From NCBI GenBank assembly GCA_019638805.1, contig JAHBTA010000004.1:124001-188000 (forward strand): DNA of 64,000 nt, read 5' to 3'. Positions 1-64,000 of the stretch are shown here, piece by piece. The position numbers were made by a program, and so were the translations under genes. Within the stretch, counting starts at the first letter, position 1; every line of letters begins with the position of its first letter. Source of the DNA: Microbacteriaceae bacterium (lineage in GTDB: Bacteria > Actinomycetota > Actinomycetes > Actinomycetales > Microbacteriaceae). The notes beneath the pieces are model-generated. The model was not told the DNA's origin. It saw nothing but the letters and a program-made list of their open reading frames with translations, and ran no database searches.

Positions 1-170
1 ATGCGACCGCGAAGGGCATGCAGAGCGCCTTCGCGGGCGGCATCGCGGCCCAGGTGGTCGGGCAGGACATCGACACGCTCGAGATCACGCGCGTGGCCGG
101 TTCCTCGCTCACCAGCGGCGGGTTCAAGATCGCCATCGAGGCGATCAAGGAACAGGCCCTGGCATCCTGA
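1..170 (+). CDS. FMN-binding domain protein, C-terminal end (partial)
   Basis: This is the 3' end of a gene that begins before the window; the reading frame covers bases 3-170 and stops at TGA 168-170. The visible 55 residues end in a segment, VAGSSLTSGGFKIAIEAI, that resembles the end of the FMN_bind domain (GATxTS followed by a helix). In this family ApbE attaches FMN to a Ser or Thr in that motif; here the acceptor position would be Ser (GSSLTS). The next gene is an ApbE enzyme whose frame touches this stop, which supports the assignment. The protein is probably exported or membrane-anchored, but the N-terminus is not visible. Confidence 0.7.
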   Translation, partial: ATAKGMQSAFAGGIAAQVVGQDIDTLEITRVAGSSLTSGGFKIAIEAIKEQALAS

Positions 171-1048
171 GCGCCCCGGCGCAGCGTCTCGCCCACCACT
201 GGGAGTTCGATGCGATCGGCGCCCCGTGGCGCATCGAGACGCCGGATGCGCTGACCGCCTCCCAGCGGGACGCCGTCGCCGAGCGCATCGACGTCTTCGA
301 TCGCGCATGGTCGCGCTTCCGTCCCGACAGCTGGGTGTCCCGCGTCGCCCGCGCCGCGGGGCACCACCGCCTGCCGGCCGATGCCGGGCCGCTCCTGGCC
401 TGGTACCGCGAGCTGCACGACGGAACCGGGGGCCGGGTCTCGCCGCTCGTCGGACGCACGCTCGAGACGCTCGGCTATGACGCCTCCTACCGCCTCGCGC
501 CGGCCGAGCACATCGCGCCGGTCCCGGCCTGGGACGACGCACTGCGCGTCGACGGCGAGCACCTGGAAGCCGTACGCCCCGTGCTGATCGACGTCGGAGC
601 CGCCGGCAAGGGCTACCTGGCCGACCTGGTCGGGGGCGTGCTCGAGGGCTTCGGGGTCACGACGTACGTCATCGACGCGAGCGGGGACGTGCTCGCGCGG
701 GGCGCGACGTCCGAGGTCGTGGCGCTCGAGCATCCCGCCGACGCCACCAAGGCGATCGGGGTCGTACCGCTGCGGGACGGCGCCCTCGCCGCGAGCGCCG
801 CCAACCGGCGCGCGTGGGGCGACGGTCTGCACCACGTGATCGACGCCGTCACCGGACTGCCGACCGCGGGCGTCGTCGCGACCTGGGCCCTCGCGCCCGA
901 CGCGCTGCACGCGGACGGGCTCGCGACCGCGCTGTTCTTCGACGCGTCGCCCGAACTGCTCGCGCGCGCGGGCGCGTCGTACGTCAGAATGTTCGCCGAC
1001 GGCCGGGTCGAGTCCTCGCCGTCCTTCCCCGGGGAGGTCTTCGCATGA
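167..1048 (+). CDS. apbE: FAD:protein FMN transferase (ApbE family)
   Basis: ApbE uses FAD to attach FMN covalently to Ser/Thr of FMN-binding proteins outside the cytoplasmic membrane. Family motifs are visible: IDVGAAGKGYLAD, a central ASGD stretch, HHVIDAVTG and ADGLATALF (Mg/FAD site). Homology clearly starts at the very beginning of this frame (WEFDAIGAPWRIETP), yet no ATG, GTG or TTG lies upstream of GTG 335. The best start is CTG 167, which overlaps the previous stop (CTGA), with AAGGA about 15 nt upstream; starting at GTG 335 would remove some 56 conserved residues. No signal peptide is evident from this start. The gene overlaps the next one by ATGA. Function is well supported; the start codon is uncertain. 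Confidence 0.85.
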   Translation: MSAPAQRLAHHWEFDAIGAPWRIETPDALTASQRDAVAERIDVFDRAWSRFRPDSWVSRVARAAGHHRLPADAGPLLAWYRELHDGTGGRVSPLVGRTLETLGYDASYRLAPAEHIAPVPAWDDALRVDGEHLEAVRPVLIDVGAAGKGYLADLVGGVLEGFGVTTYVIDASGDVLARGATSEVVALEHPADATKAIGVVPLRDGALAASAANRRAWGDGLHHVIDAVTGLPTAGVVATWALAPDALHADGLATALFFDASPELLARAGASYVRMFADGRVESSPSFPGEVFA

Positions 1049-2598
1049 TCGGCTGGCTGGATCGCATTCTCGGGCGCGTGACCATGTACGGGCTCGTGGT
1101 CATCTCGCTCGGCATCCTGCAACTCGTCGCCCTCGTGGTGTCCGCGTTCGGGACCTTCGGCTTCGGGCCGCTCGAACTCGTCGCGAGCTCGCTCGTCCTG
1201 GTGGCCGCGTCGTATCTCGCGAACCGGCTAGCCGGGCTCATCGTGCGGATCCAGCCCCAGACCACCTCGGCGATCATCACGGGCCAACTGCTGAGCTTCA
1301 TCTTCTGGCCCACCCTGGACCCGGCCGGACTCGGCATCCTCGCGGTCGCCGCCGTCGTCGCGACCGCGACCAAGTACCTCATCGCGGTCCGCGGGCGGCA
1401 CCTGCTCAACCCGGCGGCAGCGGGCGCCTTCCTCACCGCGCTCATCCCGTGGCCGGTCGCGAGCACCTTCGTGGTGTGGTGGCCGGGCACGACGATCCTG
1501 CTGCCCTTCGTCACGATCGCCGCTCTGGCCATCCTGTTCCGCACCCGCAAGCTCTGGCTGGGGCTCGTCTTCGTGCTCGTCGCGACGCTCACCTGGGGCA
1601 TCACCTTCCTGCGGGGGGCCGGCATCGACGCCGGGCCGGACGACTTCGTGCAGGGCGTGAGCTTCGCGATCCTGGGCTACCCCACGATCTTCCTCGCCGG
1701 GTTCATGCTGAGCGAGCCCCTGACCCTCCCCCCGCGGCGCTGGCAGCAGGTGCTCGAGGCGATCCTGGTCGGCATCCTGTTCGGTCTGCCCTTCGTGGTA
1801 TTCGGACTGTTCTCATCGAGTCCGCAGTTCGCCCTGCTGGTGGGCAACCTGCTCGCGTTCTTCTTCGGGCAGCACCGCGGCATCCGTCTGCGCTTCCTAG
1901 GGAAGAGCCAGCTGGCGCCCACGAGCTGGGAGTTCGAGTTCGAGGCGCTGCGACCCGTGCACTTCACGCCGGGTCAGTTCATGGAGCTGACCCTGCCGCA
2001 CCGCGGAACGGACTCGCGGGGGTGGCGGCGCGTCTTCAGCATCGCCTCGGCGCCGGGAGACGGATCGCGGGTGCGGTTCGGCGTGCGGCTCCCGGAGCGC
2101 TCGAGCAGCTTCAAGAAGGCGCTGCTGGGCCTCGAGCCGGGAACGACCCTGTCGGCGACCTCGGTGGGCGGCGACTTCGTGCTGCCCCGCGACGACTCGC
2201 CCGTGCTGCTCGTGGCGGGCGGCATCGGCATCACCCCGTACGTGTCGCAGCTCGAGGACCGCGCCGAGCACGCGGCGGACGGGGAGCCGGTGCGCGACGT
2301 CGCCCTGGTCTACGCGATCTCCACGCCCGACGACCTGGCCTACGCCAAGCGCCTCGCGAAGACCGGGTGCTCGAGTGTGACGGTGGTGTGCGCGACGCGG
2401 CCGACCGGGCTCCCGAAGGCGTGGCGCTGGCTCGAGTCGACGCGGCTCACGGGCGAGCAGCTGCTCGAGGCGGTTCCGGACGCCCGCGAGCGGCACGCGT
2501 ACCTCTCGGGCACGCCGGCGATGGTGACCGCCCTCAAACGCGCGCTTCATCGGGCGGGGGTGCACCGCATCCACACCGACGTCTTCGTCGGCTATTGA
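1045..2598 (+). CDS. RnfD/NqrB-like membrane domain fused to ferredoxin-NAD(P)H reductase domain
   Basis: A 517-residue fusion. Residues about 1-285 are hydrophobic with roughly nine membrane segments and resemble the NqrB/RnfD family (LLNPAAAGAFLTAL). Residues about 290-517 form a cytosolic ferredoxin-reductase module: RRVFSIAS for flavin binding, GGIGITPYVSQL for NAD(P)H binding and YLSGTPAMV near the C-terminus. Such a protein would move electrons from cytosolic NAD(P)H through a membrane flavin to the external FMN-binding protein encoded two genes upstream. It overlaps apbE by 4 nt, so the three genes form one unit. The TGA stop lies inside the left end of a repeat element. The terminal electron acceptor cannot be told from sequence. 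Confidence 0.75.
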   Translation: MIGWLDRILGRVTMYGLVVISLGILQLVALVVSAFGTFGFGPLELVASSLVLVAASYLANRLAGLIVRIQPQTTSAIITGQLLSFIFWPTLDPAGLGILAVAAVVATATKYLIAVRGRHLLNPAAAGAFLTALIPWPVASTFVVWWPGTTILLPFVTIAALAILFRTRKLWLGLVFVLVATLTWGITFLRGAGIDAGPDDFVQGVSFAILGYPTIFLAGFMLSEPLTLPPRRWQQVLEAILVGILFGLPFVVFGLFSSSPQFALLVGNLLAFFFGQHRGIRLRFLGKSQLAPTSWEFEFEALRPVHFTPGQFMELTLPHRGTDSRGWRRVFSIASAPGDGSRVRFGVRLPERSSSFKKALLGLEPGTTLSATSVGGDFVLPRDDSPVLLVAGGIGITPYVSQLEDRAEHAADGEPVRDVALVYAISTPDDLAYAKRLAKTGCSSVTVVCATRPTGLPKAWRWLESTRLTGEQLLEAVPDARERHAYLSGTPAMVTALKRALHRAGVHRIHTDVFVGY

Positions 2599-2694
2599 CC
2601 AAATGCAGGAGGCTTTCGCGGATGGGGTGACGCCCGGCCGCGACTGTGCGGCACACGGTAACCAGCAGTGCTGGAACTCCTGCATTTGGGTCAA
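2595..2694. repeat. REPIN-like inverted-repeat element, copy 1
   Basis: About 100 bp bounded by TTGACCAAATGCAGGAG (2595-2611) and its inverted copy (2677-2694), which carries one extra G. The interior has no evident similarity to the other two copies at 6043 and 51803. The element lies directly after the RnfD-like gene and upstream of the hsp20 control region, and its TTGA supplies the stop codon of the preceding gene. Confidence 0.75.
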
Positions 2695-2734
2695 AGCCCG
2701 CCCTGTTCGCTCTGCGCGAGCACGGTTCGCTGCG

Positions 2735-2761
2735 CTGGCACTCTACGGGTGCGAGTGCTAA
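2735..2761 (+). promoter_or_regulatory. CIRCE operator (HrcA site) upstream of hsp20
   Basis: CTGGCACTC, 9 nt, GAGTGCTAA. The right arm matches the CIRCE consensus perfectly and the left arm at 7 of 9 positions, with the canonical 9-nt spacer. CIRCE is the binding site of the HrcA heat-shock repressor. It lies 52 bp before the hsp20 start and 10 bp before a HAIR site. Confidence 0.8.
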
Positions 2762-2771
2762 CTTGGACGTA

Positions 2772-2792
2772 GTTGAGTCACCTCGACTCAAG
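2772..2792 (+). promoter_or_regulatory. HAIR operator (HspR site) upstream of hsp20
   Basis: GTTGAGT, 7 nt, ACTCAAG. This matches the HspR-associated inverted repeat CTTGAGT-N7-ACTCAAG at 13 of 14 arm positions with exact spacing. HspR represses dnaK, clpB and hsp20-type genes in actinobacteria. Together with the CIRCE site just upstream it indicates dual repression of hsp20. Confidence 0.85.
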
Positions 2793-2813
2793 TTACGACT
2801 CCAGGAGGAGACC

Positions 2814-3212
2814 ATGGCGATGTATCTCGATTCGCGACCCGGTCCGCGGCTCATGCCGATGGACCTCTCCCGCACCGGCGACGCCTACGTGCTGAACGCC
2901 GACCTGCCGGGCATCGACCCGTCCAGCGTCGACATCAAGGTCGACGGGCAGCTGCTCAGCATCCGCGCCGAGCGCCCCGCGCCCAGCACCGAGGGCGTCA
3001 CCTACCTCGCGCGCGAGCGCCGCACGGGCACGTTCCTGCGCCGCTTCACGCTGGGGCAGAACGTCGACACCGCCGGCATCACCGCCGGCTACGACAACGG
3101 CGTGCTGACCGTGACCGTGCCGGTCGCCGAGAAGGCCAAGCCGCGCACGATCGAGGTCGGCGTCGCGGGTGCGAAGCCCGCCGCCAAGAAGCCGGTCAAG
3201 GCCGTCGCCTGA
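2814..3212 (+). CDS. hsp20: Hsp20/alpha-crystallin small heat-shock protein
   Basis: A small ATP-independent holdase chaperone of 132 residues, a usual length for the family. The alpha-crystallin domain spans about residues 15-110: it opens with DAYVLNADLPGIDPSSVDI, continues with RRTGTFLRRFTL and ends with the GVLTVTVPV strand typical of Hsp20. The C-terminal tail is rich in Lys and Ala. ATG 2814 is chosen because AGGAGGAG lies 3 nt before it and homology begins right after. CIRCE (HrcA) and HAIR (HspR) operators upstream predict strong heat induction. A GC-rich hairpin at 3242-3276 probably ends transcription. Confidence 0.92.
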   Translation: MAMYLDSRPGPRLMPMDLSRTGDAYVLNADLPGIDPSSVDIKVDGQLLSIRAERPAPSTEGVTYLARERRTGTFLRRFTLGQNVDTAGITAGYDNGVLTVTVPVAEKAKPRTIEVGVAGAKPAAKKPVKAVA

Positions 3213-3241
3213 CCCGCTGACCCGCTGACGCGATCCCCTCG

Positions 3242-3276
3242 CGCGCCCCGGATGCCGCCCCGGCACCCGGGGCGCG
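3242..3276 (+). terminator. Hairpin after hsp20, probable terminator
   Basis: CGCGCCCCGG and CCGGGGCGCG form a perfect 10-bp stem with a 15-nt loop, followed by TTGCGTCTC. It lies 30 bp after the hsp20 stop, as expected for an intrinsic terminator in a high-GC genome. Confidence 0.6.
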
Positions 3277-3362
3277 TTGCGTCTCCCCGCGGCGGCTCGC
3301 GAGAGCACGCGCTTCGGCTGCGCGGCGCGTGCCGTGTCAGCCGATTCCCGTACCCTCGGCGC

Positions 3363-3935
3363 ATGGCGTCGTTCGAGGAGAAGCCCATCCACTTCTTCGA
3401 GACCACGGATGCCTGGGAGGCCTTCCTCGAGTCCGGTCCCGGTGACGACGGGGTGCGTCTCAAGCTGCGCAAGAAGAGCTCGTCGGCACCCGGCATCACC
3501 TGGGACGACGCGCTCGAGGTGGCGCTGTGCTTCGGCTGGATCGACGGGCAGTCCAAGCGCTTCGACGACGACTACACCCTGCAGGCGTACACCCCGCGCC
3601 GCAAGAACAGCCCCTGGTCGCAGATCAACCAGGGGCACGTCGAGCGACTCATCGCCGAGGGGCGCATGCGCCCGCAGGGCCAGGCCGAGATCGACCGCGC
3701 CAAGGCGGACGGGCGGTGGGATGCCGCCTACCGCGTGAAGGACGCCGCACCACCCGCCGAACTCGCCGCCGCCCTCCAGGCGAGTCCCGCCGCATCCGAG
3801 GCCTGGGCGGCACTCACCAAGCAGAACCGGTTCGCGATCATCTTCCGCACCTCGCAGCTCAAGCGCCCCGAGAGCCGTGAGCGCGCGGCGGCGAAGTACG
3901 TCGCGATGCTGGAGCGCGGCGAGAAGCCGTACTAG
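3363..3935 (+). CDS. YdeI/OmpD-associated family protein
   Basis: A 190-residue cytosolic protein of the YdeI/OmpD-associated family, recognised by the N-terminal region [19 protein letters not shown], the central [15 protein letters not shown] and [14 protein letters not shown] blocks, and the C-terminal [17 protein letters not shown] helix. Members are widespread in actinobacteria; the family name refers to bacteriocin protection, but the biochemical role is unclear. A -10-like TACCCT (3351-3356) ends 6 nt before the ATG, suggesting a leaderless transcript. The stop codon shares a CTAG with the converging icd gene. Confidence 0.82.
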
Positions 3936-5146
3936 CCCAGGCGGGCCTTCAGGTTCTCGTCGAGAGCCGCGAGGAAGTCCTCGGTGGTCAGCCACGGGGC
4001 GTCGTCCGCGACGAGGAGGGCGAGGTCCTTGGTCATCTTGCCGCTCTCGACCGTCTTGATCACGACATCCTCGAGGGTCTCGGCGAAGTCGATGAGCGCC
4101 TGGTTGCCGTCCAGCTTGCCGCGGTGCTGCAGCCCGCGCGTCCAGGCGTAGATCGAGGCGATCGGGTTCGTCGAGGTGGGCTTGCCCTGCTGGTGCATGC
4201 GGTAGTGCCGCGTCACTGTGCCGTGCGCCGCCTCGGCCTCGACGATCTTGCCGTCGGGGGTCGTGAGCACCGAGGTCATGAGTCCCAGCGAGCCGAAGCC
4301 CTGCGCGACCGTGTCGGACTGCACGTCGCCGTCGTAGTTCTTGGTGGCCCAGACGTAGCCGCCCTCCCACTTGAGCGCCGAAGCCACCATGTCGTCGATG
4401 AGCCGGTGCTCGTAGGTGAGCCCGGCCTTCTCGAACTGGGCCTTGAACTCGGTGTCGTAGATCTCCTGGAAGAGGTCCTTGAAGCGCCCGTCGTAGGCCT
4501 TGAGGATCGTGTTCTTCGTCGACAGGTACACCGGATAGTTGCGGGCGAGGCCGTAGTTCAGCGACGCGCGCGCGAAGTCGCGGATCGAGTCGTCGAGGTT
4601 GTACATCGCCATCGCGACACCCGACCCGGGCGCCTGGAACACCTCGAAGCTCTGCGCCTCGCCGCCGTCCTTCGGCTGGAAGCTGATGGTCAGCGTGCCC
4701 TCGCCCTGGAAGGTGAAGTCGGTGGCGCGGTACTGATCGCCGAACGCGTGGCGTCCGACGATGATCGGCTTGTTCCAGCCCGGCACCAGCCGCGGGATGT
4801 TGCTGATGATGATCGGCTCACGGAAGATCACGCCGCCGAGGATGTTGCGGATCGTGCCGTTCGGCGACTTCCACATCTTCTTCAGCCCGAACTCCTCGAC
4901 GCGGGCCTCGTCGGGCGTGATGGTCGCGCACTTCACGCCGACCCCGTGCTTCTGGATGGCGTGGGCGGCGTCGATCGTGACCTGGTCGTCGGTCGCGTCG
5001 CGGTGCTCGATGCCGAGGTCGTAGTAGTCGAGCGTGATGTCCAGGTAGGGGTGGATCAACCGGTCCTTGATGAACTGCCAGATGATGCGGGTCATCTCGT
5101 CGCCGTCGAGTTCGACGACCGTTCCCTCGACCTTGATCTTGTCCAC
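3932..5146 (-). CDS. icd: NADP-dependent isocitrate dehydrogenase
   Basis: Catalyses isocitrate + NADP+ to 2-oxoglutarate + CO2 + NADPH in the TCA cycle. At 404 residues with [19 protein letters not shown], the substrate/metal stretch [16 protein letters not shown] and [14 protein letters not shown], it belongs to the homodimeric type also found in eukaryotes. The start is GTG at 5144-5146, preceded by GAAAGG. It is divergent from a GNAT gene; the shared region holds an 18-bp palindrome (5197-5214) that overlaps the likely -35 box of icd. Two similar sites precede sucC at 20.0 kb, so icd and sucCD are probably co-regulated. The gene converges on the YdeI-like gene with a 4-bp overlap. Confidence 0.95.
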
Positions 5147-5196
5147 GCTGTGCCTTTCGCTGGTGAGCCGCCGAACAGCCTACCGGCTTTCCGGAA

Positions 5197-5214
5197 TATC
5201 TCGACATCGAGATA
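5197..5214. promoter_or_regulatory. 18-bp palindromic operator between icd and GNAT
   Basis: TATCTCGACATCGAGATA is a perfect 8+2+8 inverted repeat. On the icd strand its right half supplies a -35-like TCGAGA (5204-5199), 16 bp from a -10-like TAGGCT (5182-5177), so a bound protein would block icd transcription. The same motif occurs twice upstream of sucC (20016-20049). Size and symmetry fit a MarR- or TetR-type dimer; the protein itself is not in the window. Confidence 0.7.
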
Positions 5215-5254
5215 CTTCCCCGCGATGGGGGCGGGTCGGGTTAGCCTGGTCGAC

Positions 5255-5707
5255 ATGGCGGACCTGAGACTGGAAGAACTGAGCGCCGCGACGGCCGCCG
5301 CCGCGAACAACCTGACGCTCAAGCCCGGGCAAGAGGCCTTCCTCGAGCCGGAGACCTACGAGCACCTCGAGCAGAACCTCGATCCGGCCAACTCCTGGCC
5401 CCGCGTGATCCGCGACGGCGACGAGGTCGTGGGCTACATCATGGGCAACTTCGACGCCGACGCGCCCGAAGATTTCCTGCGCGCGGCGATCTGGCGCATC
5501 GACGTCGCGGGCACCGCGCAGGGCCGGGGCGTGGGCCGCTTCGCGGTGAAAGCGTTCGCCGATGAGGCGCGCGCCCGAGGGTTCCACCAGGCGACCGTGG
5601 TGTGGGCGCCCGGAGAGGCCGGGCCCGGCAAGTTCTTCGAGGCCGTGGGCTTCAAGGTCGTCGGGCAGACCCCGTACGGCGAGCAGCTCGGCGCTCTCGA
5701 GCTCTGA
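5255..5707 (+). CDS. GNAT family N-acetyltransferase
   Basis: 150 residues with one GNAT domain. The acetyl-CoA loop is visible as AGTAQGRGVGRFAVKAF (about residues 88-104), and the C-terminal KFFEAVGFKVVGQ is the usual end of the fold. The acceptor substrate is unknown. A -10-like TAGCCT (5242-5247) ends 7 nt before the ATG, so the mRNA is probably leaderless. The gene is divergent from icd and shares its palindromic operator region, so it could fall under the same regulator. The ATL gene follows after 19 bp and may be co-transcribed. Confidence 0.85.
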   Translation: MADLRLEELSAATAAAANNLTLKPGQEAFLEPETYEHLEQNLDPANSWPRVIRDGDEVVGYIMGNFDADAPEDFLRAAIWRIDVAGTAQGRGVGRFAVKAFADEARARGFHQATVVWAPGEAGPGKFFEAVGFKVVGQTPYGEQLGALEL

Positions 5708-5726
5708 CACCGCCGACGCCCGAGCG

Positions 5727-6047
5727 ATGCCGCAGCCGAACCCGGAGTTCGCCGAGGCGGTGCTGGATGTCGTGGCCGGCATCCCCGAGGGCCTCGCCAT
5801 GGCCTACGGAGACGTCGCCGCCGCAATCGGCTCCCGCGCTCCCCGCGCGGTCGGTGCCGTGATGGCGTACTACGGAGACGAGGTCCCGTGGTGGCGTGTC
5901 GTGCGCGCCTCGGGGCACCCGGTGCGCGACCACGAGCAGCAAGCCCTGGAGTACTACCGCGCCGAGGGCACCCCGCTCCTCTGGTCCCCGGACCGCACGG
6001 TCTTCCGGGTGAACCTCCGCGTGGCGCGGTATGTCCCCCTGAGTTGA
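5727..6047 (+). CDS. Alkyltransferase-like protein (MGMT/ATL family)
   Basis: 106 residues matching the DNA-binding C-terminal domain of O6-methylguanine-DNA methyltransferase: FAEAVLDVVAGIPEGLAMAYGDVAAAIG and AVGAVMAYYG. The active-site PCHR motif is replaced by VPWWRVVR, so the methyl-accepting Cys is absent. This is the mark of ATL proteins, which bind O6-alkylguanine and pass the lesion to nucleotide excision repair. The start ATG 5727 follows the GNAT stop by 19 bp. The TGA stop lies within the left arm of repeat copy 2. Confidence 0.88.
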   Translation: MPQPNPEFAEAVLDVVAGIPEGLAMAYGDVAAAIGSRAPRAVGAVMAYYGDEVPWWRVVRASGHPVRDHEQQALEYYRAEGTPLLWSPDRTVFRVNLRVARYVPLS

Positions 6048-6143
6048 CCAAATGCAGGAGATTTGTGGCGCTTGATGCTGGGAGGCCTTCAATTCCGGGG
6101 GAGCCGCACAGGCATCCCGCAGAATCTCCTGCATTTGGTCAAC
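6043..6143. repeat. REPIN-like inverted-repeat element, copy 2
   Basis: 101 bp with perfect 21-bp terminal inverted repeats (6043-6063 and 6123-6143) containing GACCAAATGCAGGAGATT. The roughly 59-bp interior has no evident similarity to the other copies. It lies between the converging ATL and ABC-exporter genes and contributes the TGA stop of ATL. Confidence 0.85.
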
Positions 6144-6159
6144 CGCATCCGCCTACGGA

Positions 6160-7965
6160 TCAGACGAGAGAGTCGCGCCAGGCGGCGTGCAGCTTCGCGA
6201 AGCGACCGGTGCCCGCGATGAGCTCGGCGGGCGGACCGTCCTCAACGATGCGGCCGTGCTCCATGACGAGCACCCGGTCGGCGATCGACACGGTCGAGAG
6301 CCGGTGCGCGATGATGACCGCCGTCCGGTCGGCCAGGAGCGTCGTGAGCCCCTCCTGCACGAGCCGCTCGCTCGGGATGTCGAGTGACGCGGTCGCCTCG
6401 TCCAGGATGAGCACGGCCGGGTCGGCCAGGAACGCGCGCGCGAACGACAGCAGCTGGCGCTGGCCCGCCGAGACCCGCCCGCCGCGCTTGTTGACGTCGG
6501 TGTCGTAGCCGTCGGGCAGCGCCTCGATGAACTCGTGCGCTCCGACCGCATGAGCCGCCGCCCGGATCTCGTCCATGGTCGCGTCGGGCTTTCCGAGGGC
6601 GATGTTGTCGGCCACCGTGCCCGAGAACAGGTACGCCTCCTGGGTGACCATGACGACCGCGCGGCGCAGGTCCTTGGGGTGCATGCGCCGCAGGTCGACG
6701 CCGTCGAGCGTCACGGACCCCTCGGTCGGGTCGTAGAACCGCGCGAGCAGCTTGGCCAGGGTCGACTTGCCCGCCCCGGTCGAGCCCACGAGCGCCACCG
6801 TCTGCCCCGCAGGGACGTGCAGCGAGAACTCGGGCAGCACGACGCGATCCGCGGTGTAGGCGAACGTCACGCCGTCGAACGAGAGCGCACCGCGCGCGGT
6901 CCACAGGTCGATGGGCTGCGTCGGGTCGGGCACCCCGGGGCGCTCCTCGAGCACGCCCGAGATCTTCTCCAGCGCAGCGGCCGCGGACTGGAACGAGTTG
7001 TAGAACTGGGCCATCTCCTCCATCGGGTCGAAGAAGCGCCGCGTGTACAGAACGACGGCCAGCAGCGCACCGACCGCGAGCGATCCGTCCACGATCCGCA
7101 GCCCGCCCACGAGCAGCACGACACCGACCGCGAGGTTGCCGATGAGCACCAGGCCCGGGTCGAAAAGGCCGAACAGCTGGATGACCCGCGCGTTCGCGTG
7201 CCGGTAGTTCTCCACGTGCCCGGCGTACTCCTTCTCGTTCCGGTCCTCCTTGCGGAATGCCTTAACGGCGCGGATTCCGGTCATGGTCTCGACGAAGTGA
7301 ACGATGAGCCGCGCCGAGAACACACGGGTCGCCCGGAACACACGCTGCGAGCGCACCTGGAACCACCGCGTCAGCACGAAGAGCGGCACGAGCGATCCGG
7401 CCAGCACGAGCCCGCTCCACGGATCCAGCAGCACGAGCGCCACGCCCGTGAACACCATGTACAGCACCCCGCGCACGAGCCCGTTGACACCCTCGTCGAG
7501 CAGTTCTCGGATCGCCTCGAGGTCGCTGGTCTGCCGCGCGATGATGCGGCCCGAGGTGTAGCTCTCGTGAAACTCCAGGCTCAGGTGCTGCGCGTGCCGG
7601 AAGACCCGCGTGCGCAGCTCGAGCAGCACCGCCTGACTGATGCGCGCCGACAGCACGGTGTACTGCGCGATGAGCACGGCGCCCGCGATGCCGGCCAGCA
7701 GGTAGGCGGCCACCGAGAAGATCAGCGGCTTCGGATCGCCGGCGAGGATGCGGGGCAGACCCGCGTCGATCCCGTACGCGATGAGGGCGGGGCCCGCGAC
7801 CTGCAGCGCCGTGCTCACCGTGACGAGCGCCACCGCGAGCACGAGCTTCCCGCGCAGGGACCGCAGCAGCGAGCGCAGCAGGCGCATCGAGCGATCGCGC
7901 ACGGAACGCGATTCGGCGCGCGTGTAGTCGTCGCGCTCCTCGCCCTCGACTCCGATGACGCTCAC
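6160..7965 (-). CDS. ABC exporter half-transporter, subunit with canonical Walker B
   Basis: 601 residues: an N-terminal six-helix membrane domain (about 35-335) and an ATPase domain with Walker [11 protein letters not shown], signature RVSAGQRQ and Walker [13 protein letters not shown], with catalytic Glu at residue 523. The signature deviates from LSGGQ (VSAGQ), while the partner subunit just upstream has a perfect signature but a changed Walker B. This pattern defines heterodimeric exporters with one active and one degenerate ATP site. GTG 7963-7965 overlaps the partner's stop (GTGA), so the two are translated together. The substrate is unknown; drugs, lipids or peptides are possible. A REPIN-like element follows the stop. 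Confidence 0.9.
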
Positions 7966-9764
7966 GGCTTCACCTCCAGGGACGAGATCACGAATCGGTA
8001 GTGCTCGTTCGAGGCGAGCAGCTCCGAGTGGGTGCCGACGGCCGTAATGCGGCCGTCCTCGAGCAGCGCCACCCGGTCGGCGAGCTGCACGGTGGAGGGC
8101 CGGTGCGCGACTACGAGCGCCGTCGTGGTGGCCAGCACGCGGCGCAGCCCCTCCTCGACACGCGCCTCGGTGTCGACGTCGAGCGCCGAGAGCGGGTCGT
8201 CGAGCACGAGCACCGCGGGGCGCGCGGCGACCGCGCGCGCGAGCGCGAGGCGCTGCCGCTGACCGCCGGAGAGCGAGAGCCCCTCCTCGCCCACGACCGT
8301 GGCGTCGCCCTCGGGCAGAGCGGAGACGAAGTCCGCCTGCGCGATCTCCAGCGCCTCGGCGAGCACGGCATCCGCCTCGTCGCGCCGGTCCTCGCCGGCC
8401 AGCTCGGGGCGACCGAGCAGGACGTTGTCGCGCACCGACGCCGAGAACAGCGTGGCGTCCTCGAAGGCCATGGCGATGTGCCGGCGCAGCTCCTCGCGCG
8501 TGAGGTCGCGGATGTCGACGCCGTCGAGGCGCACCGCACCGCCCGTCACGTCGTACAGGCGCGTCGTGAGAGCGGTGAGCGTGGTCTTGCCCGAGCCGGT
8601 GAGCCCGACGAGCGCCATGGTCTCGCCCGGTTCGAGGTCGAGGTCGATGCCGTCGAGCACATCGGGCACGCTCGCGGGCGAGTCCTGGTACCGGAAGCGC
8701 GCGCCGTCGAAGCTCAGCCGGCCGGTCGGGTGCTCGAGGCGCGACGGCTCGGCGGGATCGGTGATCGGGTTGTCCTCGTCGAGCACCTCGAAGAGCCGGT
8801 CGATCGCGGTGCGCGTGTCGAGGGTCATCGACAGCAGAAAGCCGATCGACTCGACCGGCCAGCGCAGCACGGTCGCGGTGGCGAAGAACGCGAAGAGCTG
8901 TCCGACCGTGAGCTGGTCCGCCGAGGCGAGCCAGACGCCCCCGAGCAGGCACAGCGCGAACGCCACGTCGGGAACCAGCAGCAGCCACAGCCAGATGCCC
9001 GCGATCGCACGCGCCTTCTCCAGCTCGGTGCCGCGCAGCTGCTCGGCCTGCCGGGTGAACTTCTCCAGCGAGTAGCGGCCGCGGCCGAACGCCTTGAGCA
9101 CGCGGATGCCGTGCACGCTCTCCTCGACCGCTGTGGCCAGATCACCCTGCTGGTCCTGCGAGCGCCGCGCCACGACCGAGTAGCGCTTCTCGAAGGCGAA
9201 GCCCGCGATCCACAGCGGGATCGAGCACAGCGCGAACACCAGCCCGAGCATCCAGCTCCAGGCGAAGAGCACCCCGAAGCCGATGAGCACGGTCACCAGG
9301 TTGACAACCAGCAGCACGATCCCGAACGAGAGCCAGCGCCGGATGAGGCTCGTGTCGCTCATCGACCGCGAGAGCAGCTGGCCGCTCGGCCACCGGTCGT
9401 GGAACGCGACCGGCAGATCCTGCAGGCGCGCGTACAGGGTGTTGCGAAGCGCCGCCTCGACGTGCGTGCCCGGCGTCAGCACGAGCCAGCGGCGCGCCGC
9501 GATGAACGCCGCCTCGAGCACCCCCAGCCCGAGGACGGCGAGCGCGGCGGGCCAGATCTGCGAGCCGTCGCGCGAGGCGAGGGGACCGTCCACGAGGACT
9601 TGCAGGACGAGCGGGATCGCGAGCGTGACGAGCGCGGCCAGGAGGGCGGCCAGCATCCCGAGCATGATGTGCGGCAGCGCGGGGCGCGCGAACGGCAGGA
9701 TCCGCAGGATCGTCCGGATCGTTCCGCGCGCGGGCGCGCTTTCGTGGTGCGTGGTGTCAGGCAT
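7962..9764 (-). CDS. ABC exporter half-transporter, subunit with degenerate Walker B
   Basis: 600 residues. The membrane domain (about 25-330) is followed by an ATPase domain with Walker [11 protein letters not shown] (Lys 393), signature [10 protein letters not shown] and Walker [13 protein letters not shown]. Residue 523, the usual catalytic Glu, is Asp. It pairs with the next gene (4-nt overlap) as a heterodimer; this subunit supplies the good signature for the active site and the weak Walker B for the degenerate one. ATG 9764 is chosen because family similarity begins within the next 30 residues and the upstream in-frame stretch is unlike any transporter. Confidence 0.9.
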
Positions 9765-9844
9765 GGGCTTCTCGGTGCGGTTCGGACGCGCGGGCGCGTC
9801 CGAATGAAAGGGGATGCGGTGGCCGGCCGGCATCGGATGCTGAA

Positions 9845-9878
9845 GCTGCCCAGCGACTCCGGGTCGTCCCCGGGCAGC
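9845..9878 (-). terminator. Possible terminator after ddaH
   Basis: GCTGCCC (9845-9851) and GGGCAGC (9872-9878) form a 7-bp stem around a GC-rich, self-complementary loop. It lies about 60 bp after the ddaH stop on the minus strand. There is no clear T-tract, so the call is tentative. Confidence 0.35.
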
Positions 9879-9936
9879 CTTCCAGGCTAGACCCGCGTCG
9901 GTCGTGCGGGCAAGCACCGAGCAGAATCGGTGAGCG

Positions 9937-10704
9937 TCAGCGCAGGCGCACAGACAGGCAGGTCACGCAACCTTCGAGTTTCTCGAACTCGCTCACGTCG
10001 ACCGTCACGACCCGGTAGCCCAGGCTCTCGACGAGCTCGGCCGACCGCGGGACCGACGCCGCCATGAGCACGGTGTCGGGCGCGAGCACGACGACCGCGG
10101 CGCCGTGCTCGGGCACGGGCAGGAAGCGCGGGAAGATGCCCGGCTCGTCGACGTCGTCCGGGTGGCCGATGACCGTGCCGTCGGGCAGCGCGGTGACCGC
10201 CGACTTGAGGTGCAGCACCTTCGTGACCGGCACGCCCACGACCGTGAAACCGCGCGGGGTCAGCAGTTCGCGCAGCTGGCGGATGCCCTCCGCGTTGGTG
10301 CGGCCGCCCCTGCCCACGTAGACCGTGTCGCCGACCTTGAGCACGTCCCCGCCGTCGAGGGTCCCCGGCAGGTCGATGCGGGTGTGCTCGACGCCGAGCG
10401 TGTGCAGGGTCTCGGCCACGGCATCCGTCTCGCCGCGGCGGGACTCGGCGCCCGGACTCGTGATGACCGCGAGGCGCCCGGCGGGCGAGTCGAACACGAC
10501 GACCGCGTCCTCGACGAAGACCTGGTCGGGCAGATCGTCATCGCCCGGCACGCGCACGGGCTCGAAGCCCCAGGTCGCGAGCGTGTCGCAGTAGGAGTCC
10601 CACTGGCTCTGCGCGAGCCCGATGTCGACCTCGACGCGCTCGAGGTGGGTCAACTGCCCCTCGGCGAGCCGGAGGGACGTGGGACGGACGAGCGCGGTGC
10701 TCAA
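9937..10704 (-). CDS. ddaH: Dimethylarginine dimethylaminohydrolase (DDAH)
   Basis: 255 residues of the DDAH/arginine-deiminase superfamily, which hydrolyses N-omega-methylated arginines to citrulline and methylamines. Visible family features are the N-terminal LRPxS-like segment, [24 protein letters not shown] and the C-terminal EGCVTCLSV, where Cys 249 corresponds to the catalytic Cys. The start is TTG 10702-10704, overlapping the purH stop (TTGA), so translation is probably coupled to purH. A direct metabolic link between purH and DDAH is not obvious. Specificity (methylarginine or a related guanidino substrate) is inferred from family only. Confidence 0.85.
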
Positions 10705-12263
10705 TGGAAGAAGTGCCTTTCCCCGGTGAGGTACATCGTGACACCCGCGGCGGTCGCGGCGGCGATGACCTCATCGTCGCGGATCGAGCCGCCCGGCTGC
10801 ACGATGGCGCGCACACCCGCGTCGATGAGCAGCTGCGCGCCGTCGGCGAACGGGAAGAACGCGTCGGATGCCGCCACGCTCCCCCGGGCACGGTCACCGG
10901 CCCGCTCGATCGCCAGCCGGCACGAGTCGACCCGGTTGACCTGGCCCATGCCGACCCCGACGGACGCGCCGTCGCGGGCCAACAGGATGCCATTGGACTT
11001 GACCGAGCGGCACGCGCGCCAGGCGAACTCGAGATCCGCCAGCGTGGCGGCGTCCGCCGGCTCCCCCGCGGCGAGCGTCCACCCGGCGGCGGGCGCGAAG
11101 CTCGCGTCCACGGTCTGGATGAGCAGCCCGCCCGAGACCTGCCGCAGCTCGGTCCCGCCGCGCGCGAAGTCGTCGGGCAGCCGCAGCAGGCGCAGGTTCT
11201 TCTTGGCCTGCAGGATCTCGAGCGCGTCGTCGGCGAAGCCGGGCGCCACGACCACCTCGGTGAAGATCGGCGCGATCGATTCGGCCGCCTCGCGCGTGAT
11301 CGGGCGGTTCGCGGCGATGACCCCGCCGTAGGCCGAAACCGGGTCGCAGGCGTGCGCGGCCGCGTGCGCGGCGGCCACGGTGCCGGCGGTCGCGATCCCG
11401 CACGGGTTGGCGTGCTTGATGATCGCGACGGCGGGAGTCTCGTGGTCGTAGGCGGCGCGCAGTGCGGCGTCGGCATCCACGTAGTTGTTGTAGGACATCT
11501 CCTTGCCGCCCAGCTGCTCGGCCTGCGCGATGCCGCCGCCCCGGCCGCTGCTGTACAGGGCCGCGCGCTGGTGGGAGTTCTCTCCGTAACGCAGCACGGT
11601 GCTGCGCAACCAGGTCGCGCCGACCCAGCCGGGGAAGCCCGAGCCCTCGTCGTCGGGGGCGATCGCGCTGCCCAGCCAGGACGCGACGGCGACGTCGTAT
11701 ACGGCGGTGTGCCGGAATGCCGCGAGCGCGAGCGCGCGCCGCTGCGAGATGGTCGTGCCGCCCGCCTCGAGCGCCGCGATGAGCTCGCCGTACTGCGCGG
11801 GCGAGGTGACGACGGCGACGTTGGCGTGGTTCTTGGCGGCGCCGCGCACCATCGAGGGCCCGCCGATGTCGATCTGCTCGATGACCTCGTCGGGCGCGGC
11901 CCCCGAGGCCACGGTCTGCTCGAACGGGTAGAGGTTGGACACCACGAGCTGGAACGCCGCGATGCCGAGCTCGCCGAGCTGGCGCTCGTGCTCGGGCAGG
12001 CGCACATCCGCCAGCAGGCCCGCGTGCACGGCGGGGTGGAGGGTCTTGACCCGGCCGTCGAGCGACTCGGGGAAGCCGGTCAGCTCCGAGACCTCGGTGA
12101 CCGCGTGCCCGGCCTCGGCGATGAGCTTCGCGGTCGACCCGGTCGAGACCAGCTCGACCCCGTGGGCGGCGAGCGCGGCCGCGAGCTCGGGCAGCCCGGT
12201 CTTGTCGTACACCGAGACCAGGGCGCGGCGGATCGGGATGCGGTCGGGGTTCGAGGCGGTCAT
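10701..12263 (-). CDS. purH: Bifunctional AICAR formyltransferase/IMP cyclohydrolase
   Basis: Carries out the last two steps of purine synthesis, AICAR to FAICAR to IMP. At 520 residues it has the normal length. The N-terminal IMP cyclohydrolase (MGS-like) domain opens with [16 protein letters not shown] and contains [15 protein letters not shown]. The C-terminal formyltransferase domain contains [10 protein letters not shown] and the [10 protein letters not shown] segment. ATG 12261-12263 overlaps the purN stop (ATGA); purN-purH-ddaH form one transcript. The purN-purH order next to a DUF6350 gene is conserved in many actinobacteria. Confidence 0.95.
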
Positions 12264-12847
12264 GTCAGCTCCTCCAGGGCGATCTCTCCGGTGGCGATCC
12301 CGCGCACCGCGCCGATGAGCAGTTCGCGCTCGACCGTCTTGATCCGCTCGTGCAGGTGCACCTCGGTGTCGCCGGGTTCGATGGGCACACGGCGCTGCAC
12401 GACGACCGGTCCGGTGTCGACGCCCTCGTCGACCACGATGACGCTCGCCCCGGTCTGCGTCGCCCCGGCCGTGAGCGCGTCGCGCACGGCGTGAGCGCCG
12501 GGGAACTCCGGCAGGTAGGCCGGGTGGGTGTTGATCATCCGTGCGGGGAACGCCCGCACGACCCCCGGTGGCAGCACGCGCATGAGCCCGGAGAGCACGA
12601 CGAGCCCGGCGCCCCACTGGCGCAGCTGGGCGGTCAGCTCCTCGCCCCACTCCTCACGCGTCGCGAACGCCTGATACGGCACGACGAAGCTCGGGATGCC
12701 GTGGTGCTCCGCGTGCGCGAGCCCGTCGGCGTCGCGGTCGGCCCCCACCGCCACGACCCGCGCCGGATAGTCCGCGTCCTCGCAGGCCTCCAGCAGGGCG
12801 CGAAGGTTGGAGCCGCCCCCGGAGATGAGGACGACGACCCGCAGCAC
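12260..12847 (-). CDS. purN: Phosphoribosylglycinamide formyltransferase
   Basis: Transfers a formyl group from 10-formyl-THF to GAR in purine synthesis. 195 residues. Motifs: [15 protein letters not shown] at the N-terminus, the formyl-transfer block [18 protein letters not shown] (catalytic Asn and His) and [11 protein letters not shown]. The start GTG 12845-12847 lies 6 nt after a -10-like TAGGCT (12859-12854, minus strand), so the operon probably begins with a leaderless mRNA here. It overlaps purH by 4 nt. Confidence 0.95.
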
Positions 12848-12877
12848 GCGCCCAGCCTACCGGCGCCGACCCGGGCC

Positions 12878-14089
12878 CTACTTCCGCCGGCGCAGCGCCC
12901 CGCCGGACGCCAGCCCGAGCGCGATGGCGGGCACGAGTTCGGCGAGCGCCGCGAACCCGACCGCCCACGGCGACGGCCCGACATCCACCAGCCGCCCCGG
13001 CCCGGCGCTGCCCGCGGAGGCCCAGGCCAGCGCGCCCAGCAGCACGGCTCCCGCCGCGCCCCCGGCCACGGCCGTGAGCAGCAGGCCACCCGGCCGCACC
13101 GCCCCCAGCGCCCGCTCTATGGCCGGGCGGACGGCCGCCCCGGCCAGGAAACCCGCGACCACGGGGACAAGCAGCCCGGCGAACCCGAACGCGAGATCGC
13201 CCGTCGGCACGGCCCCGAAGATGGGCAGTGCGGGCACCGGCCCGAGCGCCGTGCCCAGGGGCGAGACGTGCGACCCGGTGCCGATCGCGAACCCGGGCCC
13301 GGTGAGCCACGACGCGCCCCAGGCCACCAGGTTCGGCAACAGGGCGAGCTGCAGCGCCGTCACCGCGACCCCGCCCACGAGCTCGGTGTGCAGCGCCTCG
13401 TAGAGGCGGATGATCTCCGCGTACCCCAGCACGAGGCGCGCCACCACGATCACCGCGGCGATCGCCACCACGAGGGATGCGGCGGCCGCCCCCGCGCGCA
13501 GGCCCGCCCCGAGCGCGACCCGGGTGTCGATCGCGACCCCGGCCCACGCGCTCGCCAACCGGCCGTGCCGGGAGCCGGGCTCCGCGCGGGAGTGGCGCAG
13601 CATCCCGAGCCCGATGCCGGCCGCGAGCACGAGAGCGGGCAGCAGCGCGCCCTGCCAGATCGAGGGGCGAGCCATCGGGTGCACCGCGGTCAGCGTGAGC
13701 CCCAGCGAGGCCAGCCCCGCGACCCCGATCGCCGTGAGCCCTCCGAGCCGCGCGTGCCCCGCCTCGGCGATCCGGCGGCCAGCGCGCGCGCCCAGCAGCA
13801 CGGTCAGCAGTGCGAACCCGAGCAGCGCGATCGTCACGACCACCGGGGCGTCCGCTCCCTCGAGACCCAGGGCGGATGCCGTGGCGGCATCCAGCGTGAA
13901 CGTCACGTCCACCCCGTGCCCCAGCAGCCATACGTCGACGGCGCCGCGCCAGAAGATGAGCCAGTCCGGGGCGAACCCGAACTGCGCCGCCCAGATCGCG
14001 GTCATCGGCACGAGCGGGATGGCCACGCCGATCGCGACCACGAGCAGCGCCTCGAGGGCCGCGAAGAGCACGGTGAGCCGCCTGGTCAT
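12878..14089 (-). CDS. DUF6350 family integral membrane protein
   Basis: 403 residues with about nine to ten hydrophobic segments and no catalytic motif. It belongs to the DUF6350 family found in actinobacteria between sucCD and purN-purH, the neighbourhood seen here. The function is unknown. ATG 14087-14089 is chosen over an upstream in-frame ATG because a -10-like TAGGGT (14102-14097) ends 7 nt before it, predicting leaderless expression. The purN start lies 30 bp beyond its stop, with purN having its own promoter signature. Confidence 0.75.
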   Translation of the reverse strand: MTRRLTVLFAALEALLVVAIGVAIPLVPMTAIWAAQFGFAPDWLIFWRGAVDVWLLGHGVDVTFTLDAATASALGLEGADAPVVVTIALLGFALLTVLLGARAGRRIAEAGHARLGGLTAIGVAGLASLGLTLTAVHPMARPSIWQGALLPALVLAAGIGLGMLRHSRAEPGSRHGRLASAWAGVAIDTRVALGAGLRAGAAAASLVVAIAAVIVVARLVLGYAEIIRLYEALHTELVGGVAVTALQLALLPNLVAWGASWLTGPGFAIGTGSHVSPLGTALGPVPALPIFGAVPTGDLAFGFAGLLVPVVAGFLAGAAVRPAIERALGAVRPGGLLLTAVAGGAAGAVLLGALAWASAGSAGPGRLVDVGPSPWAVGFAALAELVPAIALGLASGGALRRRK

Positions 14090-14138
14090 CGCTGCGACCC
14101 TACCCGCGGCTCGGCGCACGACCCGGCAGAATCGCCCC

Positions 14139-14756
14139 ATGGCCTCCGTCTATGAGCGCGTCCTCGGGGCACGCTTCGGCGAACTCGACCCGGGGCTGCG
14201 CGCCTACTTCGGCGAGATCCCGGACGGATCCGTCGGACGGGGCTCGGGCGTGTACGAGGTGGCCGGTTCCCGGCACCGGTTCCTCGTGCCGGTGCTCGCG
14301 TGGTTCGCGCGCCGGGAAGTGCTGTTCCCGGAGTACGGGCGCGGCATCCCGTTCACGGTCGAGAACCGACCGACGGGCGACCGCCTGCGGGCCAGGCGCA
14401 CGTTCGCGTTCCCGCGCGCGGAGCGCATCATGACCGACGAGATGGCGGTCGTCGACGGGGTTCTGCACGATCGGCTGGGACGGCGCAGCGGGCTCGAGGT
14501 CGAGCTCGCGCTCGACGTGACGGACGGCGCGCTGCGCATGCGATCGGGTCGCCAATGGCTGCACCTGGGTCCGCTGCGGATGCGCCTGCCCGCGATCGTG
14601 ACCGTCGAGCTCTCCGAGTCCGCCGAGGCGACCGGGCAGCGCGTCGACGTGCGGATGACCGCGCCCGTGCTGGGCGAGGTCTTCCGCTACGCCGGCGTCT
14701 TCCGCTACTTCGTGACGGCTAGCAGTTCGGGTCGGCCGTCGGAACCACGTCCTTGA
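14139..14756 (+). CDS. DUF4166 domain protein
   Basis: 205 residues matching the DUF4166 pattern: N-terminal SVYERVLGARFGELDPGLRAYF, then the central EYGRGIPFTVENRP and a C-terminal GEVFRYAGVFRYF strand pair. Relatives occur as single proteins or as the tail of NAD-dependent epimerase-like proteins; no reaction is established. A -10-like CAGAAT (14127-14132) ends 6 nt before the ATG. Its last 38 bases overlap the converging lipoprotein gene. Confidence 0.7.
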   Translation: MASVYERVLGARFGELDPGLRAYFGEIPDGSVGRGSGVYEVAGSRHRFLVPVLAWFARREVLFPEYGRGIPFTVENRPTGDRLRARRTFAFPRAERIMTDEMAVVDGVLHDRLGRRSGLEVELALDVTDGALRMRSGRQWLHLGPLRMRLPAIVTVELSESAEATGQRVDVRMTAPVLGEVFRYAGVFRYFVTASSSGRPSEPRP

Positions 14757-16257
14757 CGAAGTAGTCGTCCACCAGGTCGTCGATGCAGCTCACCCCGTTG
14801 CCGTAGACCGTGTGCCCCTCGCCGTTGTAGGTGATGAGCACCCCGCTGTCGAGCTCGTCGGCCAGCCGCACCGACTGCGCGTAGGGCGTCGCCGGGTCGT
14901 TGGTCGTGCCGATGACCAGGATGGGCGGAGCCCCGGCCGCGTCGAACTCGGTCGGGAAGTCGGGGCGCGGATACGGCCACTGCGAGCACGCCTCCTCGAG
15001 GAGCGCGTAGTCGTCGAGAGCGAGAATGCCGCCGATGTACGGGCCCTTCTCGTCCATGATCGACAGGCCCTCGATGAGGTCGACGTCGTCCGTTCCGATC
15101 GTGCCCTCCGCGCAGGTCACCGCGAAGTACACGTCCAGCGAACGGTCGGAGTAGGTACCGCCCTGACGACCGTTGTAGGAGTCGGCGAGCAGGAACGCGA
15201 ACTCCGCGTCGCCGTCCAGCAGGTCGGCGAACATCTGCGTCAGGTACGGCCAGTTGCCCTCGTTGTACAGCGCGAGCGCGACACCGGTGCCGACCGTCGC
15301 CGAGTCCAGCACGCGGCCGTCGGAGCTGGTCAGACCCTTGCCGTCGACGCTCAGCGCGAGCGCGTGCGCCTCGGCCAGGGCGTTGCCGACCGGACCGTGG
15401 AACGGGCAGCCCCCGCTGTCGAGGCAGTTCTGCATGTACGCCTTGAAGGCGCTGTCGAAGCCGGCCATCTGGGTGGCCAGCTCGTCGAACGTGCCGAACG
15501 GGGGCTCCACGGCGCCGTCGAGCACCATGCGACCCACCTTGTCGGGGAACAGCTCGGCGTAGATCGTGCCGATGTAAGTGCCGAACGAGTAGCCCAGGTA
15601 GTTGAGCTTCTCATCGCCCAGCACCGCGCGGATCATGTCCATGTCGTGCGCGACGCTCACCGTGTCGATGTGGGCGAGGAGCGGTCCGGTGTTCTGCGCG
15701 CAGGCATCCACCCACGCCTTCTGGCGCTTCGCGAGTTCGGCCGCCCAGCCCTCCGACCCGTACGGGTCGTCGTAGGTGCCATAGAGCATCTCGTCGCGGT
15801 CGTCATCGTCGGTGAAGCACACGATGGGCGTCGAGCGGCCCACCCCGCGCGGGTCGAACCCGATGATGTCGTAGTTCGCATACACGCCGGAGGAGCCCGT
15901 GAAGCCCTGCGCGAAGTCGAAGCCCGACCCGCCGGGTCCGCCCGGGTTGATGAGCAGCGAGCCCATCGCCTGACCCGTCGCCTTGTGCCGCGAGATCGCC
16001 AGGGAAATGCGCTCGCCGCCCGGATCGCTCCAGTCGACCGGCGCGATGAGGGTCGTGCAGTCGTAGCCGCCCCCGCATCCGGTCCAGGTGACGTCCTGCT
16101 TGTAGTACGGCTCCAGCGACGAGTCCACCGGCTCGTCGGTGTGGGTCGTGACGGTGCTCGCGCCCCCGCCCAGGGTGGTCAGCAGCGAGCATCCGGAGAG
16201 CACGAGGGCGACCGCCGACAGGGCGGCCACCACGGCGGCGGGACGGACTCGGTTCAT
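14719..16257 (-). CDS. TAP-like alpha/beta hydrolase lipoprotein, copy B
   Basis: 512 residues of the tripeptidyl-aminopeptidase-like alpha/beta hydrolase family (SlpD/E type). The N-terminus has a lipobox (LVLSGC), so it is a secreted, lipid-anchored protein. The oxyanion region INPGGPGGSG, nucleophile elbow GYSFGT (catalytic Ser) and the C-terminal TAP domain (VIGTTNDPATPY, then GEGHTVYG with the probable catalytic His) are all present. It lies 11 bp after a close paralog (16269-17798), an evident tandem duplication. The likely role is release of short peptides from the N-termini of extracellular substrates. Confidence 0.87.
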   Translation of the reverse strand: MNRVRPAAVVAALSAVALVLSGCSLLTTLGGGASTVTTHTDEPVDSSLEPYYKQDVTWTGCGGGYDCTTLIAPVDWSDPGGERISLAISRHKATGQAMGSLLINPGGPGGSGFDFAQGFTGSSGVYANYDIIGFDPRGVGRSTPIVCFTDDDDRDEMLYGTYDDPYGSEGWAAELAKRQKAWVDACAQNTGPLLAHIDTVSVAHDMDMIRAVLGDEKLNYLGYSFGTYIGTIYAELFPDKVGRMVLDGAVEPPFGTFDELATQMAGFDSAFKAYMQNCLDSGGCPFHGPVGNALAEAHALALSVDGKGLTSSDGRVLDSATVGTGVALALYNEGNWPYLTQMFADLLDGDAEFAFLLADSYNGRQGGTYSDRSLDVYFAVTCAEGTIGTDDVDLIEGLSIMDEKGPYIGGILALDDYALLEEACSQWPYPRPDFPTEFDAAGAPPILVIGTTNDPATPYAQSVRLADELDSGVLITYNGEGHTVYGNGVSCIDDLVDDYFVKDVVPTADPNC

Positions 16258-16268
16258 GCGTGCTCCCC

Positions 16269-17798
16269 TCAGCACTTGGGATCCTCGGCGGGCACGGTGC
16301 CCTCGATGAAGTAGGCGTCGACCGCGTCATCGACGCAGGTCACGCCCTGCGCGTAGATGGTGTGCCCCTCGCCCTCGTAGCTGATGAGCACGCCGCTCTC
16401 CAGCTGCTTCGACAGCGACACCGCATTCGCGTAGGGAGTCGCGGGGTCGTTGGTCGTGCCGATGACGATGATGGGCGCCGCCCCGGCGGCGTCGAACTCG
16501 GTGGGCAGCTCGGCGACCGGGTAGGGCCAGTTCGAGCACAGCGCGTCGAGCACGAAGGTGTCGTCGTAGCCGAAGAAGTCGCCGATCGTCGGCGCCTTCG
16601 CCTGCAGCACGGCCACCCCGCCCAGGGTGTCGACCGAGTCGGTGCCCAGGTCGCCCTCCGCGCAGGTCACGGCCGCGTACACGTCGCTGGAGTTGTCCGC
16701 GTAGCTGCCGTCGGAGTTGCGACCGTTGTAGCCGTCCGCGTTCGCGAAGCTCGACTCGGGGTCGTGCGCGTAGAGGTCGTTGAACATCTGCGTCAGGTCC
16801 GGCCAGTACGAGTCGGAGTACAGGTTGTAGGCGAGACCGGTGCCGACCGTGGCGGAGTCGAGCACGCGCCCGTCGCTGGCCACCAGGTGCTGCGCGTCGA
16901 CGCCCTCGAGCAACTGGCGCACCTGCTGCATGCCGGCGTCCGTGCCCCCGCTGAACGGGCAGTTGGAGTCGTTCGCCTGGCAGTCGTCCATGTAGGCCCT
17001 CAGCGCGCTCTCGAAACCGGCCATCTGCGTGGCGAGGGCGTCCAGGTCGCTCACCGTGGGATCCACGGCGCCGTCCAGCACCATCCGCCCGACCTTGTCG
17101 GGGAACAGCTCGGCGTAGACCGTGCCCAGGTAGGTGCCGTAGGAGTAGCCCAGGTAGTTGATCTTCTCGTCGCCCAGAACCGCGCGGATGACATCCATGT
17201 CGCGCGCGACGCTCCCGGCGTCGATGTGGGCCAGAAGCGGTCCGGTGTTCTCGGCGCAGGCGGCCGCGTAGTCCTTCTCGCGCTGGGTCAGGTCCTCGAC
17301 CCAGCCCTCGGTGCCGTAGCCCTCGTCGTAGGTGCCGTACAGGTACTCGTCCCGGTCGCCGGAGTCGGTGTAGCAGGTCACCGGGTTGGAGTGGTTGACC
17401 CCGCGGGGGTCGAACCCGATGAGATCGAAGTTCGCGAGCACGTCGGGCGTGACGAGGTACTCGGCATAGTCGCGCACGTAGTCATAGCCCGACCCGCCCG
17501 GTCCGCCCGGGTTCATGAGCAGCGAGCCGAGCGAGCTCTCGGTCGCCTTGTGGCGCATGACGGCGATCTCGATGGTCGCCCCGTCGGGGTCGGACCAGTC
17601 CAGCGGGACCTCGACGGTCGTCGAGTCGAGGAGGTCGCCCTCGTTGTTCCAGCTGAGGGTCTGGGTGTAGAACCGGTCGGCGCCCGCGGGCGGCGAGTCG
17701 GTGTCACCGTCCGTGCCGGGCAGCAGAGAGCAGCCGGTGAGCGCGAGGGCGGCGGCCGCGAGGGATGCGGTGGCGGCGAAGGCGCGACGAGCAGGCAT
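16269..17798 (-). CDS. TAP-like alpha/beta hydrolase lipoprotein, copy A
   Basis: 509 residues, clearly paralogous to the downstream gene over its whole length. It has a lipoprotein signal (LALTGC), MNPGGPGGSG, the nucleophile motif GYSYGT and the C-terminal TAP domain with VIGTTNDPATPY and GEGHTIYA. It is probably an extracellular exo-peptidase for short peptides. A -10-like TAGGCT at 17848-17843 lies about 45 bp upstream and could drive both copies. The pair sits between DUF6350/DUF4166 and sucD. Confidence 0.87.
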   Translation of the reverse strand: MPARRAFAATASLAAAALALTGCSLLPGTDGDTDSPPAGADRFYTQTLSWNNEGDLLDSTTVEVPLDWSDPDGATIEIAVMRHKATESSLGSLLMNPGGPGGSGYDYVRDYAEYLVTPDVLANFDLIGFDPRGVNHSNPVTCYTDSGDRDEYLYGTYDEGYGTEGWVEDLTQREKDYAAACAENTGPLLAHIDAGSVARDMDVIRAVLGDEKINYLGYSYGTYLGTVYAELFPDKVGRMVLDGAVDPTVSDLDALATQMAGFESALRAYMDDCQANDSNCPFSGGTDAGMQQVRQLLEGVDAQHLVASDGRVLDSATVGTGLAYNLYSDSYWPDLTQMFNDLYAHDPESSFANADGYNGRNSDGSYADNSSDVYAAVTCAEGDLGTDSVDTLGGVAVLQAKAPTIGDFFGYDDTFVLDALCSNWPYPVAELPTEFDAAGAAPIIVIGTTNDPATPYANAVSLSKQLESGVLISYEGEGHTIYAQGVTCVDDAVDAYFIEGTVPAEDPKC

Positions 17799-17909
17799 GG
17801 TGGTCCCCGATCTGCGATGCGCCCCGGATGTGGTGCGCGATGTCAGCCTAGGGCCGGGTGGCGCCGCGCCCGAGTATCGATTCGGTCGCGTTCGCCGTGG
17901 TTGCTCGCG

Positions 17910-18809
17910 CTACAGCCCCGCGATGATCTCCCGCATGAGCGACGCGGTCTCGGACGGGGTCTTTCCCACGCGCACGCCGGCGGCCTCGAGGGCCTCCTTC
18001 TTGGCCTGCGCCGTGCCCGCCGAGCCCGACACGATGGCACCCGCGTGCCCCATGGTCTTGCCCTCGGGAGCCGTGAACCCGGCCACGTAGCCCACGACGG
18101 GCTTGGTCACGTTCGCCTGGATGAAGTCCGCCGCGCGCTCCTCCGCGTCGCCGCCGATCTCGCCGATCATGACGATCGCCTTGGTCTCCGGGTCGTCCTG
18201 GAAGGCCTGCAGCGCGTCGATGTGCGTCGTGCCGACGATCGGGTCGCCGCCGATGCCGATCGCGGTCGAGAAGCCCAGGTCCCGCAGCTCGTACATCATC
18301 TGGTAGGTCAGGGTGCCCGACTTCGACACCAGGCCGATCGGCCCCTTGCCCGTGATGTTGTTCGGGGTGATGCCCACGAGCGATTCGCCCGGGGTGATGA
18401 TGCCGGGGCAGTTCGGGCCGATGACGCGCGTGGTGCCCTTCGCCTTCGCGTGCGCCCACGCCTCGGCGGTGTCCTGCACGGGGATGCCCTCGGTGATCAC
18501 GACGAGCAGCGGGATGCCGGCGTCGATCGCCTCGATCATGGCGTCCTTGGCGAAAGCGGGCGGCACGAAGGCGATCGAGACGTCCGCGCCCGTCTCGGCC
18601 ATGGCATCCGCGACCGTGCCGAACACGGGCAGCTCGACGGGCGAGCCGTCCGCGGCGGTGTGGGCGACCGTCGTGCCCGCCTTGCGGGCGTTGACGCCGC
18701 CGACCACCTGCGTGCCGGCCTTGAGCATGAGGGCGGTGTGCTTGGTGCCCTCGCCGCCCGTGATGCCCTGGACGATGACCTTGCTGTCCTTGGTGAGGAA
18801 GATCGACAT
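17910..18809 (-). CDS. sucD: Succinyl-CoA synthetase alpha subunit
   Basis: 299 residues; works with SucC to convert succinyl-CoA and NDP to succinate, CoA and NTP. CoA-binding region [12 protein letters not shown], the [12 protein letters not shown] loop and the phospho-histidine segment [13 protein letters not shown] are present. It lies 9 bp after sucC in the same operon. Confidence 0.96.
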
Positions 18810-18818
18810 TCTGTTCCT

Positions 18819-19982
18819 TTAGCGAGAAGCGAGTTCGGCGGCCTTGTCGGCGCCGGAGTCCATGTCATCGGCGAGCGTGACGAGCGGGTGACCTGCATCC
18901 GACAGGATGCGGCGGCCCTCCTCGACCTTGTTGCCGTCCAGTCGCACGACGAGCGGCTTGGTGGCCGCGTCGCCGAGCATCCCGAGCGCCGTCACGATGC
19001 CCGTCGCGACCGCGTCGCACGCCGTGATGCCGCCGAACACGTTGACGAAGACGCTCTTGACCTGAGCGTCGCCCAGGATGACGTCGAGGCCGGCGGCCAT
19101 GACCTCGGCCGATGCCCCGCCGCCGATGTCCAGGAAGTTGGCGGGCTTGACGTCGCCGTGCCGCTCGCCCGCGTAGGCGACGACATCGAGCGTGCTCATG
19201 ACCAGGCCCGCGCCGTTGCCGATGATGCCGACCTCGCCGTCGAGCTTGACGTAGTTGAGGTCGTTCGCCTTCGCCTTGGCCTCGAGCGGGTCGGCGGCCG
19301 ACTTGTCCTCGAGGGCGTCGTGTTCGGGGTGGCGGAACTCGGCGTTCTCGTCGAGCGTGACCTTGCCGTCCAGGGCGATGACCTCGCCCGAACCGGACAG
19401 GATGAGCGGGTTGACCTCGACGAGCGTCGCGTCCTCGCCGGTGTAGACCTCGTAGAGCTTGACGAAGACCTCGGCGACCTTGTCGACCACCTCGGCCGGG
19501 AACTTCGCGGCGACCGCGATCTCCTTCGCCTTCTCGGGCGTGATGCCGGTTGCCGGGTCGACCTCGATGCGGGCCAGGGCCTCGGGCTTCTCGACCGCGA
19601 GCTGCTCGATCTCCATGCCGCCCTCGAAGCTGGCCAGCGAGAGGTAGGAGCGGTTGGCGCGGTCCAGCAGAACGGAGAAGTAGTACTCCTCCGTGATGTC
19701 GGCACCGGCCGCCACCATGAGGCGCTTGACCACGTGGCCCTTGATGTCCAGGCCGAGGATCGCCTCGGCCGCCGCCTCGGCCTCGTCCGGGGTCTTGGCG
19801 ACCTTGACGCCGCCGGCCTTGCCGCGGCCGCCGGTCTTGACCTGCGCCTTGACGACGGTCACGCCGCCGAGCTTCTCGGCCGCGGCGCGCGCCTCGGCGG
19901 GGGTGTCGGCGACGATGCCGGGAAGCACGGGAACGCCGTACTTCTCGAACAGATCACGTGCCTGGTATTCGAAGAGATCCAC
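18819..19982 (-). CDS. sucC: Succinyl-CoA synthetase beta subunit (ADP-forming)
   Basis: 387 residues with an ATP-grasp domain ([18 protein letters not shown]) and a C-terminal CoA-ligase domain ([28 protein letters not shown]). It starts at GTG 19980-19982. Upstream are two tandem 18-bp palindromic sites (20016-20049) of the type found at icd, so the operon is probably controlled by a regulator sensing TCA-cycle state. The SPFH gene is divergent on the other side of these sites. Confidence 0.96.
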
Positions 19983-20015
19983 GCGTGCTTCTTCCGCTTG
20001 AGTCGAGAGGGCCGG

Positions 20016-20049
20016 TGTCTCGGTATCGAGATACCTCGATATCGAGAGA
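20016..20049. promoter_or_regulatory. Two tandem 18-bp palindromic operators upstream of sucC
   Basis: Site 1, TGTCTCGGTATCGAGATA (20016-20033), and site 2, TACCTCGATATCGAGAGA (20032-20049), each match TATCTCGA-N2-TCGAGATA at all but two arm positions. They overlap by 2 bp, so their centres are 16 bp apart, allowing two dimers to bind side by side. A third, perfect copy precedes icd (5197-5214). They lie in the divergent region between sucC and the SPFH gene. Confidence 0.72.
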
Positions 20050-20161
20050 AAAAGACCACTGGAACTCTACCCCCGTCCCCGCGCAGGCCCCGCCACGGGG
20101 CGCATTGCGCGAAAGAACCGCACTTCTTTCGGGGGACGGACTCGGCTCTAGGCTTCTGCGC

Positions 20162-21241
20162 ATGGCCGACATCCGCCGCTTCCTCTTCGCACGACACCTC
20201 CGTGCGACGCCGACCAACCACATCGTGCACGCCCGGCGCGGTCGCGTCGTGCACAACGGGCCCGGCATCGCGTTCTACTTCCGGCCGCTCAATGCCGCGA
20301 TCAGCGAGGTGCCGGTCGCCGAGTCCGAGCTCTCGATGCTCTTCGGGGCGCGCACCATCGACTTCCAGGCGGTCTCGGTCCAGGCCACCGTGACCTACCG
20401 GTTCGGCGACCCGCGAGTCGCGGCCACGCGCATCGACTTCTCCATCGACCCCTACACCGGGCGGCGGATCGGGAAGCCGCTCGAGCAGGTCGGCACGCGC
20501 ATCACCGAACTCGCTCAGCAATACGCGGTGGAGCACATCTCGACGGTCAAGCTCACCGATGTGCTCGGCAAGGGCATTCCGAAGGTGCGCGAGGTGACCG
20601 CGACCGGCCTGGCCGGGGACGCCAGGCTCGCCGACACGAGCGTCGAGGTCATCGGCGTGCGCATCGTCTCGATCCGCCCGCAGGCCGACCTCGAGAAGGC
20701 GCTCGAGACCCCCGTGCGCGAGAAGGTCCAGCAGGACGCCGACGCCGCCTCCTACGAGCGCCGCGCGATCGCGGTCGAGCGCGAGCGCGCTATCGCCGAG
20801 AACGAGCTGCAGTCCAAGATCGAGCTGGCCACCCGGGAACAGCAGCTCGTGCAGCAGGAGGGCGCCAACGCGCAGCGCCGCGCCACGGAGGAGGCGGCGA
20901 CCGGGCTCATCACGGTCAAGGCGAACGCCGAGCAGAGCGCGCTCGCCGCGAAGGCCGCCGCGCAGCGCGAGCGCATCGAATCGGAGGTGCGCGCCGAGAC
21001 CACCCGCCAGCTCGGTTCGGCCAACGCCGAGGCGGAGGCCGCGAAGCTCGCCGCCTACGCCGGGGTGGATGCCGCGGTGCTCCAGGCGCTCGCCCTGCGC
21101 GAGCTGGCGGGCAGCCTTCCGAACATCGGCACCGTCAACCTCACGCCCGACGTGCTCACCCAGGCGCTCTCGCAACTGGGGCAACCGCGGGGCGGGGGCG
21201 GTGCAGGGTCGGCGCCGGCATCCCCACCGCCCGGGGAGTAG
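20162..21241 (+). CDS. SPFH/band-7 domain protein
   Basis: 359 residues. An SPFH domain covers about 15-190 (GIAFYFRPLNAAISEVPVAE, VSVQATVTYRFGDP, and GVRIVSIRPQADLEKALE at its end). It is followed by a charged, Ala/Glu-rich coiled coil (about 190-300) and a Gly/Pro-rich tail. No membrane segment is visible, unlike most flotillin-type members, so membrane contact would need the SPFH face or a partner. A -10-like TAGGCT (20149-20154) ends 7 nt before the ATG. The gene is followed after 3 bp by a NAD-kinase-like gene; the close pairing suggests a functional link. Confidence 0.82.
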   Translation: MADIRRFLFARHLRATPTNHIVHARRGRVVHNGPGIAFYFRPLNAAISEVPVAESELSMLFGARTIDFQAVSVQATVTYRFGDPRVAATRIDFSIDPYTGRRIGKPLEQVGTRITELAQQYAVEHISTVKLTDVLGKGIPKVREVTATGLAGDARLADTSVEVIGVRIVSIRPQADLEKALETPVREKVQQDADAASYERRAIAVERERAIAENELQSKIELATREQQLVQQEGANAQRRATEEAATGLITVKANAEQSALAAKAAAQRERIESEVRAETTRQLGSANAEAEAAKLAAYAGVDAAVLQALALRELAGSLPNIGTVNLTPDVLTQALSQLGQPRGGGGAGSAPASPPPGE

Positions 21242-21244
21242 GTC

Positions 21245-22144
21245 ATGGCGCTGCCCGCGCGCGTCGTGATGGTGCACCGGCGCTCGGAGTACGAGGAGCT
21301 GCTCGACCGTCACGCGACATACGGGCAGGCCGAGTTCTTCCTGCGCTCGCGCGGGCGCTCGATCGAGGACGTAATCGCCCGGCACGAGGCGATCGAAGCG
21401 GCCATGCAGCTGGTGTCCTCGAGCCTGCCCGCCGACGTCCGGCAGGCGCAGGTCGAGCGCGGCGACCTCGACCGCTACCTTTTCGCGCCCGAGGACATCG
21501 TGGTCGCGATCGGCCAGGACGGCCTGGTCGCCAACGTCGCCAAGTACCTCTCCGGGCAGCCCGTCATCGGCGTGGACCCCGAGCCCGGGCGCAACGCCGG
21601 CGTGCTGGTCCCGCACGAGCCGGCCGCCGCATCCGCCCAGGTCGCGCTGGTGCGCGCGGGCACCGCGACCGTGCACGCGCGCGCCATGGTGCAGGCCACC
21701 CTCGACGACGGCCAGACCCTGCTGGCGCTCAACGACCTGTACGTGGGCGATCCGGGGCACCAGTCATCGCGCTACACCCTCACGGTGCCCGATCGGGGGT
21801 CGGAGCGGCAGTCGTCCTCCGGCATCATCGTCGGCACCGGCACGGGCGCGACCGGGTGGTCGGCGTCGATCGCCTCCGACCGGGCGCTGCAACCGCTGCT
21901 GCCGCCCGCCGAGAGCGCCGAGCTGGCCTGGTTCGTGCGCGAGGCCTGGCCGTCGCGCGCCACCGGGACCGAGCTCACCGCGGGCGAGCTCGACGACGGC
22001 GGGCACCTCGAGGTGCTCGTGGAGTCGGACCTGCTCGTCGCCTTCGGCGACGGCATCGAGCACGACCGGCTCTCGGTCGGCTGGGGTCAGCGCCTCCAGG
22101 TCGGCGTGAGCGATCACCGGCTCAGCCTGGTCGTCCCGGGCTGA
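21245..22144 (+). CDS. NAD kinase-like protein, divergent
   Basis: 299 residues with the ATP-NAD kinase fold. The GGDG motif appears as GQDG (residues 90-93; the catalytic-type Asp 92 is kept). Further downstream are LALNDLYVGD (the usual Asn-Glu/Asp motif) and GTGTGATGWSAS in place of TPTGSTAY. The first 80 residues are unlike standard NadK. It may be a true NAD kinase, a kinase for another substrate, or a sensor. Position right after the SPFH gene suggests a membrane-linked complex. It is probably not the housekeeping NadK, though the sequence does not exclude this. Confidence 0.72.
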   Translation: MALPARVVMVHRRSEYEELLDRHATYGQAEFFLRSRGRSIEDVIARHEAIEAAMQLVSSSLPADVRQAQVERGDLDRYLFAPEDIVVAIGQDGLVANVAKYLSGQPVIGVDPEPGRNAGVLVPHEPAAASAQVALVRAGTATVHARAMVQATLDDGQTLLALNDLYVGDPGHQSSRYTLTVPDRGSERQSSSGIIVGTGTGATGWSASIASDRALQPLLPPAESAELAWFVREAWPSRATGTELTAGELDDGGHLEVLVESDLLVAFGDGIEHDRLSVGWGQRLQVGVSDHRLSLVVPG

Positions 22145-22168
22145 CCGCCCACCGGGCGCGGCGAGCCG

Positions 22169-24565
22169 TCAGAGCTTCTCGATCGGCGCGATCTTGATGA
22201 GCAGGCGCTTGCGCCCCGCCGTGTCGAACTGCACCTCGGCGACGCTCTTCGGGCCCACGCCCGCGACGTCGGTCACCCGGCCCTCTCCGAAGTCGGTGTG
22301 ACGGATGCGGTCCCCGACCGCCAGCGTCAGGTCGCCGTTGTCGCGCACCGTGTTCGTCACCGGGGAGGTCCACTCCGTCTTGACGCGCGGCGCTTGCGGG
22401 GCGGACGACCCGAACCTCGGGCCACCGCCCCCCGAGCCGAGCGCACCGCGGGACGGGTTCAGGGCGCGCGACCGGGACCCACCGCGCGAGGTCGCGTCGC
22501 CGGGCGACTGCCGCCAGTCGATGAGCTCGGCCGGGATCTCGTGCAGGAACCGGCTGGGCATCGCCACGTTGGTGTCGCCGAAGACCGACCGGCTCATCGC
22601 GAGTGAGACGTACAGCCGCTTGCGGGCCCGCGTGATGCCGACGTAGAACAGCCGGCGCTCCTCGGCCAGACCGCCCGGCTCGCCCGACGACATGCGATGC
22701 GGGAGGAGATCCTCCTCCACGCCGGTCAGGAACACCGCGTCGTACTCGAGGCCCTTCGCGGTGTGCAGGGTCATGATCGAGACCGAGCCGTCCTCGTCGT
22801 CGATCTCGTCGGCCGCGGCGAACAGCGCGACGCTCGTGAGGAAGTCGATCAGGGTGCCGTCGGGGGTGCTGCGGCGGAACTCCTTGGCCTGCGAGACCAG
22901 TTCCTCCAGGTTCTCGGCGCGCGCCTCGTCCTGCGCGTCGCCGGATGCCCGCAGACCCTTCAGGTAGCCGGTCCTGTCGAGGAGATCGAGGAGGATGTCG
23001 CCGGGAGCCGCGCTGTCTGCGGTGGCGGCCGCGGCATCCAGCAGGGCACTCAACTCGAGGATCGAGGCGGTGAGCTTGGGGCCGAAGCCGAGGCCGCCCG
23101 CGTCGCGCAAGGCCTCGCGCAGCGTGACCCCGAGCCGATCGGCGTGCGCCTGCAGCACCGCCTCGGTCGCCGGCCCGATACCGCGGCGCGGGACGTTCAT
23201 GATGCGGCGCAGCGCCAGGTCGTCGTCCGGGTTGGCCACCTGGATGAGATAGGCCATGGCGTCCTTGATCTCGGCGCGCTCGTAGAACTTGGTGCCGCCG
23301 GGGATGCGGTAGGGGATGCCGCTGCGGATGAAGATCTCTTCCAGCGGCCGGGTCTGCGCGTTGGTGCGGACGAAGACCGCGACGTCGTCGTAGGTCGCGC
23401 CCGCCGAGCGCAGCCGCTCGACCTCGTCGGCGACGAACTGCGCCTCGTCGTGGCCCGAGTACCCGGTGTACCCCACGATCTTCTCGCCCGCACCGACCGT
23501 CGTGAACAGGTTCTTGGCGACCCGGTCGAAGTTGTTGGCGATGACGGCGTTGGCGGCGTCGAGGATCGTCTGGGTCGAGCGGTAGTTCTGCTCGAGCAGG
23601 ATCGTGCGGGCGTTGGGGAAGTCGCGCTCGAACTCGGTGATGTTGCGCATGTCCGCGCCGCGGAAGGCGTAGATCGACTGATCGGAGTCGCCCACCACGG
23701 TCAGTGACGCGCCGGGGATGCCGCCCGCGGCATCCAGCCGCATGCGCGTGTCGGGCGGGACGTGCTCGGGCTTCACGGGGCTGACGAACTCGCGGATGAG
23801 CGCGTACTGGGCGTGGTTGGTGTCCTGGTACTCGTCGACGAGCACGTGGCGGAACCGGCGCTGATAGAGCGCCGCGACCTCGGGGAACGCGCGGAACAGG
23901 TGCACGGTCTCGCCGATGAGGTCGTCGAAGTCGAGCGCATTGGCATGCCGCAGTCCGGCGGTGTAGCGGCGGAAGATCTCGAGGAACGCGGCCTCTTTCG
24001 GGTCCTCGAGGTTGGCCGTGCGGGCGAAGGTGTCGGCGTCCTGCAGCTCGTTCTTGAGGTTCGACATGCGGTTCGCGACGCCCGCGACCGTGAAGCCCCA
24101 GGTGTCGGCGTCCATCTCGCGCAGGATGCGCTTGATGAGCGCGCGCGAGTCGGCGGTGTCGTAGATCGTGAAGCCGCCCTTGAGGCCCATGACCTCGGCC
24201 TGGCGGCGGAGGATGCGCACGCACGCCGAGTGGAAGGTGCTGATCCACATGCCATCGGCGGCGCCGGGCCCCACGAGCGCGACGATGCGCTCGCGCATCT
24301 CGGCGGCGGCCTTGTTGGTGAAGGTGATCGCGAGGATCTGACTCGGCCACGCCTCCTTGCTGTGGATGAGACCCGCGATGCGCCGGGTCAGAACGCTCGT
24401 CTTGCCCGACCCCGCGCCCGCGACGATGAGCAGCGCAGGGCCCCGGTGCAGCACGGCCTCGCGCTGGCGGTCGTTGAGCCCGGCGAGGAGGGCGTCGTCG
24501 AGCTCGGGGCTGACGCCGGCCGGGACGCCGGGGTCGGCGTCGAATCCGTCGAGCACGTAGGTCAT
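22169..24565 (-). CDS. pcrA: ATP-dependent DNA helicase UvrD/PcrA
   Basis: 798 residues, SF1A 3'-5' helicase for repair and removal of protein roadblocks. Walker A AGAGSGKTSVLTRR, ITFTNKAAAEMRERI, DEYQDTN (Walker B), VVGDSDQSIYAFRGAD, LEQNYRS, TLHTAKGLEYDAVFLTG and YVGITRAR are all present. After a Gly/Ser-rich linker, the C-terminus carries a Tudor-like element (VGDRIRHTDFGEGRVTDV) that in PcrA contacts RNA polymerase. ATG 24563-24565. The location near sucCD is common in actinobacteria. Confidence 0.96.
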   Translation of the reverse strand: MTYVLDGFDADPGVPAGVSPELDDALLAGLNDRQREAVLHRGPALLIVAGAGSGKTSVLTRRIAGLIHSKEAWPSQILAITFTNKAAAEMRERIVALVGPGAADGMWISTFHSACVRILRRQAEVMGLKGGFTIYDTADSRALIKRILREMDADTWGFTVAGVANRMSNLKNELQDADTFARTANLEDPKEAAFLEIFRRYTAGLRHANALDFDDLIGETVHLFRAFPEVAALYQRRFRHVLVDEYQDTNHAQYALIREFVSPVKPEHVPPDTRMRLDAAGGIPGASLTVVGDSDQSIYAFRGADMRNITEFERDFPNARTILLEQNYRSTQTILDAANAVIANNFDRVAKNLFTTVGAGEKIVGYTGYSGHDEAQFVADEVERLRSAGATYDDVAVFVRTNAQTRPLEEIFIRSGIPYRIPGGTKFYERAEIKDAMAYLIQVANPDDDLALRRIMNVPRRGIGPATEAVLQAHADRLGVTLREALRDAGGLGFGPKLTASILELSALLDAAAATADSAAPGDILLDLLDRTGYLKGLRASGDAQDEARAENLEELVSQAKEFRRSTPDGTLIDFLTSVALFAAADEIDDEDGSVSIMTLHTAKGLEYDAVFLTGVEEDLLPHRMSSGEPGGLAEERRLFYVGITRARKRLYVSLAMSRSVFGDTNVAMPSRFLHEIPAELIDWRQSPGDATSRGGSRSRALNPSRGALGSGGGGPRFGSSAPQAPRVKTEWTSPVTNTVRDNGDLTLAVGDRIRHTDFGEGRVTDVAGVGPKSVAEVQFDTAGRKRLLIKIAPIEKL

Positions 24566-24621
24566 ATCGCATCGATCCTAGGCGCGGGCCCCGACGTGCC
24601 TCCGGGGCGGGCGAACGGGGG

Positions 24622-25626
24622 TCAGAGGCCGTCGCGCGCGGCCACCGCGAGGTCGGGGTGATCGGCGAAGACCCCGTCGATGCCGGTGGCGAGGATGAGC
24701 TCGAACTCCCGCCGCCAGTCGCCCCAATCCCGCGGCGACGAGCCGCGGCGGTGCCCGGGCGCGAGGAACCGGTTCTCCGGCCGCAGGGTCCAGGTGAACG
24801 CGGTCAGTCCCGCGGCGTGCACGCGGTCCACCAGATCGTTCGCGCGCACGCTTCCGTCGCGCGCCGCATCCAGCAGCAGAGTCTTGTCGACGCTGACCCC
24901 GTCCACCTCGCCGGCCAGACGCGCCAGCCCCGCCGCGGTGAGCTGCGCCGAGTACGGCAGCGCCTTGCGCCCGAACCGGGCGACCAGATCGGGGGCCGAA
25001 CCCTTCGCCTCGAGCAGGTACACGTACCGCCCCCGCAGCCCGCGCCCCCGCAGCCGAGTCAGAACGTCCTGCTCGAAGCACTCCACGATCAGCCGGTCGG
25101 GGTCCCATCCGGCCAGCTCGGCGGCGACCAGCTCGTCCAGGTCGAGCCCCACCGACGCGAAATGGGTCGGATGCTTCACCTCCGCCACGAGCGTCACCTC
25201 GCGTCCCGTGCGCTCGGCATGCTCGTCGAGCAGCTCGAGCAGTTCGCGCAGGCGCATGATCGGGTACGCGCCGTCGAAGGTGGCCGAGTTCTGGCGCAGC
25301 TGCGGGAGCCGCTCCACGGCGCGCAGGGTCGACAGCTCCGCCCAGGTGAAGTCCTCAGTGAACCACCCGGTGTGGCTGACCCCGTCGATGCGCTTGGTGG
25401 TGCGCCTGTCCTCGAACTCGGGCCGCGAGGACACGTCGGTCGTGCCCGAGATCTCGTTCTCGTGGCGCAGCACGAGCACCCCGTCCCGGGTCGCGACGAT
25501 GTCCGGTTCGACCGCGTCGGCCCCCAGTGCGAGGGCCAGCCGATACGACCCGCGGGTGTGCTCGGGGCGGTATCCGCTGGCACCCCGGTGCCCGATGACA
25601 AGCGTTCGGGGGGGCGAGGAGCTCAC
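24622..25626 (-). CDS. Glycerophosphodiester phosphodiesterase
   Basis: 334 residues, GDPD family; hydrolyses glycerophosphodiesters to glycerol-3-phosphate and alcohol. The family start VIGHRGASGYRPEHT is followed by ADAVEPDIVATRDGVLVLRH (metal ligands Glu, Asp, His), then VAEVKHP, and TGIDGVFADHPDLA at the C-terminus. No signal peptide is visible, so it is probably cytosolic. The GTG start (25624-25626) fits homology and lies 7 nt after a -10-like TATCCT on the minus strand, part of a compact divergent promoter shared with the next gene. Glycerol-3-phosphate use by glpD at 40 kb is a possible link. Confidence 0.9.
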   Translation of the reverse strand: MSSSPPRTLVIGHRGASGYRPEHTRGSYRLALALGADAVEPDIVATRDGVLVLRHENEISGTTDVSSRPEFEDRRTTKRIDGVSHTGWFTEDFTWAELSTLRAVERLPQLRQNSATFDGAYPIMRLRELLELLDEHAERTGREVTLVAEVKHPTHFASVGLDLDELVAAELAGWDPDRLIVECFEQDVLTRLRGRGLRGRYVYLLEAKGSAPDLVARFGRKALPYSAQLTAAGLARLAGEVDGVSVDKTLLLDAARDGSVRANDLVDRVHAAGLTAFTWTLRPENRFLAPGHRRGSSPRDWGDWRREFELILATGIDGVFADHPDLAVAARDGL

Positions 25627-25633
25627 CCGCGAC

Positions 25634-25641
25634 AGGATAAT
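25634..25641. promoter_or_regulatory. Overlapping divergent -10 boxes
   Basis: The bases AGGATAAT contain GATAAT (25636-25641) for the plus-strand gene starting at 25650 and, on the minus strand, TATCCT (25639-25634) for the GDPD gene starting at 25626. The two start codons are only 23 bp apart, so both mRNAs would have almost no 5' leader and the two polymerases would compete for the same bases. Confidence 0.6.
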
Positions 25642-25649
25642 CTCCCTGC

Positions 25650-26456
25650 ATGACCGCCTGCGTGAAATGCTCGCGCGCGCTCCAGCCCGCATGGAAGTTC
25701 TGCATCTACTGCGGAACCCGCGTCGAGGCGAGCGCGCCGGCCACGCGTTCGCGCCCGCTGCCGCAGCGCACCCGGGTCGGGACCACGGCGGCACCCATCG
25801 TGCCCCCGCCGGCCCCCGCCCCGCTCTCGGCGGCTCCGGTCGAGCCTCCCGTGTCGTCCGAGTGGCCCGAGGACCTGGGCGAGCGCCCGAGCCTGCGCTC
25901 GGCCCTCGCCGCCACCGAGGTGCCGATGCCGACCCCGCCCGTCGAGGACGCTCCGCCGCCCGAGGGCGAGGTGCCTGCCGAGGACGAGGTGCCCGCCGAG
26001 ACCCGCGCCGACGACGCCGACACGGGCATCGTGGATGCGGTGGCCGCCCCCGAGGATGCGCCGGCACCCGAGGTCGCGGTCGGCGATGCGGCCGACCACG
26101 ATGCGGCCGACGACGCGCCGGCCGACGACGCATCCGACGACGAAGTCCTCCCGCCGGACGCGGACGACGAGGACGAGGACGACGACGAGGACACCCTCGA
26201 CGGCGACACCGCAGCCGAGGACGACGACGAACCCGCCGATCGCACGGGATCGGTCAACACGCTCGCGATCCTGGCCCTGCTCATCGGCATTCTCGCCTGC
26301 CCGCTCGCCGCGCCGTTCGGCCACCTGGCGCTCGGCCAGGTGCGCAACTCGGGCGAGCGCGGTACGGTGCCGGCCTGGATCGCCATCGTGCTGGGCTACC
26401 TGTGGCTCGGGTTCTGGATCGTCTTCGTCATCACCTACTTCGCCACCAATGGCTGA
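25650..26456 (+). CDS. Zinc-ribbon, acidic-linker, DUF4190-like membrane protein
   Basis: 268 residues in three parts: a zinc ribbon at residues 1-25 (CVKC..CIYC, four Cys), a long Pro/Ala/Asp/Glu linker (about 30-195, with a nearly pure Asp/Glu run around 170-185), and two membrane segments (about 200-268) of DUF4190 type (TLAILALLIGILACP, then GHLALGQVRNSG). Topology suggests a cytosolic ribbon tethered to the membrane. The function is unknown. The -10-like GATAAT ends 8 nt before the ATG. The next gene overlaps its end by 8 nt. Confidence 0.75.
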   Translation: MTACVKCSRALQPAWKFCIYCGTRVEASAPATRSRPLPQRTRVGTTAAPIVPPPAPAPLSAAPVEPPVSSEWPEDLGERPSLRSALAATEVPMPTPPVEDAPPPEGEVPAEDEVPAETRADDADTGIVDAVAAPEDAPAPEVAVGDAADHDAADDAPADDASDDEVLPPDADDEDEDDDEDTLDGDTAAEDDDEPADRTGSVNTLAILALLIGILACPLAAPFGHLALGQVRNSGERGTVPAWIAIVLGYLWLGFWIVFVITYFATNG

Positions 26457-26982
26457 TAGCCCCGCGCGGTGGCGCGAGCCGACGAAGCTCGTACCGCTGC
26501 GCTGGGGCACCTGGGCGGGCCGCAGCTGGGGCGGTCTCTGGCTCATCGCCGCGGGCGGCGCGGCGATCGCGGGGTCGAACGGACCCACCGCCTGGCTCGC
26601 GGTCCTCGGGCTCGCGGCGCACCTCATCGGCTGGTCGGTGCTGCCCTCCCGCGGATGGCGGCGCGTGGTCGTGCTGGCGCCCTCGGCGGTCGCGATGCTC
26701 GCCCTGCTGGCCGGGCCCGGCTATCTGACGGTGCTCGTCGTGCCGCTGCTGTGCTGGTTCCTGGTGCGGCACCGCCCGCTGCGGGTGTGGCCCATGGCCG
26801 CGTTCGTGGTCGCGACCGGGATCGTGATCGCGCGGCTGGTGCCGGAGTATCACGGCATGCCGGTCGCGGCATCCGTCGCCATCGGAGTGGCCGTGGGCGC
26901 GGCGTGGGCCGCACGCGCCGTGCACGCGGCGAGCGCTCGCGCAAGGCGAACATCCAGGCGCCGGCGCAGCATCGCCCCGTAG
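26449..26982 (+). CDS. Hypothetical membrane protein
   Basis: 177 residues with about five hydrophobic segments (AGRSWGGLWLIAAGGAAIAG, then AVLGLAAHLIGWSVL and AMLALLAGPGYLTVLVVPLL among them) and a very basic C-terminal tail of Arg and Ser. No family recognised. ATG 26449 overlaps the preceding gene by 8 nt, so the two are probably co-translated. The TAG stop is also the first half of a TAGAAT -10-like box for the Bax-inhibitor gene downstream. Confidence 0.65.
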   Translation: MADSPARWREPTKLVPLRWGTWAGRSWGGLWLIAAGGAAIAGSNGPTAWLAVLGLAAHLIGWSVLPSRGWRRVVVLAPSAVAMLALLAGPGYLTVLVVPLLCWFLVRHRPLRVWPMAAFVVATGIVIARLVPEYHGMPVAASVAIGVAVGAAWAARAVHAASARARRTSRRRRSIAP

Positions 26983-26993
26983 AATCCAAGAGT

Positions 26994-27048
26994 CACCGCC
27001 CCGAGGCTCCGCCCTCGAGGCACCGCCCCCGAGGCTCTGCCTCCGAGG
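26994..27048 (+). repeat. Tandem 27/28-bp direct repeat before the Bax-inhibitor gene
   Basis: Two nearly identical units lie back to back: 26994-27020 (CACCGCCCCGAGGCTCCGCC then CTCGAGG) and 27021-27048 (CACCGCCCCCGAGGCTCTGC then CTCCGAGG). They sit in the presumed 5' leader of the next gene and could form alternative GAGGC/GCCTC hairpins. No known regulator site was recognised. Confidence 0.6.
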
Positions 27049-27063
27049 AATACCGAGGACACC

Positions 27064-27885
27064 ATGGCCAACCCGGTCTTCAGCCGCTCGCCCATCTTCT
27101 CCGCCAAGGCTGCCGCCAACGCGCCCCAGGCGGCACCGCAGGTTCCGACCGCGGGGCAGCTCGAGCAGCAGTACGCGGTGCCCTCGCCGGGTGCCGATGA
27201 GCTCGGCCGGATGACCTACGAGGACACCATCGTCAAGACCGCGATCAGCTTCGGGATCCTCCTGGTGGGCGCCGTGGTCGGCTGGATGCTGGGCGGCTAC
27301 CCGATCGTCACGATCGGTGCCGCGCTCATCGGCCTCGTTCTCGCGCTGGTGAACATCTTCAAGAAGGAGCCCTCCCCGGCCCTCGTGCTCGCCTACGCCG
27401 CCGTCGAGGGCGTCTTCGTGGGCGGCATCTCGATGCTCTACGCGCTGCTGTACGGCGGCTCGATCGTGCCGATGGCCGTATTCGGCACGCTCGGCGTCGT
27501 GGGCGTCACGCTCGCCCTCTTCGCGAGCGGCAAGGTGCGCGCCTCGAAGCGCGCGACCAAGATCTTCATGGTCGCGATCGTGGGCTACGCCGCGTTCTCG
27601 CTCGTGAACTTCGGTCTCATGATGTTCGGCGTGACCGACTCGATGTTCGGCCTGCGCGACGGCATCGCGATCTTCGGGATCCCGCTGGGCGTTCCGCTCG
27701 GCATCCTCGTGGTTCTGCTGGCCGCCTACTCGCTCGTGCTCGACTTCGACGGCATCCAGCGCGGAGTGACGCAGGGTGCGCCCCGCAAGTTCGCCTGGAC
27801 CGCGGCGTTCGGCATCATGGTCACGGTCATCTGGCTGTACCTGGAGATCCTGCGCCTCATCGCGATCGTGATGGGGCGGCGCTAG
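27064..27885 (+). CDS. Bax inhibitor-1/YccA family membrane protein
   Basis: 273 residues with about seven membrane segments after a 45-residue polar N-terminus. The pattern DTIVKTAISFGILLVGAVVGW, FVGGISMLYA and SLVLDFDGIQRGV (conserved acidic residues near the sixth and seventh segments) is typical of bacterial YccA/BI-1 proteins, which are pH-sensitive Ca2+-leak channels or modulators of membrane quality control. A TAGAAT at 26980-26985, overlapping the upstream stop, is a likely -10 box; the leader between contains the tandem repeat. Confidence 0.88.
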   Translation: MANPVFSRSPIFSAKAAANAPQAAPQVPTAGQLEQQYAVPSPGADELGRMTYEDTIVKTAISFGILLVGAVVGWMLGGYPIVTIGAALIGLVLALVNIFKKEPSPALVLAYAAVEGVFVGGISMLYALLYGGSIVPMAVFGTLGVVGVTLALFASGKVRASKRATKIFMVAIVGYAAFSLVNFGLMMFGVTDSMFGLRDGIAIFGIPLGVPLGILVVLLAAYSLVLDFDGIQRGVTQGAPRKFAWTAAFGIMVTVIWLYLEILRLIAIVMGRR

Positions 27886-27937
27886 CCGTTCGCGATTCCG
27901 GCCGGCACCGCCCCGTTCACCGTTAGCCTGCTCGCGC

Positions 27938-28306
27938 TCACGCCCCGTAGATCTGCGTGGTCACGTTCCACTGCTGGCCCCAGGCGGAGCACCAGTCGTG
28001 AGCCTGAAAGCGGATGATGCGGTAGCTTCCCGCGGGGACGGTGACCCACGAGGTGTACTTCGAGGCGATGGGAATGGGGCCCACCCAGCATCGGGCCCAG
28101 AAGCGCACCTTGCCGGTGCTCGCGGCGTCGCAGCGCGCGGTGGCATACACGTCGCCGGTGTAGACCGGGCGGCTGCAGTTGATGTAGGGCGCCGCCTGCG
28201 CGGGAGCCACCGCGACCCCCGCGACGAGGGCGCCGCCGGCCAGGAGCGCGAGCAGGGCGGCGCGCACCCGCGTCCGCCGGGTCGAGCTCTCGGTGTTCTC
28301 GATCAT
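27938..28306 (-). CDS. Small secreted protein of unknown function
   Basis: 122 residues with a classical signal peptide: basic MIENTESSTRRTRVR, hydrophobic AALLALLAGGALVAGVAVA, and cleavage expected near AQA-A (about residue 36). The mature part is about 86 residues and has four Cys (NCSRP, RCDAA, RCWVG, DWCSA), enough for two disulfides, plus several Trp and Tyr. No family recognised. GGAGG lies 4-8 nt before the ATG. A large symmetrical palindrome upstream (28334-28365) overlaps the likely promoter and suggests repression by a dimeric regulator. Confidence 0.75.
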   Translation of the reverse strand: MIENTESSTRRTRVRAALLALLAGGALVAGVAVAPAQAAPYINCSRPVYTGDVYATARCDAASTGKVRFWARCWVGPIPIASKYTSWVTVPAGSYRIIRFQAHDWCSAWGQQWNVTTQIYGA

Positions 28307-28333
28307 TGTTCCTCCGCTTCCGTCGTGATGAAT

Positions 28334-28365
28334 GCTACTCATCCGTAGCGCTACGCAAGAGTAGC
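28334..28365. promoter_or_regulatory. Nested 32-bp palindrome upstream of the small secreted protein
   Basis: Outer arms GCTACTC (28334-28340) and GAGTAGC (28359-28365) share the exact centre (28349/28350) of a perfect 12-bp inner palindrome CGTAGCGCTACG (28344-28355). It lies 28 bp before the ATG of the secreted-protein gene; on that strand a -35-like TTGCGT falls within it. This looks like an operator for a TetR-type or similar dimer rather than a terminator, as no T-tract follows. Confidence 0.55.
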
Positions 28366-28386
28366 ACCCGGATGCGACGAAACGGA

Positions 28387-28415
28387 AAGGGCCGGACGAA
28401 ACCCGTCCGACCCTT
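28387..28415 (-). terminator. Terminator after guaA
   Basis: On the minus strand AAGGGTCGGACG pairs with CGTCCGGCCCTT (one mismatch, 5-nt loop) and is followed by TTCCGTTT. It begins 20 bp after the guaA stop. Confidence 0.7.
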
Positions 28416-28434
28416 CAGCGCAGGCGCTCGGCGC

Positions 28435-30009
28435 CTACTCCCACTCGATCGTGCCCGGCGGCTTGGACGTGACGTCCAGCACGACCCGGTTGACGCCGGC
28501 GACCTCGTTGGTGATGCGGTTCGAGACGCGGGCGAGCAGCTCGTACGGCAGGCGGGTCCAGTCCGCGGTCATGGCGTCCTCGCTCGAGACCGGGCGCAGC
28601 ACGATCGGGTGCCCGTAGGTGCGGCCGTCCCCCTGCACGCCCACCGACCGAACGTCGGCCAGCAGCACGACCGGGCACTGCCAGATCTCGCCGTCCAGTC
28701 CCGCCGCGGTGAGCTCGGCGCGCACGATCGCGTCCGCCTGGCGCAGCAGCTCGAGCCGATCGCGCGTGACCTCCCCCACGATGCGAATGCCCAGCCCGGG
28801 CCCCGGGAACGGCTGCCGCGCCACGATGACCTCGGGCAGCCCCAGCTCGCGGCCGATCGCGCGCACCTCGTCCTTGAAGAGCGTGCGCAGCGGCTCGACG
28901 AGCTCGAACTGCAGGTCCTCGGGCAGCCCGCCCACGTTGTGGTGGCTCTTGATGTTGGCCGTGCCGCTGCCGCCGCCGGACTCCACCACATCGGGATAGA
29001 GGGTGCCCTGCACGAGGAACCGGATCGGATCGCCCGACGCCTCGGACTCGGCCAGCAGGTCGGCCTGCGCCGACTCGAAGGTGCGGATGAACTCGCGCCC
29101 GATGATCTTGCGCTTGGCCTCCGGGTCGGACACGCCCGCGAGCGCATCCAGGAACCGGTCGCTCGCGTCGACCGTGACCAGGCGCACGCCCGTCGCCGCG
29201 ACATAGTCCTGCTCGACCTGTTCGCGCTCCCCCGAGCGCAGCAGGCCGTGGTCCACGAACACGCACACCAGCTGGTCGCCGACCGCCTTGTGCACGAGCG
29301 CGGCGGCGACCGCGGAGTCCACGCCCCCGGAGAGCGCGCACAGCACGCGTCCCGACCCGACCTGGGCCCGGATGCGCTCCACCTGATCCGCGATGACGTT
29401 GCCACTGTTCCAGTCGGCCGCGATCCCGGCTGCCCGGTGCAGGAAGTTCTCGAGCACCGCCTGGCCGTGCTCGGTGTGGCGCACCTCGGGGTGCCACTGG
29501 ACGCCGTAGAGGCGGCGCGCATCGCTCGCGAAGGCCGCAACGGGCGTCGCCTCGCTCGAGGCGAGCACCTCGAAGCCTTCGGGCGCGCGCACGACCGAGT
29601 CCCCGTGCGACATCCAGGCGACCTGCGACTCGGGCTGGCCGTCCAGCAGGGGCGATGCGGCATCCGGCGCCCGCTCGATGCGGGTCGAGCCGTACTCGCG
29701 GCCGCCCGTCCTGGCGACCTCGCCGCCGAGCTGCTGGGCCATGACCTGGAAGCCGTAGCAGATGCCCAGCGTCGGGATGCCGAGCTCGAGAACCCCCGGA
29801 TCGAGCGCGGGCGAGCCCTCCTCGTACACGCTCGACGGGCCGCCGCTCAGCACGATGCCGACCGGATCGCGCTGCGCGATCTCGTCCGCCGTGACGGTGT
29901 GCGGAACGATCTCGCTGTAGACCCCGGCCTCGCGCACGCGCCGGGCGATGAGCTGCGCGTACTGCGCGCCGAAGTCGACGACCAGGACGGGGCGGTGCCC
30001 GTCGCTCAC
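28435..30009 (-). CDS. guaA: GMP synthase (glutamine-hydrolysing)
   Basis: 524 residues; converts XMP to GMP using glutamine amide nitrogen. The N-terminal class I amidotransferase domain has [24 protein letters not shown] (nucleophile Cys) and [11 protein letters not shown]; the ATP-pyrophosphatase domain has [18 protein letters not shown]; the C-terminal dimerisation domain ends [12 protein letters not shown] 30007-30009 overlaps the upstream DUF3817 stop (GTGA). guaB and guaB3 elsewhere in the window complete GMP synthesis. Confidence 0.97.
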
Positions 30010-30413
30010 GACGCGCCGCCCAGCCGCTCGCGCACCCACCGGGGCACCCGGAACTCGAAGAAGAACGACAGCAGCGGCACGATGCCCCCGAGCGCGATGA
30101 ACAGGAAGCGCCCGAACGACCAGCGGGTCAGGCGCCAGAGCAGGAAGTCGAGCCCGAGGTACACGACGTACAGCCAGCCGTGCACGATGAGGATCGCCGT
30201 CGACAGGTTGGTCGCCTCGATGAGGTCGCGCGGCTGGAGGGCGAGGAAGCCGAACGGTCCGCCCAGCTCGATGTCGACCCCGAAGCCGTAGCGGAAGACC
30301 ATCATGAGGCACAGCAGCAGCAGGAAGACGCCCGTGACGATGGCCGACACCCGGAAGATCGCCAGCACCAGCCGGATCCGCGAGACATCGGCCGGGCGGA
30401 TCGCGGGGGGCAT
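30006..30413 (-). CDS. DUF3817 membrane protein
   Basis: 135 residues with three membrane segments and the DUF3817 look ([21 protein letters not shown], then [16 protein letters not shown]). Members are common in actinobacteria next to guaA; no function is established. Its ATG lies 6 nt after a -10-like TAGACT (30425-30420), suggesting that a promoter just inside the end of the SURF1 gene drives DUF3817 and guaA. Confidence 0.8.
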
Positions 30414-30417
30414 GCCC

Positions 30418-31164
30418 CTAGTCTACGGTCGCGCCGTCGGCCGGATGCTCCGCCTCCCGCTCCACGACATCGCGCACCAGCCGGTACCAGAGGTAGAACG
30501 CGAACCCGGCGAAGATCGCCCACTCGATGGCGTAGAACACGTTGAGCGCGTTGAGGCTCACCTCGCGGTCCGGGGGCGGCGAGTAGATGGGCTCGAGCCC
30601 GGCGGGCGGGTCGTCGAGCACCAGGTACCCGCCGTAGGCGGGCACGGCGTCGGGCCACAGGTTGATGAGCTCGGCGACCGAGATGACGCTGCGGATGCCC
30701 GACTCCACGTCCGAATCGGTGGGCGACTCGCTGGGCAGGTACCGGCCCGTGAGCGAGCCGCCCGCGGCATCCCGCACGATCGCCTCGGCGGTCGGCGCCC
30801 ACCCGATCGCCACCGCCAGGGTCGCGCCCTCGTCGGTGACCAGGTGCCCGACCAGGACCGCCCCGTGCTGCTCGCCGCCGTTGTTGCGGTCGAGCACGAC
30901 GAGGTAGTCGCCCGCGACGAACTCGCCGGAGACCGTGACCCGGCGCCCCAGCTGATCGGAGTTCACCGCGGTCTGCGGCTCGGCGATGCTCGACAGCGGC
31001 ACGGCCGCCTCCGTGTCGGGCCCATCCTCGACCTGGGCGTTGTCGAAGCTGCGGTCGAGCTGCCACTGACCGAGCGCCGCGAAGCCCCCCGCGACGGCGA
31101 GCGCGAGCACGAGGGCCGCGATCCAGCGCGGACGGCGGGCGACTGCCCAGAACGAGGATGCCAT
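30418..31164 (-). CDS. SURF1 family protein
   Basis: 248 residues with two membrane helices, one near each end (about residues 12-30 and 210-230), flanking an extracytoplasmic domain. The start WIAALVLALAVAGGFAALGQWQLDR and the C-terminal NVFYAIEWAIFAGFAFYLWYRL fit SURF1, which helps heme a insertion during assembly of aa3-type cytochrome c oxidase. Lies 4 bp before the DUF3817 start. No oxidase genes are in the window. Confidence 0.88.
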   Translation of the reverse strand: MASSFWAVARRPRWIAALVLALAVAGGFAALGQWQLDRSFDNAQVEDGPDTEAAVPLSSIAEPQTAVNSDQLGRRVTVSGEFVAGDYLVVLDRNNGGEQHGAVLVGHLVTDEGATLAVAIGWAPTAEAIVRDAAGGSLTGRYLPSESPTDSDVESGIRSVISVAELINLWPDAVPAYGGYLVLDDPPAGLEPIYSPPPDREVSLNALNVFYAIEWAIFAGFAFYLWYRLVRDVVEREAEHPADGATVD

Positions 31165-31171
31165 GGCAGCT

Positions 31172-32500
31172 TCAGTATTCCGGGTCGCGTTCCCGGGGCT
31201 CGTCGGCCGCGATCTCCATGGCGACCGTGTCGTCCGAGGCGTCGCCGGCCATGACCGCTTCGGCCAGCTCGATCCCGTGGTCGCGGTCGGCGTCGGGCTC
31301 CCCGTGCTCCGCGGGGGGCGACGCGGTTCCGGCCCGCGAACGGAAGACCCACGCGCCCGCGCGCTCCGAGTTCACCGCCAGCACGGGACCGACGATGGCC
31401 ATGATGAGCACGTACAGGCCCGCGAACGGGGTGAGGCGCTCATCCAGTTCGTGCGCGGTCGCCAGGGTCGCGAGGATGAGCACGAACTCGCCGCGGTTCT
31501 GCAGCATGCCGCTCACGTTGACGCCCTCGGCCGGGGTGAGCCGGCTGAGCCGCGCGATGAGCTGGCCGCCCGCGGTGTTGACCACGAGGGTCATGACGAC
31601 GCCCACCAGGACCGGGACGACGACCACGCCGAACTCGCGGACATCCAGCGCCAGGCCGAAGTTCAGGAAGAAGAACGCGGCGAACACATCGCGCATCGGG
31701 AGGGCGAGGTGCTCGATGCGGGATCGGAAGCGGGTCGCGCCCAGGACGAGGCCGATCAGGAAGGCGCCGATGGCATCCGAGACGCCGATGAGCTCCCCGA
31801 TGCCGGCGAAGGCGAGCGCGAGCCCGAAGAACAGGATCGCGAAGAGCTCGTCGTCGCGCGTGCCGACGATGCGCGACACCACCCTCCCGCCGTAGCGGGC
31901 CACCGCGAACATGACGATGAGGAACAGGAACGACGCCCCCAGGCGCAGCACGATGTGGCCGACGTCGGTGTCGTCCGAGATCACGACCGTGACGATGGCC
32001 AGGTAGATGGCGACGAAGATGTCCTCGACGACGGCGATCCCGAGGATCACGGGCGTCTCGCGGTTGGCCAGCCGGCCCAGCTCGATGAGCAGCTTGGTGA
32101 TGATGGCACTCGACGACACCGCGGTCATGCCCGCGATGACCAGGGCCTCCCGTGCGCCCCAGCCCACCCAGAACCCGAACGCCAGGCCGACGCTCATGTT
32201 GATGAGGATGCGTGTGCCCCCGGACAGCAGGAGCGCCCGCGCGTTGCCGTAGAACTCGTCCTGGTCGAACTCGAGGCCGAGGTTGAACAGCAGGAAGATG
32301 AGGCCGAAGGTGGCGAGCAGCTCGACGCTCGTGGGCTGCACCTCGACGGGCAGGAAGTGCGTGTTCGGGCTCGCGAGCACGCCGACGATCATGTAGATCG
32401 GGATGGCCGGCAGGCCGATGAGCTTCCCCAGGCGACCGAGCGCGTACGCGGCGATGAACAGGATGCCGAGCTCGAGGAGGTCCAGACCCAGGGACTCCAT
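31172..32500 (-). CDS. Cation:proton antiporter, CPA2 family (KhtU/KefB-like)
   Basis: 442 residues with about 12-13 membrane segments (residues 5-385) and an acidic cytosolic tail. CPA2 hallmarks: LPAIPIYMIVGVL, FLLFNLGLEFD and GVSDAIGAFLIGLVLG. There is no fused TrkA-N domain; the separate TrkA-C protein encoded 3 bp upstream would act as regulatory subunit, as in the KhtTU K+/H+ system. Expected role: K+ (or Na+) efflux in exchange for protons, for pH and potassium homeostasis. Confidence 0.85.
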   Translation of the reverse strand: MESLGLDLLELGILFIAAYALGRLGKLIGLPAIPIYMIVGVLASPNTHFLPVEVQPTSVELLATFGLIFLLFNLGLEFDQDEFYGNARALLLSGGTRILINMSVGLAFGFWVGWGAREALVIAGMTAVSSSAIITKLLIELGRLANRETPVILGIAVVEDIFVAIYLAIVTVVISDDTDVGHIVLRLGASFLFLIVMFAVARYGGRVVSRIVGTRDDELFAILFFGLALAFAGIGELIGVSDAIGAFLIGLVLGATRFRSRIEHLALPMRDVFAAFFFLNFGLALDVREFGVVVVPVLVGVVMTLVVNTAGGQLIARLSRLTPAEGVNVSGMLQNRGEFVLILATLATAHELDERLTPFAGLYVLIMAIVGPVLAVNSERAGAWVFRSRAGTASPPAEHGEPDADRDHGIELAEAVMAGDASDDTVAMEIAADEPRERDPEY

Positions 32501-32503
32501 GGC

Positions 32504-33040
32504 TCAGCGGCCCGGCGGAGCCATGGTGGAGTCGGCAGGCGCCTTCGCCGCGACTTCGCCGGTACGGAAGAACTGGAATGCCTTGGCCACCTTCTCGGGC
32601 GCACCGGCGACCACGAGGGTGTCGCCCGGGAAGACCTTGAAGTCCTCCGCGGGGGCCGGGTTGGCGGATTCGCCGCGCACGACCGCGACGACCGTCACGC
32701 CCGGCAGGCCCCGGCTGGTCATGCTGCCCAGCGGCTGGCCCGCGATGTGGTGGTCGTAGTCGACCGGGAACCAGTCGATCGAGAGCCCGGGCACCTGATC
32801 CAGGCCCGTGAGCGATTCGGTGATGCGCGTCCCGCCCAGCAGCTCGGCGAGGGTGTGCGCCTCGTCCTCGTCCAGTCGCAGCGAGACCTTGTGCTCGTGC
32901 GAGCCCTCGGCGTCGGCGAAGGTGATGAGGTCGCTGCTGCCCGAACGGTGCGTGATGACGCCGACCTTGCCGCCGTCGTCGGTCACGAAGGTGTGCAGCA
33001 CGCCGACGCCGGGGAGCTTGACCCTGCGGACATCGACCAT
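32504..33040 (-). CDS. TrkA-C domain regulatory subunit (KhtT-like)
   Basis: 178 residues. The N-terminal half starts VDVRRVKLPGVGVLHTFVTDDG as in KhtT. The C-terminal half (about 85-165) is a TrkA-C domain: GVTVVAVVRGESANPAP, FKVFPGDTLVVAGAPEKVAKAFQFF. It is expected to bind a nucleotide such as c-di-AMP or ATP and gate the antiporter encoded just downstream. A -10-like TAGAAT (33052-33047) ends 6 nt before the ATG, suggesting leaderless expression of the pair. Confidence 0.87.
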   Translation of the reverse strand: MVDVRRVKLPGVGVLHTFVTDDGGKVGVITHRSGSSDLITFADAEGSHEHKVSLRLDEDEAHTLAELLGGTRITESLTGLDQVPGLSIDWFPVDYDHHIAGQPLGSMTSRGLPGVTVVAVVRGESANPAPAEDFKVFPGDTLVVAGAPEKVAKAFQFFRTGEVAAKAPADSTMAPPGR

Positions 33041-33078
33041 CCGTCCATTCTACCGGCGGTCCGAACGGGGCGCCGCCG

Positions 33079-33084
33079 TATGCT
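33079..33084 (+). promoter_or_regulatory. -10 box of the glycan operon
   Basis: TATGCT ends 7 nt before GTG 33092, the same spacing seen at many other genes here. It is the only promoter signal I see for the seven-gene operon 33092-40051 and supports the GTG rather than ATG 33080 as the start of the first gene. Confidence 0.55.
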
Positions 33085-33091
33085 GTCGAGG

Positions 33092-33745
33092 GTGAGCGTG
33101 GGGAACGTGGCACTCTTCGCGGTCGCGTCCCCCTACGCCTGGGACGTTCTGGAGTCCCTGACGCGCTCGGGTGCGCGGGTCGTGTGCGTCGACAATCACG
33201 GGGGCGCCGATGCGCGGCTCCCCCTGGTCGAGATCACGGATGCCGCCCGCGGCGACTTCGCGATCGCCCTCTCTTCGGCGGACGGCAGGGCCCTCGCCGC
33301 GGCGGACGCGTTCGCCCACGGCTTCGTCGACCCCGTGACCGTCGTCGACCCCGGCTCGTCCGTCGCGAGCACCGCGACGCTCGCCCACGGCGCGTACGTC
33401 AACGCGGGCGCCGTCGTCGCCTCGCACGTGCGCATCGGATGCCATGCCAACGTCAACCGCTCGGCCTCGGTCGGGCACGACTCGGTCCTCGATTTCGCGG
33501 CATCGGTCGGGCCCGGCGCGATCCTCACCGGGGGCGTGTCGGTCGGGGTGCGCGCGTTCGTCGGGGCGGGCGCCGTCGTGCTGCCCGGCATCCGCGTCGG
33601 AGCGGGCGCCGTCGTCGGAGCGGGCGCCGTCGTCACCTCCGACGTGGAGCCCGGTGCCGTGGTCGCGGGCAACCCGGCGCGGCTCCTGCGGTCCCGCGAC
33701 ATCGGGGACGGGGTGATGACGTGTCCGCACTGCTCGACGCCCTGA
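33092..33745 (+). CDS. PglD/FdtC-like hexapeptide-repeat acyltransferase
   Basis: 217 residues from GTG 33092 (ATG 33080 would add four). An N-terminal nucleotide-sugar-binding part (VALFAVASPYAWDVLESL) precedes a left-handed beta-helix of hexapeptide repeats from about residue 85 to 200 (VASTATLAHGAYVNAGAVVA, GVSVGVRAFVGAGAVVLPGI, GAGAVVGAGAVVTSDV). This layout matches PglD-type enzymes that N-acylate UDP- or dTDP-amino sugars. The conserved His in the NRSASVGHDS loop is the likely base. It is the first gene of the operon; its end overlaps the BKACE gene by 25 nt. The acyl donor could be acetyl-CoA or another acyl-CoA. Confidence 0.8.
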   Translation: MSVGNVALFAVASPYAWDVLESLTRSGARVVCVDNHGGADARLPLVEITDAARGDFAIALSSADGRALAAADAFAHGFVDPVTVVDPGSSVASTATLAHGAYVNAGAVVASHVRIGCHANVNRSASVGHDSVLDFAASVGPGAILTGGVSVGVRAFVGAGAVVLPGIRVGAGAVVGAGAVVTSDVEPGAVVAGNPARLLRSRDIGDGVMTCPHCSTP

Positions 33746-34572
33746 GCGCACCCGCTCCCCTCGTGCTCGCGCCCACCGGCATGGTGCCGACGCGCGAGTC
33801 GACCCCGCATGTCCCCCTCACGCCCGCCGAGGTGGCAGACGATGTCGCGGCCTGCTGGGAGCTCGGCATCACCTCCGTGCATCTGCACGCGCGCGACAAG
33901 GACGGGCATCCGACCTGGCACCGCGACGTCTACGCCCGCCTGGTCGGCGCGGTGCGCGAGCGCGTGCCCGAGGTGCTCATCAACGTGAGCACCTCCGGCC
34001 GCACCTGGTCGGAGCTGGAGCGCCGCGCCGACGTGCTGGCGCTCGACGGCGACCTGGCCCCCGACATCGCCTCGCTCACGCCGTCCTCGCTCAACTTCCT
34101 CACCGCGGCGTCGGTCAACGCACCGGATGTGGTGCGCGGTCTCGCGGGGATCATGCGGGACCGGGGCATCGTCCCCGAGTTCGAGGTGTTCGACCTCGGG
34201 ATGATCAGCATGATGCGGCGCCTGGTCGCCGAGGGACTCGCGCGCGAACCGCTCCTGGTCAACCTGTTCTTCGGCAACCTGGCCGGACTGCAGCCCACGG
34301 CGCTCGAGGTCGGCCTGGCCGCCGAGCGACTGCCCGCGGGGACGGTCTGGTCCGGAGCGGGGCTGGGCGACTACCAGGGGGCCGCCCACCTGCTCTCGAT
34401 CGCGACCGGCGGCGGGGTGCGCACCGGGCTCGAGGACGCCCTGCACCCGCACGGGACGCGGGAGGAACTGGCCACCAACGCCGGGCTCGTCGAGCAGGCC
34501 CATCTCATGCTGTCCGCCGCGGGTCGGGCGGTCATGACCCCGGCCGAGCTGCGCGAACGGCTCGAGCCGTGA
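33721..34572 (+). CDS. Beta-keto acid cleavage enzyme (BKACE/Kce family)
   Basis: 283 residues of the BKACE (DUF849) family, which converts a beta-keto acid plus acetyl-CoA into acetoacetate and a new acyl-CoA. The zinc site is intact: SVHLHARD with His 54 and His 56, and a Glu in GLEDAL (Glu 238). Other family features are VLINVSTSGR and FEVFDLGMISMMRRL. GTG 33721 overlaps the acyltransferase gene, and its own end overlaps the aminotransferase gene (GTGA). Members usually sit in lysine, carnitine or other catabolic clusters; presence inside a sugar-modification operon is unusual and suggests it makes an acyl-CoA for the sugar acyltransferase. The substrate is unknown. Confidence 0.85.
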   Translation: MSALLDALSAPAPLVLAPTGMVPTRESTPHVPLTPAEVADDVAACWELGITSVHLHARDKDGHPTWHRDVYARLVGAVRERVPEVLINVSTSGRTWSELERRADVLALDGDLAPDIASLTPSSLNFLTAASVNAPDVVRGLAGIMRDRGIVPEFEVFDLGMISMMRRLVAEGLAREPLLVNLFFGNLAGLQPTALEVGLAAERLPAGTVWSGAGLGDYQGAAHLLSIATGGGVRTGLEDALHPHGTREELATNAGLVEQAHLMLSAAGRAVMTPAELRERLEP

Positions 34573-35630
34573 TCGTCCCGGCCGCGACCCCGACCCGCCT
34601 GTCGGAGTCCGAGCGCTCCGCGATCGACGCGGCCGTGCGCCGGGTGGTCGACGACGGACCGTGGATCGGCGGCCCCGAGGTCGAGGCCTTCGAGGAGGAG
34701 TTCGGAGCCCGCCTCGGGGCGGCCGCGGTCGTCGGCTGCGCGAGCGGCACCGACGCGCTGACCCTCGCGCTCCTCGCCCTCGGCGTCGCCCCGGGCGAGA
34801 CCGTGCTCGTCCCCGGCCACGACGGAGGCTATGGGGCGGCCGCGGCGCGGCTGGCGGGCCTAGAGCCGATCCCGGTCGACATCGACCCGGTGACCTGCGG
34901 GCCCACCGTCGCGACCCTCGAGGCGGCGGGGCCTGCCGCCGCGATCATCGTCGCCCACCTGCACGGCGACGCCGTCGACCTCGGCCCGATCGACGCCTGG
35001 CGCCGCGAGCGGGGCATGGCGCTCATCGAGGACTGCGCGCAGTCGGTCACGGCGCCCGGCTCCGGGTTGGCAGGGGACGCCAGCGCCTACAGCTTCTACC
35101 CGACCAAGAACCTCGGTGCGATGGGCGACGCCGGCGCGGTGACGTTCGCCGATCCGGAGGCGGCACGCCGCGCGCGCTCCCTGGCGCAGTACGGGTGGGG
35201 CGAGCGCTACCGGATCGAGGCGCCCGGCGGACGCAACTCGCGCCTGGACCCGCTCCAGGCCGCGGTGCTGCGCGCCCGGCTGCCCCACCTCGAGGAGCGC
35301 ACCGCGCGCCGGCGCGCCGTGCGCGCGCGCTACGTCGACGCGGCACCCGGGCTGGAGTTCCTGGGCAGCGTCGACGGGGTCGCGCATCACGCCGTGGTGC
35401 GCACCGACCGGCGCGAGAGCCTCGTGACGCACCTGGAATCGCGCGGGGTGACCACCGCCATCCACTACCCGACCGCGGTGAGCGACATGGCCGGGCTGCG
35501 CCTGCGTGCGGCCCCGACGCCCGAGGCACGACGACTGGCGGACTCCATCGTGAGCCTGCCCTGCACCCCCGAACTGACCGACGACGAAGTGAGTGCGGTG
35601 GTCGATGCGCTGCGGGGGTGGGACTCATGA
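34569..35630 (+). CDS. DegT/DnrJ/EryC1 sugar aminotransferase
   Basis: 353 residues; PLP enzyme that aminates a keto-deoxy nucleotide sugar. Visible: GPWIGGPEVEAFEEEF at the N-terminus, CASGTDALTLALLALGV, the EDCAQS motif and SFYPTKNLGAMGD, where Lys 180 binds PLP. With the FdtA-like cupin next to it and the acyltransferase upstream it fits the FdtB step (3-keto to 3-amino) of an Fuc3NAc-type pathway. GTG 34569 overlaps the BKACE stop, and the gene's end overlaps the cupin start by 4 nt. Confidence 0.88.
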   Translation: MIVPAATPTRLSESERSAIDAAVRRVVDDGPWIGGPEVEAFEEEFGARLGAAAVVGCASGTDALTLALLALGVAPGETVLVPGHDGGYGAAAARLAGLEPIPVDIDPVTCGPTVATLEAAGPAAAIIVAHLHGDAVDLGPIDAWRRERGMALIEDCAQSVTAPGSGLAGDASAYSFYPTKNLGAMGDAGAVTFADPEAARRARSLAQYGWGERYRIEAPGGRNSRLDPLQAAVLRARLPHLEERTARRRAVRARYVDAAPGLEFLGSVDGVAHHAVVRTDRRESLVTHLESRGVTTAIHYPTAVSDMAGLRLRAAPTPEARRLADSIVSLPCTPELTDDEVSAVVDALRGWDS

Positions 35631-35974
35631 GACGGCTGCCCACGTTCACCGACGCGCGGGGGCGGCTCCTGGTCGCCGAGGACACCGACATCGGCTTCCC
35701 GGTGCGGCGGGTCTTCGCGGTGACCGGGGTTCCGGCCGGAGTCGCGCGCGGTGAGCACGTCGTGCCCTGTCGCCAGGCGATGGTCCTGGTCGCCGGCGGG
35801 GCCACGGTGTGGAGCGGACCGTCGTCGGACCGGTTGTCCGAGGTGTCCCTGACGCACCCGGGCGACACGGTCGACCTGCCCGCCGACAGCTGGGTGCGCT
35901 ACGCACTCGCCTCGCCGGATGCCGTGGTCCTCGTGTTCGCCGACGCCCCCTTCCAGCCGGGGGGCCGCGCATGA
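35627..35974 (+). CDS. FdtA/QdtA-like sugar ketoisomerase (cupin)
   Basis: 115 residues, the small single-domain cupin of WxcM-like/FdtA type that isomerises dTDP-4-keto-6-deoxyglucose to the 3-keto sugar. The pattern FTDARGRL, VRRVFAVTGVPAGVARGEH and the distant Gln 50 align with FdtA (RGxHAHxxxxQ). Of the two catalytic-region His residues, His 44 is kept but the second is Val 46, so activity or product may differ from classical FdtA. It sits directly after the DegT aminotransferase, the usual FdtA-FdtB pairing, and overlaps the next gene (ATGA). Confidence 0.72.
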   Translation: MRRLPTFTDARGRLLVAEDTDIGFPVRRVFAVTGVPAGVARGEHVVPCRQAMVLVAGGATVWSGPSSDRLSEVSLTHPGDTVDLPADSWVRYALASPDAVVLVFADAPFQPGGRA

Positions 35975-36891
35975 CCCGGATCAGCGTTCTGGTTCCGACC
36001 CATGATCACGCCTCGACCCTGGCGCTCGCGGTCGAGTCGGTGCTGCAGCAGTCGGTGCGCGACCTCGAGGTGCTCATCGTGGGCGACGGGATCACCGACG
36101 AGGTCCGGGCGGTCGCGCACGCGCTCGAGCGCACGGACGACCGCGTTCGCCTGCTCGACCTGCCCAAGGGCCCGCATCACGGCGAGGTGCACCGGCACAC
36201 CGCCGTCCAGGAGGCGCGGGGCGAGGTCATCGCCTACCTCTGCGACGACGACCTCTTCATGCCCGACCATCTCGCCGACCTGGTCGCACTGCTCGCGGAT
36301 CACGACCTGGCCCAGTGCATCAACGGGCACATCGATCCGGACGGGCGGGTCGGCCTCTACGTCGGGCGGCTCGACGATCCGTTCTACGTCCGCCGGCTGT
36401 GCACCCCCGAGAAGGAGTACAACTTCGTAGGCATCACGGGCACCGCGCACACGCGTGAGTCCTATGAGCGGCTGGCGACCCCGTGGGAGACCACGCCCGC
36501 GGGCGCCTATCCCGATCACCACCAGTGGCGGCGCATGCTGCTCGCCGGTGCGAACGGCATGACCTCGCACCGGATGACGGTGATCGGCCTCCCCACCAGC
36601 CAGGGAGGGCGCGTCGACTGGTCGCCGGAGGAGCGCGCGGCCGAGCTCGAGCGCTGGGCCGCGCTCACCCGTGCGCCGGACGGGCAGGAGCGGCTCGACC
36701 GCATGGTCGCCGCGGAGGCGCTCCGCCGGCTGACCCACGCGTGGCGGGACGCCCTCGACCTGCTCGAGCTCCGCGACGTCGACGCGCAGCGCCTCGCGGA
36801 GGCCGAACGGCGCCTCACGACGATCACCGCATCACGCTGGTGGCGGCTCGGGAAGCGCCTGCGCCCCGGGCTGGGCGGGCGCGAGGCATGA
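35971..36891 (+). CDS. Family 2 glycosyltransferase
   Basis: 306 residues with an N-terminal GT-A domain (about 1-210): ISVLVPTHDHASTLALAVES, LEVLIVGDGITDE and the metal-binding acidic motif CDDDLFMPDHLADLV. The C-terminal part ends in a basic, Trp-containing helix (SRWWRLGKRLRPG) that may touch the membrane. It probably transfers the modified sugar made by the upstream enzymes; donor and acceptor are unknown. Overlaps both neighbours by 4 nt. Confidence 0.85.
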   Translation: MTRISVLVPTHDHASTLALAVESVLQQSVRDLEVLIVGDGITDEVRAVAHALERTDDRVRLLDLPKGPHHGEVHRHTAVQEARGEVIAYLCDDDLFMPDHLADLVALLADHDLAQCINGHIDPDGRVGLYVGRLDDPFYVRRLCTPEKEYNFVGITGTAHTRESYERLATPWETTPAGAYPDHHQWRRMLLAGANGMTSHRMTVIGLPTSQGGRVDWSPEERAAELERWAALTRAPDGQERLDRMVAAEALRRLTHAWRDALDLLELRDVDAQRLAEAERRLTTITASRWWRLGKRLRPGLGGREA

Positions 36892-38024
36892 CCGCGCCGG
36901 TCCTGAAGCCGCTCACCGGCATCCGGTTCGTCGCCGCGATCTTCGTCTTCAACGCGCACGCCAACAACCTGCCAGGCGGGCCCGAGTTCCTCGACGGGGT
37001 CGCGCTGGCCGGCCACGACTGGATGACGATGTTCTTCATCCTGTCCGGCCTCGTCCTGACCTGGAACTACGACGAGGTGCTGGGTACGCGTCTGACCGGG
37101 GCAGGGTTGCGCACCTACTACGTCGCCCGCCTGGCCCGCATCTACCCCCTCTACCTCCTGGTGCTCGCGGTCGTCGCCGTCTCGGCCGTCGAAGTTCCCG
37201 CGCAGCTCGGGGAGCTGCTGCGCAACCCGACGCTCTGGACGCACGTGCTCGCTGTCCAGACCTGGAGCGGGGACCTGGCCGTGGCGTACGGGTTCAACGG
37301 GCCCGGCTGGTCGGTGGGTGTCGAACTGTTCCTCTACGCGCTCCTGCCGCTCCTGATCATCCCGTTCCGCGCGATCCGGTCGCGGCCCCGGGCGCTCATC
37401 GCGGTGGCGATCGCCTGCATCCTGCTGACCTTCGCCTTCGTGATCGCGGCCTACCTGCTGGGGACCGCCGACCTGCCTCGCGAGGACCCCGCCTCCGCGC
37501 ATCGCTGGCTCTACCGCACGCCGCTCACACGGCTGCCGGATTTCGTGCTCGGCATGAGTCTGGGATACCTCCTCCTGCACACCCGCGGTCGCGATCTCGT
37601 CCGCACCGGTCGTGTGCTCCAGGTCGTCGGGGGCGTCGCGGTGGCCGGTCTCATGGTGGCCCCGGGGCTGCCGTTCACGATCTGGTCGCTGGATGCCGCC
37701 AACACCGCCCCGTTCGCCGCGCTCATGCTCGGGCTGGTGTGGGCGCCGGACACCGCGTTCGCGCGCTTCCTCTCGAGCGGGCCCATGATGCTGCTCGGCG
37801 AGAGCGCCTACGCGTTCTACCTGTGGCACCAGACGATCGTGCACGTCGTCGCGGGCCCGGCCACGACCACGACGGCCTGGGTCATCACCTGGGTCGTCGC
37901 GTTCCTCATCACGACCCTGGTGGCCGTCGGGTCGCACCTGCTCGTGGAGCAGCCCGCGCGCGCGTTCCTGCGCCGCCGGCTGGCGGGTCAGGGTCCGCCC
38001 GCGACCGCGGTGGCACGCCCGTGA
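36888..38024 (+). CDS. Membrane acyltransferase, acyltransferase-3 family
   Basis: 378 residues with about ten membrane segments. The opening LKPLTGIRFVAAIFVFNAHA carries the conserved Arg and His of the family, followed by FFILSGLVLTWNY and PGWSVGVELFLYALLPL. Such proteins O-acylate cell-surface sugars using a cytosolic acyl donor. It starts at ATG 36888, overlapping the glycosyltransferase stop. Confidence 0.88.
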   Translation: MTAPVLKPLTGIRFVAAIFVFNAHANNLPGGPEFLDGVALAGHDWMTMFFILSGLVLTWNYDEVLGTRLTGAGLRTYYVARLARIYPLYLLVLAVVAVSAVEVPAQLGELLRNPTLWTHVLAVQTWSGDLAVAYGFNGPGWSVGVELFLYALLPLLIIPFRAIRSRPRALIAVAIACILLTFAFVIAAYLLGTADLPREDPASAHRWLYRTPLTRLPDFVLGMSLGYLLLHTRGRDLVRTGRVLQVVGGVAVAGLMVAPGLPFTIWSLDAANTAPFAALMLGLVWAPDTAFARFLSSGPMMLLGESAYAFYLWHQTIVHVVAGPATTTTAWVITWVVAFLITTLVAVGSHLLVEQPARAFLRRRLAGQGPPATAVARP

Positions 38025-40051
38025 GCCCCGCCGCCCCTCCCGCCGAAGCGCGCAGCACGGGCGAGACGCGCCCCGAGATCCTCGTCCTGCGCGGCATCGC
38101 GATCCTGGCCATCCTCGTCCACCACCTGTGGCAGGGAAGGCTTCCGGGCGGGTTCGCGGCCCTGGATGTGTTCTTCGTGATCTCCGGGTATCTCGTCACC
38201 CGCATCCTGTTCGGGATGCGGGAGCGCGGCGGCATCGACATCTGGGCCTATCTGGCGCGACGCGCCCGCCGGATCCTGCCGAGCGCGATCACGGTCCTCC
38301 TGGCCTGCCTGGTGGGCATGTTCGCCTTCGTCTCGATCACCGACTGGGGTCGGACGGCAGGCGAGCTGCTGGCCTCCGCGGTCTTCATGGAGAACTGGGC
38401 GCTCATCGCGGCCGACCTGGCCTACGCCGCGCCGGACAGCGCGACTGCGCTGCAGCACTACTGGACGCTCGCGGTCGAGGCCCAGTTCTACGTCGCCTGG
38501 GCGCTCCTCATGATGGTGCTGCTGGGCCGCGGGGCCGCGTTCGGTGCGCACCGGCGGCGGGCGGGCGCCATCGGCATCGCGGTCGTACTCGCGATCTCCC
38601 TGGCGGTCTCGGTCGTCTGGTGCGCCCTGGCCCCGGTCTCCGGCTACCTCTCCACGGCGACGCGGATCTGGGAGCTCGCGGCCGGCGGGCTCCTCGCGGT
38701 GCTGGTGCGCCGCATCCCGCCGCTGCGCGTCGGCGCTCCGCTCGCGATCGCCGGGTGGGCGCTCATCGCGGGCTCCCTGGTGCTGCTGAACACCTCGATG
38801 GCCTGGCCCGGCTTCCTCGCGGTGATCCCGGTCGCCGGCGCGGTGCTCGTCATCGCGGCGGGGGTGCCGCACGACGCGCCCCGGCTGCGCCGGCTCACCG
38901 ACAACCGGTTCACGCGCGACCTGGCCGACAGCTCCTACGCGATCTACCTGTGGCACTGGCCCATCCTGGTGTTCGCCGACCGCGCGCTCGGGCATCCGCC
39001 CGGAACCCCCGAGAAGATCGGCATCGTGGTCGCGTCCCTCGCGCTCGGCTGGGCGACGACCGTGCTCGTGGAGCGGCCGATCCGGTTCGGGCCGCTCGCG
39101 CGCGCCCGCCCCCTGGCCACGCTCACCGTCGCAGCGCTGGCGATCTCGGCGGTCGTCGTGCCCGCGCTGGCGGTGCGGCATGTCATGCAGCGCACGACCG
39201 AGCTCTACACGGCGGTCGCGCAGGCGCCCGCCGCCGATCTGTGCGCCGGCGCCGAGGCGCGGATGCCGGGGGCGGACTGCGTGGACGGTCCGTACCCGGG
39301 GCTCTCGCCCGATCCGCTGGGCGAATGGGAGGAGGTGTCGGTGCTGCACGCCATGGGCTGCGCGACCGACAACATTCTGCCCGACGTGCACCCCTGCGAC
39401 TTCGGCGACCCGGACGGCGATGTGCACGTGGCCCTGGTCGGGGACTCCCACGCCATGAAGCTGTGGGCAGCCCTGAAGGCGATCGCCGAGAGCCAGGGGT
39501 GGCGGCTCACCACCTTCCTCAAGGCGCAGTGCGAGTTCACGCTGCCCGAGGTGGAGGGCACCTCCGGCTGTCCGGAGTGGCGCGCCGAGGTGGCCGAACG
39601 GCTGCGCGACGACGGCCCGTGGGACCTCGTCGTCACAACCGGCGCCGCCCACGCGACCGGGGGCGAGGGTGCGGCGGAGGGCTACCGCGCGGTGTGGCAG
39701 CCACTCATCGACGCCGGGGCGCGCCTCATCGTCGTGCACGACAACCCCTACCTGGAGGGCGATGTCCGGGCGTGCATCGCCGACCACCTCGACGACCCCT
39801 CCGCCTGCGACAACCCGCGCAGCGCGTCCTTCCTCCCCGACACCATGGCCGACGCCGCGCGGGACCTCCCGGGCGCCCACGTGGTCGATCTCACCGAGCT
39901 GTTCTGCGACGCCACCACGTGCTTCGCGGTCGTCGGGGGCGTCATCACGCACCGCGACTTCACGCACATCACGGACGAGTTCTCGCGCTCGTACGCGCCC
40001 TACCTCGCCGCGAAGCTCGCGGCCATCGCGCCGGAGCTCTTCTCCGGCTAG
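38021..40051 (+). CDS. OafA-type acyltransferase with C-terminal SGNH domain
   Basis: 676 residues. Residues about 15-370 form the acyltransferase-3 membrane domain (EILVLRGIAILAILVHHLW, then ALDVFFVISGYLVTRILF and HYWTLAVEAQFY). After a linker, the C-terminal 230 residues form an extracytoplasmic SGNH/GDSL domain with VALVGDSHAMKLW (nucleophile Ser) and a catalytic DFTHIT near the end. The layout matches OafA/OatA enzymes, in which the SGNH domain places the acyl group on the polymer. GTG 38021 overlaps the upstream stop. Last gene of the operon; it converges on glpD with a shared CTAG. Confidence 0.9.
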   Translation: MSPAAPPAEARSTGETRPEILVLRGIAILAILVHHLWQGRLPGGFAALDVFFVISGYLVTRILFGMRERGGIDIWAYLARRARRILPSAITVLLACLVGMFAFVSITDWGRTAGELLASAVFMENWALIAADLAYAAPDSATALQHYWTLAVEAQFYVAWALLMMVLLGRGAAFGAHRRRAGAIGIAVVLAISLAVSVVWCALAPVSGYLSTATRIWELAAGGLLAVLVRRIPPLRVGAPLAIAGWALIAGSLVLLNTSMAWPGFLAVIPVAGAVLVIAAGVPHDAPRLRRLTDNRFTRDLADSSYAIYLWHWPILVFADRALGHPPGTPEKIGIVVASLALGWATTVLVERPIRFGPLARARPLATLTVAALAISAVVVPALAVRHVMQRTTELYTAVAQAPAADLCAGAEARMPGADCVDGPYPGLSPDPLGEWEEVSVLHAMGCATDNILPDVHPCDFGDPDGDVHVALVGDSHAMKLWAALKAIAESQGWRLTTFLKAQCEFTLPEVEGTSGCPEWRAEVAERLRDDGPWDLVVTTGAAHATGGEGAAEGYRAVWQPLIDAGARLIVVHDNPYLEGDVRACIADHLDDPSACDNPRSASFLPDTMADAARDLPGAHVVDLTELFCDATTCFAVVGGVITHRDFTHITDEFSRSYAPYLAAKLAAIAPELFSG

Positions 40052-41775
40052 TGCAGGGTCTCCACGTCGGGGACGCGCAGCCGCACCGCGTCGGCCGAGG
40101 CGTCATCCGGCTGGTCCTGGGAGGCGCGCTCCGCCTCGACGCGACCCAGGTAGTTGGCCACCTCGTCGTCGATGCGCGCGGTGTCCCAGCCGAGCGCCTC
40201 GCCCATGAGCCGGGCAGCGACCGGGGCGGCGCTCACGCCGCGGTCCCACGCCTCGATCGAGATGCGCGTGCGGCGGGCGAGCACGTCCTCCAGGTGCACG
40301 GCGCCCTCGTGCGTGGCCGCGTACACCACCTCGGCTCCGATGTAGTCGTCGGCGCCGGGCAGCGGATCGAGCAGCTCGGGCCGCTGGCGGATGAGGTCCA
40401 GCAGCTCGTCGGTCAGGACCCCGTAGCGGTTCAGCAGGTGCTCGACGCGCACCCGGTGCACACCGAACGCCCGCGCGATGCGGGCCCGCTTGTTCCAGGC
40501 GGCCTGGTACCCCTCCGCGCCGAGCAGGCCGATGTTCTCGGTGACGCTCGCGCTGACCTTGCCGTCCAGGGCGGCCACCGCCTCGTCGATGGCGTCCTTG
40601 GCCATGATCCGGTACGTCGTGAACTTGCCGCCCGCCACGACCACGAGGCCCGGCACCGAGTGCGCGACGATGTGCTCGCGGCTGAGCTTGCTGGTCTCCT
40701 CGCTCTCCCCCGCCAGGAGCGGCCGGAGCCCCGCGTAGACGCCCTCGACGTCGTCGCGCGTGAGCGGCACGGTCAGGACCTCGTTGACCCGCTCGAGCAG
40801 GTAGTCGATGTCCGCGGCCGTCGCCGCCGGGTGCGCCTTGTCGAGGTGCCAGTCGGTGTCGGTCGTCCCGATGAGCCAGTGCCTGCCCCACGGGATGACG
40901 AACAGAACGCTCTTCTCGGTGCGCAGCAGAAGCCCGAGCTTCGACTGGAACCGGTCGCGCGGGACCACCAGGTGGATGCCCTTCGAGGCGCGGACCTTGA
41001 ACTGCCCGCGCTCGCCCACCATCGCCTGGGTCTCGTCGGTCCACACGCCCGTCGCGTTGACCACCTGCTTTGCGTGGATCTCGAAGTGCTCGCCCGTCTC
41101 GATGTCGTGCGCCTGCACGCCGACCACGCGTTGCCCGACCTTGACGAAGCCCTCGACCCGCACGCGGCTGGCCACGTGGGCGCCGTAGAAGCTCGCCGTG
41201 CGGGCCAGCGTCGCGACGTAGCGCGCGTCATCGACCTGCGCGTCCCAGTAGGTGAGGCCACCGGTGAACGCGTCCGGGTGCAGGCTCGGCGCCGCGCGCA
41301 GCAGCTGCCGCCGCGTGAGGTGCCGGTGGTGCGGCACCCCCGGCGCGCGCAGGCCCGTGTAGCTGAACAGGTCGTAGAGCGTCATGCCCGCGCCGATGTA
41401 GAACCGCTCGACGATGGGCACCGTGAGCGGGTACAGGAACCGAATGGGCTTGACCAGATGCGGGGCGATGCGCTGCAGCAGGAGTCCGCGCTCGATGAGC
41501 GCCTCCCGCACGAGCCGGAAGTCGAGCTGCTCCAGGTACCGGATGCCGCCATGGATCAGCTTGGAGCTGCGGCTGCTGGTACCCGACCCCCAATCCCGGG
41601 CCTCGAGCATCCCGACCCGGAGGCCGCGGGTGACCGCGTCGAGCGCCGCGCCGGTGCCCACGATGCCGCCCCCGATGACGAGGACGTCGAGCTCGCGCTC
41701 GCGCATGCTGCGGAGGGCGGCCTCGCGCTCGGCGGGGCCCAGCCGGTTGGAGCGGGTGACGGGCGTGCTGGCCAT
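40048..41775 (-). CDS. glpD: Glycerol-3-phosphate dehydrogenase, FAD-dependent
   Basis: 575 residues; oxidises sn-glycerol-3-phosphate to dihydroxyacetone phosphate and feeds electrons to the quinone pool. FAD site VLVIGGGIVGTGAALDA, the GTSSRSSKLIHGGIRYLEQ block, substrate region GKFTTYRIMAKDAID and the C-terminal DAO_C domain are present. A -10-like TAGGCT (41787-41782) ends 6 nt before the ATG. It may use product of the GDPD at 24.6 kb. Confidence 0.95.
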   Translation of the reverse strand: MASTPVTRSNRLGPAEREAALRSMRERELDVLVIGGGIVGTGAALDAVTRGLRVGMLEARDWGSGTSSRSSKLIHGGIRYLEQLDFRLVREALIERGLLLQRIAPHLVKPIRFLYPLTVPIVERFYIGAGMTLYDLFSYTGLRAPGVPHHRHLTRRQLLRAAPSLHPDAFTGGLTYWDAQVDDARYVATLARTASFYGAHVASRVRVEGFVKVGQRVVGVQAHDIETGEHFEIHAKQVVNATGVWTDETQAMVGERGQFKVRASKGIHLVVPRDRFQSKLGLLLRTEKSVLFVIPWGRHWLIGTTDTDWHLDKAHPAATAADIDYLLERVNEVLTVPLTRDDVEGVYAGLRPLLAGESEETSKLSREHIVAHSVPGLVVVAGGKFTTYRIMAKDAIDEAVAALDGKVSASVTENIGLLGAEGYQAAWNKRARIARAFGVHRVRVEHLLNRYGVLTDELLDLIRQRPELLDPLPGADDYIGAEVVYAATHEGAVHLEDVLARRTRISIEAWDRGVSAAPVAARLMGEALGWDTARIDDEVANYLGRVEAERASQDQPDDASADAVRLRVPDVETLH

Positions 41776-41813
41776 GCGTCCAGCCTAGGACGGGCCGCCC
41801 CGCCCCGTCGGGC

Positions 41814-42935
41814 TCACACCTGGCGGTACGGCGCGACGACCACCTCGACGCGCTGGAACTCCTTGAGGTCGGAGTAGCCCGTCGTCGCCATCGAGCGGCG
41901 CAGGGCCCCGATGAGGTTGACCCGGCCGTCCGCCGACTCGGCCGGCCCGAACAGCAGCCGCTCGAGCGGCGCCAGGGTTCCGACCCGCACGCGCGTGCCG
42001 CGCGGCAGCTCGGGGTGGTGCGCCTCGGCGCCCCAGTGCCAGCCGCCGCCCGGCGCCTCCTCGGCGCGCGCCAGGGTGGAACCCAGCATGACCGCGTCGG
42101 CGCCGACCGAGACCGCCTTCACGATGTCCCCGCTCGTGCCCAGCCCTCCGTCGGCGATCACGTGCACGTAGCGGCCGCCGGACTCGTCGAGATAGTCGCG
42201 GCGTGCACCGGCGACGTCGGCCACCGCGGTCGCCATGGGCGCGTGGATGCCGAGCGTGCTGCGCGTCGTGGACGCGGCGCCGCCGCCGAAGCCGACGAGC
42301 ACGCCCGCCGCGCCCGTGCGCATGAGGTGCAGGGCGGCGGTATAGGTCGAGGCGCCGCCGACGATGACCGGGACGTCGAGCTCGTAGATGAACTTCTTCA
42401 GGTTGAGCGGCTCGACCCCCTTGGAGACGTGCTCGGCGCTGACTGTGGTGCCGCGGATCACGAACAGGTCGACCCCCGCATCCACGACGGTCTTGTAGTG
42501 CTCCTGCGTGCGCTGGGGGCTGAGCGCGCCCGCGACCGGGACGCCGCTCGCGCGGATCTCGGCGAGCCGCTGGGTGATGAGCTCGGGCTTGACCGGCTCG
42601 GCGTAGATCTCCTGCATGCGCCGCGTGGCGTCCTGGTCCGAGAGCTCGCGCAGCTCGACGAGCACGCGGCCGGGGTCGTCATAGCGCGTCCACACGCCCT
42701 CCAGGTCGAGCACCCCGAGGCCCCCGAGCCGCCCGATGGCGATCGCGGTGTCCGGGCTCATGACCGAGTCCATGGGCGCCGCGAGAACCGGGATCTCGAA
42801 CGTGAAGGCGTCGATGGTCCAGCTCACGCTCACGTCCTGCGGGTCGCGCGTGCGCCTGCTCGGCACGACCGCGATGTCGTCGAACGCGTACGCGCGGCGA
42901 GCGCGCTTGGCGCGGCCGATCTCGATGTCGCTCAC
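41814..42935 (-). CDS. guaB3: GuaB3 family IMP dehydrogenase-like protein
   Basis: 373 residues with an IMPDH/GMPR-type TIM barrel but no CBS domains. FDDIAVVPSRRTRDPQDV, VLAAPMDSVMSP, GFGGGAASTTRSTLG and VHVIADGGLGTSGDI are typical of actinobacterial GuaB3. The loop that carries the catalytic Cys in IMPDH (GSICTTR in guaB of this window) reads GGAASTTR here, so it is unlikely to act as a normal IMP dehydrogenase. The GTG start (42933-42935) lies 6 nt after a -10-like TAGGCT whose TAG is also the ABC-F stop codon. Confidence 0.9.
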   Translation of the reverse strand: MSDIEIGRAKRARRAYAFDDIAVVPSRRTRDPQDVSVSWTIDAFTFEIPVLAAPMDSVMSPDTAIAIGRLGGLGVLDLEGVWTRYDDPGRVLVELRELSDQDATRRMQEIYAEPVKPELITQRLAEIRASGVPVAGALSPQRTQEHYKTVVDAGVDLFVIRGTTVSAEHVSKGVEPLNLKKFIYELDVPVIVGGASTYTAALHLMRTGAAGVLVGFGGGAASTTRSTLGIHAPMATAVADVAGARRDYLDESGGRYVHVIADGGLGTSGDIVKAVSVGADAVMLGSTLARAEEAPGGGWHWGAEAHHPELPRGTRVRVGTLAPLERLLFGPAESADGRVNLIGALRRSMATTGYSDLKEFQRVEVVVAPYRQV

Positions 42936-42944
42936 CGGCTCAGC

Positions 42945-44633
42945 CTACCGAGCGCGCGCCACGCGACCCTCGTCCCAGACGGGCTCGTCGGATTCGTACA
43001 CCCGGCCGTCCTGGCCGAACACCAGGAACCGGTCGAAGCTGCGCGCGAACCACCTGTCGTGGGTCACGGCGAGCACCGTGCCCTCGAAGCGCTCCAAGGC
43101 ATCCTGCAGGGCCTCGGCCGACACCAGGTCGAGGTTGTCGGTCGGCTCGTCGAGCAGCAGCATCGTGACCCCGCTGAGCTCGAGCAGCAGGATCTGGAAC
43201 CGGGCCTGCTGCCCACCGCTCAGCGACTCGAACACCTGGTCGGCCTGGTCGACGAGGCCGTAGCGGTGGAGGGCGCGGCTGGCCTCTTCGCGCCCCCGAC
43301 CGTCGCGCTCGTCGTCGCCGCGCGCCAGGATCTCGAGCAGCGTGCGGCCGAGCAGCTCGGGGTGCTCGTGGGCCTGGGCGAACCAGCCGGGAACGACCCG
43401 GGCGCCGAGCTTCGCGGTGCCGGTGTGCGCGACCGGTTCGAGGGTCTGGCCGACCGTGGTGACGTGCCCCTCGCGCCGGTCGGGGTCGGTGCCGCCGAGG
43501 GCGAGCAGCCGCAGGAAGTGCGACTTGCCCGAACCGTTGCTGCCCAGCACGCCGACGCGCTCGCCGAACCAGACCTCGAGGTCGAACGGCTGCATGAGGC
43601 CGGTCAGCTCGAGAGCTTGGCAGACGAGTGCGCGGCGACCCGTGCGTGCGCCTTTCAGGCGCAGCGCCAGGTTCTGCTCGAGCGGGCGCACCTGCGGCGG
43701 ACCCGCCTCCTCGAACTTGCGCAGCCGGGTCTGCGCGGCGCGGTACCGGCTCGCGAAGCCGTCGTTCGCCGTCGCCTTGACCTTCAGGGTCGCCACCAGC
43801 TGCTTCAGCTTCGCGTGCTGTTCGTCCCAGCGGCGCTTCAGCTCGTCGAGCCGGCTCATGCGGTCGTCGCGGGCCGCGTGATAGGTGGCGAAGCCGCCGC
43901 CGTGCGTCCAGGTCGTGTTGCCCGCGGCGCCGAGCTCGAGGGTGATGATGCGGTCGGCCGCCTGCGCGAGCAGCTCGCGGTCGTGGCTGACCAGCAGCAC
44001 GGTCTTCTGGGTGGTGCGCAGGGCCTCCTCCAGCCAGCGCTTGCCGGGCACGTCGAGGTAGTTGTCGGGCTCGTCGAGCAGCAGCACCTGGTCGGGCCCG
44101 CGCAGCAGCGCCTCGAGCGCGAGCCGCTTCTGCTCGCCGCCGCTCAGCGTCGTCACCTCGCGGTACTTCGCGCGTTCGAAGGGGATGCCGAGGGCCGCCA
44201 TCGTGCACTGGTCCCAGACGGTCTCCTGGTCGTACCCGCCCGCATCGGAGTAGTCGGCGAGCGCCGTCGCATACGCCATCTGGTTGTCGGTGGTGTCGGC
44301 CTCGATCAGCGCGTTCTCGGATGCGTCGAGCCTGCGGGCGGCATCGCGCACGGCGGGAGGGGCCACCGAGACGAGCAGATCGCGCACCGTGGACTCGTCG
44401 CGCAGGTGCCCGATGAACTGGTCCATGACACCCAGGCCGCCGTCGATGCTGACGACCCCGGCATCCGCCTTCTGCTCGCCGCGGATGATGCGCAACAGCG
44501 TCGACTTGCCGGCCCCGTTCGCGCCGATGAGCGCGCTCGTGGTGCCCCCGCCGACGCGGAAGCTCACCTCGTCGAGCAGCGGGCGGCCGTCGGGCAGGGT
44601 GAGCGAGACGGCGCTCACGTCGATGTAGCCCAT
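42945..44633 (-). CDS. ABC-F family ATP-binding protein
   Basis: 562 residues: two ATPase domains in one chain and no membrane segments, the ABC-F layout. Domain 1 has IGANGAGKSTLL, TLSGGEQKRLAL and LLLDEPDNYLD; domain 2 has LGSNGSGKSHFLRLL, LSGGQQARFQIL and LLLDEPTDNLD. The linker between them (about 245-325) is charged and helical. ABC-F proteins act on ribosomes, as translation factors or as antibiotic protection proteins; which applies here is not clear. ATG 44631-44633 is chosen because GGAGGAGAG lies immediately upstream; a -10-like TAGCCT farther upstream implies a normal leader. Confidence 0.88.
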   Translation of the reverse strand: MGYIDVSAVSLTLPDGRPLLDEVSFRVGGGTTSALIGANGAGKSTLLRIIRGEQKADAGVVSIDGGLGVMDQFIGHLRDESTVRDLLVSVAPPAVRDAARRLDASENALIEADTTDNQMAYATALADYSDAGGYDQETVWDQCTMAALGIPFERAKYREVTTLSGGEQKRLALEALLRGPDQVLLLDEPDNYLDVPGKRWLEEALRTTQKTVLLVSHDRELLAQAADRIITLELGAAGNTTWTHGGGFATYHAARDDRMSRLDELKRRWDEQHAKLKQLVATLKVKATANDGFASRYRAAQTRLRKFEEAGPPQVRPLEQNLALRLKGARTGRRALVCQALELTGLMQPFDLEVWFGERVGVLGSNGSGKSHFLRLLALGGTDPDRREGHVTTVGQTLEPVAHTGTAKLGARVVPGWFAQAHEHPELLGRTLLEILARGDDERDGRGREEASRALHRYGLVDQADQVFESLSGGQQARFQILLLELSGVTMLLLDEPTDNLDLVSAEALQDALERFEGTVLAVTHDRWFARSFDRFLVFGQDGRVYESDEPVWDEGRVARAR

Positions 44634-44755
44634 CTCTCCTCCTGCCATGCGGGCAAAGCCGACCAGGCTACCGGATGAGCCGGCGCAGCGGCACGACCGC
44701 ACTCGTGCCGCGGAGCGGACGCGCCGCCGAGGCGGCGGCGCGCGAAGATAGAGCT

Positions 44756-45889
44756 GTGGACGTCGAAGCCGAGCCCCTGGAACGCCTGCGCCAGCGCACC
44801 TCGGAGAAGTGGCGGGCGTACCCGCCCGACGTGCTTCCGCTGTTCGTCGCCGAGATGGACTACCCGCTGGCCCCGCCGATCGTCGACGCCGTGGTCGAGC
44901 GGGTGCGCGCCTCCGACTCCGGCTACGTGTCGGGGGCGGCGGATGCGGGGGTCGCCTTCGCCGGGTTCGCCGAGCGCCGCTGGGGGTGGCACCTCGACCC
45001 GTCCCGGGTGCGCATCACCACCGATGTGAGCGTCGCGATCGTCGAGGTGCTGCGCCGGGTGATCTCGCCGGGCGACGGCGTCGTCATCACCTCGCCGGTG
45101 TATGCGCCGTTCGCCGATCTCGTCGCCGAGGCCGGCGGTCGGGTCGTCGACGTGCCGCTCGGGCCGGATCATGCGCTCGACATCGGGGCGATCGACGCGG
45201 CCCTCGGTGATGGAGCCCGAGCCGTTCTGATCAGCAACCCGCACAACCCGCTCGGCCTGCCGCATCCCGCCGACGCGCTGGCCAGGCTCGCCGCGATCGC
45301 CGCCGCGCACGGGGCGCATGTCGTCGCCGACGAGATCCACGGTCCGCTGACCTGGGACGCGAGCGCGTTCACCCCGTTCGCCTCGGTGTCGGATGCGGCG
45401 CGCGAGTGGGGCGTGACCGTCACCTCCGCGAGCAAGGCCTGGAACCTCGCCGGGTTCAAGTGCGCGCTCATGGTGGCAGCATCCGATCGGGGCCTCGCGG
45501 TGCTCGACGGCATGTTCGAGGAGGTGACCTTCCGCACGTCGATCCTCGGGTATCACGCGACGGTGGCGGCGTTCACGCACGGCGACGAGTGGCTCGACGG
45601 GGCGATCGCGGCGATCCGCTCGTCGTCGCAGCTGCTCGAAAATCTGCTCGCCTCGGAACTGCCCGAGGTCGGGTACACGCCCCCGAGCGCCTCGTACCTC
45701 GCGTGGCTCGACATGCGCGGGCTCGCGTGGGGGGACGACCCCGCGGGGCATGCCCTGGAGGCGGGACGTGTGGCGCTCAACTCAGGCCTGACGTTCGGGC
45801 CTTCCGGCGCGGGTTTCGCGCGCCTGAACTTCGCGTGCTCCCCCGAGGTCCTCGGCGAGGCCGTCCGCCGCCTGGCCGCCGCCCGCTGA
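44756..45889 (+). CDS. PatB/MalY-type PLP aminotransferase, probable C-S lyase
   Basis: 377 residues of fold-type I PLP enzymes. The N-terminal SEKWRAYPPDVLPLFVAEMDYPLAPPI is the MalY/PatB signature; ISNPHNPLG, VVADEIHGPLTW and the PLP-lysine block TSASKAWNLAGFKCA follow. MalY/PatB enzymes mostly cleave cystathionine or other cysteine conjugates to pyruvate, ammonia and a thiol. GTG 44756 is chosen since homology starts at once and no other start lies closer. It converges with guaB across a hairpin terminator. Confidence 0.88.
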   Translation: MDVEAEPLERLRQRTSEKWRAYPPDVLPLFVAEMDYPLAPPIVDAVVERVRASDSGYVSGAADAGVAFAGFAERRWGWHLDPSRVRITTDVSVAIVEVLRRVISPGDGVVITSPVYAPFADLVAEAGGRVVDVPLGPDHALDIGAIDAALGDGARAVLISNPHNPLGLPHPADALARLAAIAAAHGAHVVADEIHGPLTWDASAFTPFASVSDAAREWGVTVTSASKAWNLAGFKCALMVAASDRGLAVLDGMFEEVTFRTSILGYHATVAAFTHGDEWLDGAIAAIRSSSQLLENLLASELPEVGYTPPSASYLAWLDMRGLAWGDDPAGHALEAGRVALNSGLTFGPSGAGFARLNFACSPEVLGEAVRRLAAAR

Positions 45890-45902
45890 GCCCGCGGGGG
45901 TG

Positions 45903-45934
45903 GCTGCTGTCATGGCTCCCTCTGTGACAGCAGC
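45903..45934. terminator. Bidirectional terminator between PatB-like gene and guaB
   Basis: GCTGCTGTCA (45903-45912) and TGACAGCAGC (45925-45934) form a perfect 10-bp stem with a 12-nt loop. It fills the 54-bp gap between two converging genes, so it can serve both. Confidence 0.65.
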
Positions 45935-45943
45935 AGAGCGGGG

Positions 45944-47552
<1,609 letters not shown>

Positions 47553-47665
47553 TACGGAGGTCGATGTGTGGATGTGGCAACACCACGGCACCGCACGGAA
47601 GGCAAACGTCAACGCGGACGGTCCCCACCGGGCTCCGTCGCGCTCACCCGAGACTTGGAGGTTCG

Positions 47666-49009
47666 GTGACCATCACCCGATCAGCCCTCGCCCGGAGGGT
47701 GCCCAGGACGATCGGGGTTCTGCTCGCGCTGTTCACTGCGGCGTTCGCGGTCATCCTCATGACCGTGAGCCCCGCTTCCGCCGCGCCCTCCGCGGACGGC
47801 GACCCGTACCGCGTGAGCGGCAACGTGCAGCTCGATGGCGAACCCCTCGAAGGCGTCCGGCTCACCATCGACGGGCCCGGCGGCCTGCAGGAGGTGGTGA
47901 CGGACGCGAACGGGCAGTGGAAGGTCGGCGTCCCCGAGAAGAACGAGACGTACGTCGTGACCCTCGACGAGGAGACCCTCCCGGCGGGCATCGCCGTGGT
48001 GGACCCCGAGGATGACACGCCCAACGTCAAGGAGGCCGAGGTCGGCCAGGGCGGCCGCGTCACGGTCAACTTCTTCATCGGCGAGGGCGAACGGCACGTG
48101 ACGAGCTTCTTCGACCAGTTCGTCCAGCGTTCGGTGACCGGCATCAGCTTCGGCCTCATGCTCGCACTCGCGGCGGTGGGCCTGACTCTGGTCTACGGGA
48201 CGACCGCGATCGCCAACTTCGCGCACGCCGAGATGGTGACCTTCGGGCCGATCGTCGTGGGCGCGGTCGCCGCGGCGGCCACCGCGGCGATGCCGATCGA
48301 GGCGGCGCTGGCCGTCGCCATCGTCATCGCGATCGTGCTGAGCGCGGGCCTGGGGCTCTTCCTCGACGTGGTGATCTGGCGACCGCTGCGGCGGCGGCGG
48401 GTCGGCGTGGTGCAGCTCATGATCGTGAGCATCGGGCTCTCGCTCACCATGCGCTACCTCTTCCAGTTCTTCATCGGCGGGGGCACCACGCAGCTCCCGT
48501 TCGCGGCCATGGAGAAGATCCCGCTGTTCGGCGTCGTTCAGATGAGCTGGATCGACATCGCCAGCATCGTCATCAGCATCGTCGTGATCGTCGCGTTCGC
48601 CCTCTGGCTGAGCTACTCGCGGGTGGGCAAGGCGACCCGCGCGATCTCCGACAACTCGCCGCTCGCCGCCGCATCCGGCATCGACGTGGATGCCGTGGTG
48701 CGGGTGGTCTGGGTGCTCGCCGGCGCGATGGCCGGTCTCGCCGGGATCCTGTACGCCTACTACCGTCCGGGGCTCAAGTGGGACATGGGCACCCAGGTGC
48801 TGCTGCTCATGTTCGCCGCCGTCACCCTCGGCGGTCTGGGCACCGCCTTCGGCGCTCTCATCGGATCGATCATCGTGGGTCTGCTCGTCGAGCTGTCCAC
48901 GTTGTGGATCCCGGCGGACCTCAAGTTCGCGGGCGCGCTGTTCATCCTCATCGTCATCCTGCTGTTCCGCCCACAGGGCATCCTCGGCCGCCGAGAAAGG
49001 ATCGGGTAG
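47666..49009 (+). CDS. livH: LivH-type branched-chain amino acid permease with N-terminal secreted domain
   Basis: 447 residues, about 150 more than usual LivH. Residues 1-40 form a signal-peptide-like segment (RTIGVLLALFTAAFAVIL, ending SPASAA). Residues about 46-138 look like a carboxypeptidase-regulatory/transthyretin-like beta domain (YRVSGNVQLDGEPLEGVRLT, VTDANGQWKVGVP). From about 150 the standard permease begins: GISFGLMLALAAVGLTLVYG, then IANFAHAEMVTFG, with about eight helices. The added domain would lie outside the membrane, near the substrate-binding protein. GTG 47666 with GGAGG upstream gives a clean signal peptide; ATG 47564 in the same frame is an alternative. Confidence 0.85.
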   Translation: MTITRSALARRVPRTIGVLLALFTAAFAVILMTVSPASAAPSADGDPYRVSGNVQLDGEPLEGVRLTIDGPGGLQEVVTDANGQWKVGVPEKNETYVVTLDEETLPAGIAVVDPEDDTPNVKEAEVGQGGRVTVNFFIGEGERHVTSFFDQFVQRSVTGISFGLMLALAAVGLTLVYGTTAIANFAHAEMVTFGPIVVGAVAAAATAAMPIEAALAVAIVIAIVLSAGLGLFLDVVIWRPLRRRRVGVVQLMIVSIGLSLTMRYLFQFFIGGGTTQLPFAAMEKIPLFGVVQMSWIDIASIVISIVVIVAFALWLSYSRVGKATRAISDNSPLAAASGIDVDAVVRVVWVLAGAMAGLAGILYAYYRPGLKWDMGTQVLLLMFAAVTLGGLGTAFGALIGSIIVGLLVELSTLWIPADLKFAGALFILIVILLFRPQGILGRRERIG

Positions 49010-49015
49010 CACCCC

Positions 49016-49985
<970 letters not shown>

Positions 49986-49996
<11 letters not shown>

Positions 49997-51008
49997 CGCA
50001 CCGGGCAAGAAGAAGCCCACGGCATCCCGGAAGAAGGCGGCGGTCGCCGAGGCTCCCCGGCCCTCCGCCCCGAAGCAGCGGGAGAAGTCGACCGGCCTGC
50101 ACATCGGCGAGGCGGCGCCCGGCGTGGCCAAGGTCGACCCGATCATCGTCGCGGACGGCGTGCGCCGCACCTTCGGCGGTCTCACCGCCGTCGATGTGGA
50201 GCACGTCGAGATCCCGCGCGGCGCCATCACGGCGCTCATCGGGCCCAACGGGGCGGGCAAGACCACCCTGTTCAACCTGCTGACCGGGTTCGACAAGCCG
50301 GATGCCGGCAGCTGGGTCTTCGACGGCAGCTCGCTGTCCGGCGTCCCGGCCTTCAAGGTGTCACGGATGGGTCAGGTGCGCACCTTCCAGCTGACCAAGG
50401 CGCTGGGCCTGCTCACGGTCGTCGAGAACATGAAGCTCGGCGCGAAGGGGCAGAAGGGCGAGAAGTTCTGGCACAGCCTCGTTCCCGCCCTCTGGAGGGC
50501 GCAGGACGACGAGATCGAGGAGCGGGCCATGCGCCTGCTCACCAAGTTCAAGCTGGACGCCAAGGCTGACGACTTCGCTGCCTCGCTCTCGGGCGGGCAG
50601 CGCAAGCTGCTCGAGATGGCGCGCGCGCTCATGAGCGAGCCGCAGCTGGTCATGCTGGACGAACCCATGGCGGGGGTGAACCCGGCGCTGACCCAGTCGC
50701 TGCTCGACCACATCCTCGACCTGAAGGACGAGGGCATGACGGTGCTCTTCGTCGAGCACGACATGCACATGGTGCGCCACATCGCCGACTGGGTCATCGT
50801 CATGGCCGAGGGGCGCGTGGTCGCCGAGGGCGACCCGGTCACCGTGATGAAGAACCCGGCGGTCGTGGACGCCTACCTGGGCGCGCATCAGGACGTCGAT
50901 CTGGGCGTGGTCACCGGTCGCTACGGCGACGGGAAGGCCGGGGCCGGCGTGACTGCCGCGCAGATCGAGGCGGAGGGCCGGGCCGAGTTGGAGGACGAGG
51001 AGAAGTGA
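49986..51008 (+). CDS. livG: LivG-type ATPase
   Basis: 340 residues. The first ~50 residues are a Lys/Ala/Pro-rich extension absent from most LivG; the ATPase proper starts at IIVADGVRRTFGGLTAVD. Walker A LIGPNGAGKTTLFNLL, signature LSGGQRKLLEMARAL and Walker B LVMLDEPMAGVNP with H-loop VEHDMHMV are intact. The C-terminus is also extended and acidic. The start is TTG 49986 within livM; homology does not fix the exact start because the extension is variable. Confidence 0.92.
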
Positions 51009-51745
51009 GCACAGCGACCGCGACGACGACCCCCGTCGTCCTCATCGACAACGTGGTGGCCGGCTACCTGCCGGGCGTCAACATCCTCAACGGCTGCTCG
51101 CTGGTGGCCGAGCAGGGCGAGCTCATCGGCATCATCGGACCCAACGGAGCCGGTAAGTCGACCCTGCTGAAGGCCATCTTCGGTCAGGTCAACATCCGCA
51201 GCGGCACGGTCAACCTGGAGGGCGAGGACATCACCGGCCTGCGCGCGAACAAGCTCGTTCAGCGCGGGGTGGGCATGGTGCCCCAGACCAACAACGTGTT
51301 CCCCTCGCTCACCATCGAGGAGAACCTGCAGATGGGGCTCTATCAGCGTCCGAAGGCCTACCGGGAGCGCCTCGAGTTCGTGACCGGCATCTTCGCCGAG
51401 CTGGGCAAGCGCCTCAAGCAGCGCGCGGGCTCGCTCTCCGGCGGCGAGCGCCAGATGGTGGCCATGTCGCGCGCGCTCATGATGGACCCCAAGGTGCTGC
51501 TGCTCGACGAGCCCAGCGCGGGCCTGTCCCCCGTGCGGCAGGACGAGGCGTTCATCCGGGTCTCGGAGATCAACAAGGCCGGCGTGACGACCATCATGGT
51601 CGAGCAGAACGCGCGCCGCTGCCTGCAGATCTGCGACCGCGGCTACGTGCTCGACCAGGGCCGCGACGCCTACACGGGCTCGGGGCGGGAGCTGCTGAAC
51701 GACCCGAAGGTCACCGAGCTCTACCTCGGAACCCTCGGCGCGTAG
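51005..51745 (+). CDS. livF: LivF-type ATPase
   Basis: 246 residues, normal length. Walker A IIGPNGAGKSTLLKAIF, QTNNVFPSLTIEENLQMG, signature LSGGERQMVAMSRAL and Walker B VLLLDEPSAGLSP. GTG 51005 overlaps the livG stop (GTGA). Pairs with LivG to power amino acid import. A GC hairpin follows at 51761-51784. Confidence 0.94.
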   Translation: MSTATATTTPVVLIDNVVAGYLPGVNILNGCSLVAEQGELIGIIGPNGAGKSTLLKAIFGQVNIRSGTVNLEGEDITGLRANKLVQRGVGMVPQTNNVFPSLTIEENLQMGLYQRPKAYRERLEFVTGIFAELGKRLKQRAGSLSGGERQMVAMSRALMMDPKVLLLDEPSAGLSPVRQDEAFIRVSEINKAGVTTIMVEQNARRCLQICDRGYVLDQGRDAYTGSGRELLNDPKVTELYLGTLGA

Positions 51746-51760
51746 AGCCCGCACGACGAC

Positions 51761-51784
51761 GGCCCCCGGCGCGAGTCGGGGGCC
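51761..51784 (+). terminator. Terminator after livF
   Basis: GGCCCCCG (51761-51768) pairs perfectly with CGGGGGCC (51777-51784) around an 8-nt loop, 15 bp after the livF stop. There is no T-tract, as is common in high-GC actinobacteria. Confidence 0.6.
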
Positions 51785-51802
51785 GCTCTGCGTCCGGCTC
51801 GC

Positions 51803-51897
51803 GACCGAATGCAGGAGATCGTGAGCGGATGCGGGGCCGGGGTCCCGCATCCATTGCGTCGGAGCTGGGGCCGCTCACGAATCTCCTGCATTCGGTC
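51803..51897. repeat. REPIN-like inverted-repeat element, copy 3
   Basis: Terminal 17-bp inverted repeats GACCGAATGCAGGAGAT (51803-51819; inverted copy 51881-51897) match copies 1 and 2 except A to G at one position. Inside them a second perfect pair, GTGAGCGG/CCGCTCAC, extends the stem. The interior (about 60 bp) is unrelated to the other copies but contains its own 9-bp hairpin (GGATGCGGG/CCCGCATCC). It lies between the converging livF and livJ genes. Confidence 0.85.
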
Positions 51898-51928
51898 AAC
51901 CGCCAGCGGATGACGGGGGAACGGGAAA

Positions 51929-51952
51929 GGCCCCGGTCCGAAGACCAGGGCC
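51929..51952 (-). terminator. Terminator after livJ
   Basis: GGCCCCGGT (51929-51937) and ACCAGGGCC (51944-51952) form a 9-bp stem with one mismatch; on the minus strand it is followed by TTTCCCGTT. It lies 24 bp after the livJ stop. Confidence 0.65.
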
Positions 51953-51975
51953 CCTCCGTGACGGGACGAGCGCTA

Positions 51976-53238
51976 TCAGCCGTTGTAGGCCGAGTAGTTG
52001 TTGTCGTCACCGTACTGGTAGATGCCGATCGACGCCTCGGTCGGGTCGCCGACCTCGTCGAACGTGATCGGACCGGAGATGCCGTCGTAATCGGCGACGC
52101 CGCCGCCCACGATGATGGCAGCGCACTCCGCGTACGAGGTGCACTTGGTGCCGTTGCCCGAGCCGCCGGAGACCTCCTGCAGCTTGCCCGCGATGTCACC
52201 CGGGTCGGTCGAGCCGGCCGCCAGGGCGCCCAGCGCGATCAGCGTGGCGGCGTCGAAGGACTCGGCCGCGTAGCTGTAGTCGGTCAGCGCGTCGCCGCCG
52301 GTCGACGAGAGGAACTCGTCGAGCGAGTCGGTGAAGCCCTTGATCGAGTCGACCGTGAGGCCGGGCAGGGTGCCCTTCGCCCCGGTGAGCGAGCCCGCCG
52401 GGAAGGTGTCGCCGAAGTTGGCCAGGTTGCCGTCGACGAAGTACATCTTGTCGGCCGGGAACTTGCCGAACAGCGCCGGCAGGATCGTCTTGATCTCGTC
52501 GAACGTGATCAGCGCGAGCGCGTCCGGGTCCGCAGCCAGCACGGTGCTGATCTGCGAGTCGAACGTGGTGTCACCCGTGTTGTACGTCGGCGCAGCGACG
52601 ACGGTGCCGCCGGCGGCCTCGAAGGCCTCCGTGACGTACTTCGCCAGGCCGGTGCCGTACGAGTCGTTCAGCACCAGGATGCCCAGGGTCTGGTTCCCGT
52701 CCTCCGCGATGAGGTTGCCGAGCACCTGGCCCTGCAGCACGTCCGACGGCGCGGTGCGGAAGTACAGCCCGTTGTCGTCGTAGGTGGTGAAGGCGTCCGA
52801 GGTGTTGGCAGGCGAGAACTGGATCACGCCGGCGCCGGTCACCTGGTCGATGAACTGCAGCGAGACACCCGACGACGCGGCACCGATGATGGCCGAGACG
52901 TCCTCGCCGAGCAGGCGGGGGATCTCGGTCTCGTATGCCTTGTTGTCGGTGTCGCCGGAGTCGCCGTAGACGACGTCGAGGCTCAGCCCGGTGTCGGCGG
53001 TGGCCTCGTTGACCAGCGACGCCGCGTAGGCGACACCGGCCTCCTCGGGCGGCCCGAGGAAGGCGAGGTTACCGGTCTGGGGCAGCGCGGTACCGATCTT
53101 GAGGGCCAGGTCCTGGACCTCGCCGCCACCGCCGCCGTTGTCGGTGGCCTGGCAACCGCTGAGGACCAGCGCAGCCGACGCGAAGACCGCGCCCGCCCCG
53201 ATGGTGGCCTTCAGAGACCGCGAACGAATGATGCTCAT
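51976..53238 (-). CDS. livJ: Branched-chain amino acid ABC transporter substrate-binding lipoprotein
   Basis: 420 residues. The signal peptide ends in a lipobox (ALVLSGC, Cys about 28), so it is anchored to the outer face of the membrane. The rest is a periplasmic-binding-protein type 1 fold of the Leu/Ile/Val family: LKIGTALPQTGNLAFLGPP, AIIGAASSGVSLQFIDQV and ILVLNDSYGTGLAKY. It lies on the opposite strand from livHMGF and converges with livF, so it is expressed from its own promoter. GGAG precedes the ATG by 4 nt. Amino acid specificity cannot be told. Confidence 0.92.
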   Translation of the reverse strand: MSIIRSRSLKATIGAGAVFASAALVLSGCQATDNGGGGGEVQDLALKIGTALPQTGNLAFLGPPEEAGVAYAASLVNEATADTGLSLDVVYGDSGDTDNKAYETEIPRLLGEDVSAIIGAASSGVSLQFIDQVTGAGVIQFSPANTSDAFTTYDDNGLYFRTAPSDVLQGQVLGNLIAEDGNQTLGILVLNDSYGTGLAKYVTEAFEAAGGTVVAAPTYNTGDTTFDSQISTVLAADPDALALITFDEIKTILPALFGKFPADKMYFVDGNLANFGDTFPAGSLTGAKGTLPGLTVDSIKGFTDSLDEFLSSTGGDALTDYSYAAESFDAATLIALGALAAGSTDPGDIAGKLQEVSGGSGNGTKCTSYAECAAIIVGGGVADYDGISGPITFDEVGDPTEASIGIYQYGDDNNYSAYNG

Positions 53239-53392
53239 GTCGCTCCTTGTTCTTCTTACAGGACAGCGGCGCCGGTGGGGCCGACGCCTGCAACTGACAC
53301 TAACGAAGTAGGCGCCGGAATACGACGAATGGCAGTCACAAGGGCGTAACGGGTCGAGATCGTTCCAGGGGGCCCGAAACGTCCCACTCGGC

Positions 53393-54328
53393 TCACACCG
53401 GCTCGGTGACGACCCGTCTCTGCGCCCGCCCGTTCGTGAGCATGTCGATCGTGAGCACGACGAGGGCCACCCAGACCAGGCCGAAGCCGATCCAGCGCTC
53501 GGTCGGCATGGCCTCGTGCAGCACGACGACCCCGATGAGGAACTGGATGACGGGGGCGAAGTACTGGGTGAGGCCGATGTAGACCAGCGGCAGGCGACGC
53601 GCGCCCGCCGCGAAGAGCAGCAGCGGGATGGCGGTCAGCGCCCCGGCGCACAGCGACAGCAGCAGGTGCGGGGTGCCCGCCGTGCCCGTCACGATGCCGC
53701 CGCCCGCCGTGGCCACGACGACGAGCACGACGATGGCGACCGGAGCGAGAACCGCGGTCTCCAGGGTCAGGCCGCTCACGGCATCCACCTCATCGCCCAC
53801 GCGCTTCTTGATGTAGCCGTAGATGCCGAACGAGAAGGCCAGCACGAGGCCGATCCAGGGCACCGATCCGTATCCGATGGTGATGACCAGGATGGCGAGC
53901 GCCGACACCGCGACCGCGACCCACTGCGCGGGCCGCAGCCGCTCGCGCAGGAACACCACCCCCAGCAGAACGGTCACGATCGGGTTGATGAAGTACCCGA
54001 GCGACCCCTCCACCACGTGTCCGCCGAGGACCGCGACGACGTACACCTGCCAGTTGACGTAGATGAGGGCTCCGGCGAGCGTCATGGCGCCCAGCACGCG
54101 GCGCTTGCGCGCCAGAGCCAGGAACGGCCGCCAGGCGCGTGTCACGGTCAGCAGGAGCGCGCAGAAGCCCAACGCCAACAGGATGCGCAGGGCGACGACC
54201 TCCCACGGCCCGGTGGGCGCCAGCAGCACGAAGTAGAGCGGCAGCAGCCCCCACAGCACGTACGCCGCGATCGCGTACCCGAGCCCGGCGCCGAAGCCCC
54301 TGGGGGGAGGTGGTGGGGCTGCGGGCAC
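53393..54328 (-). CDS. rarD: RarD protein, EamA/DMT transporter
   Basis: 311 residues with ten membrane helices in two EamA repeats. GLGYAIAAYVLWGLLPLYF near the start, INWQVYVVAV-like VNWQVYVVAVLGGHVVEGSL and YFINPIVTVLLGVVFLRERL are typical of RarD. The substrate is unknown (chloramphenicol-sensitivity annotation in relatives is old and uncertain). GTG 54326-54328 is supported by a -10-like TACGCT (54340-54335) 6 nt upstream. Confidence 0.88.
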   Translation of the reverse strand: MPAAPPPPPRGFGAGLGYAIAAYVLWGLLPLYFVLLAPTGPWEVVALRILLALGFCALLLTVTRAWRPFLALARKRRVLGAMTLAGALIYVNWQVYVVAVLGGHVVEGSLGYFINPIVTVLLGVVFLRERLRPAQWVAVAVSALAILVITIGYGSVPWIGLVLAFSFGIYGYIKKRVGDEVDAVSGLTLETAVLAPVAIVVLVVVATAGGGIVTGTAGTPHLLLSLCAGALTAIPLLLFAAGARRLPLVYIGLTQYFAPVIQFLIGVVVLHEAMPTERWIGFGLVWVALVVLTIDMLTNGRAQRRVVTEPV

Positions 54329-54367
54329 CCGGTCAGCGTAGTCCCGACCGGACGGCCCGCGGGACGC

Positions 54368-54400
54368 GAAGAGCCCCGTGGCAGCACCACGGGGCTCTTC
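54368..54400 (-). terminator. Terminator after groES
   Basis: GAAGAGCCCCGTGG and CCACGGGGCTCTTC form a perfect 14-bp stem with a 5-nt loop, 20 bp after the groES stop and before rarD. One of the strongest hairpins in the window. Confidence 0.8.
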
Positions 54401-54420
54401 GGCGGTATTCGGTGGGGCGG

Positions 54421-54717
54421 TTACCGCACCACGATCGCGAGCACGTCGCGCGCGGACAGGACCAGCAGGTCCTCCCCGTTGAGCTTGACCTCGGTGCCGC
54501 CGTACTTCGAGTAGATGACCTTGTCGCCGACCGCGACGTCGAGGGGCACGCGGTTGCCGTTGTCGTCGATGCGGCCGGGGCCCACGGCCACGACCTCGCC
54601 CTCCTGGGGCTTCTCCTTCGCGGTGTCGGGGATCACGAGACCCGACGCCGTGACCTCCTCGGCCTCGACCTGGCGGATGACGATGCGATCTTCGAGCGGC
54701 TTGATGGAGACCGACAC
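54421..54717 (-). CDS. groES: GroES co-chaperonin
   Basis: 98 residues, the normal size. [40 protein letters not shown] and [15 protein letters not shown] are the family blocks, with the mobile loop at about 18-34. Caps GroEL during protein folding. The start is GTG 54715-54717 after AGAGG. No groEL follows; a strong terminator does, so groES is a single-gene unit here. Two CIRCE operators and a promoter (TTGAGA-17-TAGAGT) upstream show HrcA control. Confidence 0.96.
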
Positions 54718-54743
54718 GGATGACCTCTTTCTCAAAACTCCGG

Positions 54744-54770
54744 TTGGCACACTCCCTTCGAGAGTGCCAG
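54744..54770 (-). promoter_or_regulatory. CIRCE operator 1 of groES
   Basis: TTGGCACAC, 9 nt, GAGTGCCAG: an inverted repeat with correct CIRCE spacing and core (consensus TTAGCACTC-N9-GAGTGCTAA). It lies just downstream of the predicted transcription start, where HrcA would block elongation. Confidence 0.8.
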
Positions 54771-54774
54771 GACA

Positions 54775-54803
54775 ACTCTAGGGCATGATTAGCAGTCTCT
54801 CAA
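54775..54803 (-). promoter_or_regulatory. groES promoter
   Basis: On the minus strand TTGAGA (54803-54798), a 17-bp spacer and TAGAGT (54780-54775). The -35 box lies inside CIRCE 2, and CIRCE 1 lies just after the start of transcription. Confidence 0.7.
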
Positions 54804-54815
54804 CGCGAGTGCCAG
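54789..54815 (-). promoter_or_regulatory. CIRCE operator 2 of groES
   Basis: TTAGCAGTC, 9 nt, GAGTGCCAG. The left arm differs from consensus at one base. It overlaps the -35 region of groES and lies 31 bp before the divergent methyltransferase gene, which it might also affect. Confidence 0.75.
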
Positions 54816-54846
54816 AGGCGGGCGGATGCGCCGGTAGCGTTGCGTC

Positions 54847-56022
54847 ATGGACCTGGCCGAGCTGCGCGCCCTGCTCACGCCCGAGGGTCTGCGACTGCTC
54901 GACGAGGTCGGCACCATCGACGACTCCACGGATGTGGTGCGGGCGGTCTCGCGCCTGCGGGCCGCCGGGCACTCCCCCATCCTGGTCGCCGCCGTGCTCG
55001 GGCAGGCGCGGCTGCGCGCCCGCGCCGTGCCCAAGTTCGGCGACTTCGCGAGCCGCATGCTCTTCACCCCGGACGGCCTCGAGCAGGCCACCCGGCTGCG
55101 CGTCGCGGCCCTGCACGCCGGCCGGTTCGGCGACGCAGGCGTGGATGTCGTGGCCGACCTGGGCTGCGGCATCGGCGCCGACGCGCTCGCCTTCGCCGCC
55201 CTGGACCTCGGGGTCATCGCCGTGGAGCGCGACGAGCTCACGGCCGCCGTGGCCGCCTACAACCTCGCGCCGTTCCCGTCGGCGCGCGTCGAGCTGGGCA
55301 ACGCCGAGGACGCCGACCTGAGCGCGGTGGGCGGTGTCTTCCTCGACCCGGCACGGCGCTCCGCCGGGAGGCGGCTGAGCGATCCGGGGGACTGGTCGCC
55401 CCGGCTCGACTGGGCGCTCGAGCTCGCGCGCGAGCACCCGACCGGGATCAAGCTCGGCCCCGGGCTGCCTCGCGAGCTCATCCCCGACGGCGTCGAGGCG
55501 CAGTGGGTCTCGGTGGACCGCGAGGTCGTCGAGGCGACCCTGTGGTCGGGACCCCTGGCCCGCGAAGGCGTGGGGCGCGCGGCGCTCGTCCTGAGCGATG
55601 CGGGGGCGGTGGAGCTCACCTCCGAGGGCGACAGCGCGGATGCGGAGGCCGGGGCGCTGGGAGGCTACCTGCTCGAGCCGGATCGGGCCGTCATCCGCGC
55701 CCGGCTCATCGGCGACCTGGCGCGCTCGCTGGGCGGGCGGATGCTGGACCCGGAGATCGCCTGGATCACGGCCGACGACGAGCCGAGCACGCCCTTCGGT
55801 CAGGCGTTCCGGGTGATCGAGCGCTTCCCGCTCGACCTGAAGACGCTCAAGCGGGAGCTCGGCACGCGCGGCATCGGCACGCTCGAGATCAAGAAGCGCG
55901 GGGTCGACCTCGACCCGGCCGGCTTCCGTCAGCGGCTCGGCCTGCGCGGGGAGAACGCCGCCACCCTCGTGCTGACGCGTATCGCCGGGGAGCGGGCCGC
56001 GATCCTCGCCGAGCGGGTCTGA
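54847..56022 (+). CDS. Class I SAM-dependent methyltransferase with THUMP-like domain
   Basis: 391 residues. The SAM-binding domain (about 90-260) has VVADLGCGIGADALAFA (motif I), VIAVERDE and FLDPARRSAGRRL. The C-terminal region (about 300-390) matches the THUMP-like domain found in this family (FPLDLKTLKRELGTRGIGTL, then IKKRGVDLDPAGFRQRL). It probably methylates an RNA; the target is unknown. The ATG lies 6 nt after a -10-like TAGCGT (54835-54840). Divergent from groES. Confidence 0.85.
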   Translation: MDLAELRALLTPEGLRLLDEVGTIDDSTDVVRAVSRLRAAGHSPILVAAVLGQARLRARAVPKFGDFASRMLFTPDGLEQATRLRVAALHAGRFGDAGVDVVADLGCGIGADALAFAALDLGVIAVERDELTAAVAAYNLAPFPSARVELGNAEDADLSAVGGVFLDPARRSAGRRLSDPGDWSPRLDWALELAREHPTGIKLGPGLPRELIPDGVEAQWVSVDREVVEATLWSGPLAREGVGRAALVLSDAGAVELTSEGDSADAEAGALGGYLLEPDRAVIRARLIGDLARSLGGRMLDPEIAWITADDEPSTPFGQAFRVIERFPLDLKTLKRELGTRGIGTLEIKKRGVDLDPAGFRQRLGLRGENAATLVLTRIAGERAAILAERV

Positions 56023-56075
56023 GGGCGCACGAGGGCCCCGCACGAGGTTCCGAAGGACGGCCCCGCACGAACGAG

Positions 56076-56106
56076 AACGACGGGCCCCCGCGGGGGGCCC
56101 GTCGTT
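56076..56106. terminator. Bidirectional terminator after the methyltransferase gene
   Basis: AACGACGGGCCCCC (56076-56089) and GGGGGCCCGTCGTT (56093-56106) form a perfect 14-bp stem with a 3-nt loop. It lies between converging genes (stop at 56022 on plus, 56119 on minus). Confidence 0.8.
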
Positions 56107-56118
56107 CCGGACTCGATG

Positions 56119-56484
56119 TCAGCTGACGGTCGTCGTGATGCCCGACGTTGCGAGGGCGCCAATCCACACGATGAGCGCGATCAGGGCGATGCCGATGCCG
56201 ACGAAGCCCAGGATGATGCCGGTCATCCACAGGCCCTTCGAGGCGAACGGCTCGCGCTTCTTGCCCAGGAAGCCGAGGATCACGGCAGCGGCCGGGATGA
56301 TGAGCCCGAGAATGCTGCCGACGATCGGGATCGCGACGATGCCCGAACCGAGCACGCCGATGATTCCGGCGACAAGGGAGATGATGCTGAGAACCGGCGA
56401 CGGGCCGGAGGGGGCCGCGGGGGCCGCCGCGGGCGGCGTCGCGGGCGTCTCGGGGGTCGGCGGGGTGGGAGGGGTATCGGTCAT
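56119..56484 (-). CDS. Small proline-rich membrane protein
   Basis: 121 residues. The first 30 are Pro/Thr/Ala-rich, followed by two or three membrane segments (SIISLVAGIIGVLGSGIVAI, IGSILGLIIPAAAVILGFLG-like stretch, GIILGFVGIGIALIALIVWI). Layout resembles DUF4190-type proteins but the family match is weak. The neighbour upstream has the same layout, suggesting related proteins. No function can be assigned. Confidence 0.7.
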   Translation of the reverse strand: MTDTPPTPPTPETPATPPAAAPAAPSGPSPVLSIISLVAGIIGVLGSGIVAIPIVGSILGLIIPAAAVILGFLGKKREPFASKGLWMTGIILGFVGIGIALIALIVWIGALATSGITTTVS

Positions 56485-56568
56485 GGGTGGTGCGCTCCTC
56501 TTTCTCTGGGGTGTCGCGATTCAAGGCTTACAGGCGGCCCCGAGGCTGTCAACCGCGGGCGGTGGGGG

Positions 56569-56928
56569 TCAGGAGATCGTGCTGAACGCGCCGCTGAAGG
56601 AGAACGCGGCCACCATGACGGCGATGTACAGGCCGATCATGAGCACCGAGAAAGCGGTCAGCACGTACCCGATGATCGTGCCCGCCAGCGCCAGGCCGTG
56701 GCCCCCCTCACCGGTCCGCTTGATCTGCGACAGGGCGATGTGCCCGCAGATGATTCCGCCCAGCGAGACCGTCAGCGACAGCACGAGCGCCACGATCGCG
56801 AGCGTGTTGGTGCGCGGCACGAGCGGCGCGCCGGCCGCCGTCGTGCCGTACGGGGCGCTCGGGTACGGGGTCGAGGAATAGGGCTGGGGCTGCTGATACC
56901 CGGGTGCCGGAGGAGGTGGCTGCGTCAT
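56569..56928 (-). CDS. DUF4190 domain membrane protein
   Basis: 119 residues: a Pro/Gln/Tyr-rich cytosolic N-terminus (about 1-38) and two membrane helices with the DUF4190 pattern NTLAIVALVLSLTVSLGGII, CGHIALSQIKRTGEGG and GLALAGTIIGYVLTAF. The same domain ends the zinc-ribbon protein at 25.6 kb. Function unknown. It lies 3 bp before the tsaD stop on the same strand, so it may be expressed with the t6A genes upstream. Confidence 0.8.
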   Translation of the reverse strand: MTQPPPPAPGYQQPQPYSSTPYPSAPYGTTAAGAPLVPRTNTLAIVALVLSLTVSLGGIICGHIALSQIKRTGEGGHGLALAGTIIGYVLTAFSVLMIGLYIAVMVAAFSFSGAFSTIS

Positions 56929-56931
56929 GGT

Positions 56932-58041
56932 CTAAGCCTGCACCACGGTCACGGGAAGCGTCGAGTCCGCGCCGACGCCGAGCGACGACGGGGCGTGCCC
57001 GGCGGCGATGAGCCGGGCGGCCACCGCGGCGATCATGGCCCCGTTGTCGGTGCACAGCGCGAGTGGCGGGATGCGCAGCAGAACCCCGGCATCCGTCGCC
57101 CGCGCGGTCGCCAGTTCGCGCAACCGCGCGTTCGCGACGACGCCGCCGCCTAGCAGCAGACGGGGGATGCCGTGGTCGGCGCACGCGCGGATCGCCTTGG
57201 CCGTGAGCACGTCGACGACCGCCTCCCGGAAGGACGCGGCCACGTCGGCCACCGGCACCGGACGGCCGGCATCGCGCTCGGCCTCGACGTACCGCGCGAC
57301 CGCGGTCTTGAGCCCCGAGAACGAGAAGTCGTAGCGGTGGCGCTCCTGATCCTTCGCGGCCGTCAGACCGCGCGGAAAGGCGATGGCAGCGGGGTCGCCG
57401 CCCGCGGCGGCCCGGTCGATCTCGGGGCCTCCGGGGTAGGGCAGCCCGAGCAGCCTGGCCACCTTGTCGAAGGCCTCGCCGGCCGCGTCATCGACCGTCT
57501 CGCCCAGCAGCTCGACGTCGTCGGTGAGGCTGCGCACCAGGAGCAGGCTCGTGTGCCCGCCCGAGACCAGGAGCGCGATCGCGGGCAGCTCGAGGGGACC
57601 GCCGGTCTCGCCGGTCTCGCCGTCGTCGCCGTCGGAGGAGGTCAGCAGGTCGGCGCCCACGTGCCCCACCAGGTGATTGACCGCGTAGAGCGGCTTGCCC
57701 AGCGCGACCGCGAGCGCCTTCGCCGCGCCCACCCCGACCATGAGCGCGCCGGCGAGCCCGGGCCCGGAGGTGACGGCGATGGCGTCCACCTCGGGAAGCG
57801 CGATGCCCGCCCGGGCGAGTGCGGCATCCAGTGCGGGCGTGAGCGCCTCGAGGTGCGCGCGCGCCGCGACCTCGGGGACCACGCCGCCGTAGCGTGCGTG
57901 CTCGTCCATCGAACTCGCGATGACGTTGGCGAGCAGCCGGTCGCCGCGCACGATCCCGACCCCGGTCTCGTCGCAGCTGGTCTCGATGCCCAGCACGAGG
58001 GGCGCGCCGACGGGCGCACTGACTCCGACGGGCTCAGCCAC
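56932..58041 (-). CDS. tsaD: tRNA N6-adenosine threonylcarbamoyltransferase
   Basis: 369 residues; transfers the threonylcarbamoyl group to A37 of ANN-decoding tRNAs (t6A). [16 protein letters not shown], the metal-binding [20 protein letters not shown] and [19 protein letters not shown] are family motifs; VGADSTLP closes the domain. Starts at GTG 58039-58041, overlapping rimI by 8 nt. Works with TsaB and TsaE encoded just upstream. Confidence 0.96.
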
Positions 58042-58513
58042 CGGCCGGGGCCGTCCGCGCGGGGGGCACGATGAGCCGCATGGTGCGGGCGTCCGCCCCG
58101 GGTCCGTAGTAGTTCGGGCGCACCGCGAGATCCTCGAAGCCCAGCTCGCGGTACAGCGTCTCGGCCGGCTCGTTGCCGACCCGCACCTCGAGGAAGAGCT
58201 CCTCGACGCCGCGCCTCCGCGCCTCGTTGAGCAATTGCAGCACCATGCTGCGGGCCAGGCCCCTGCGGCGAGCGCGAGGTGCGACCGACACGGTCTGGAT
58301 GTCGCCCTGCCCCGTCCCGATCGGCGCGAGCAGCCCGGCGTAGGCGTCGACGGCCCCGTCGTCGGCGAGCGCGACCAGGTAGTACCCGTGCTCGTTGCCG
58401 AGCTCGCCCGCCATGATCTCGCGCGACCAGGCGTCGTCCGGGTAGATCTCGGTCTCGAGCGCCATGAGCTCGTCGAGGTCGTCGAGGGTGGCGCGCCGCT
58501 GGCTCCAGGTCAT
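58034..58513 (-). CDS. rimI: Ribosomal-protein-alanine N-acetyltransferase
   Basis: 159 residues, single GNAT domain with [24 protein letters not shown] (acetyl-CoA loop), [22 protein letters not shown] and the C-terminal [14 protein letters not shown] that is typical of RimI. Acetylates the N-terminal Ala of ribosomal protein S18 in other bacteria. The tsaB-rimI-tsaD order is widely conserved. ATG 58511-58513 overlaps the tsaB stop. Confidence 0.93.
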
Positions 58514-59100
58514 CCGGTCACCCGCTTGGGGCCGGCGGGCACGGTCACGTCCGGTGCGCGCAGATAGAGCGGCTGGTCCGGTCCCGTGGGGCGGCCGGCG
58601 GCGAGCAGGCGGGCCGCGACCAGGGCGAGGGATGCCGCGGAGACCTCCACGGCATCCACCCGGTCGAGCGCGGTGTACCCCTCGACCACGGAGGGGAGCT
58701 CCTCGGGGCTCGCCAGGTGCGGTCCGTCGACGCGTTCGCCGTCGCGGTATACGCTCCAGGCCACCTCGCGCCGGCGGGCGTCGGTGACCACGAGCGTCGG
58801 GGCGGTGCGCCCCTCGGCGATGCCGTCGTGCGAGCACACCCCGTGCACCGGGATGCCGCGCGCGTACGCGAAGGCCCGCGCCGCCGCGATCCCGACCCGC
58901 AGCCCCGTGAACGGGCCCGGCCCCATGCCGGCGACCACGGCATCCGGGACCGCACCGGATTCGCGCAGCACGCGCTCGATGAGCACCCCGATCGCCTCGG
59001 CGTGCCCGCGGGGGTCGGCCGACGCGGCCTCGGCCAGGGTGCGGTCGCCGTCGACCATCGCGACGGAGGTACCCGCCGAGGTGTCGATCGCGAGCAGCAC
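58510..59100 (-). CDS. tsaB: t6A biosynthesis protein TsaB
   Basis: 196 residues; inactive TsaD paralog that scaffolds the t6A complex. LLAIDTSAGTSVAMVDGD, GMGPGPFTGLRVGIAAARAF and VVTDARRREVAWSVY are typical. The start GTG (59098-59100) lies 6 nt after a -10-like TAGGCT whose first three bases are the tsaE stop codon, so tsaB-rimI-tsaD may have their own leaderless promoter within the operon. Confidence 0.94.
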   Translation of the reverse strand: MLLAIDTSAGTSVAMVDGDRTLAEAASADPRGHAEAIGVLIERVLRESGAVPDAVVAGMGPGPFTGLRVGIAAARAFAYARGIPVHGVCSHDGIAEGRTAPTLVVTDARRREVAWSVYRDGERVDGPHLASPEELPSVVEGYTALDRVDAVEVSAASLALVAARLLAAGRPTGPDQPLYLRAPDVTVPAGPKRVTG

Positions 59101-59109
59101 CTGTCGAGC

Positions 59110-59577
59110 CTACGGCGCAAGCAGTGATACCAGCCCCGCCCAGCGCTCCCCGACCCCCGTGACCCGCACGTGGCGCGGCGCATCCTCGGCGAGCGGGTCG
59201 CCGCCCGCGGGGCGTTCGATCGCGACCTCGATGCGGTCGGCGTCCGCGAGCTTCCCCGCGCCCCACTCGACCACCACGATCGCGCCGTCCCAGTCCAGGT
59301 CCAGGTCGTCCAGCTCGGCCGCGCTCGCCAGCCGGTAGGCGTCGACGTGCACGAGTGGGGTTCCCGACGCGGTCGGGTGCTCCCGGGCCAGCACGAAGGT
59401 GGGGCTCGTGACGGGCTCGCGCGCACCCAGGGCGGCGCCGAGTCCGCGGGTCAGAGTGGTCTTCCCTGCGCCCAGCTCGCCGTCGAGCTGCACCAGGTCG
59501 CCCGCGCGCAGCAGCGGCGCCAGGCGCGCGCCGAGCGCCTCCATCGCGGCGGCGTCCGGGACGACGAGCTCGATCAC
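59110..59577 (-). CDS. tsaE: t6A biosynthesis ATPase TsaE
   Basis: 155 residues with Walker A DGELGAGKTTLTRGLG, VTSPTFVLAREH (switch region), HVDAYRL and VVEWGAG. TsaE resets the TsaBD complex by ATP hydrolysis. GTG 59575-59577 overlaps the alr stop (GTGA). Confidence 0.95.
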   Translation of the reverse strand: MIELVVPDAAAMEALGARLAPLLRAGDLVQLDGELGAGKTTLTRGLGAALGAREPVTSPTFVLAREHPTASGTPLVHVDAYRLASAAELDDLDLDWDGAIVVVEWGAGKLADADRIEVAIERPAGGDPLAEDAPRHVRVTGVGERWAGLVSLLAP

Positions 59578-60743
59578 GGCACGGGCACGCGCGGCACCCG
59601 GGCACCGAGGCGCGCCACGATCTCGTAGTTGATGGTGCCGGCCCACTCGGCCCAGTCCTCGGTCGTGGGCGCCCCGGTCTCCGCGTCGCCCCAGAGCACC
59701 ACGCGGTCGCCTACGGCGACCTCGGCGTCGCCCACGTCGACCAGGAACTGATCCATCGCGATGCGGCCCACCACCGGATGGCGCCGCCCCCCGATGAGCA
59801 CCTGCGCCCGGTTCGACGCCGCGCGGGGAACCCCGTCCGCGTAACCGAGGGGCACGAGCGCGAGCGTGGTCTCGCGCTCGGTGCGGTGCGTGAAGCCGTA
59901 GCTGACCCCCTCGCCCGCCGGCACCCGGCGCACGGCGGCGATCGAGCCCGCGAGCTCCATGACCGGGCGGAGGCCCAGCGCGCGCACGTCCTGGCCGTCG
60001 ACCGACGGCAGCCCGTACAGGCCGATGCCGGCGCGTACCAGGTCGAAGCGCAGGTCGGGTCGTGCCGCGGCGGCCTCGCTCGCGGCGAGGTGGCGCAATT
60101 CGGGCTCGAGTCCCGCGGCGGCGGCGGCCTCGAGCAGAACCGTGAAGCGTGCGAGCTGCGCATCGTCGTCGGCCGGGGAGGTGTTGGACAGGTGCGAGAA
60201 GATTCCGCGCACCCGCAGGCGTCCGGCGCGCTCGAGCTCGGCGGCCCGCGCGAACGCGGCGGGCGCCTCCCCGGGCGGGAAGCCGTTGCGGCTGAGACCG
60301 GTGTCGAGTTTGAGCTGCACCACGGCATCCCCCACCGCGCCCGCGCGCTCGAGCTGGTCGAGCGTGCTGATGCCCAGGTCGACCCCGGCGGCGACCGCGG
60401 GGGCGAAATCGGTGGATGCGGCGTGCAGCCAGGCGAGGATGGGCGCCCTCACGCCCGCCTCGCGCAGCGCCATCGCCTCGGTGAGATCCGCGACCCCGAG
60501 CCACTCTGCCCCGGCCTCGACGGCGGCCCGGGCCACCGGGACGGCGCCGTGCCCGTACGCGTCGGCCTTGACCACGGCCATGAGCCGCGCCGGTGCCGCG
60601 AGCGCCCGCAGTGCCGCGACGTTGCCCCGCACGGCCCCGAGGTCGATGCGTGCCTCGCGCAACGGGACATCCCCCGATTCCGGGCGGGCGTCTTCGGACA
60701 CCCCGCTGCGCCGGACCCGCCCGGCTTCTGCACCCCTGGTCAT
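59574..60743 (-). CDS. alr: Alanine racemase
   Basis: 389 residues; makes D-alanine for peptidoglycan. PLP-lysine segment AVVKADAYGHGA, the substrate-side catalytic region YGFTHRT, and RIAMDQFLVDVG (Met-Asp-Gln loop) are present. The N-terminus before ARIDLGAVRGNVAAL is about 30 residues longer than in most Alr, so a later start is possible. ATG 60741-60743 overlaps the acpS stop (ATGA). No nnr gene lies between acpS and alr, where some relatives have it. Confidence 0.94.
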   Translation of the reverse strand: MTRGAEAGRVRRSGVSEDARPESGDVPLREARIDLGAVRGNVAALRALAAPARLMAVVKADAYGHGAVPVARAAVEAGAEWLGVADLTEAMALREAGVRAPILAWLHAASTDFAPAVAAGVDLGISTLDQLERAGAVGDAVVQLKLDTGLSRNGFPPGEAPAAFARAAELERAGRLRVRGIFSHLSNTSPADDDAQLARFTVLLEAAAAAGLEPELRHLAASEAAAARPDLRFDLVRAGIGLYGLPSVDGQDVRALGLRPVMELAGSIAAVRRVPAGEGVSYGFTHRTERETTLALVPLGYADGVPRAASNRAQVLIGGRRHPVVGRIAMDQFLVDVGDAEVAVGDRVVLWGDAETGAPTTEDWAEWAGTINYEIVARLGARVPRVPVP

Positions 60744-61096
60744 GTGCGCTCCGTGACCACCTGCGCGATGGCGATGCCGGCATCGTGCGTCATCGAGACG
60801 TGGATCCGCGTGATGCCCAGGCGCTCGACGATCTCGGCCGTGCCGCCTCGCAGGGCGAACGACGGGTTGCCGAGCTCGTCGTTGACGATGACCATGTCGT
60901 GCCACCGCACCCCGTCGGAGTCGCCCAGCGCCTTGATGAGGGCCTCCTTCGCGGCGAATCGGCCCGCGAGCGAGCGCAGCGGCAGGTCGCGTTCGCTCTC
61001 GGCGAACAGCCGCTCGCGGAGCGCCGGCGTGCGGCCGACGGCCCGCTCGAAGCGCCGCAGGTCGACGACGTCGACGCCGATCCCCGCGATGCTCAT
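60740..61096 (-). CDS. acpS: Holo-[acyl-carrier-protein] synthase
   Basis: 118 residues; transfers phosphopantetheine from CoA to ACP. GIGVDVVDLRRFERAV (Mg-binding Asp), LAGRFAAKEALIKALG (Glu) and IHVSMTHDAGIAIA are the family motifs. Lies 5 bp after glmS. CoA supply links it to coaA, which is divergent from glmS. Confidence 0.96.
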   Translation of the reverse strand: MSIAGIGVDVVDLRRFERAVGRTPALRERLFAESERDLPLRSLAGRFAAKEALIKALGDSDGVRWHDMVIVNDELGNPSFALRGGTAEIVERLGITRIHVSMTHDAGIAIAQVVTERT

Positions 61097-61101
61097 GCCG
61101 G

Positions 61102-62952
61102 TTACTCGACCGTGACCGACTTGGCCAGGTTGCGCGGCTGGTCGACGTCGAGGCCCTTGGCGCTCGCGAGCTCCATCGCGAAGATGTGCAGCGGCACGAC
61201 CCCGAGGATCGGCTCGAAGAGCGGCGCGGCGAACGGGATGCGGATGACCTCGTCCGCGTACGGCACGACCGCGACGTCCCCGACTTCCGCGATCGCGATG
61301 ACGCGGGCACCGCGCGCGCGGATCTCCTGGATGTTGGAGACCACCTTCGGGTGCAGCGAGTCGTCGTGACGTGGCGACGGCACGAGCACGATCACGAGCT
61401 GCCCCGGTTCGATGAGGGCGATCGGCCCGTGCTTGAGCTCGCCCGCCGCGAAGCCCTCGGCGTGGATGTAGGCGATCTCCTTGAGCTTGAGCGCGCCCTC
61501 GAGTGCGACCGGGTAGCCCACGTGCCGCCCGAGGAACAGCACCGACTGGGTGTCGCCGAGCCACGGCGCGAACTCCGCGATGCGGGTCGCGGTCGACTCC
61601 AGCACCTGATCGAGCTTGGCCGGGATGTTCTGCAGCTCTTCCACCTGGGCGGCCACGGCATCCGCGTCCATGGTTCCGCGGCGCTGCGCGATGTCCAGGC
61701 CGAGCAGGTACAGCGCGGTCACCTGCGCGACGAAGGCCTTGGTCGAGGCGACGGCGACCTCCGGGCCGGCGTGGATGTAGAGCACGGCGTCGGACTCGCG
61801 GGGGATGGTCGAACCCTGGGTGTTGCAGATCGACAGGGTACGCGCGCCGCGCTCCTTGGCGTACTTGACGGCCATGAGGGTGTCCATGGTCTCGCCGGAC
61901 TGCGAGACCGACACCACGAGGGTCGTCGGGCTCAGCACCGGGTCGCGGTAGCGGAACTCGTGCGAGAGTTCGACGTCGACGGGCACGCGGGCCCACGCCT
62001 CCAGCGCGTACTTGCCCAGCATCCCGGCGTAGGCGGCCGTGCCGCAGGCGATCACGACGATGCGGTCGACCCCGTCGAGCAGCTCGCCGATCGCGGCGAG
62101 CTCGGGAAGTGTCACCCGGCCGTCGTGCACGCGACCGAGCAGGGTCTTGGCGACCGCCTCCGGCTCCTCGCTGATCTCCTTCTTCATGAAGGACGGCCAG
62201 CCGCCCTTCTCCGCCGCGGAGGCGTCCCAGGCGACCTCGAACTCGCGGGTCGGAACCTCGTTGCCCGCGAAGTCGGTCACCTCGACGCCGTCGGGCGTGA
62301 TGGTCACGATCTGGTCCTGGCCGATCTCCATGGCGCGCTTGGTGTGCTCGACGAACGCCGCGACATCCGAGCCCAGGAAGTTCTCGCCCTCGCCGAGCCC
62401 GATCACGAGGGGCGAGTTGCGCCGGGCTCCCACCACGACGCCGGGGCGGTCCTGGTGCATGACCAGGAGCGTGAAGGCACCCTCGAGGCGGGCCACCACG
62501 CGGCGCAGCGCCTGCGTCAGATCGCCCGTCTCGCGGAACACCTCGCCCACCAGCAGCGCTGCCACCTCGGTGTCGGTCTCGCTCGAGAAGGTCTCGCCGC
62601 GGTCGAGCAGCTCCTGCTTGAGCTCGGCGAAGTTCTCGATGATGCCGTTGTGGATGAGCGCGAGCTTGCCGCCGTCGCCCAGGTGCGGGTGCGCGTTGCC
62701 GTCGGTCGGGCCCCCATGGGTCGCCCAGCGGGTGTGGCCGATGCCGGTGTGGCCGTCGTTCAGCGGCGCGGCGGTCAGGTCTTCCGCGAGGATGCCGAGC
62801 TTGCCCGCGCGCTTGCGCGTGCCGAGCTCGCCGCCATCGGTGAGCACCGCGATGCCGGCGGAGTCGTAGCCCCGGTACTCGAGGCGTTTGAGGCCGCCCA
62901 GCAGCACGTCGATGGTGCTGTTCGGGCCGACGTACCCCACGATTCCACACAT
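61102..62952 (-). CDS. glmS: Glutamine-fructose-6-phosphate aminotransferase (isomerizing)
   Basis: 616 residues; makes glucosamine-6-phosphate for cell-wall synthesis. N-terminal glutamine amidohydrolase with Cys 2 (MCGIVGYVG), then two SIS domains (VIACGTAAYAG, VSQSGETMDTLMA) and the C-terminal QPRNLAKSVTVE. A -10-like TAGAAT (62965-62960) ends 7 nt before the ATG, leaving no room for a glmS ribozyme. First gene of the run glmS-acpS-alr-tsaE-tsaB-rimI-tsaD. Confidence 0.97.
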   Translation of the reverse strand: MCGIVGYVGPNSTIDVLLGGLKRLEYRGYDSAGIAVLTDGGELGTRKRAGKLGILAEDLTAAPLNDGHTGIGHTRWATHGGPTDGNAHPHLGDGGKLALIHNGIIENFAELKQELLDRGETFSSETDTEVAALLVGEVFRETGDLTQALRRVVARLEGAFTLLVMHQDRPGVVVGARRNSPLVIGLGEGENFLGSDVAAFVEHTKRAMEIGQDQIVTITPDGVEVTDFAGNEVPTREFEVAWDASAAEKGGWPSFMKKEISEEPEAVAKTLLGRVHDGRVTLPELAAIGELLDGVDRIVVIACGTAAYAGMLGKYALEAWARVPVDVELSHEFRYRDPVLSPTTLVVSVSQSGETMDTLMAVKYAKERGARTLSICNTQGSTIPRESDAVLYIHAGPEVAVASTKAFVAQVTALYLLGLDIAQRRGTMDADAVAAQVEELQNIPAKLDQVLESTATRIAEFAPWLGDTQSVLFLGRHVGYPVALEGALKLKEIAYIHAEGFAAGELKHGPIALIEPGQLVIVLVPSPRHDDSLHPKVVSNIQEIRARGARVIAIAEVGDVAVVPYADEVIRIPFAAPLFEPILGVVPLHIFAMELASAKGLDVDQPRNLAKSVTVE

Positions 62953-62959
62953 GGGCTCG

Positions 62960-63001
62960 ATTCTAGGCGGGCGAGGCTGGGAGGCGCCGCGCGGCTAGAG
63001 T
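62960..63001. promoter_or_regulatory. Divergent promoters of glmS and coaA
   Basis: On the minus strand TAGAAT (62965-62960) lies 7 nt before the glmS ATG; on the plus strand TAGAGT (62996-63001) lies 7 nt before the coaA ATG at 63009. The two -10 boxes are 30 bp apart, so their -35 regions overlap. Confidence 0.6.
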
Positions 63002-63008
63002 GGCCGTG

Positions 63009-63956
63009 ATGTCCGACCCCGCGTCCGCGAACGGTAACCCGACGCCGTTCCTCGAGATGGCGCGTCGGGACTGGGCGGAACTGGCCGCCGGCATGGAGGT
63101 CGCGCTCGACGAGTCCGACCTGAAGCGTCTTCGGGGCCTGGGCGATCAGCTCGACCTGACCGAGGTCGCCGAGGTGTATCTGCCGCTCAGCCGGCTGCTC
63201 AACCTGTACGTCGCGGGCGCCCGCGCGACGCGGGATGCGACCCAGGCCTTCCTGCGCCAGAAGCCCCAGCCCACGCCCTTCGTCATCGGCATCGCGGGTT
63301 CGGTCGCGGTCGGCAAGTCGACGACCGCGCGCCTGCTGCGCGAGCTGCTCTCGCGGTGGGACGACACCCCCAACGTCGAACTCGTGACGACGGACGGGTT
63401 CCTCTGGCCCAACGCCGAGCTCTCCCGCCGCGGCCTGCTGCAGCGGAAGGGCTTCCCCGAGTCCTACGACCGCCGCTCGCTCACCCGCTTCGTGGCGCGG
63501 GTCAAGAGCGGAGCGGACACGGCGACCGCCCCCGTCTACTCGCACCTGGTGTACGACATCGTTCCCGGCGAGCGCATCACGGTGCACCGCCCCGACGTGC
63601 TCATCGTCGAAGGCCTCAACGTGCTGCAGCCGCCCCTGTCGAGCGCGCGCATCGCGGTGAGCGACCTGTTCGACTTCTCGATCTACGTGGATGCCCGCAC
63701 GGCCGACATAGAGAAGTGGTACGTCGAGCGCTTCCTGCGCCTGCAGCGCGGGGCGTTCGCCGACCCGGAGTCCTACTTCCACCGCTACGCCTCGCTCAGC
63801 GAGCCGGAGGCCCGGGCGCAGGCCCGCTCGATCTGGGAAGAGATCAACGGCCCGAACCTCGAGCAGAACGTGCTGCCCACCCGGGCGCGCGCCGACCTCG
63901 TGCTGCGCAAGAGCGCCGACCACTCGGTGTCGACGGTTCTGCTGCGGAAGGTGTAG
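63009..63956 (+). CDS. coaA: Type I pantothenate kinase
   Basis: 315 residues; phosphorylates pantothenate, the first step of CoA synthesis. Walker [37 protein letters not shown] and [12 protein letters not shown] are typical of CoaA (feedback-inhibited by CoA). ATG 63009 is chosen over the in-frame GTG 63000 because of the -10-like TAGAGT 7 nt upstream and family length. Confidence 0.95.
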
Positions 63957-63982
63957 TTCCGCGCCCGGATCCCTCCCCCGGG

Positions 63983-64000
63983 TCAGGCCTCGATGCGCTC
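63983..64000 (-). CDS. glmM: Probable C-terminal end of phosphoglucosamine mutase (partial)
   Basis: A minus-strand frame ends with TGA at 63985-63983 and reads ERIEA before it. Only 18 bp are visible, so the identity rests on position: in many actinobacteria glmM lies next to coaA and glmS. It would convert GlcN-6-P made by GlmS to GlcN-1-P. Confidence 0.3.
   Translation of the reverse strand, partial: ERIEA

Follow-up and report, generated by a model that had tools for sequence, protein, structure and literature searches.

A predicted exported beta domain in front of the LivH-type permease of Actinomycetota

Introduction

The closest described system to the importer considered here is LivHMGF of E. 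coli (HAAT family), with which it shares the permease core of LivH, the genes livM, livG and livF, and a LivJ-type binding protein. A second relative is UrtB, the urea homologue, which according to PMC3098086 lacks the N-terminal helix of BtuC-type permeases. Because LivH and UrtB permeases are without this first helix and begin outside the membrane, the addition of an exported domain is possible; a permease family of this kind can presumably accept such a domain at its N-terminus with the core unchanged. An outside domain covalently joined to the permease also occurs in OpuA-type ABC importers, in which, according to PMC11065425, the fused domain is the substrate-binding domain itself. In the locus described below the binding protein LivJ is a separate product and the domain joined to LivH is a beta-sandwich of 95 amino acids. 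A literature search covering titles and the beginnings of abstracts, with most subscription journals outside its scope, found no paper on a LivH beta domain.

We analysed a stretch of 64,000 nucleotides (the window) from the genome of a Microbacteriaceae bacterium (GCA_019638805.1, contig JAHBTA010000004.1, positions 124,001 to 188,000). A sequence-only reading of this stretch had proposed that its LivH carries an added, secreted beta domain.

Results

The livH locus and its family assignment

The features of the locus are collected in Table 1. The permease part of LivH matched PF02653 (BPD_transp_2) at residues 159-430 (E 8.8e-37; 127.1 bits against a cut-off of 26.8) but reached neither the equivalog cut-off for E. 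coli-type LivH (NF008011, 109.3 bits against 379) nor that for UrtB (TIGR03409, 121.4 bits against 250.3). The E. coli LivH model, which has 308 positions, aligned to the protein only from residue 149. Structural comparison of the LivH model gave alignments with BtuC-type permeases (1l7v, Z 16.3; HmuU, Z 14.8, from residue 150), and a search of a copy of the PDB for sequence relatives of the permease with solved structures found none. By family match the importer, its substrate included, is predicted to be of the branched-chain-amino-acid type, with LivJ matching binding-protein families at the sequence level.

Table 1. Position of the importer genes and of the parts of LivH within the window.
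Feature	Position	Strand	Description and basis
Ribosome-binding site of livH	47657..47661	+	GGAGG just 5' of the GTG start at 47666; sequence
livH	47666..49009	+	447-aa permease, branched-chain-amino-acid type, with N-terminal extension; translation and Pfam
Signal peptide of LivH, residues 1-39	47666..47782	+	A-S-A then A, cleavage predicted; hydrophobic core, K/R-rich n-region, [AVSG]xA motif
Extracytoplasmic beta-sandwich domain, residues 46-140	47801..48085	+	AF2 model, fold matches, Pfam
Short linker, residues 141-147	48086..48106	+	AF2 pLDDT drops to about 67 in block 141-150
LivH permease core, residues 148-447	48107..49006	+	N-out, C-in; PF02653, BtuC-like fold, loop charges
livM	49016..49996	+	Second permease subunit, no extra domain; ORF list, Pfam
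livG	49986..51008	+	ATPase; ORF list, Pfam
livF	51005..51745	+	ATPase; ORF list, Pfam
livJ	51976..53238	-	Substrate-binding lipoprotein, convergent with the operon; Peripla_BP_6, lipobox-like LSGC in translation

All the neighbours expected of an importer, livM, livG, livF and a binding protein, are present at this locus, and the arrangement was found to be well kept among the orthologs described below. In loci of sufficient reach livM lies next to livH in 213 of 213, livG follows in 149 of 154 and livF in 146 of 151; a convergent livJ was found in 131 of the 150 group loci that were long enough, and a few loci have livJ together with livF and livG on the opposite strand. The LivJ start is lipobox-like in 104 of 123 loci, with a median distance of about 27 residues from the cysteine to the fold (measured in 112 of 130 loci with the domain). 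Upstream, and divergent from livH, lies a gene that from its sequence we take to be guaB-like. In LivG, about 50 residues precede the ATPase domain (window 49986-50140); the part of this N-terminal extension beside the ATPase domain shows a PGxxKxDxI/L-like motif in most of 16 loci viewed, the rest being variable.

The extension is translated and under selection

A longer open frame begins at TTG 47525. A wrongly chosen start and an untranslated upstream region were both rejected on comparison with close relatives (21 sequences, window included). The segment directly 5' of the start is conserved and the sequence farther upstream is not; this pattern, together with the GGAGG at 47657-47661, excluded TTG 47525 and gave GTG 47666 as the reading start, the start codon among relatives being GTG, ATG or TTG. 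The mismatch rates at codon positions 1, 2 and 3 were 0.154, 0.143 and 0.396 in the domain and 0.176, 0.102 and 0.376 in the permease, with median dN values of 0.158 and 0.18, respectively. The N-terminal domain is translated and, among close relatives, is under purifying selection as strong as that on the permease. The extent proposed from the letters, 47666-48120, was exact, the GTG following GGAGG and the permease part beginning at 48120. Gene callers that trim livH to the permease part would drop a real domain.

The domain is predicted to be a beta-sandwich outside the membrane

A full-length AF2 model was computed from alignment A1, which held 45 of the 57 orthologs then assembled, near-duplicates and the masked L011 being omitted. 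Block pLDDT was 74-93 across residues 51-140, with seven strands (48-56, 65-70, 73-78, 84-89, 95-100, 121-125 and 131-138). The domain modelled in isolation from alignment A2 (72 sequences, the window and 71 of 120 non-redundant domains) gave a pLDDT of 92.2 and a pTM of 0.84. Foldseek returned a best E of 7.4e-5 for the modelled domain, and VIA Z scores over the listed matches were 8.4-10.8 (UafA, a staphylococcal adhesin, 10.8, SdrD 10.3, CnaB 9.4, carboxypeptidase D 9.3 and 8.8, transthyretin 8.4). As modelled, the domain is a beta-sandwich of the prealbumin-like fold seen in Cna-B, SdrD-B, carboxypeptidase D and transthyretin. It differs from CarboxypepD_reg, SdrD_B, Cna-B and transthyretin-like domains of the same fold in its setting, since it occurs as one module attached N-terminally to an ABC permease. 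At the sequence level, residues 50-100 of the window protein matched the N-terminal part of CarboxypepD_reg (E 1.3e-4), below the curated cut-off of PF13620 (23.9 bits against 32.3); the same family matched 70 of the 72 domains at E 0.01 or better (best 2.3e-11), and SdrD_B matched 31 of 72 at the same threshold.

Across the 72 domains the best conserved positions were Gly83, Pro106, Tyr96, Leu105, Gly52, Pro90, Val64 and Gly72, and the conserved residue types were mainly Gly, Pro, Tyr, Trp and Leu-Pro. These residues look structural, with no catalytic set apparent in the alignment, and the domain is probably not catalytic. The isopeptide bond of Cna-B requires a Lys, an Asn and an acidic residue; in a comparison of whole alignment columns, none of those conserved at 55% or more in the LivH domains was Lys or Asn. 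A cysteine pair, perhaps forming a disulfide, lies a little ahead of the first strand in some divergent orthologs (L011, L013, L014, L017, L108 and L126).

The segment before the domain has the characters of a type I signal peptide by our home-made scoring: a basic n-region (mean 3.06 K/R and 0.43 D/E), a hydrophobic core, and small residues at -3 and -1. Wherever a core was detected the [AVSG]xA motif was present too (207 of 207 orthologs, against 175 expected from shuffling). It evolves fast, with an amino acid difference of 0.70 against 0.21 in the permease (21 relatives), and in the LivH model pLDDT falls below 50 at residues 34-44. By the positive-inside pattern, the model helices and the loop charges of the permease (WRPLRRRR after helix 3, SRVGKATR after helix 5, RPQGILGRRER at the C-terminal end) place its N-terminus outside and its C-terminus inside. 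The sequence-only reading had thus been right in several respects: in seeing a signal-peptide-like segment, in placing the extra domain outside the membrane, in expecting it to be folded, and in naming a carboxypeptidase-regulatory/transthyretin-type fold, to which the nearest solved structures of the AF2 model belong. The two outcomes that it had named as refuting, a prediction with no folded domain and a region upstream of the permease that escapes translation, were both looked for, and neither was obtained.

The domain is ancient in one actinobacterial group of LivH

The sequence-only reading had regarded the fusion as a departure from usual LivH proteins, which start directly at the first helix. 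This holds against other LivH groups. The second LivH-type permease of the same genome (303 aa) begins at the first helix, as does LivH of other groups, and neither the alphaproteobacterial matches nor the paralogs that related genomes have in other groups showed the extra beta domain before the permease. It does not hold within the protein's own ortholog group. Some match was found in 35 of 40 genomes of relatives, at 50 loci in a collection of named genomes, in 156 of 393 genomes of the class at E 1e-45 or better, and in 43 of 246 genomes of the phylum at E 1e-60; these surveys exclude a fusion specific to this genome. The orthologs taken from the class are a subset of the stronger matches listed. 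A profile score of at least 240 was reached by 223 distinct permeases, 208 of them at 300 or more and 15 at 244-268. The domain is present in ten of the 15, which join the group and bring it to 218 orthologs; in the remaining five (L163-L167) the permease has a direct start or is preceded by unrelated sequence. The survey of carrier lineages that had been called for thus found the domain in 213 of the 218 orthologs examined across Actinomycetota, among the matches listed. Named carriers include Microbacterium, Agromyces, Salinibacterium, Homoserinibacter, Terrimesophilobacter, Nocardioides and Ornithinimicrobium.

The five orthologs without the domain are L018 and L109-L112, the latter from a single family (f32) with genomes of 7.6-9.7 Mb. 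All five retain a signal-peptide-like hydrophobic segment, followed in L109-L112 by a short tail, and for this reason we read their state as a loss and not as an original lack of the domain. A separate gene for the domain beside a domain-less livH was rejected, as no domain-like frame was found nearby in 11 loci (L018, L109-L112 and L163-L168). A tree was built by a quick method, with the root not inferred, from 91 permeases: roughly one in four of the orthologs with the domain, together with those that lack it. On this tree the presence of the domain required 3 state changes, compared with 27.7 in shuffles, and none of 500 shuffles gave a number as low. The simplest account of this pattern would be one gain and two losses. 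The domain is real, ancient and phylum-wide, in a variant of a known transporter. We are all but certain that the protein represents a form of LivH that is ancient in actinobacteria and whose added N-terminal beta-sandwich, exported by a Sec-type signal peptide, is held outside the membrane by a short link to the first helix.

The link itself varies. Its length was within four residues of that in the window protein in 135 of 205 orthologs measured (8 of the 213 domain-bearing orthologs were dropped for want of the motif); in 33 of 205 it was 30 or more residues longer, reaching 46 longer in other families; the long linkers are composed mostly of Gly, Glu, Ala, Ser, Pro and Asp. One ortholog, L172, has two tandem copies of the beta domain. 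An apparent second copy in L094 was a split match and was rejected.

An N-terminal addition was also evident in UrtB. In five of five alphaproteobacterial genomes examined (L279-L283), the permease part of the best UrtB was preceded by an open frame of 250-397 residues; inspection of the sequence by eye showed a plain signal peptide and helical-looking extension in L279 and L280, and the beta-domain profile found no match in the extensions of any of the five. The UrtB extension resembles that of LivH in being N-terminal but appears all-helical by eye rather than a beta-sandwich. The LivH/UrtB permease family thus seems to have acquired exported N-terminal additions on at least two occasions.

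The domain and LivJ show no special co-variation

Docking of LivJ by the domain, as suggested by the sequence-only reading, was examined through the co-variation of the two proteins. In a distance test on 109 non-redundant loci (of 123 complete loci, from 213), the partial r between domain and LivJ was 0.134, a value matched or exceeded in 3 of 999 permutations. It was no stronger than that with the cytoplasmic LivG (0.189), the other values being 0.16 for the permease, 0.085 for LivF and -0.08 for LivM, so that the correlation with LivJ is weak and unspecific. Mutual information with the domain, in pairs per 10,000 above z 4, was 21.2 for LivJ, 19.5 for the permease, 18.6 for LivM, 12.0 for LivG and 7.6 for LivF, from an under-powered sample of 123 loci (effective number 57); the gap between the outside partners and the ATPases is confounded, because LivG and LivF are more strongly conserved. 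Over long distances the median identity was 0.32 for the domain, 0.43 for LivJ and 0.50 for the permease. This faster divergence of the domain does not suggest a tight interface.

Family f32 (L109-L112) has lost the domain, yet retains livHMGF and livJ. The LivJ of L112 bears the start motif TGxLAF as in fused loci, and those of L109-L111 are 37-38% identical to LivJ of the window, inside the range of the fused families. A switch of LivJ type tied to the fusion was therefore rejected. Since orthologs without the domain have the same LivJ type, no co-variation of LivJ type with the fusion is visible, which was a check proposed by the sequence-only reading.

Discussion

Neither role suggested by the sequence-only reading, docking of LivJ or of the cell wall, is so far supported; for the wall, the one pointer is that the closest folds are common in Gram-positive surface proteins. 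The reading that we favour, while giving it somewhat less than an even chance, is that it serves as a membrane-proximal platform for docking or positioning the lipoprotein LivJ. LivJ would hang on a flexible, lipid-anchored tail, and a domain placed where the LivH-LivM pore opens would keep it near the pore or fix its orientation; with LivJ held in this way, delivery of substrate would be efficient in an envelope that has no confined periplasm. This reading is favoured because the domain is placed on the outer face and retained in nearly all orthologs, a lipoprotein LivJ constantly accompanies it, and mutual information is slightly higher with the outside partners. The co-variation tests above do not establish this role, and the long linkers of some orthologs imply that a fixed docking geometry is not required. 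A stronger version, which we think unlikely, is that the domain forms a third contact that captures or gates LivJ above the pore, with the helical extension of UrtB a different solution to the same problem. If so, capture or gating of LivJ would add to delivery a step that the E. coli-type system does not have, and one that suits an envelope lacking a closed periplasm. With a conserved, removable domain on one subunit and natural orthologs that lack it, docking in Gram-positive-type envelopes can be tested directly.

Alternatively, the domain could be a spacer or wall-facing module that shields the pore from the thick cell wall or touches peptidoglycan, with no contact to LivJ. In structure it comes closest to B-type domains from adhesins and pilins anchored to the wall (UafA, SdrD, CnaB), folds that are common in Gram-positive surface proteins, its conserved residues are mainly structural, and the variable linkers and the tandem pair in L172 would suit such a role. 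However, the matched fold is very common and so tells little of function, and among close relatives its conservation equals that of the permease, which exceeds what a passive spacer would lead one to expect; we regard this explanation, too, as having a minor share of the probability.

A further alternative concerns anatomy and can be combined with either a docking or a spacer role: the signal segment might remain uncleaved and take the place of the first helix of BtuC, so that the permease would have ten helices and the beta domain would be inserted in its first outer loop. Modelled by AF2 with the chain uncleaved, the protein does align to BtuC (1l7v) over residues 1-447, and all five domain-less orthologs still have the hydrophobic segment, with which unfused LivH proteins dispense. 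Against this, the range of an alignment says little about its middle, pLDDT is under 50 at residues 34-44, the [AVSG]xA motif was present in every ortholog with a detected core, and the segment diverges far faster than the permease, so that we consider a retained anchor rather improbable. Least probable of all is that the domain mainly aids the folding, insertion or stability of LivH, whose N-terminus must cross the membrane, and not transport as such: signal and domain travel together (the signal was found in 202 of 203 domain-bearing orthologs with a permease score of 300 or more) and losses of the domain are tolerated, but unfused LivH proteins insert without such help.

Other elements in the window and genome

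A palindromic intergenic element lies between livF and livJ (window 51803-51897) and again at 6050-6136. Its outer arms, GACCGAATGCAGGAGAT paired with its complement, are perfect over 17 nt and separated by 61 nt; the interior varies and is itself partly palindromic. No Rfam match was found in 40000-56000, the region that covers the copy between livF and livJ. In a search of 40 genomes, own genome included, the element was absent from the 39 relatives, among them one congener (77% complete); the own genome holds eight exact-ended copies, and a reversed control pattern gave none. Outside the window, the same genome contains a 2773-aa open frame (G000:C4:408412-412014) with nine CarboxypepD_reg-like matches, which from its sequence is probably a large surface protein.
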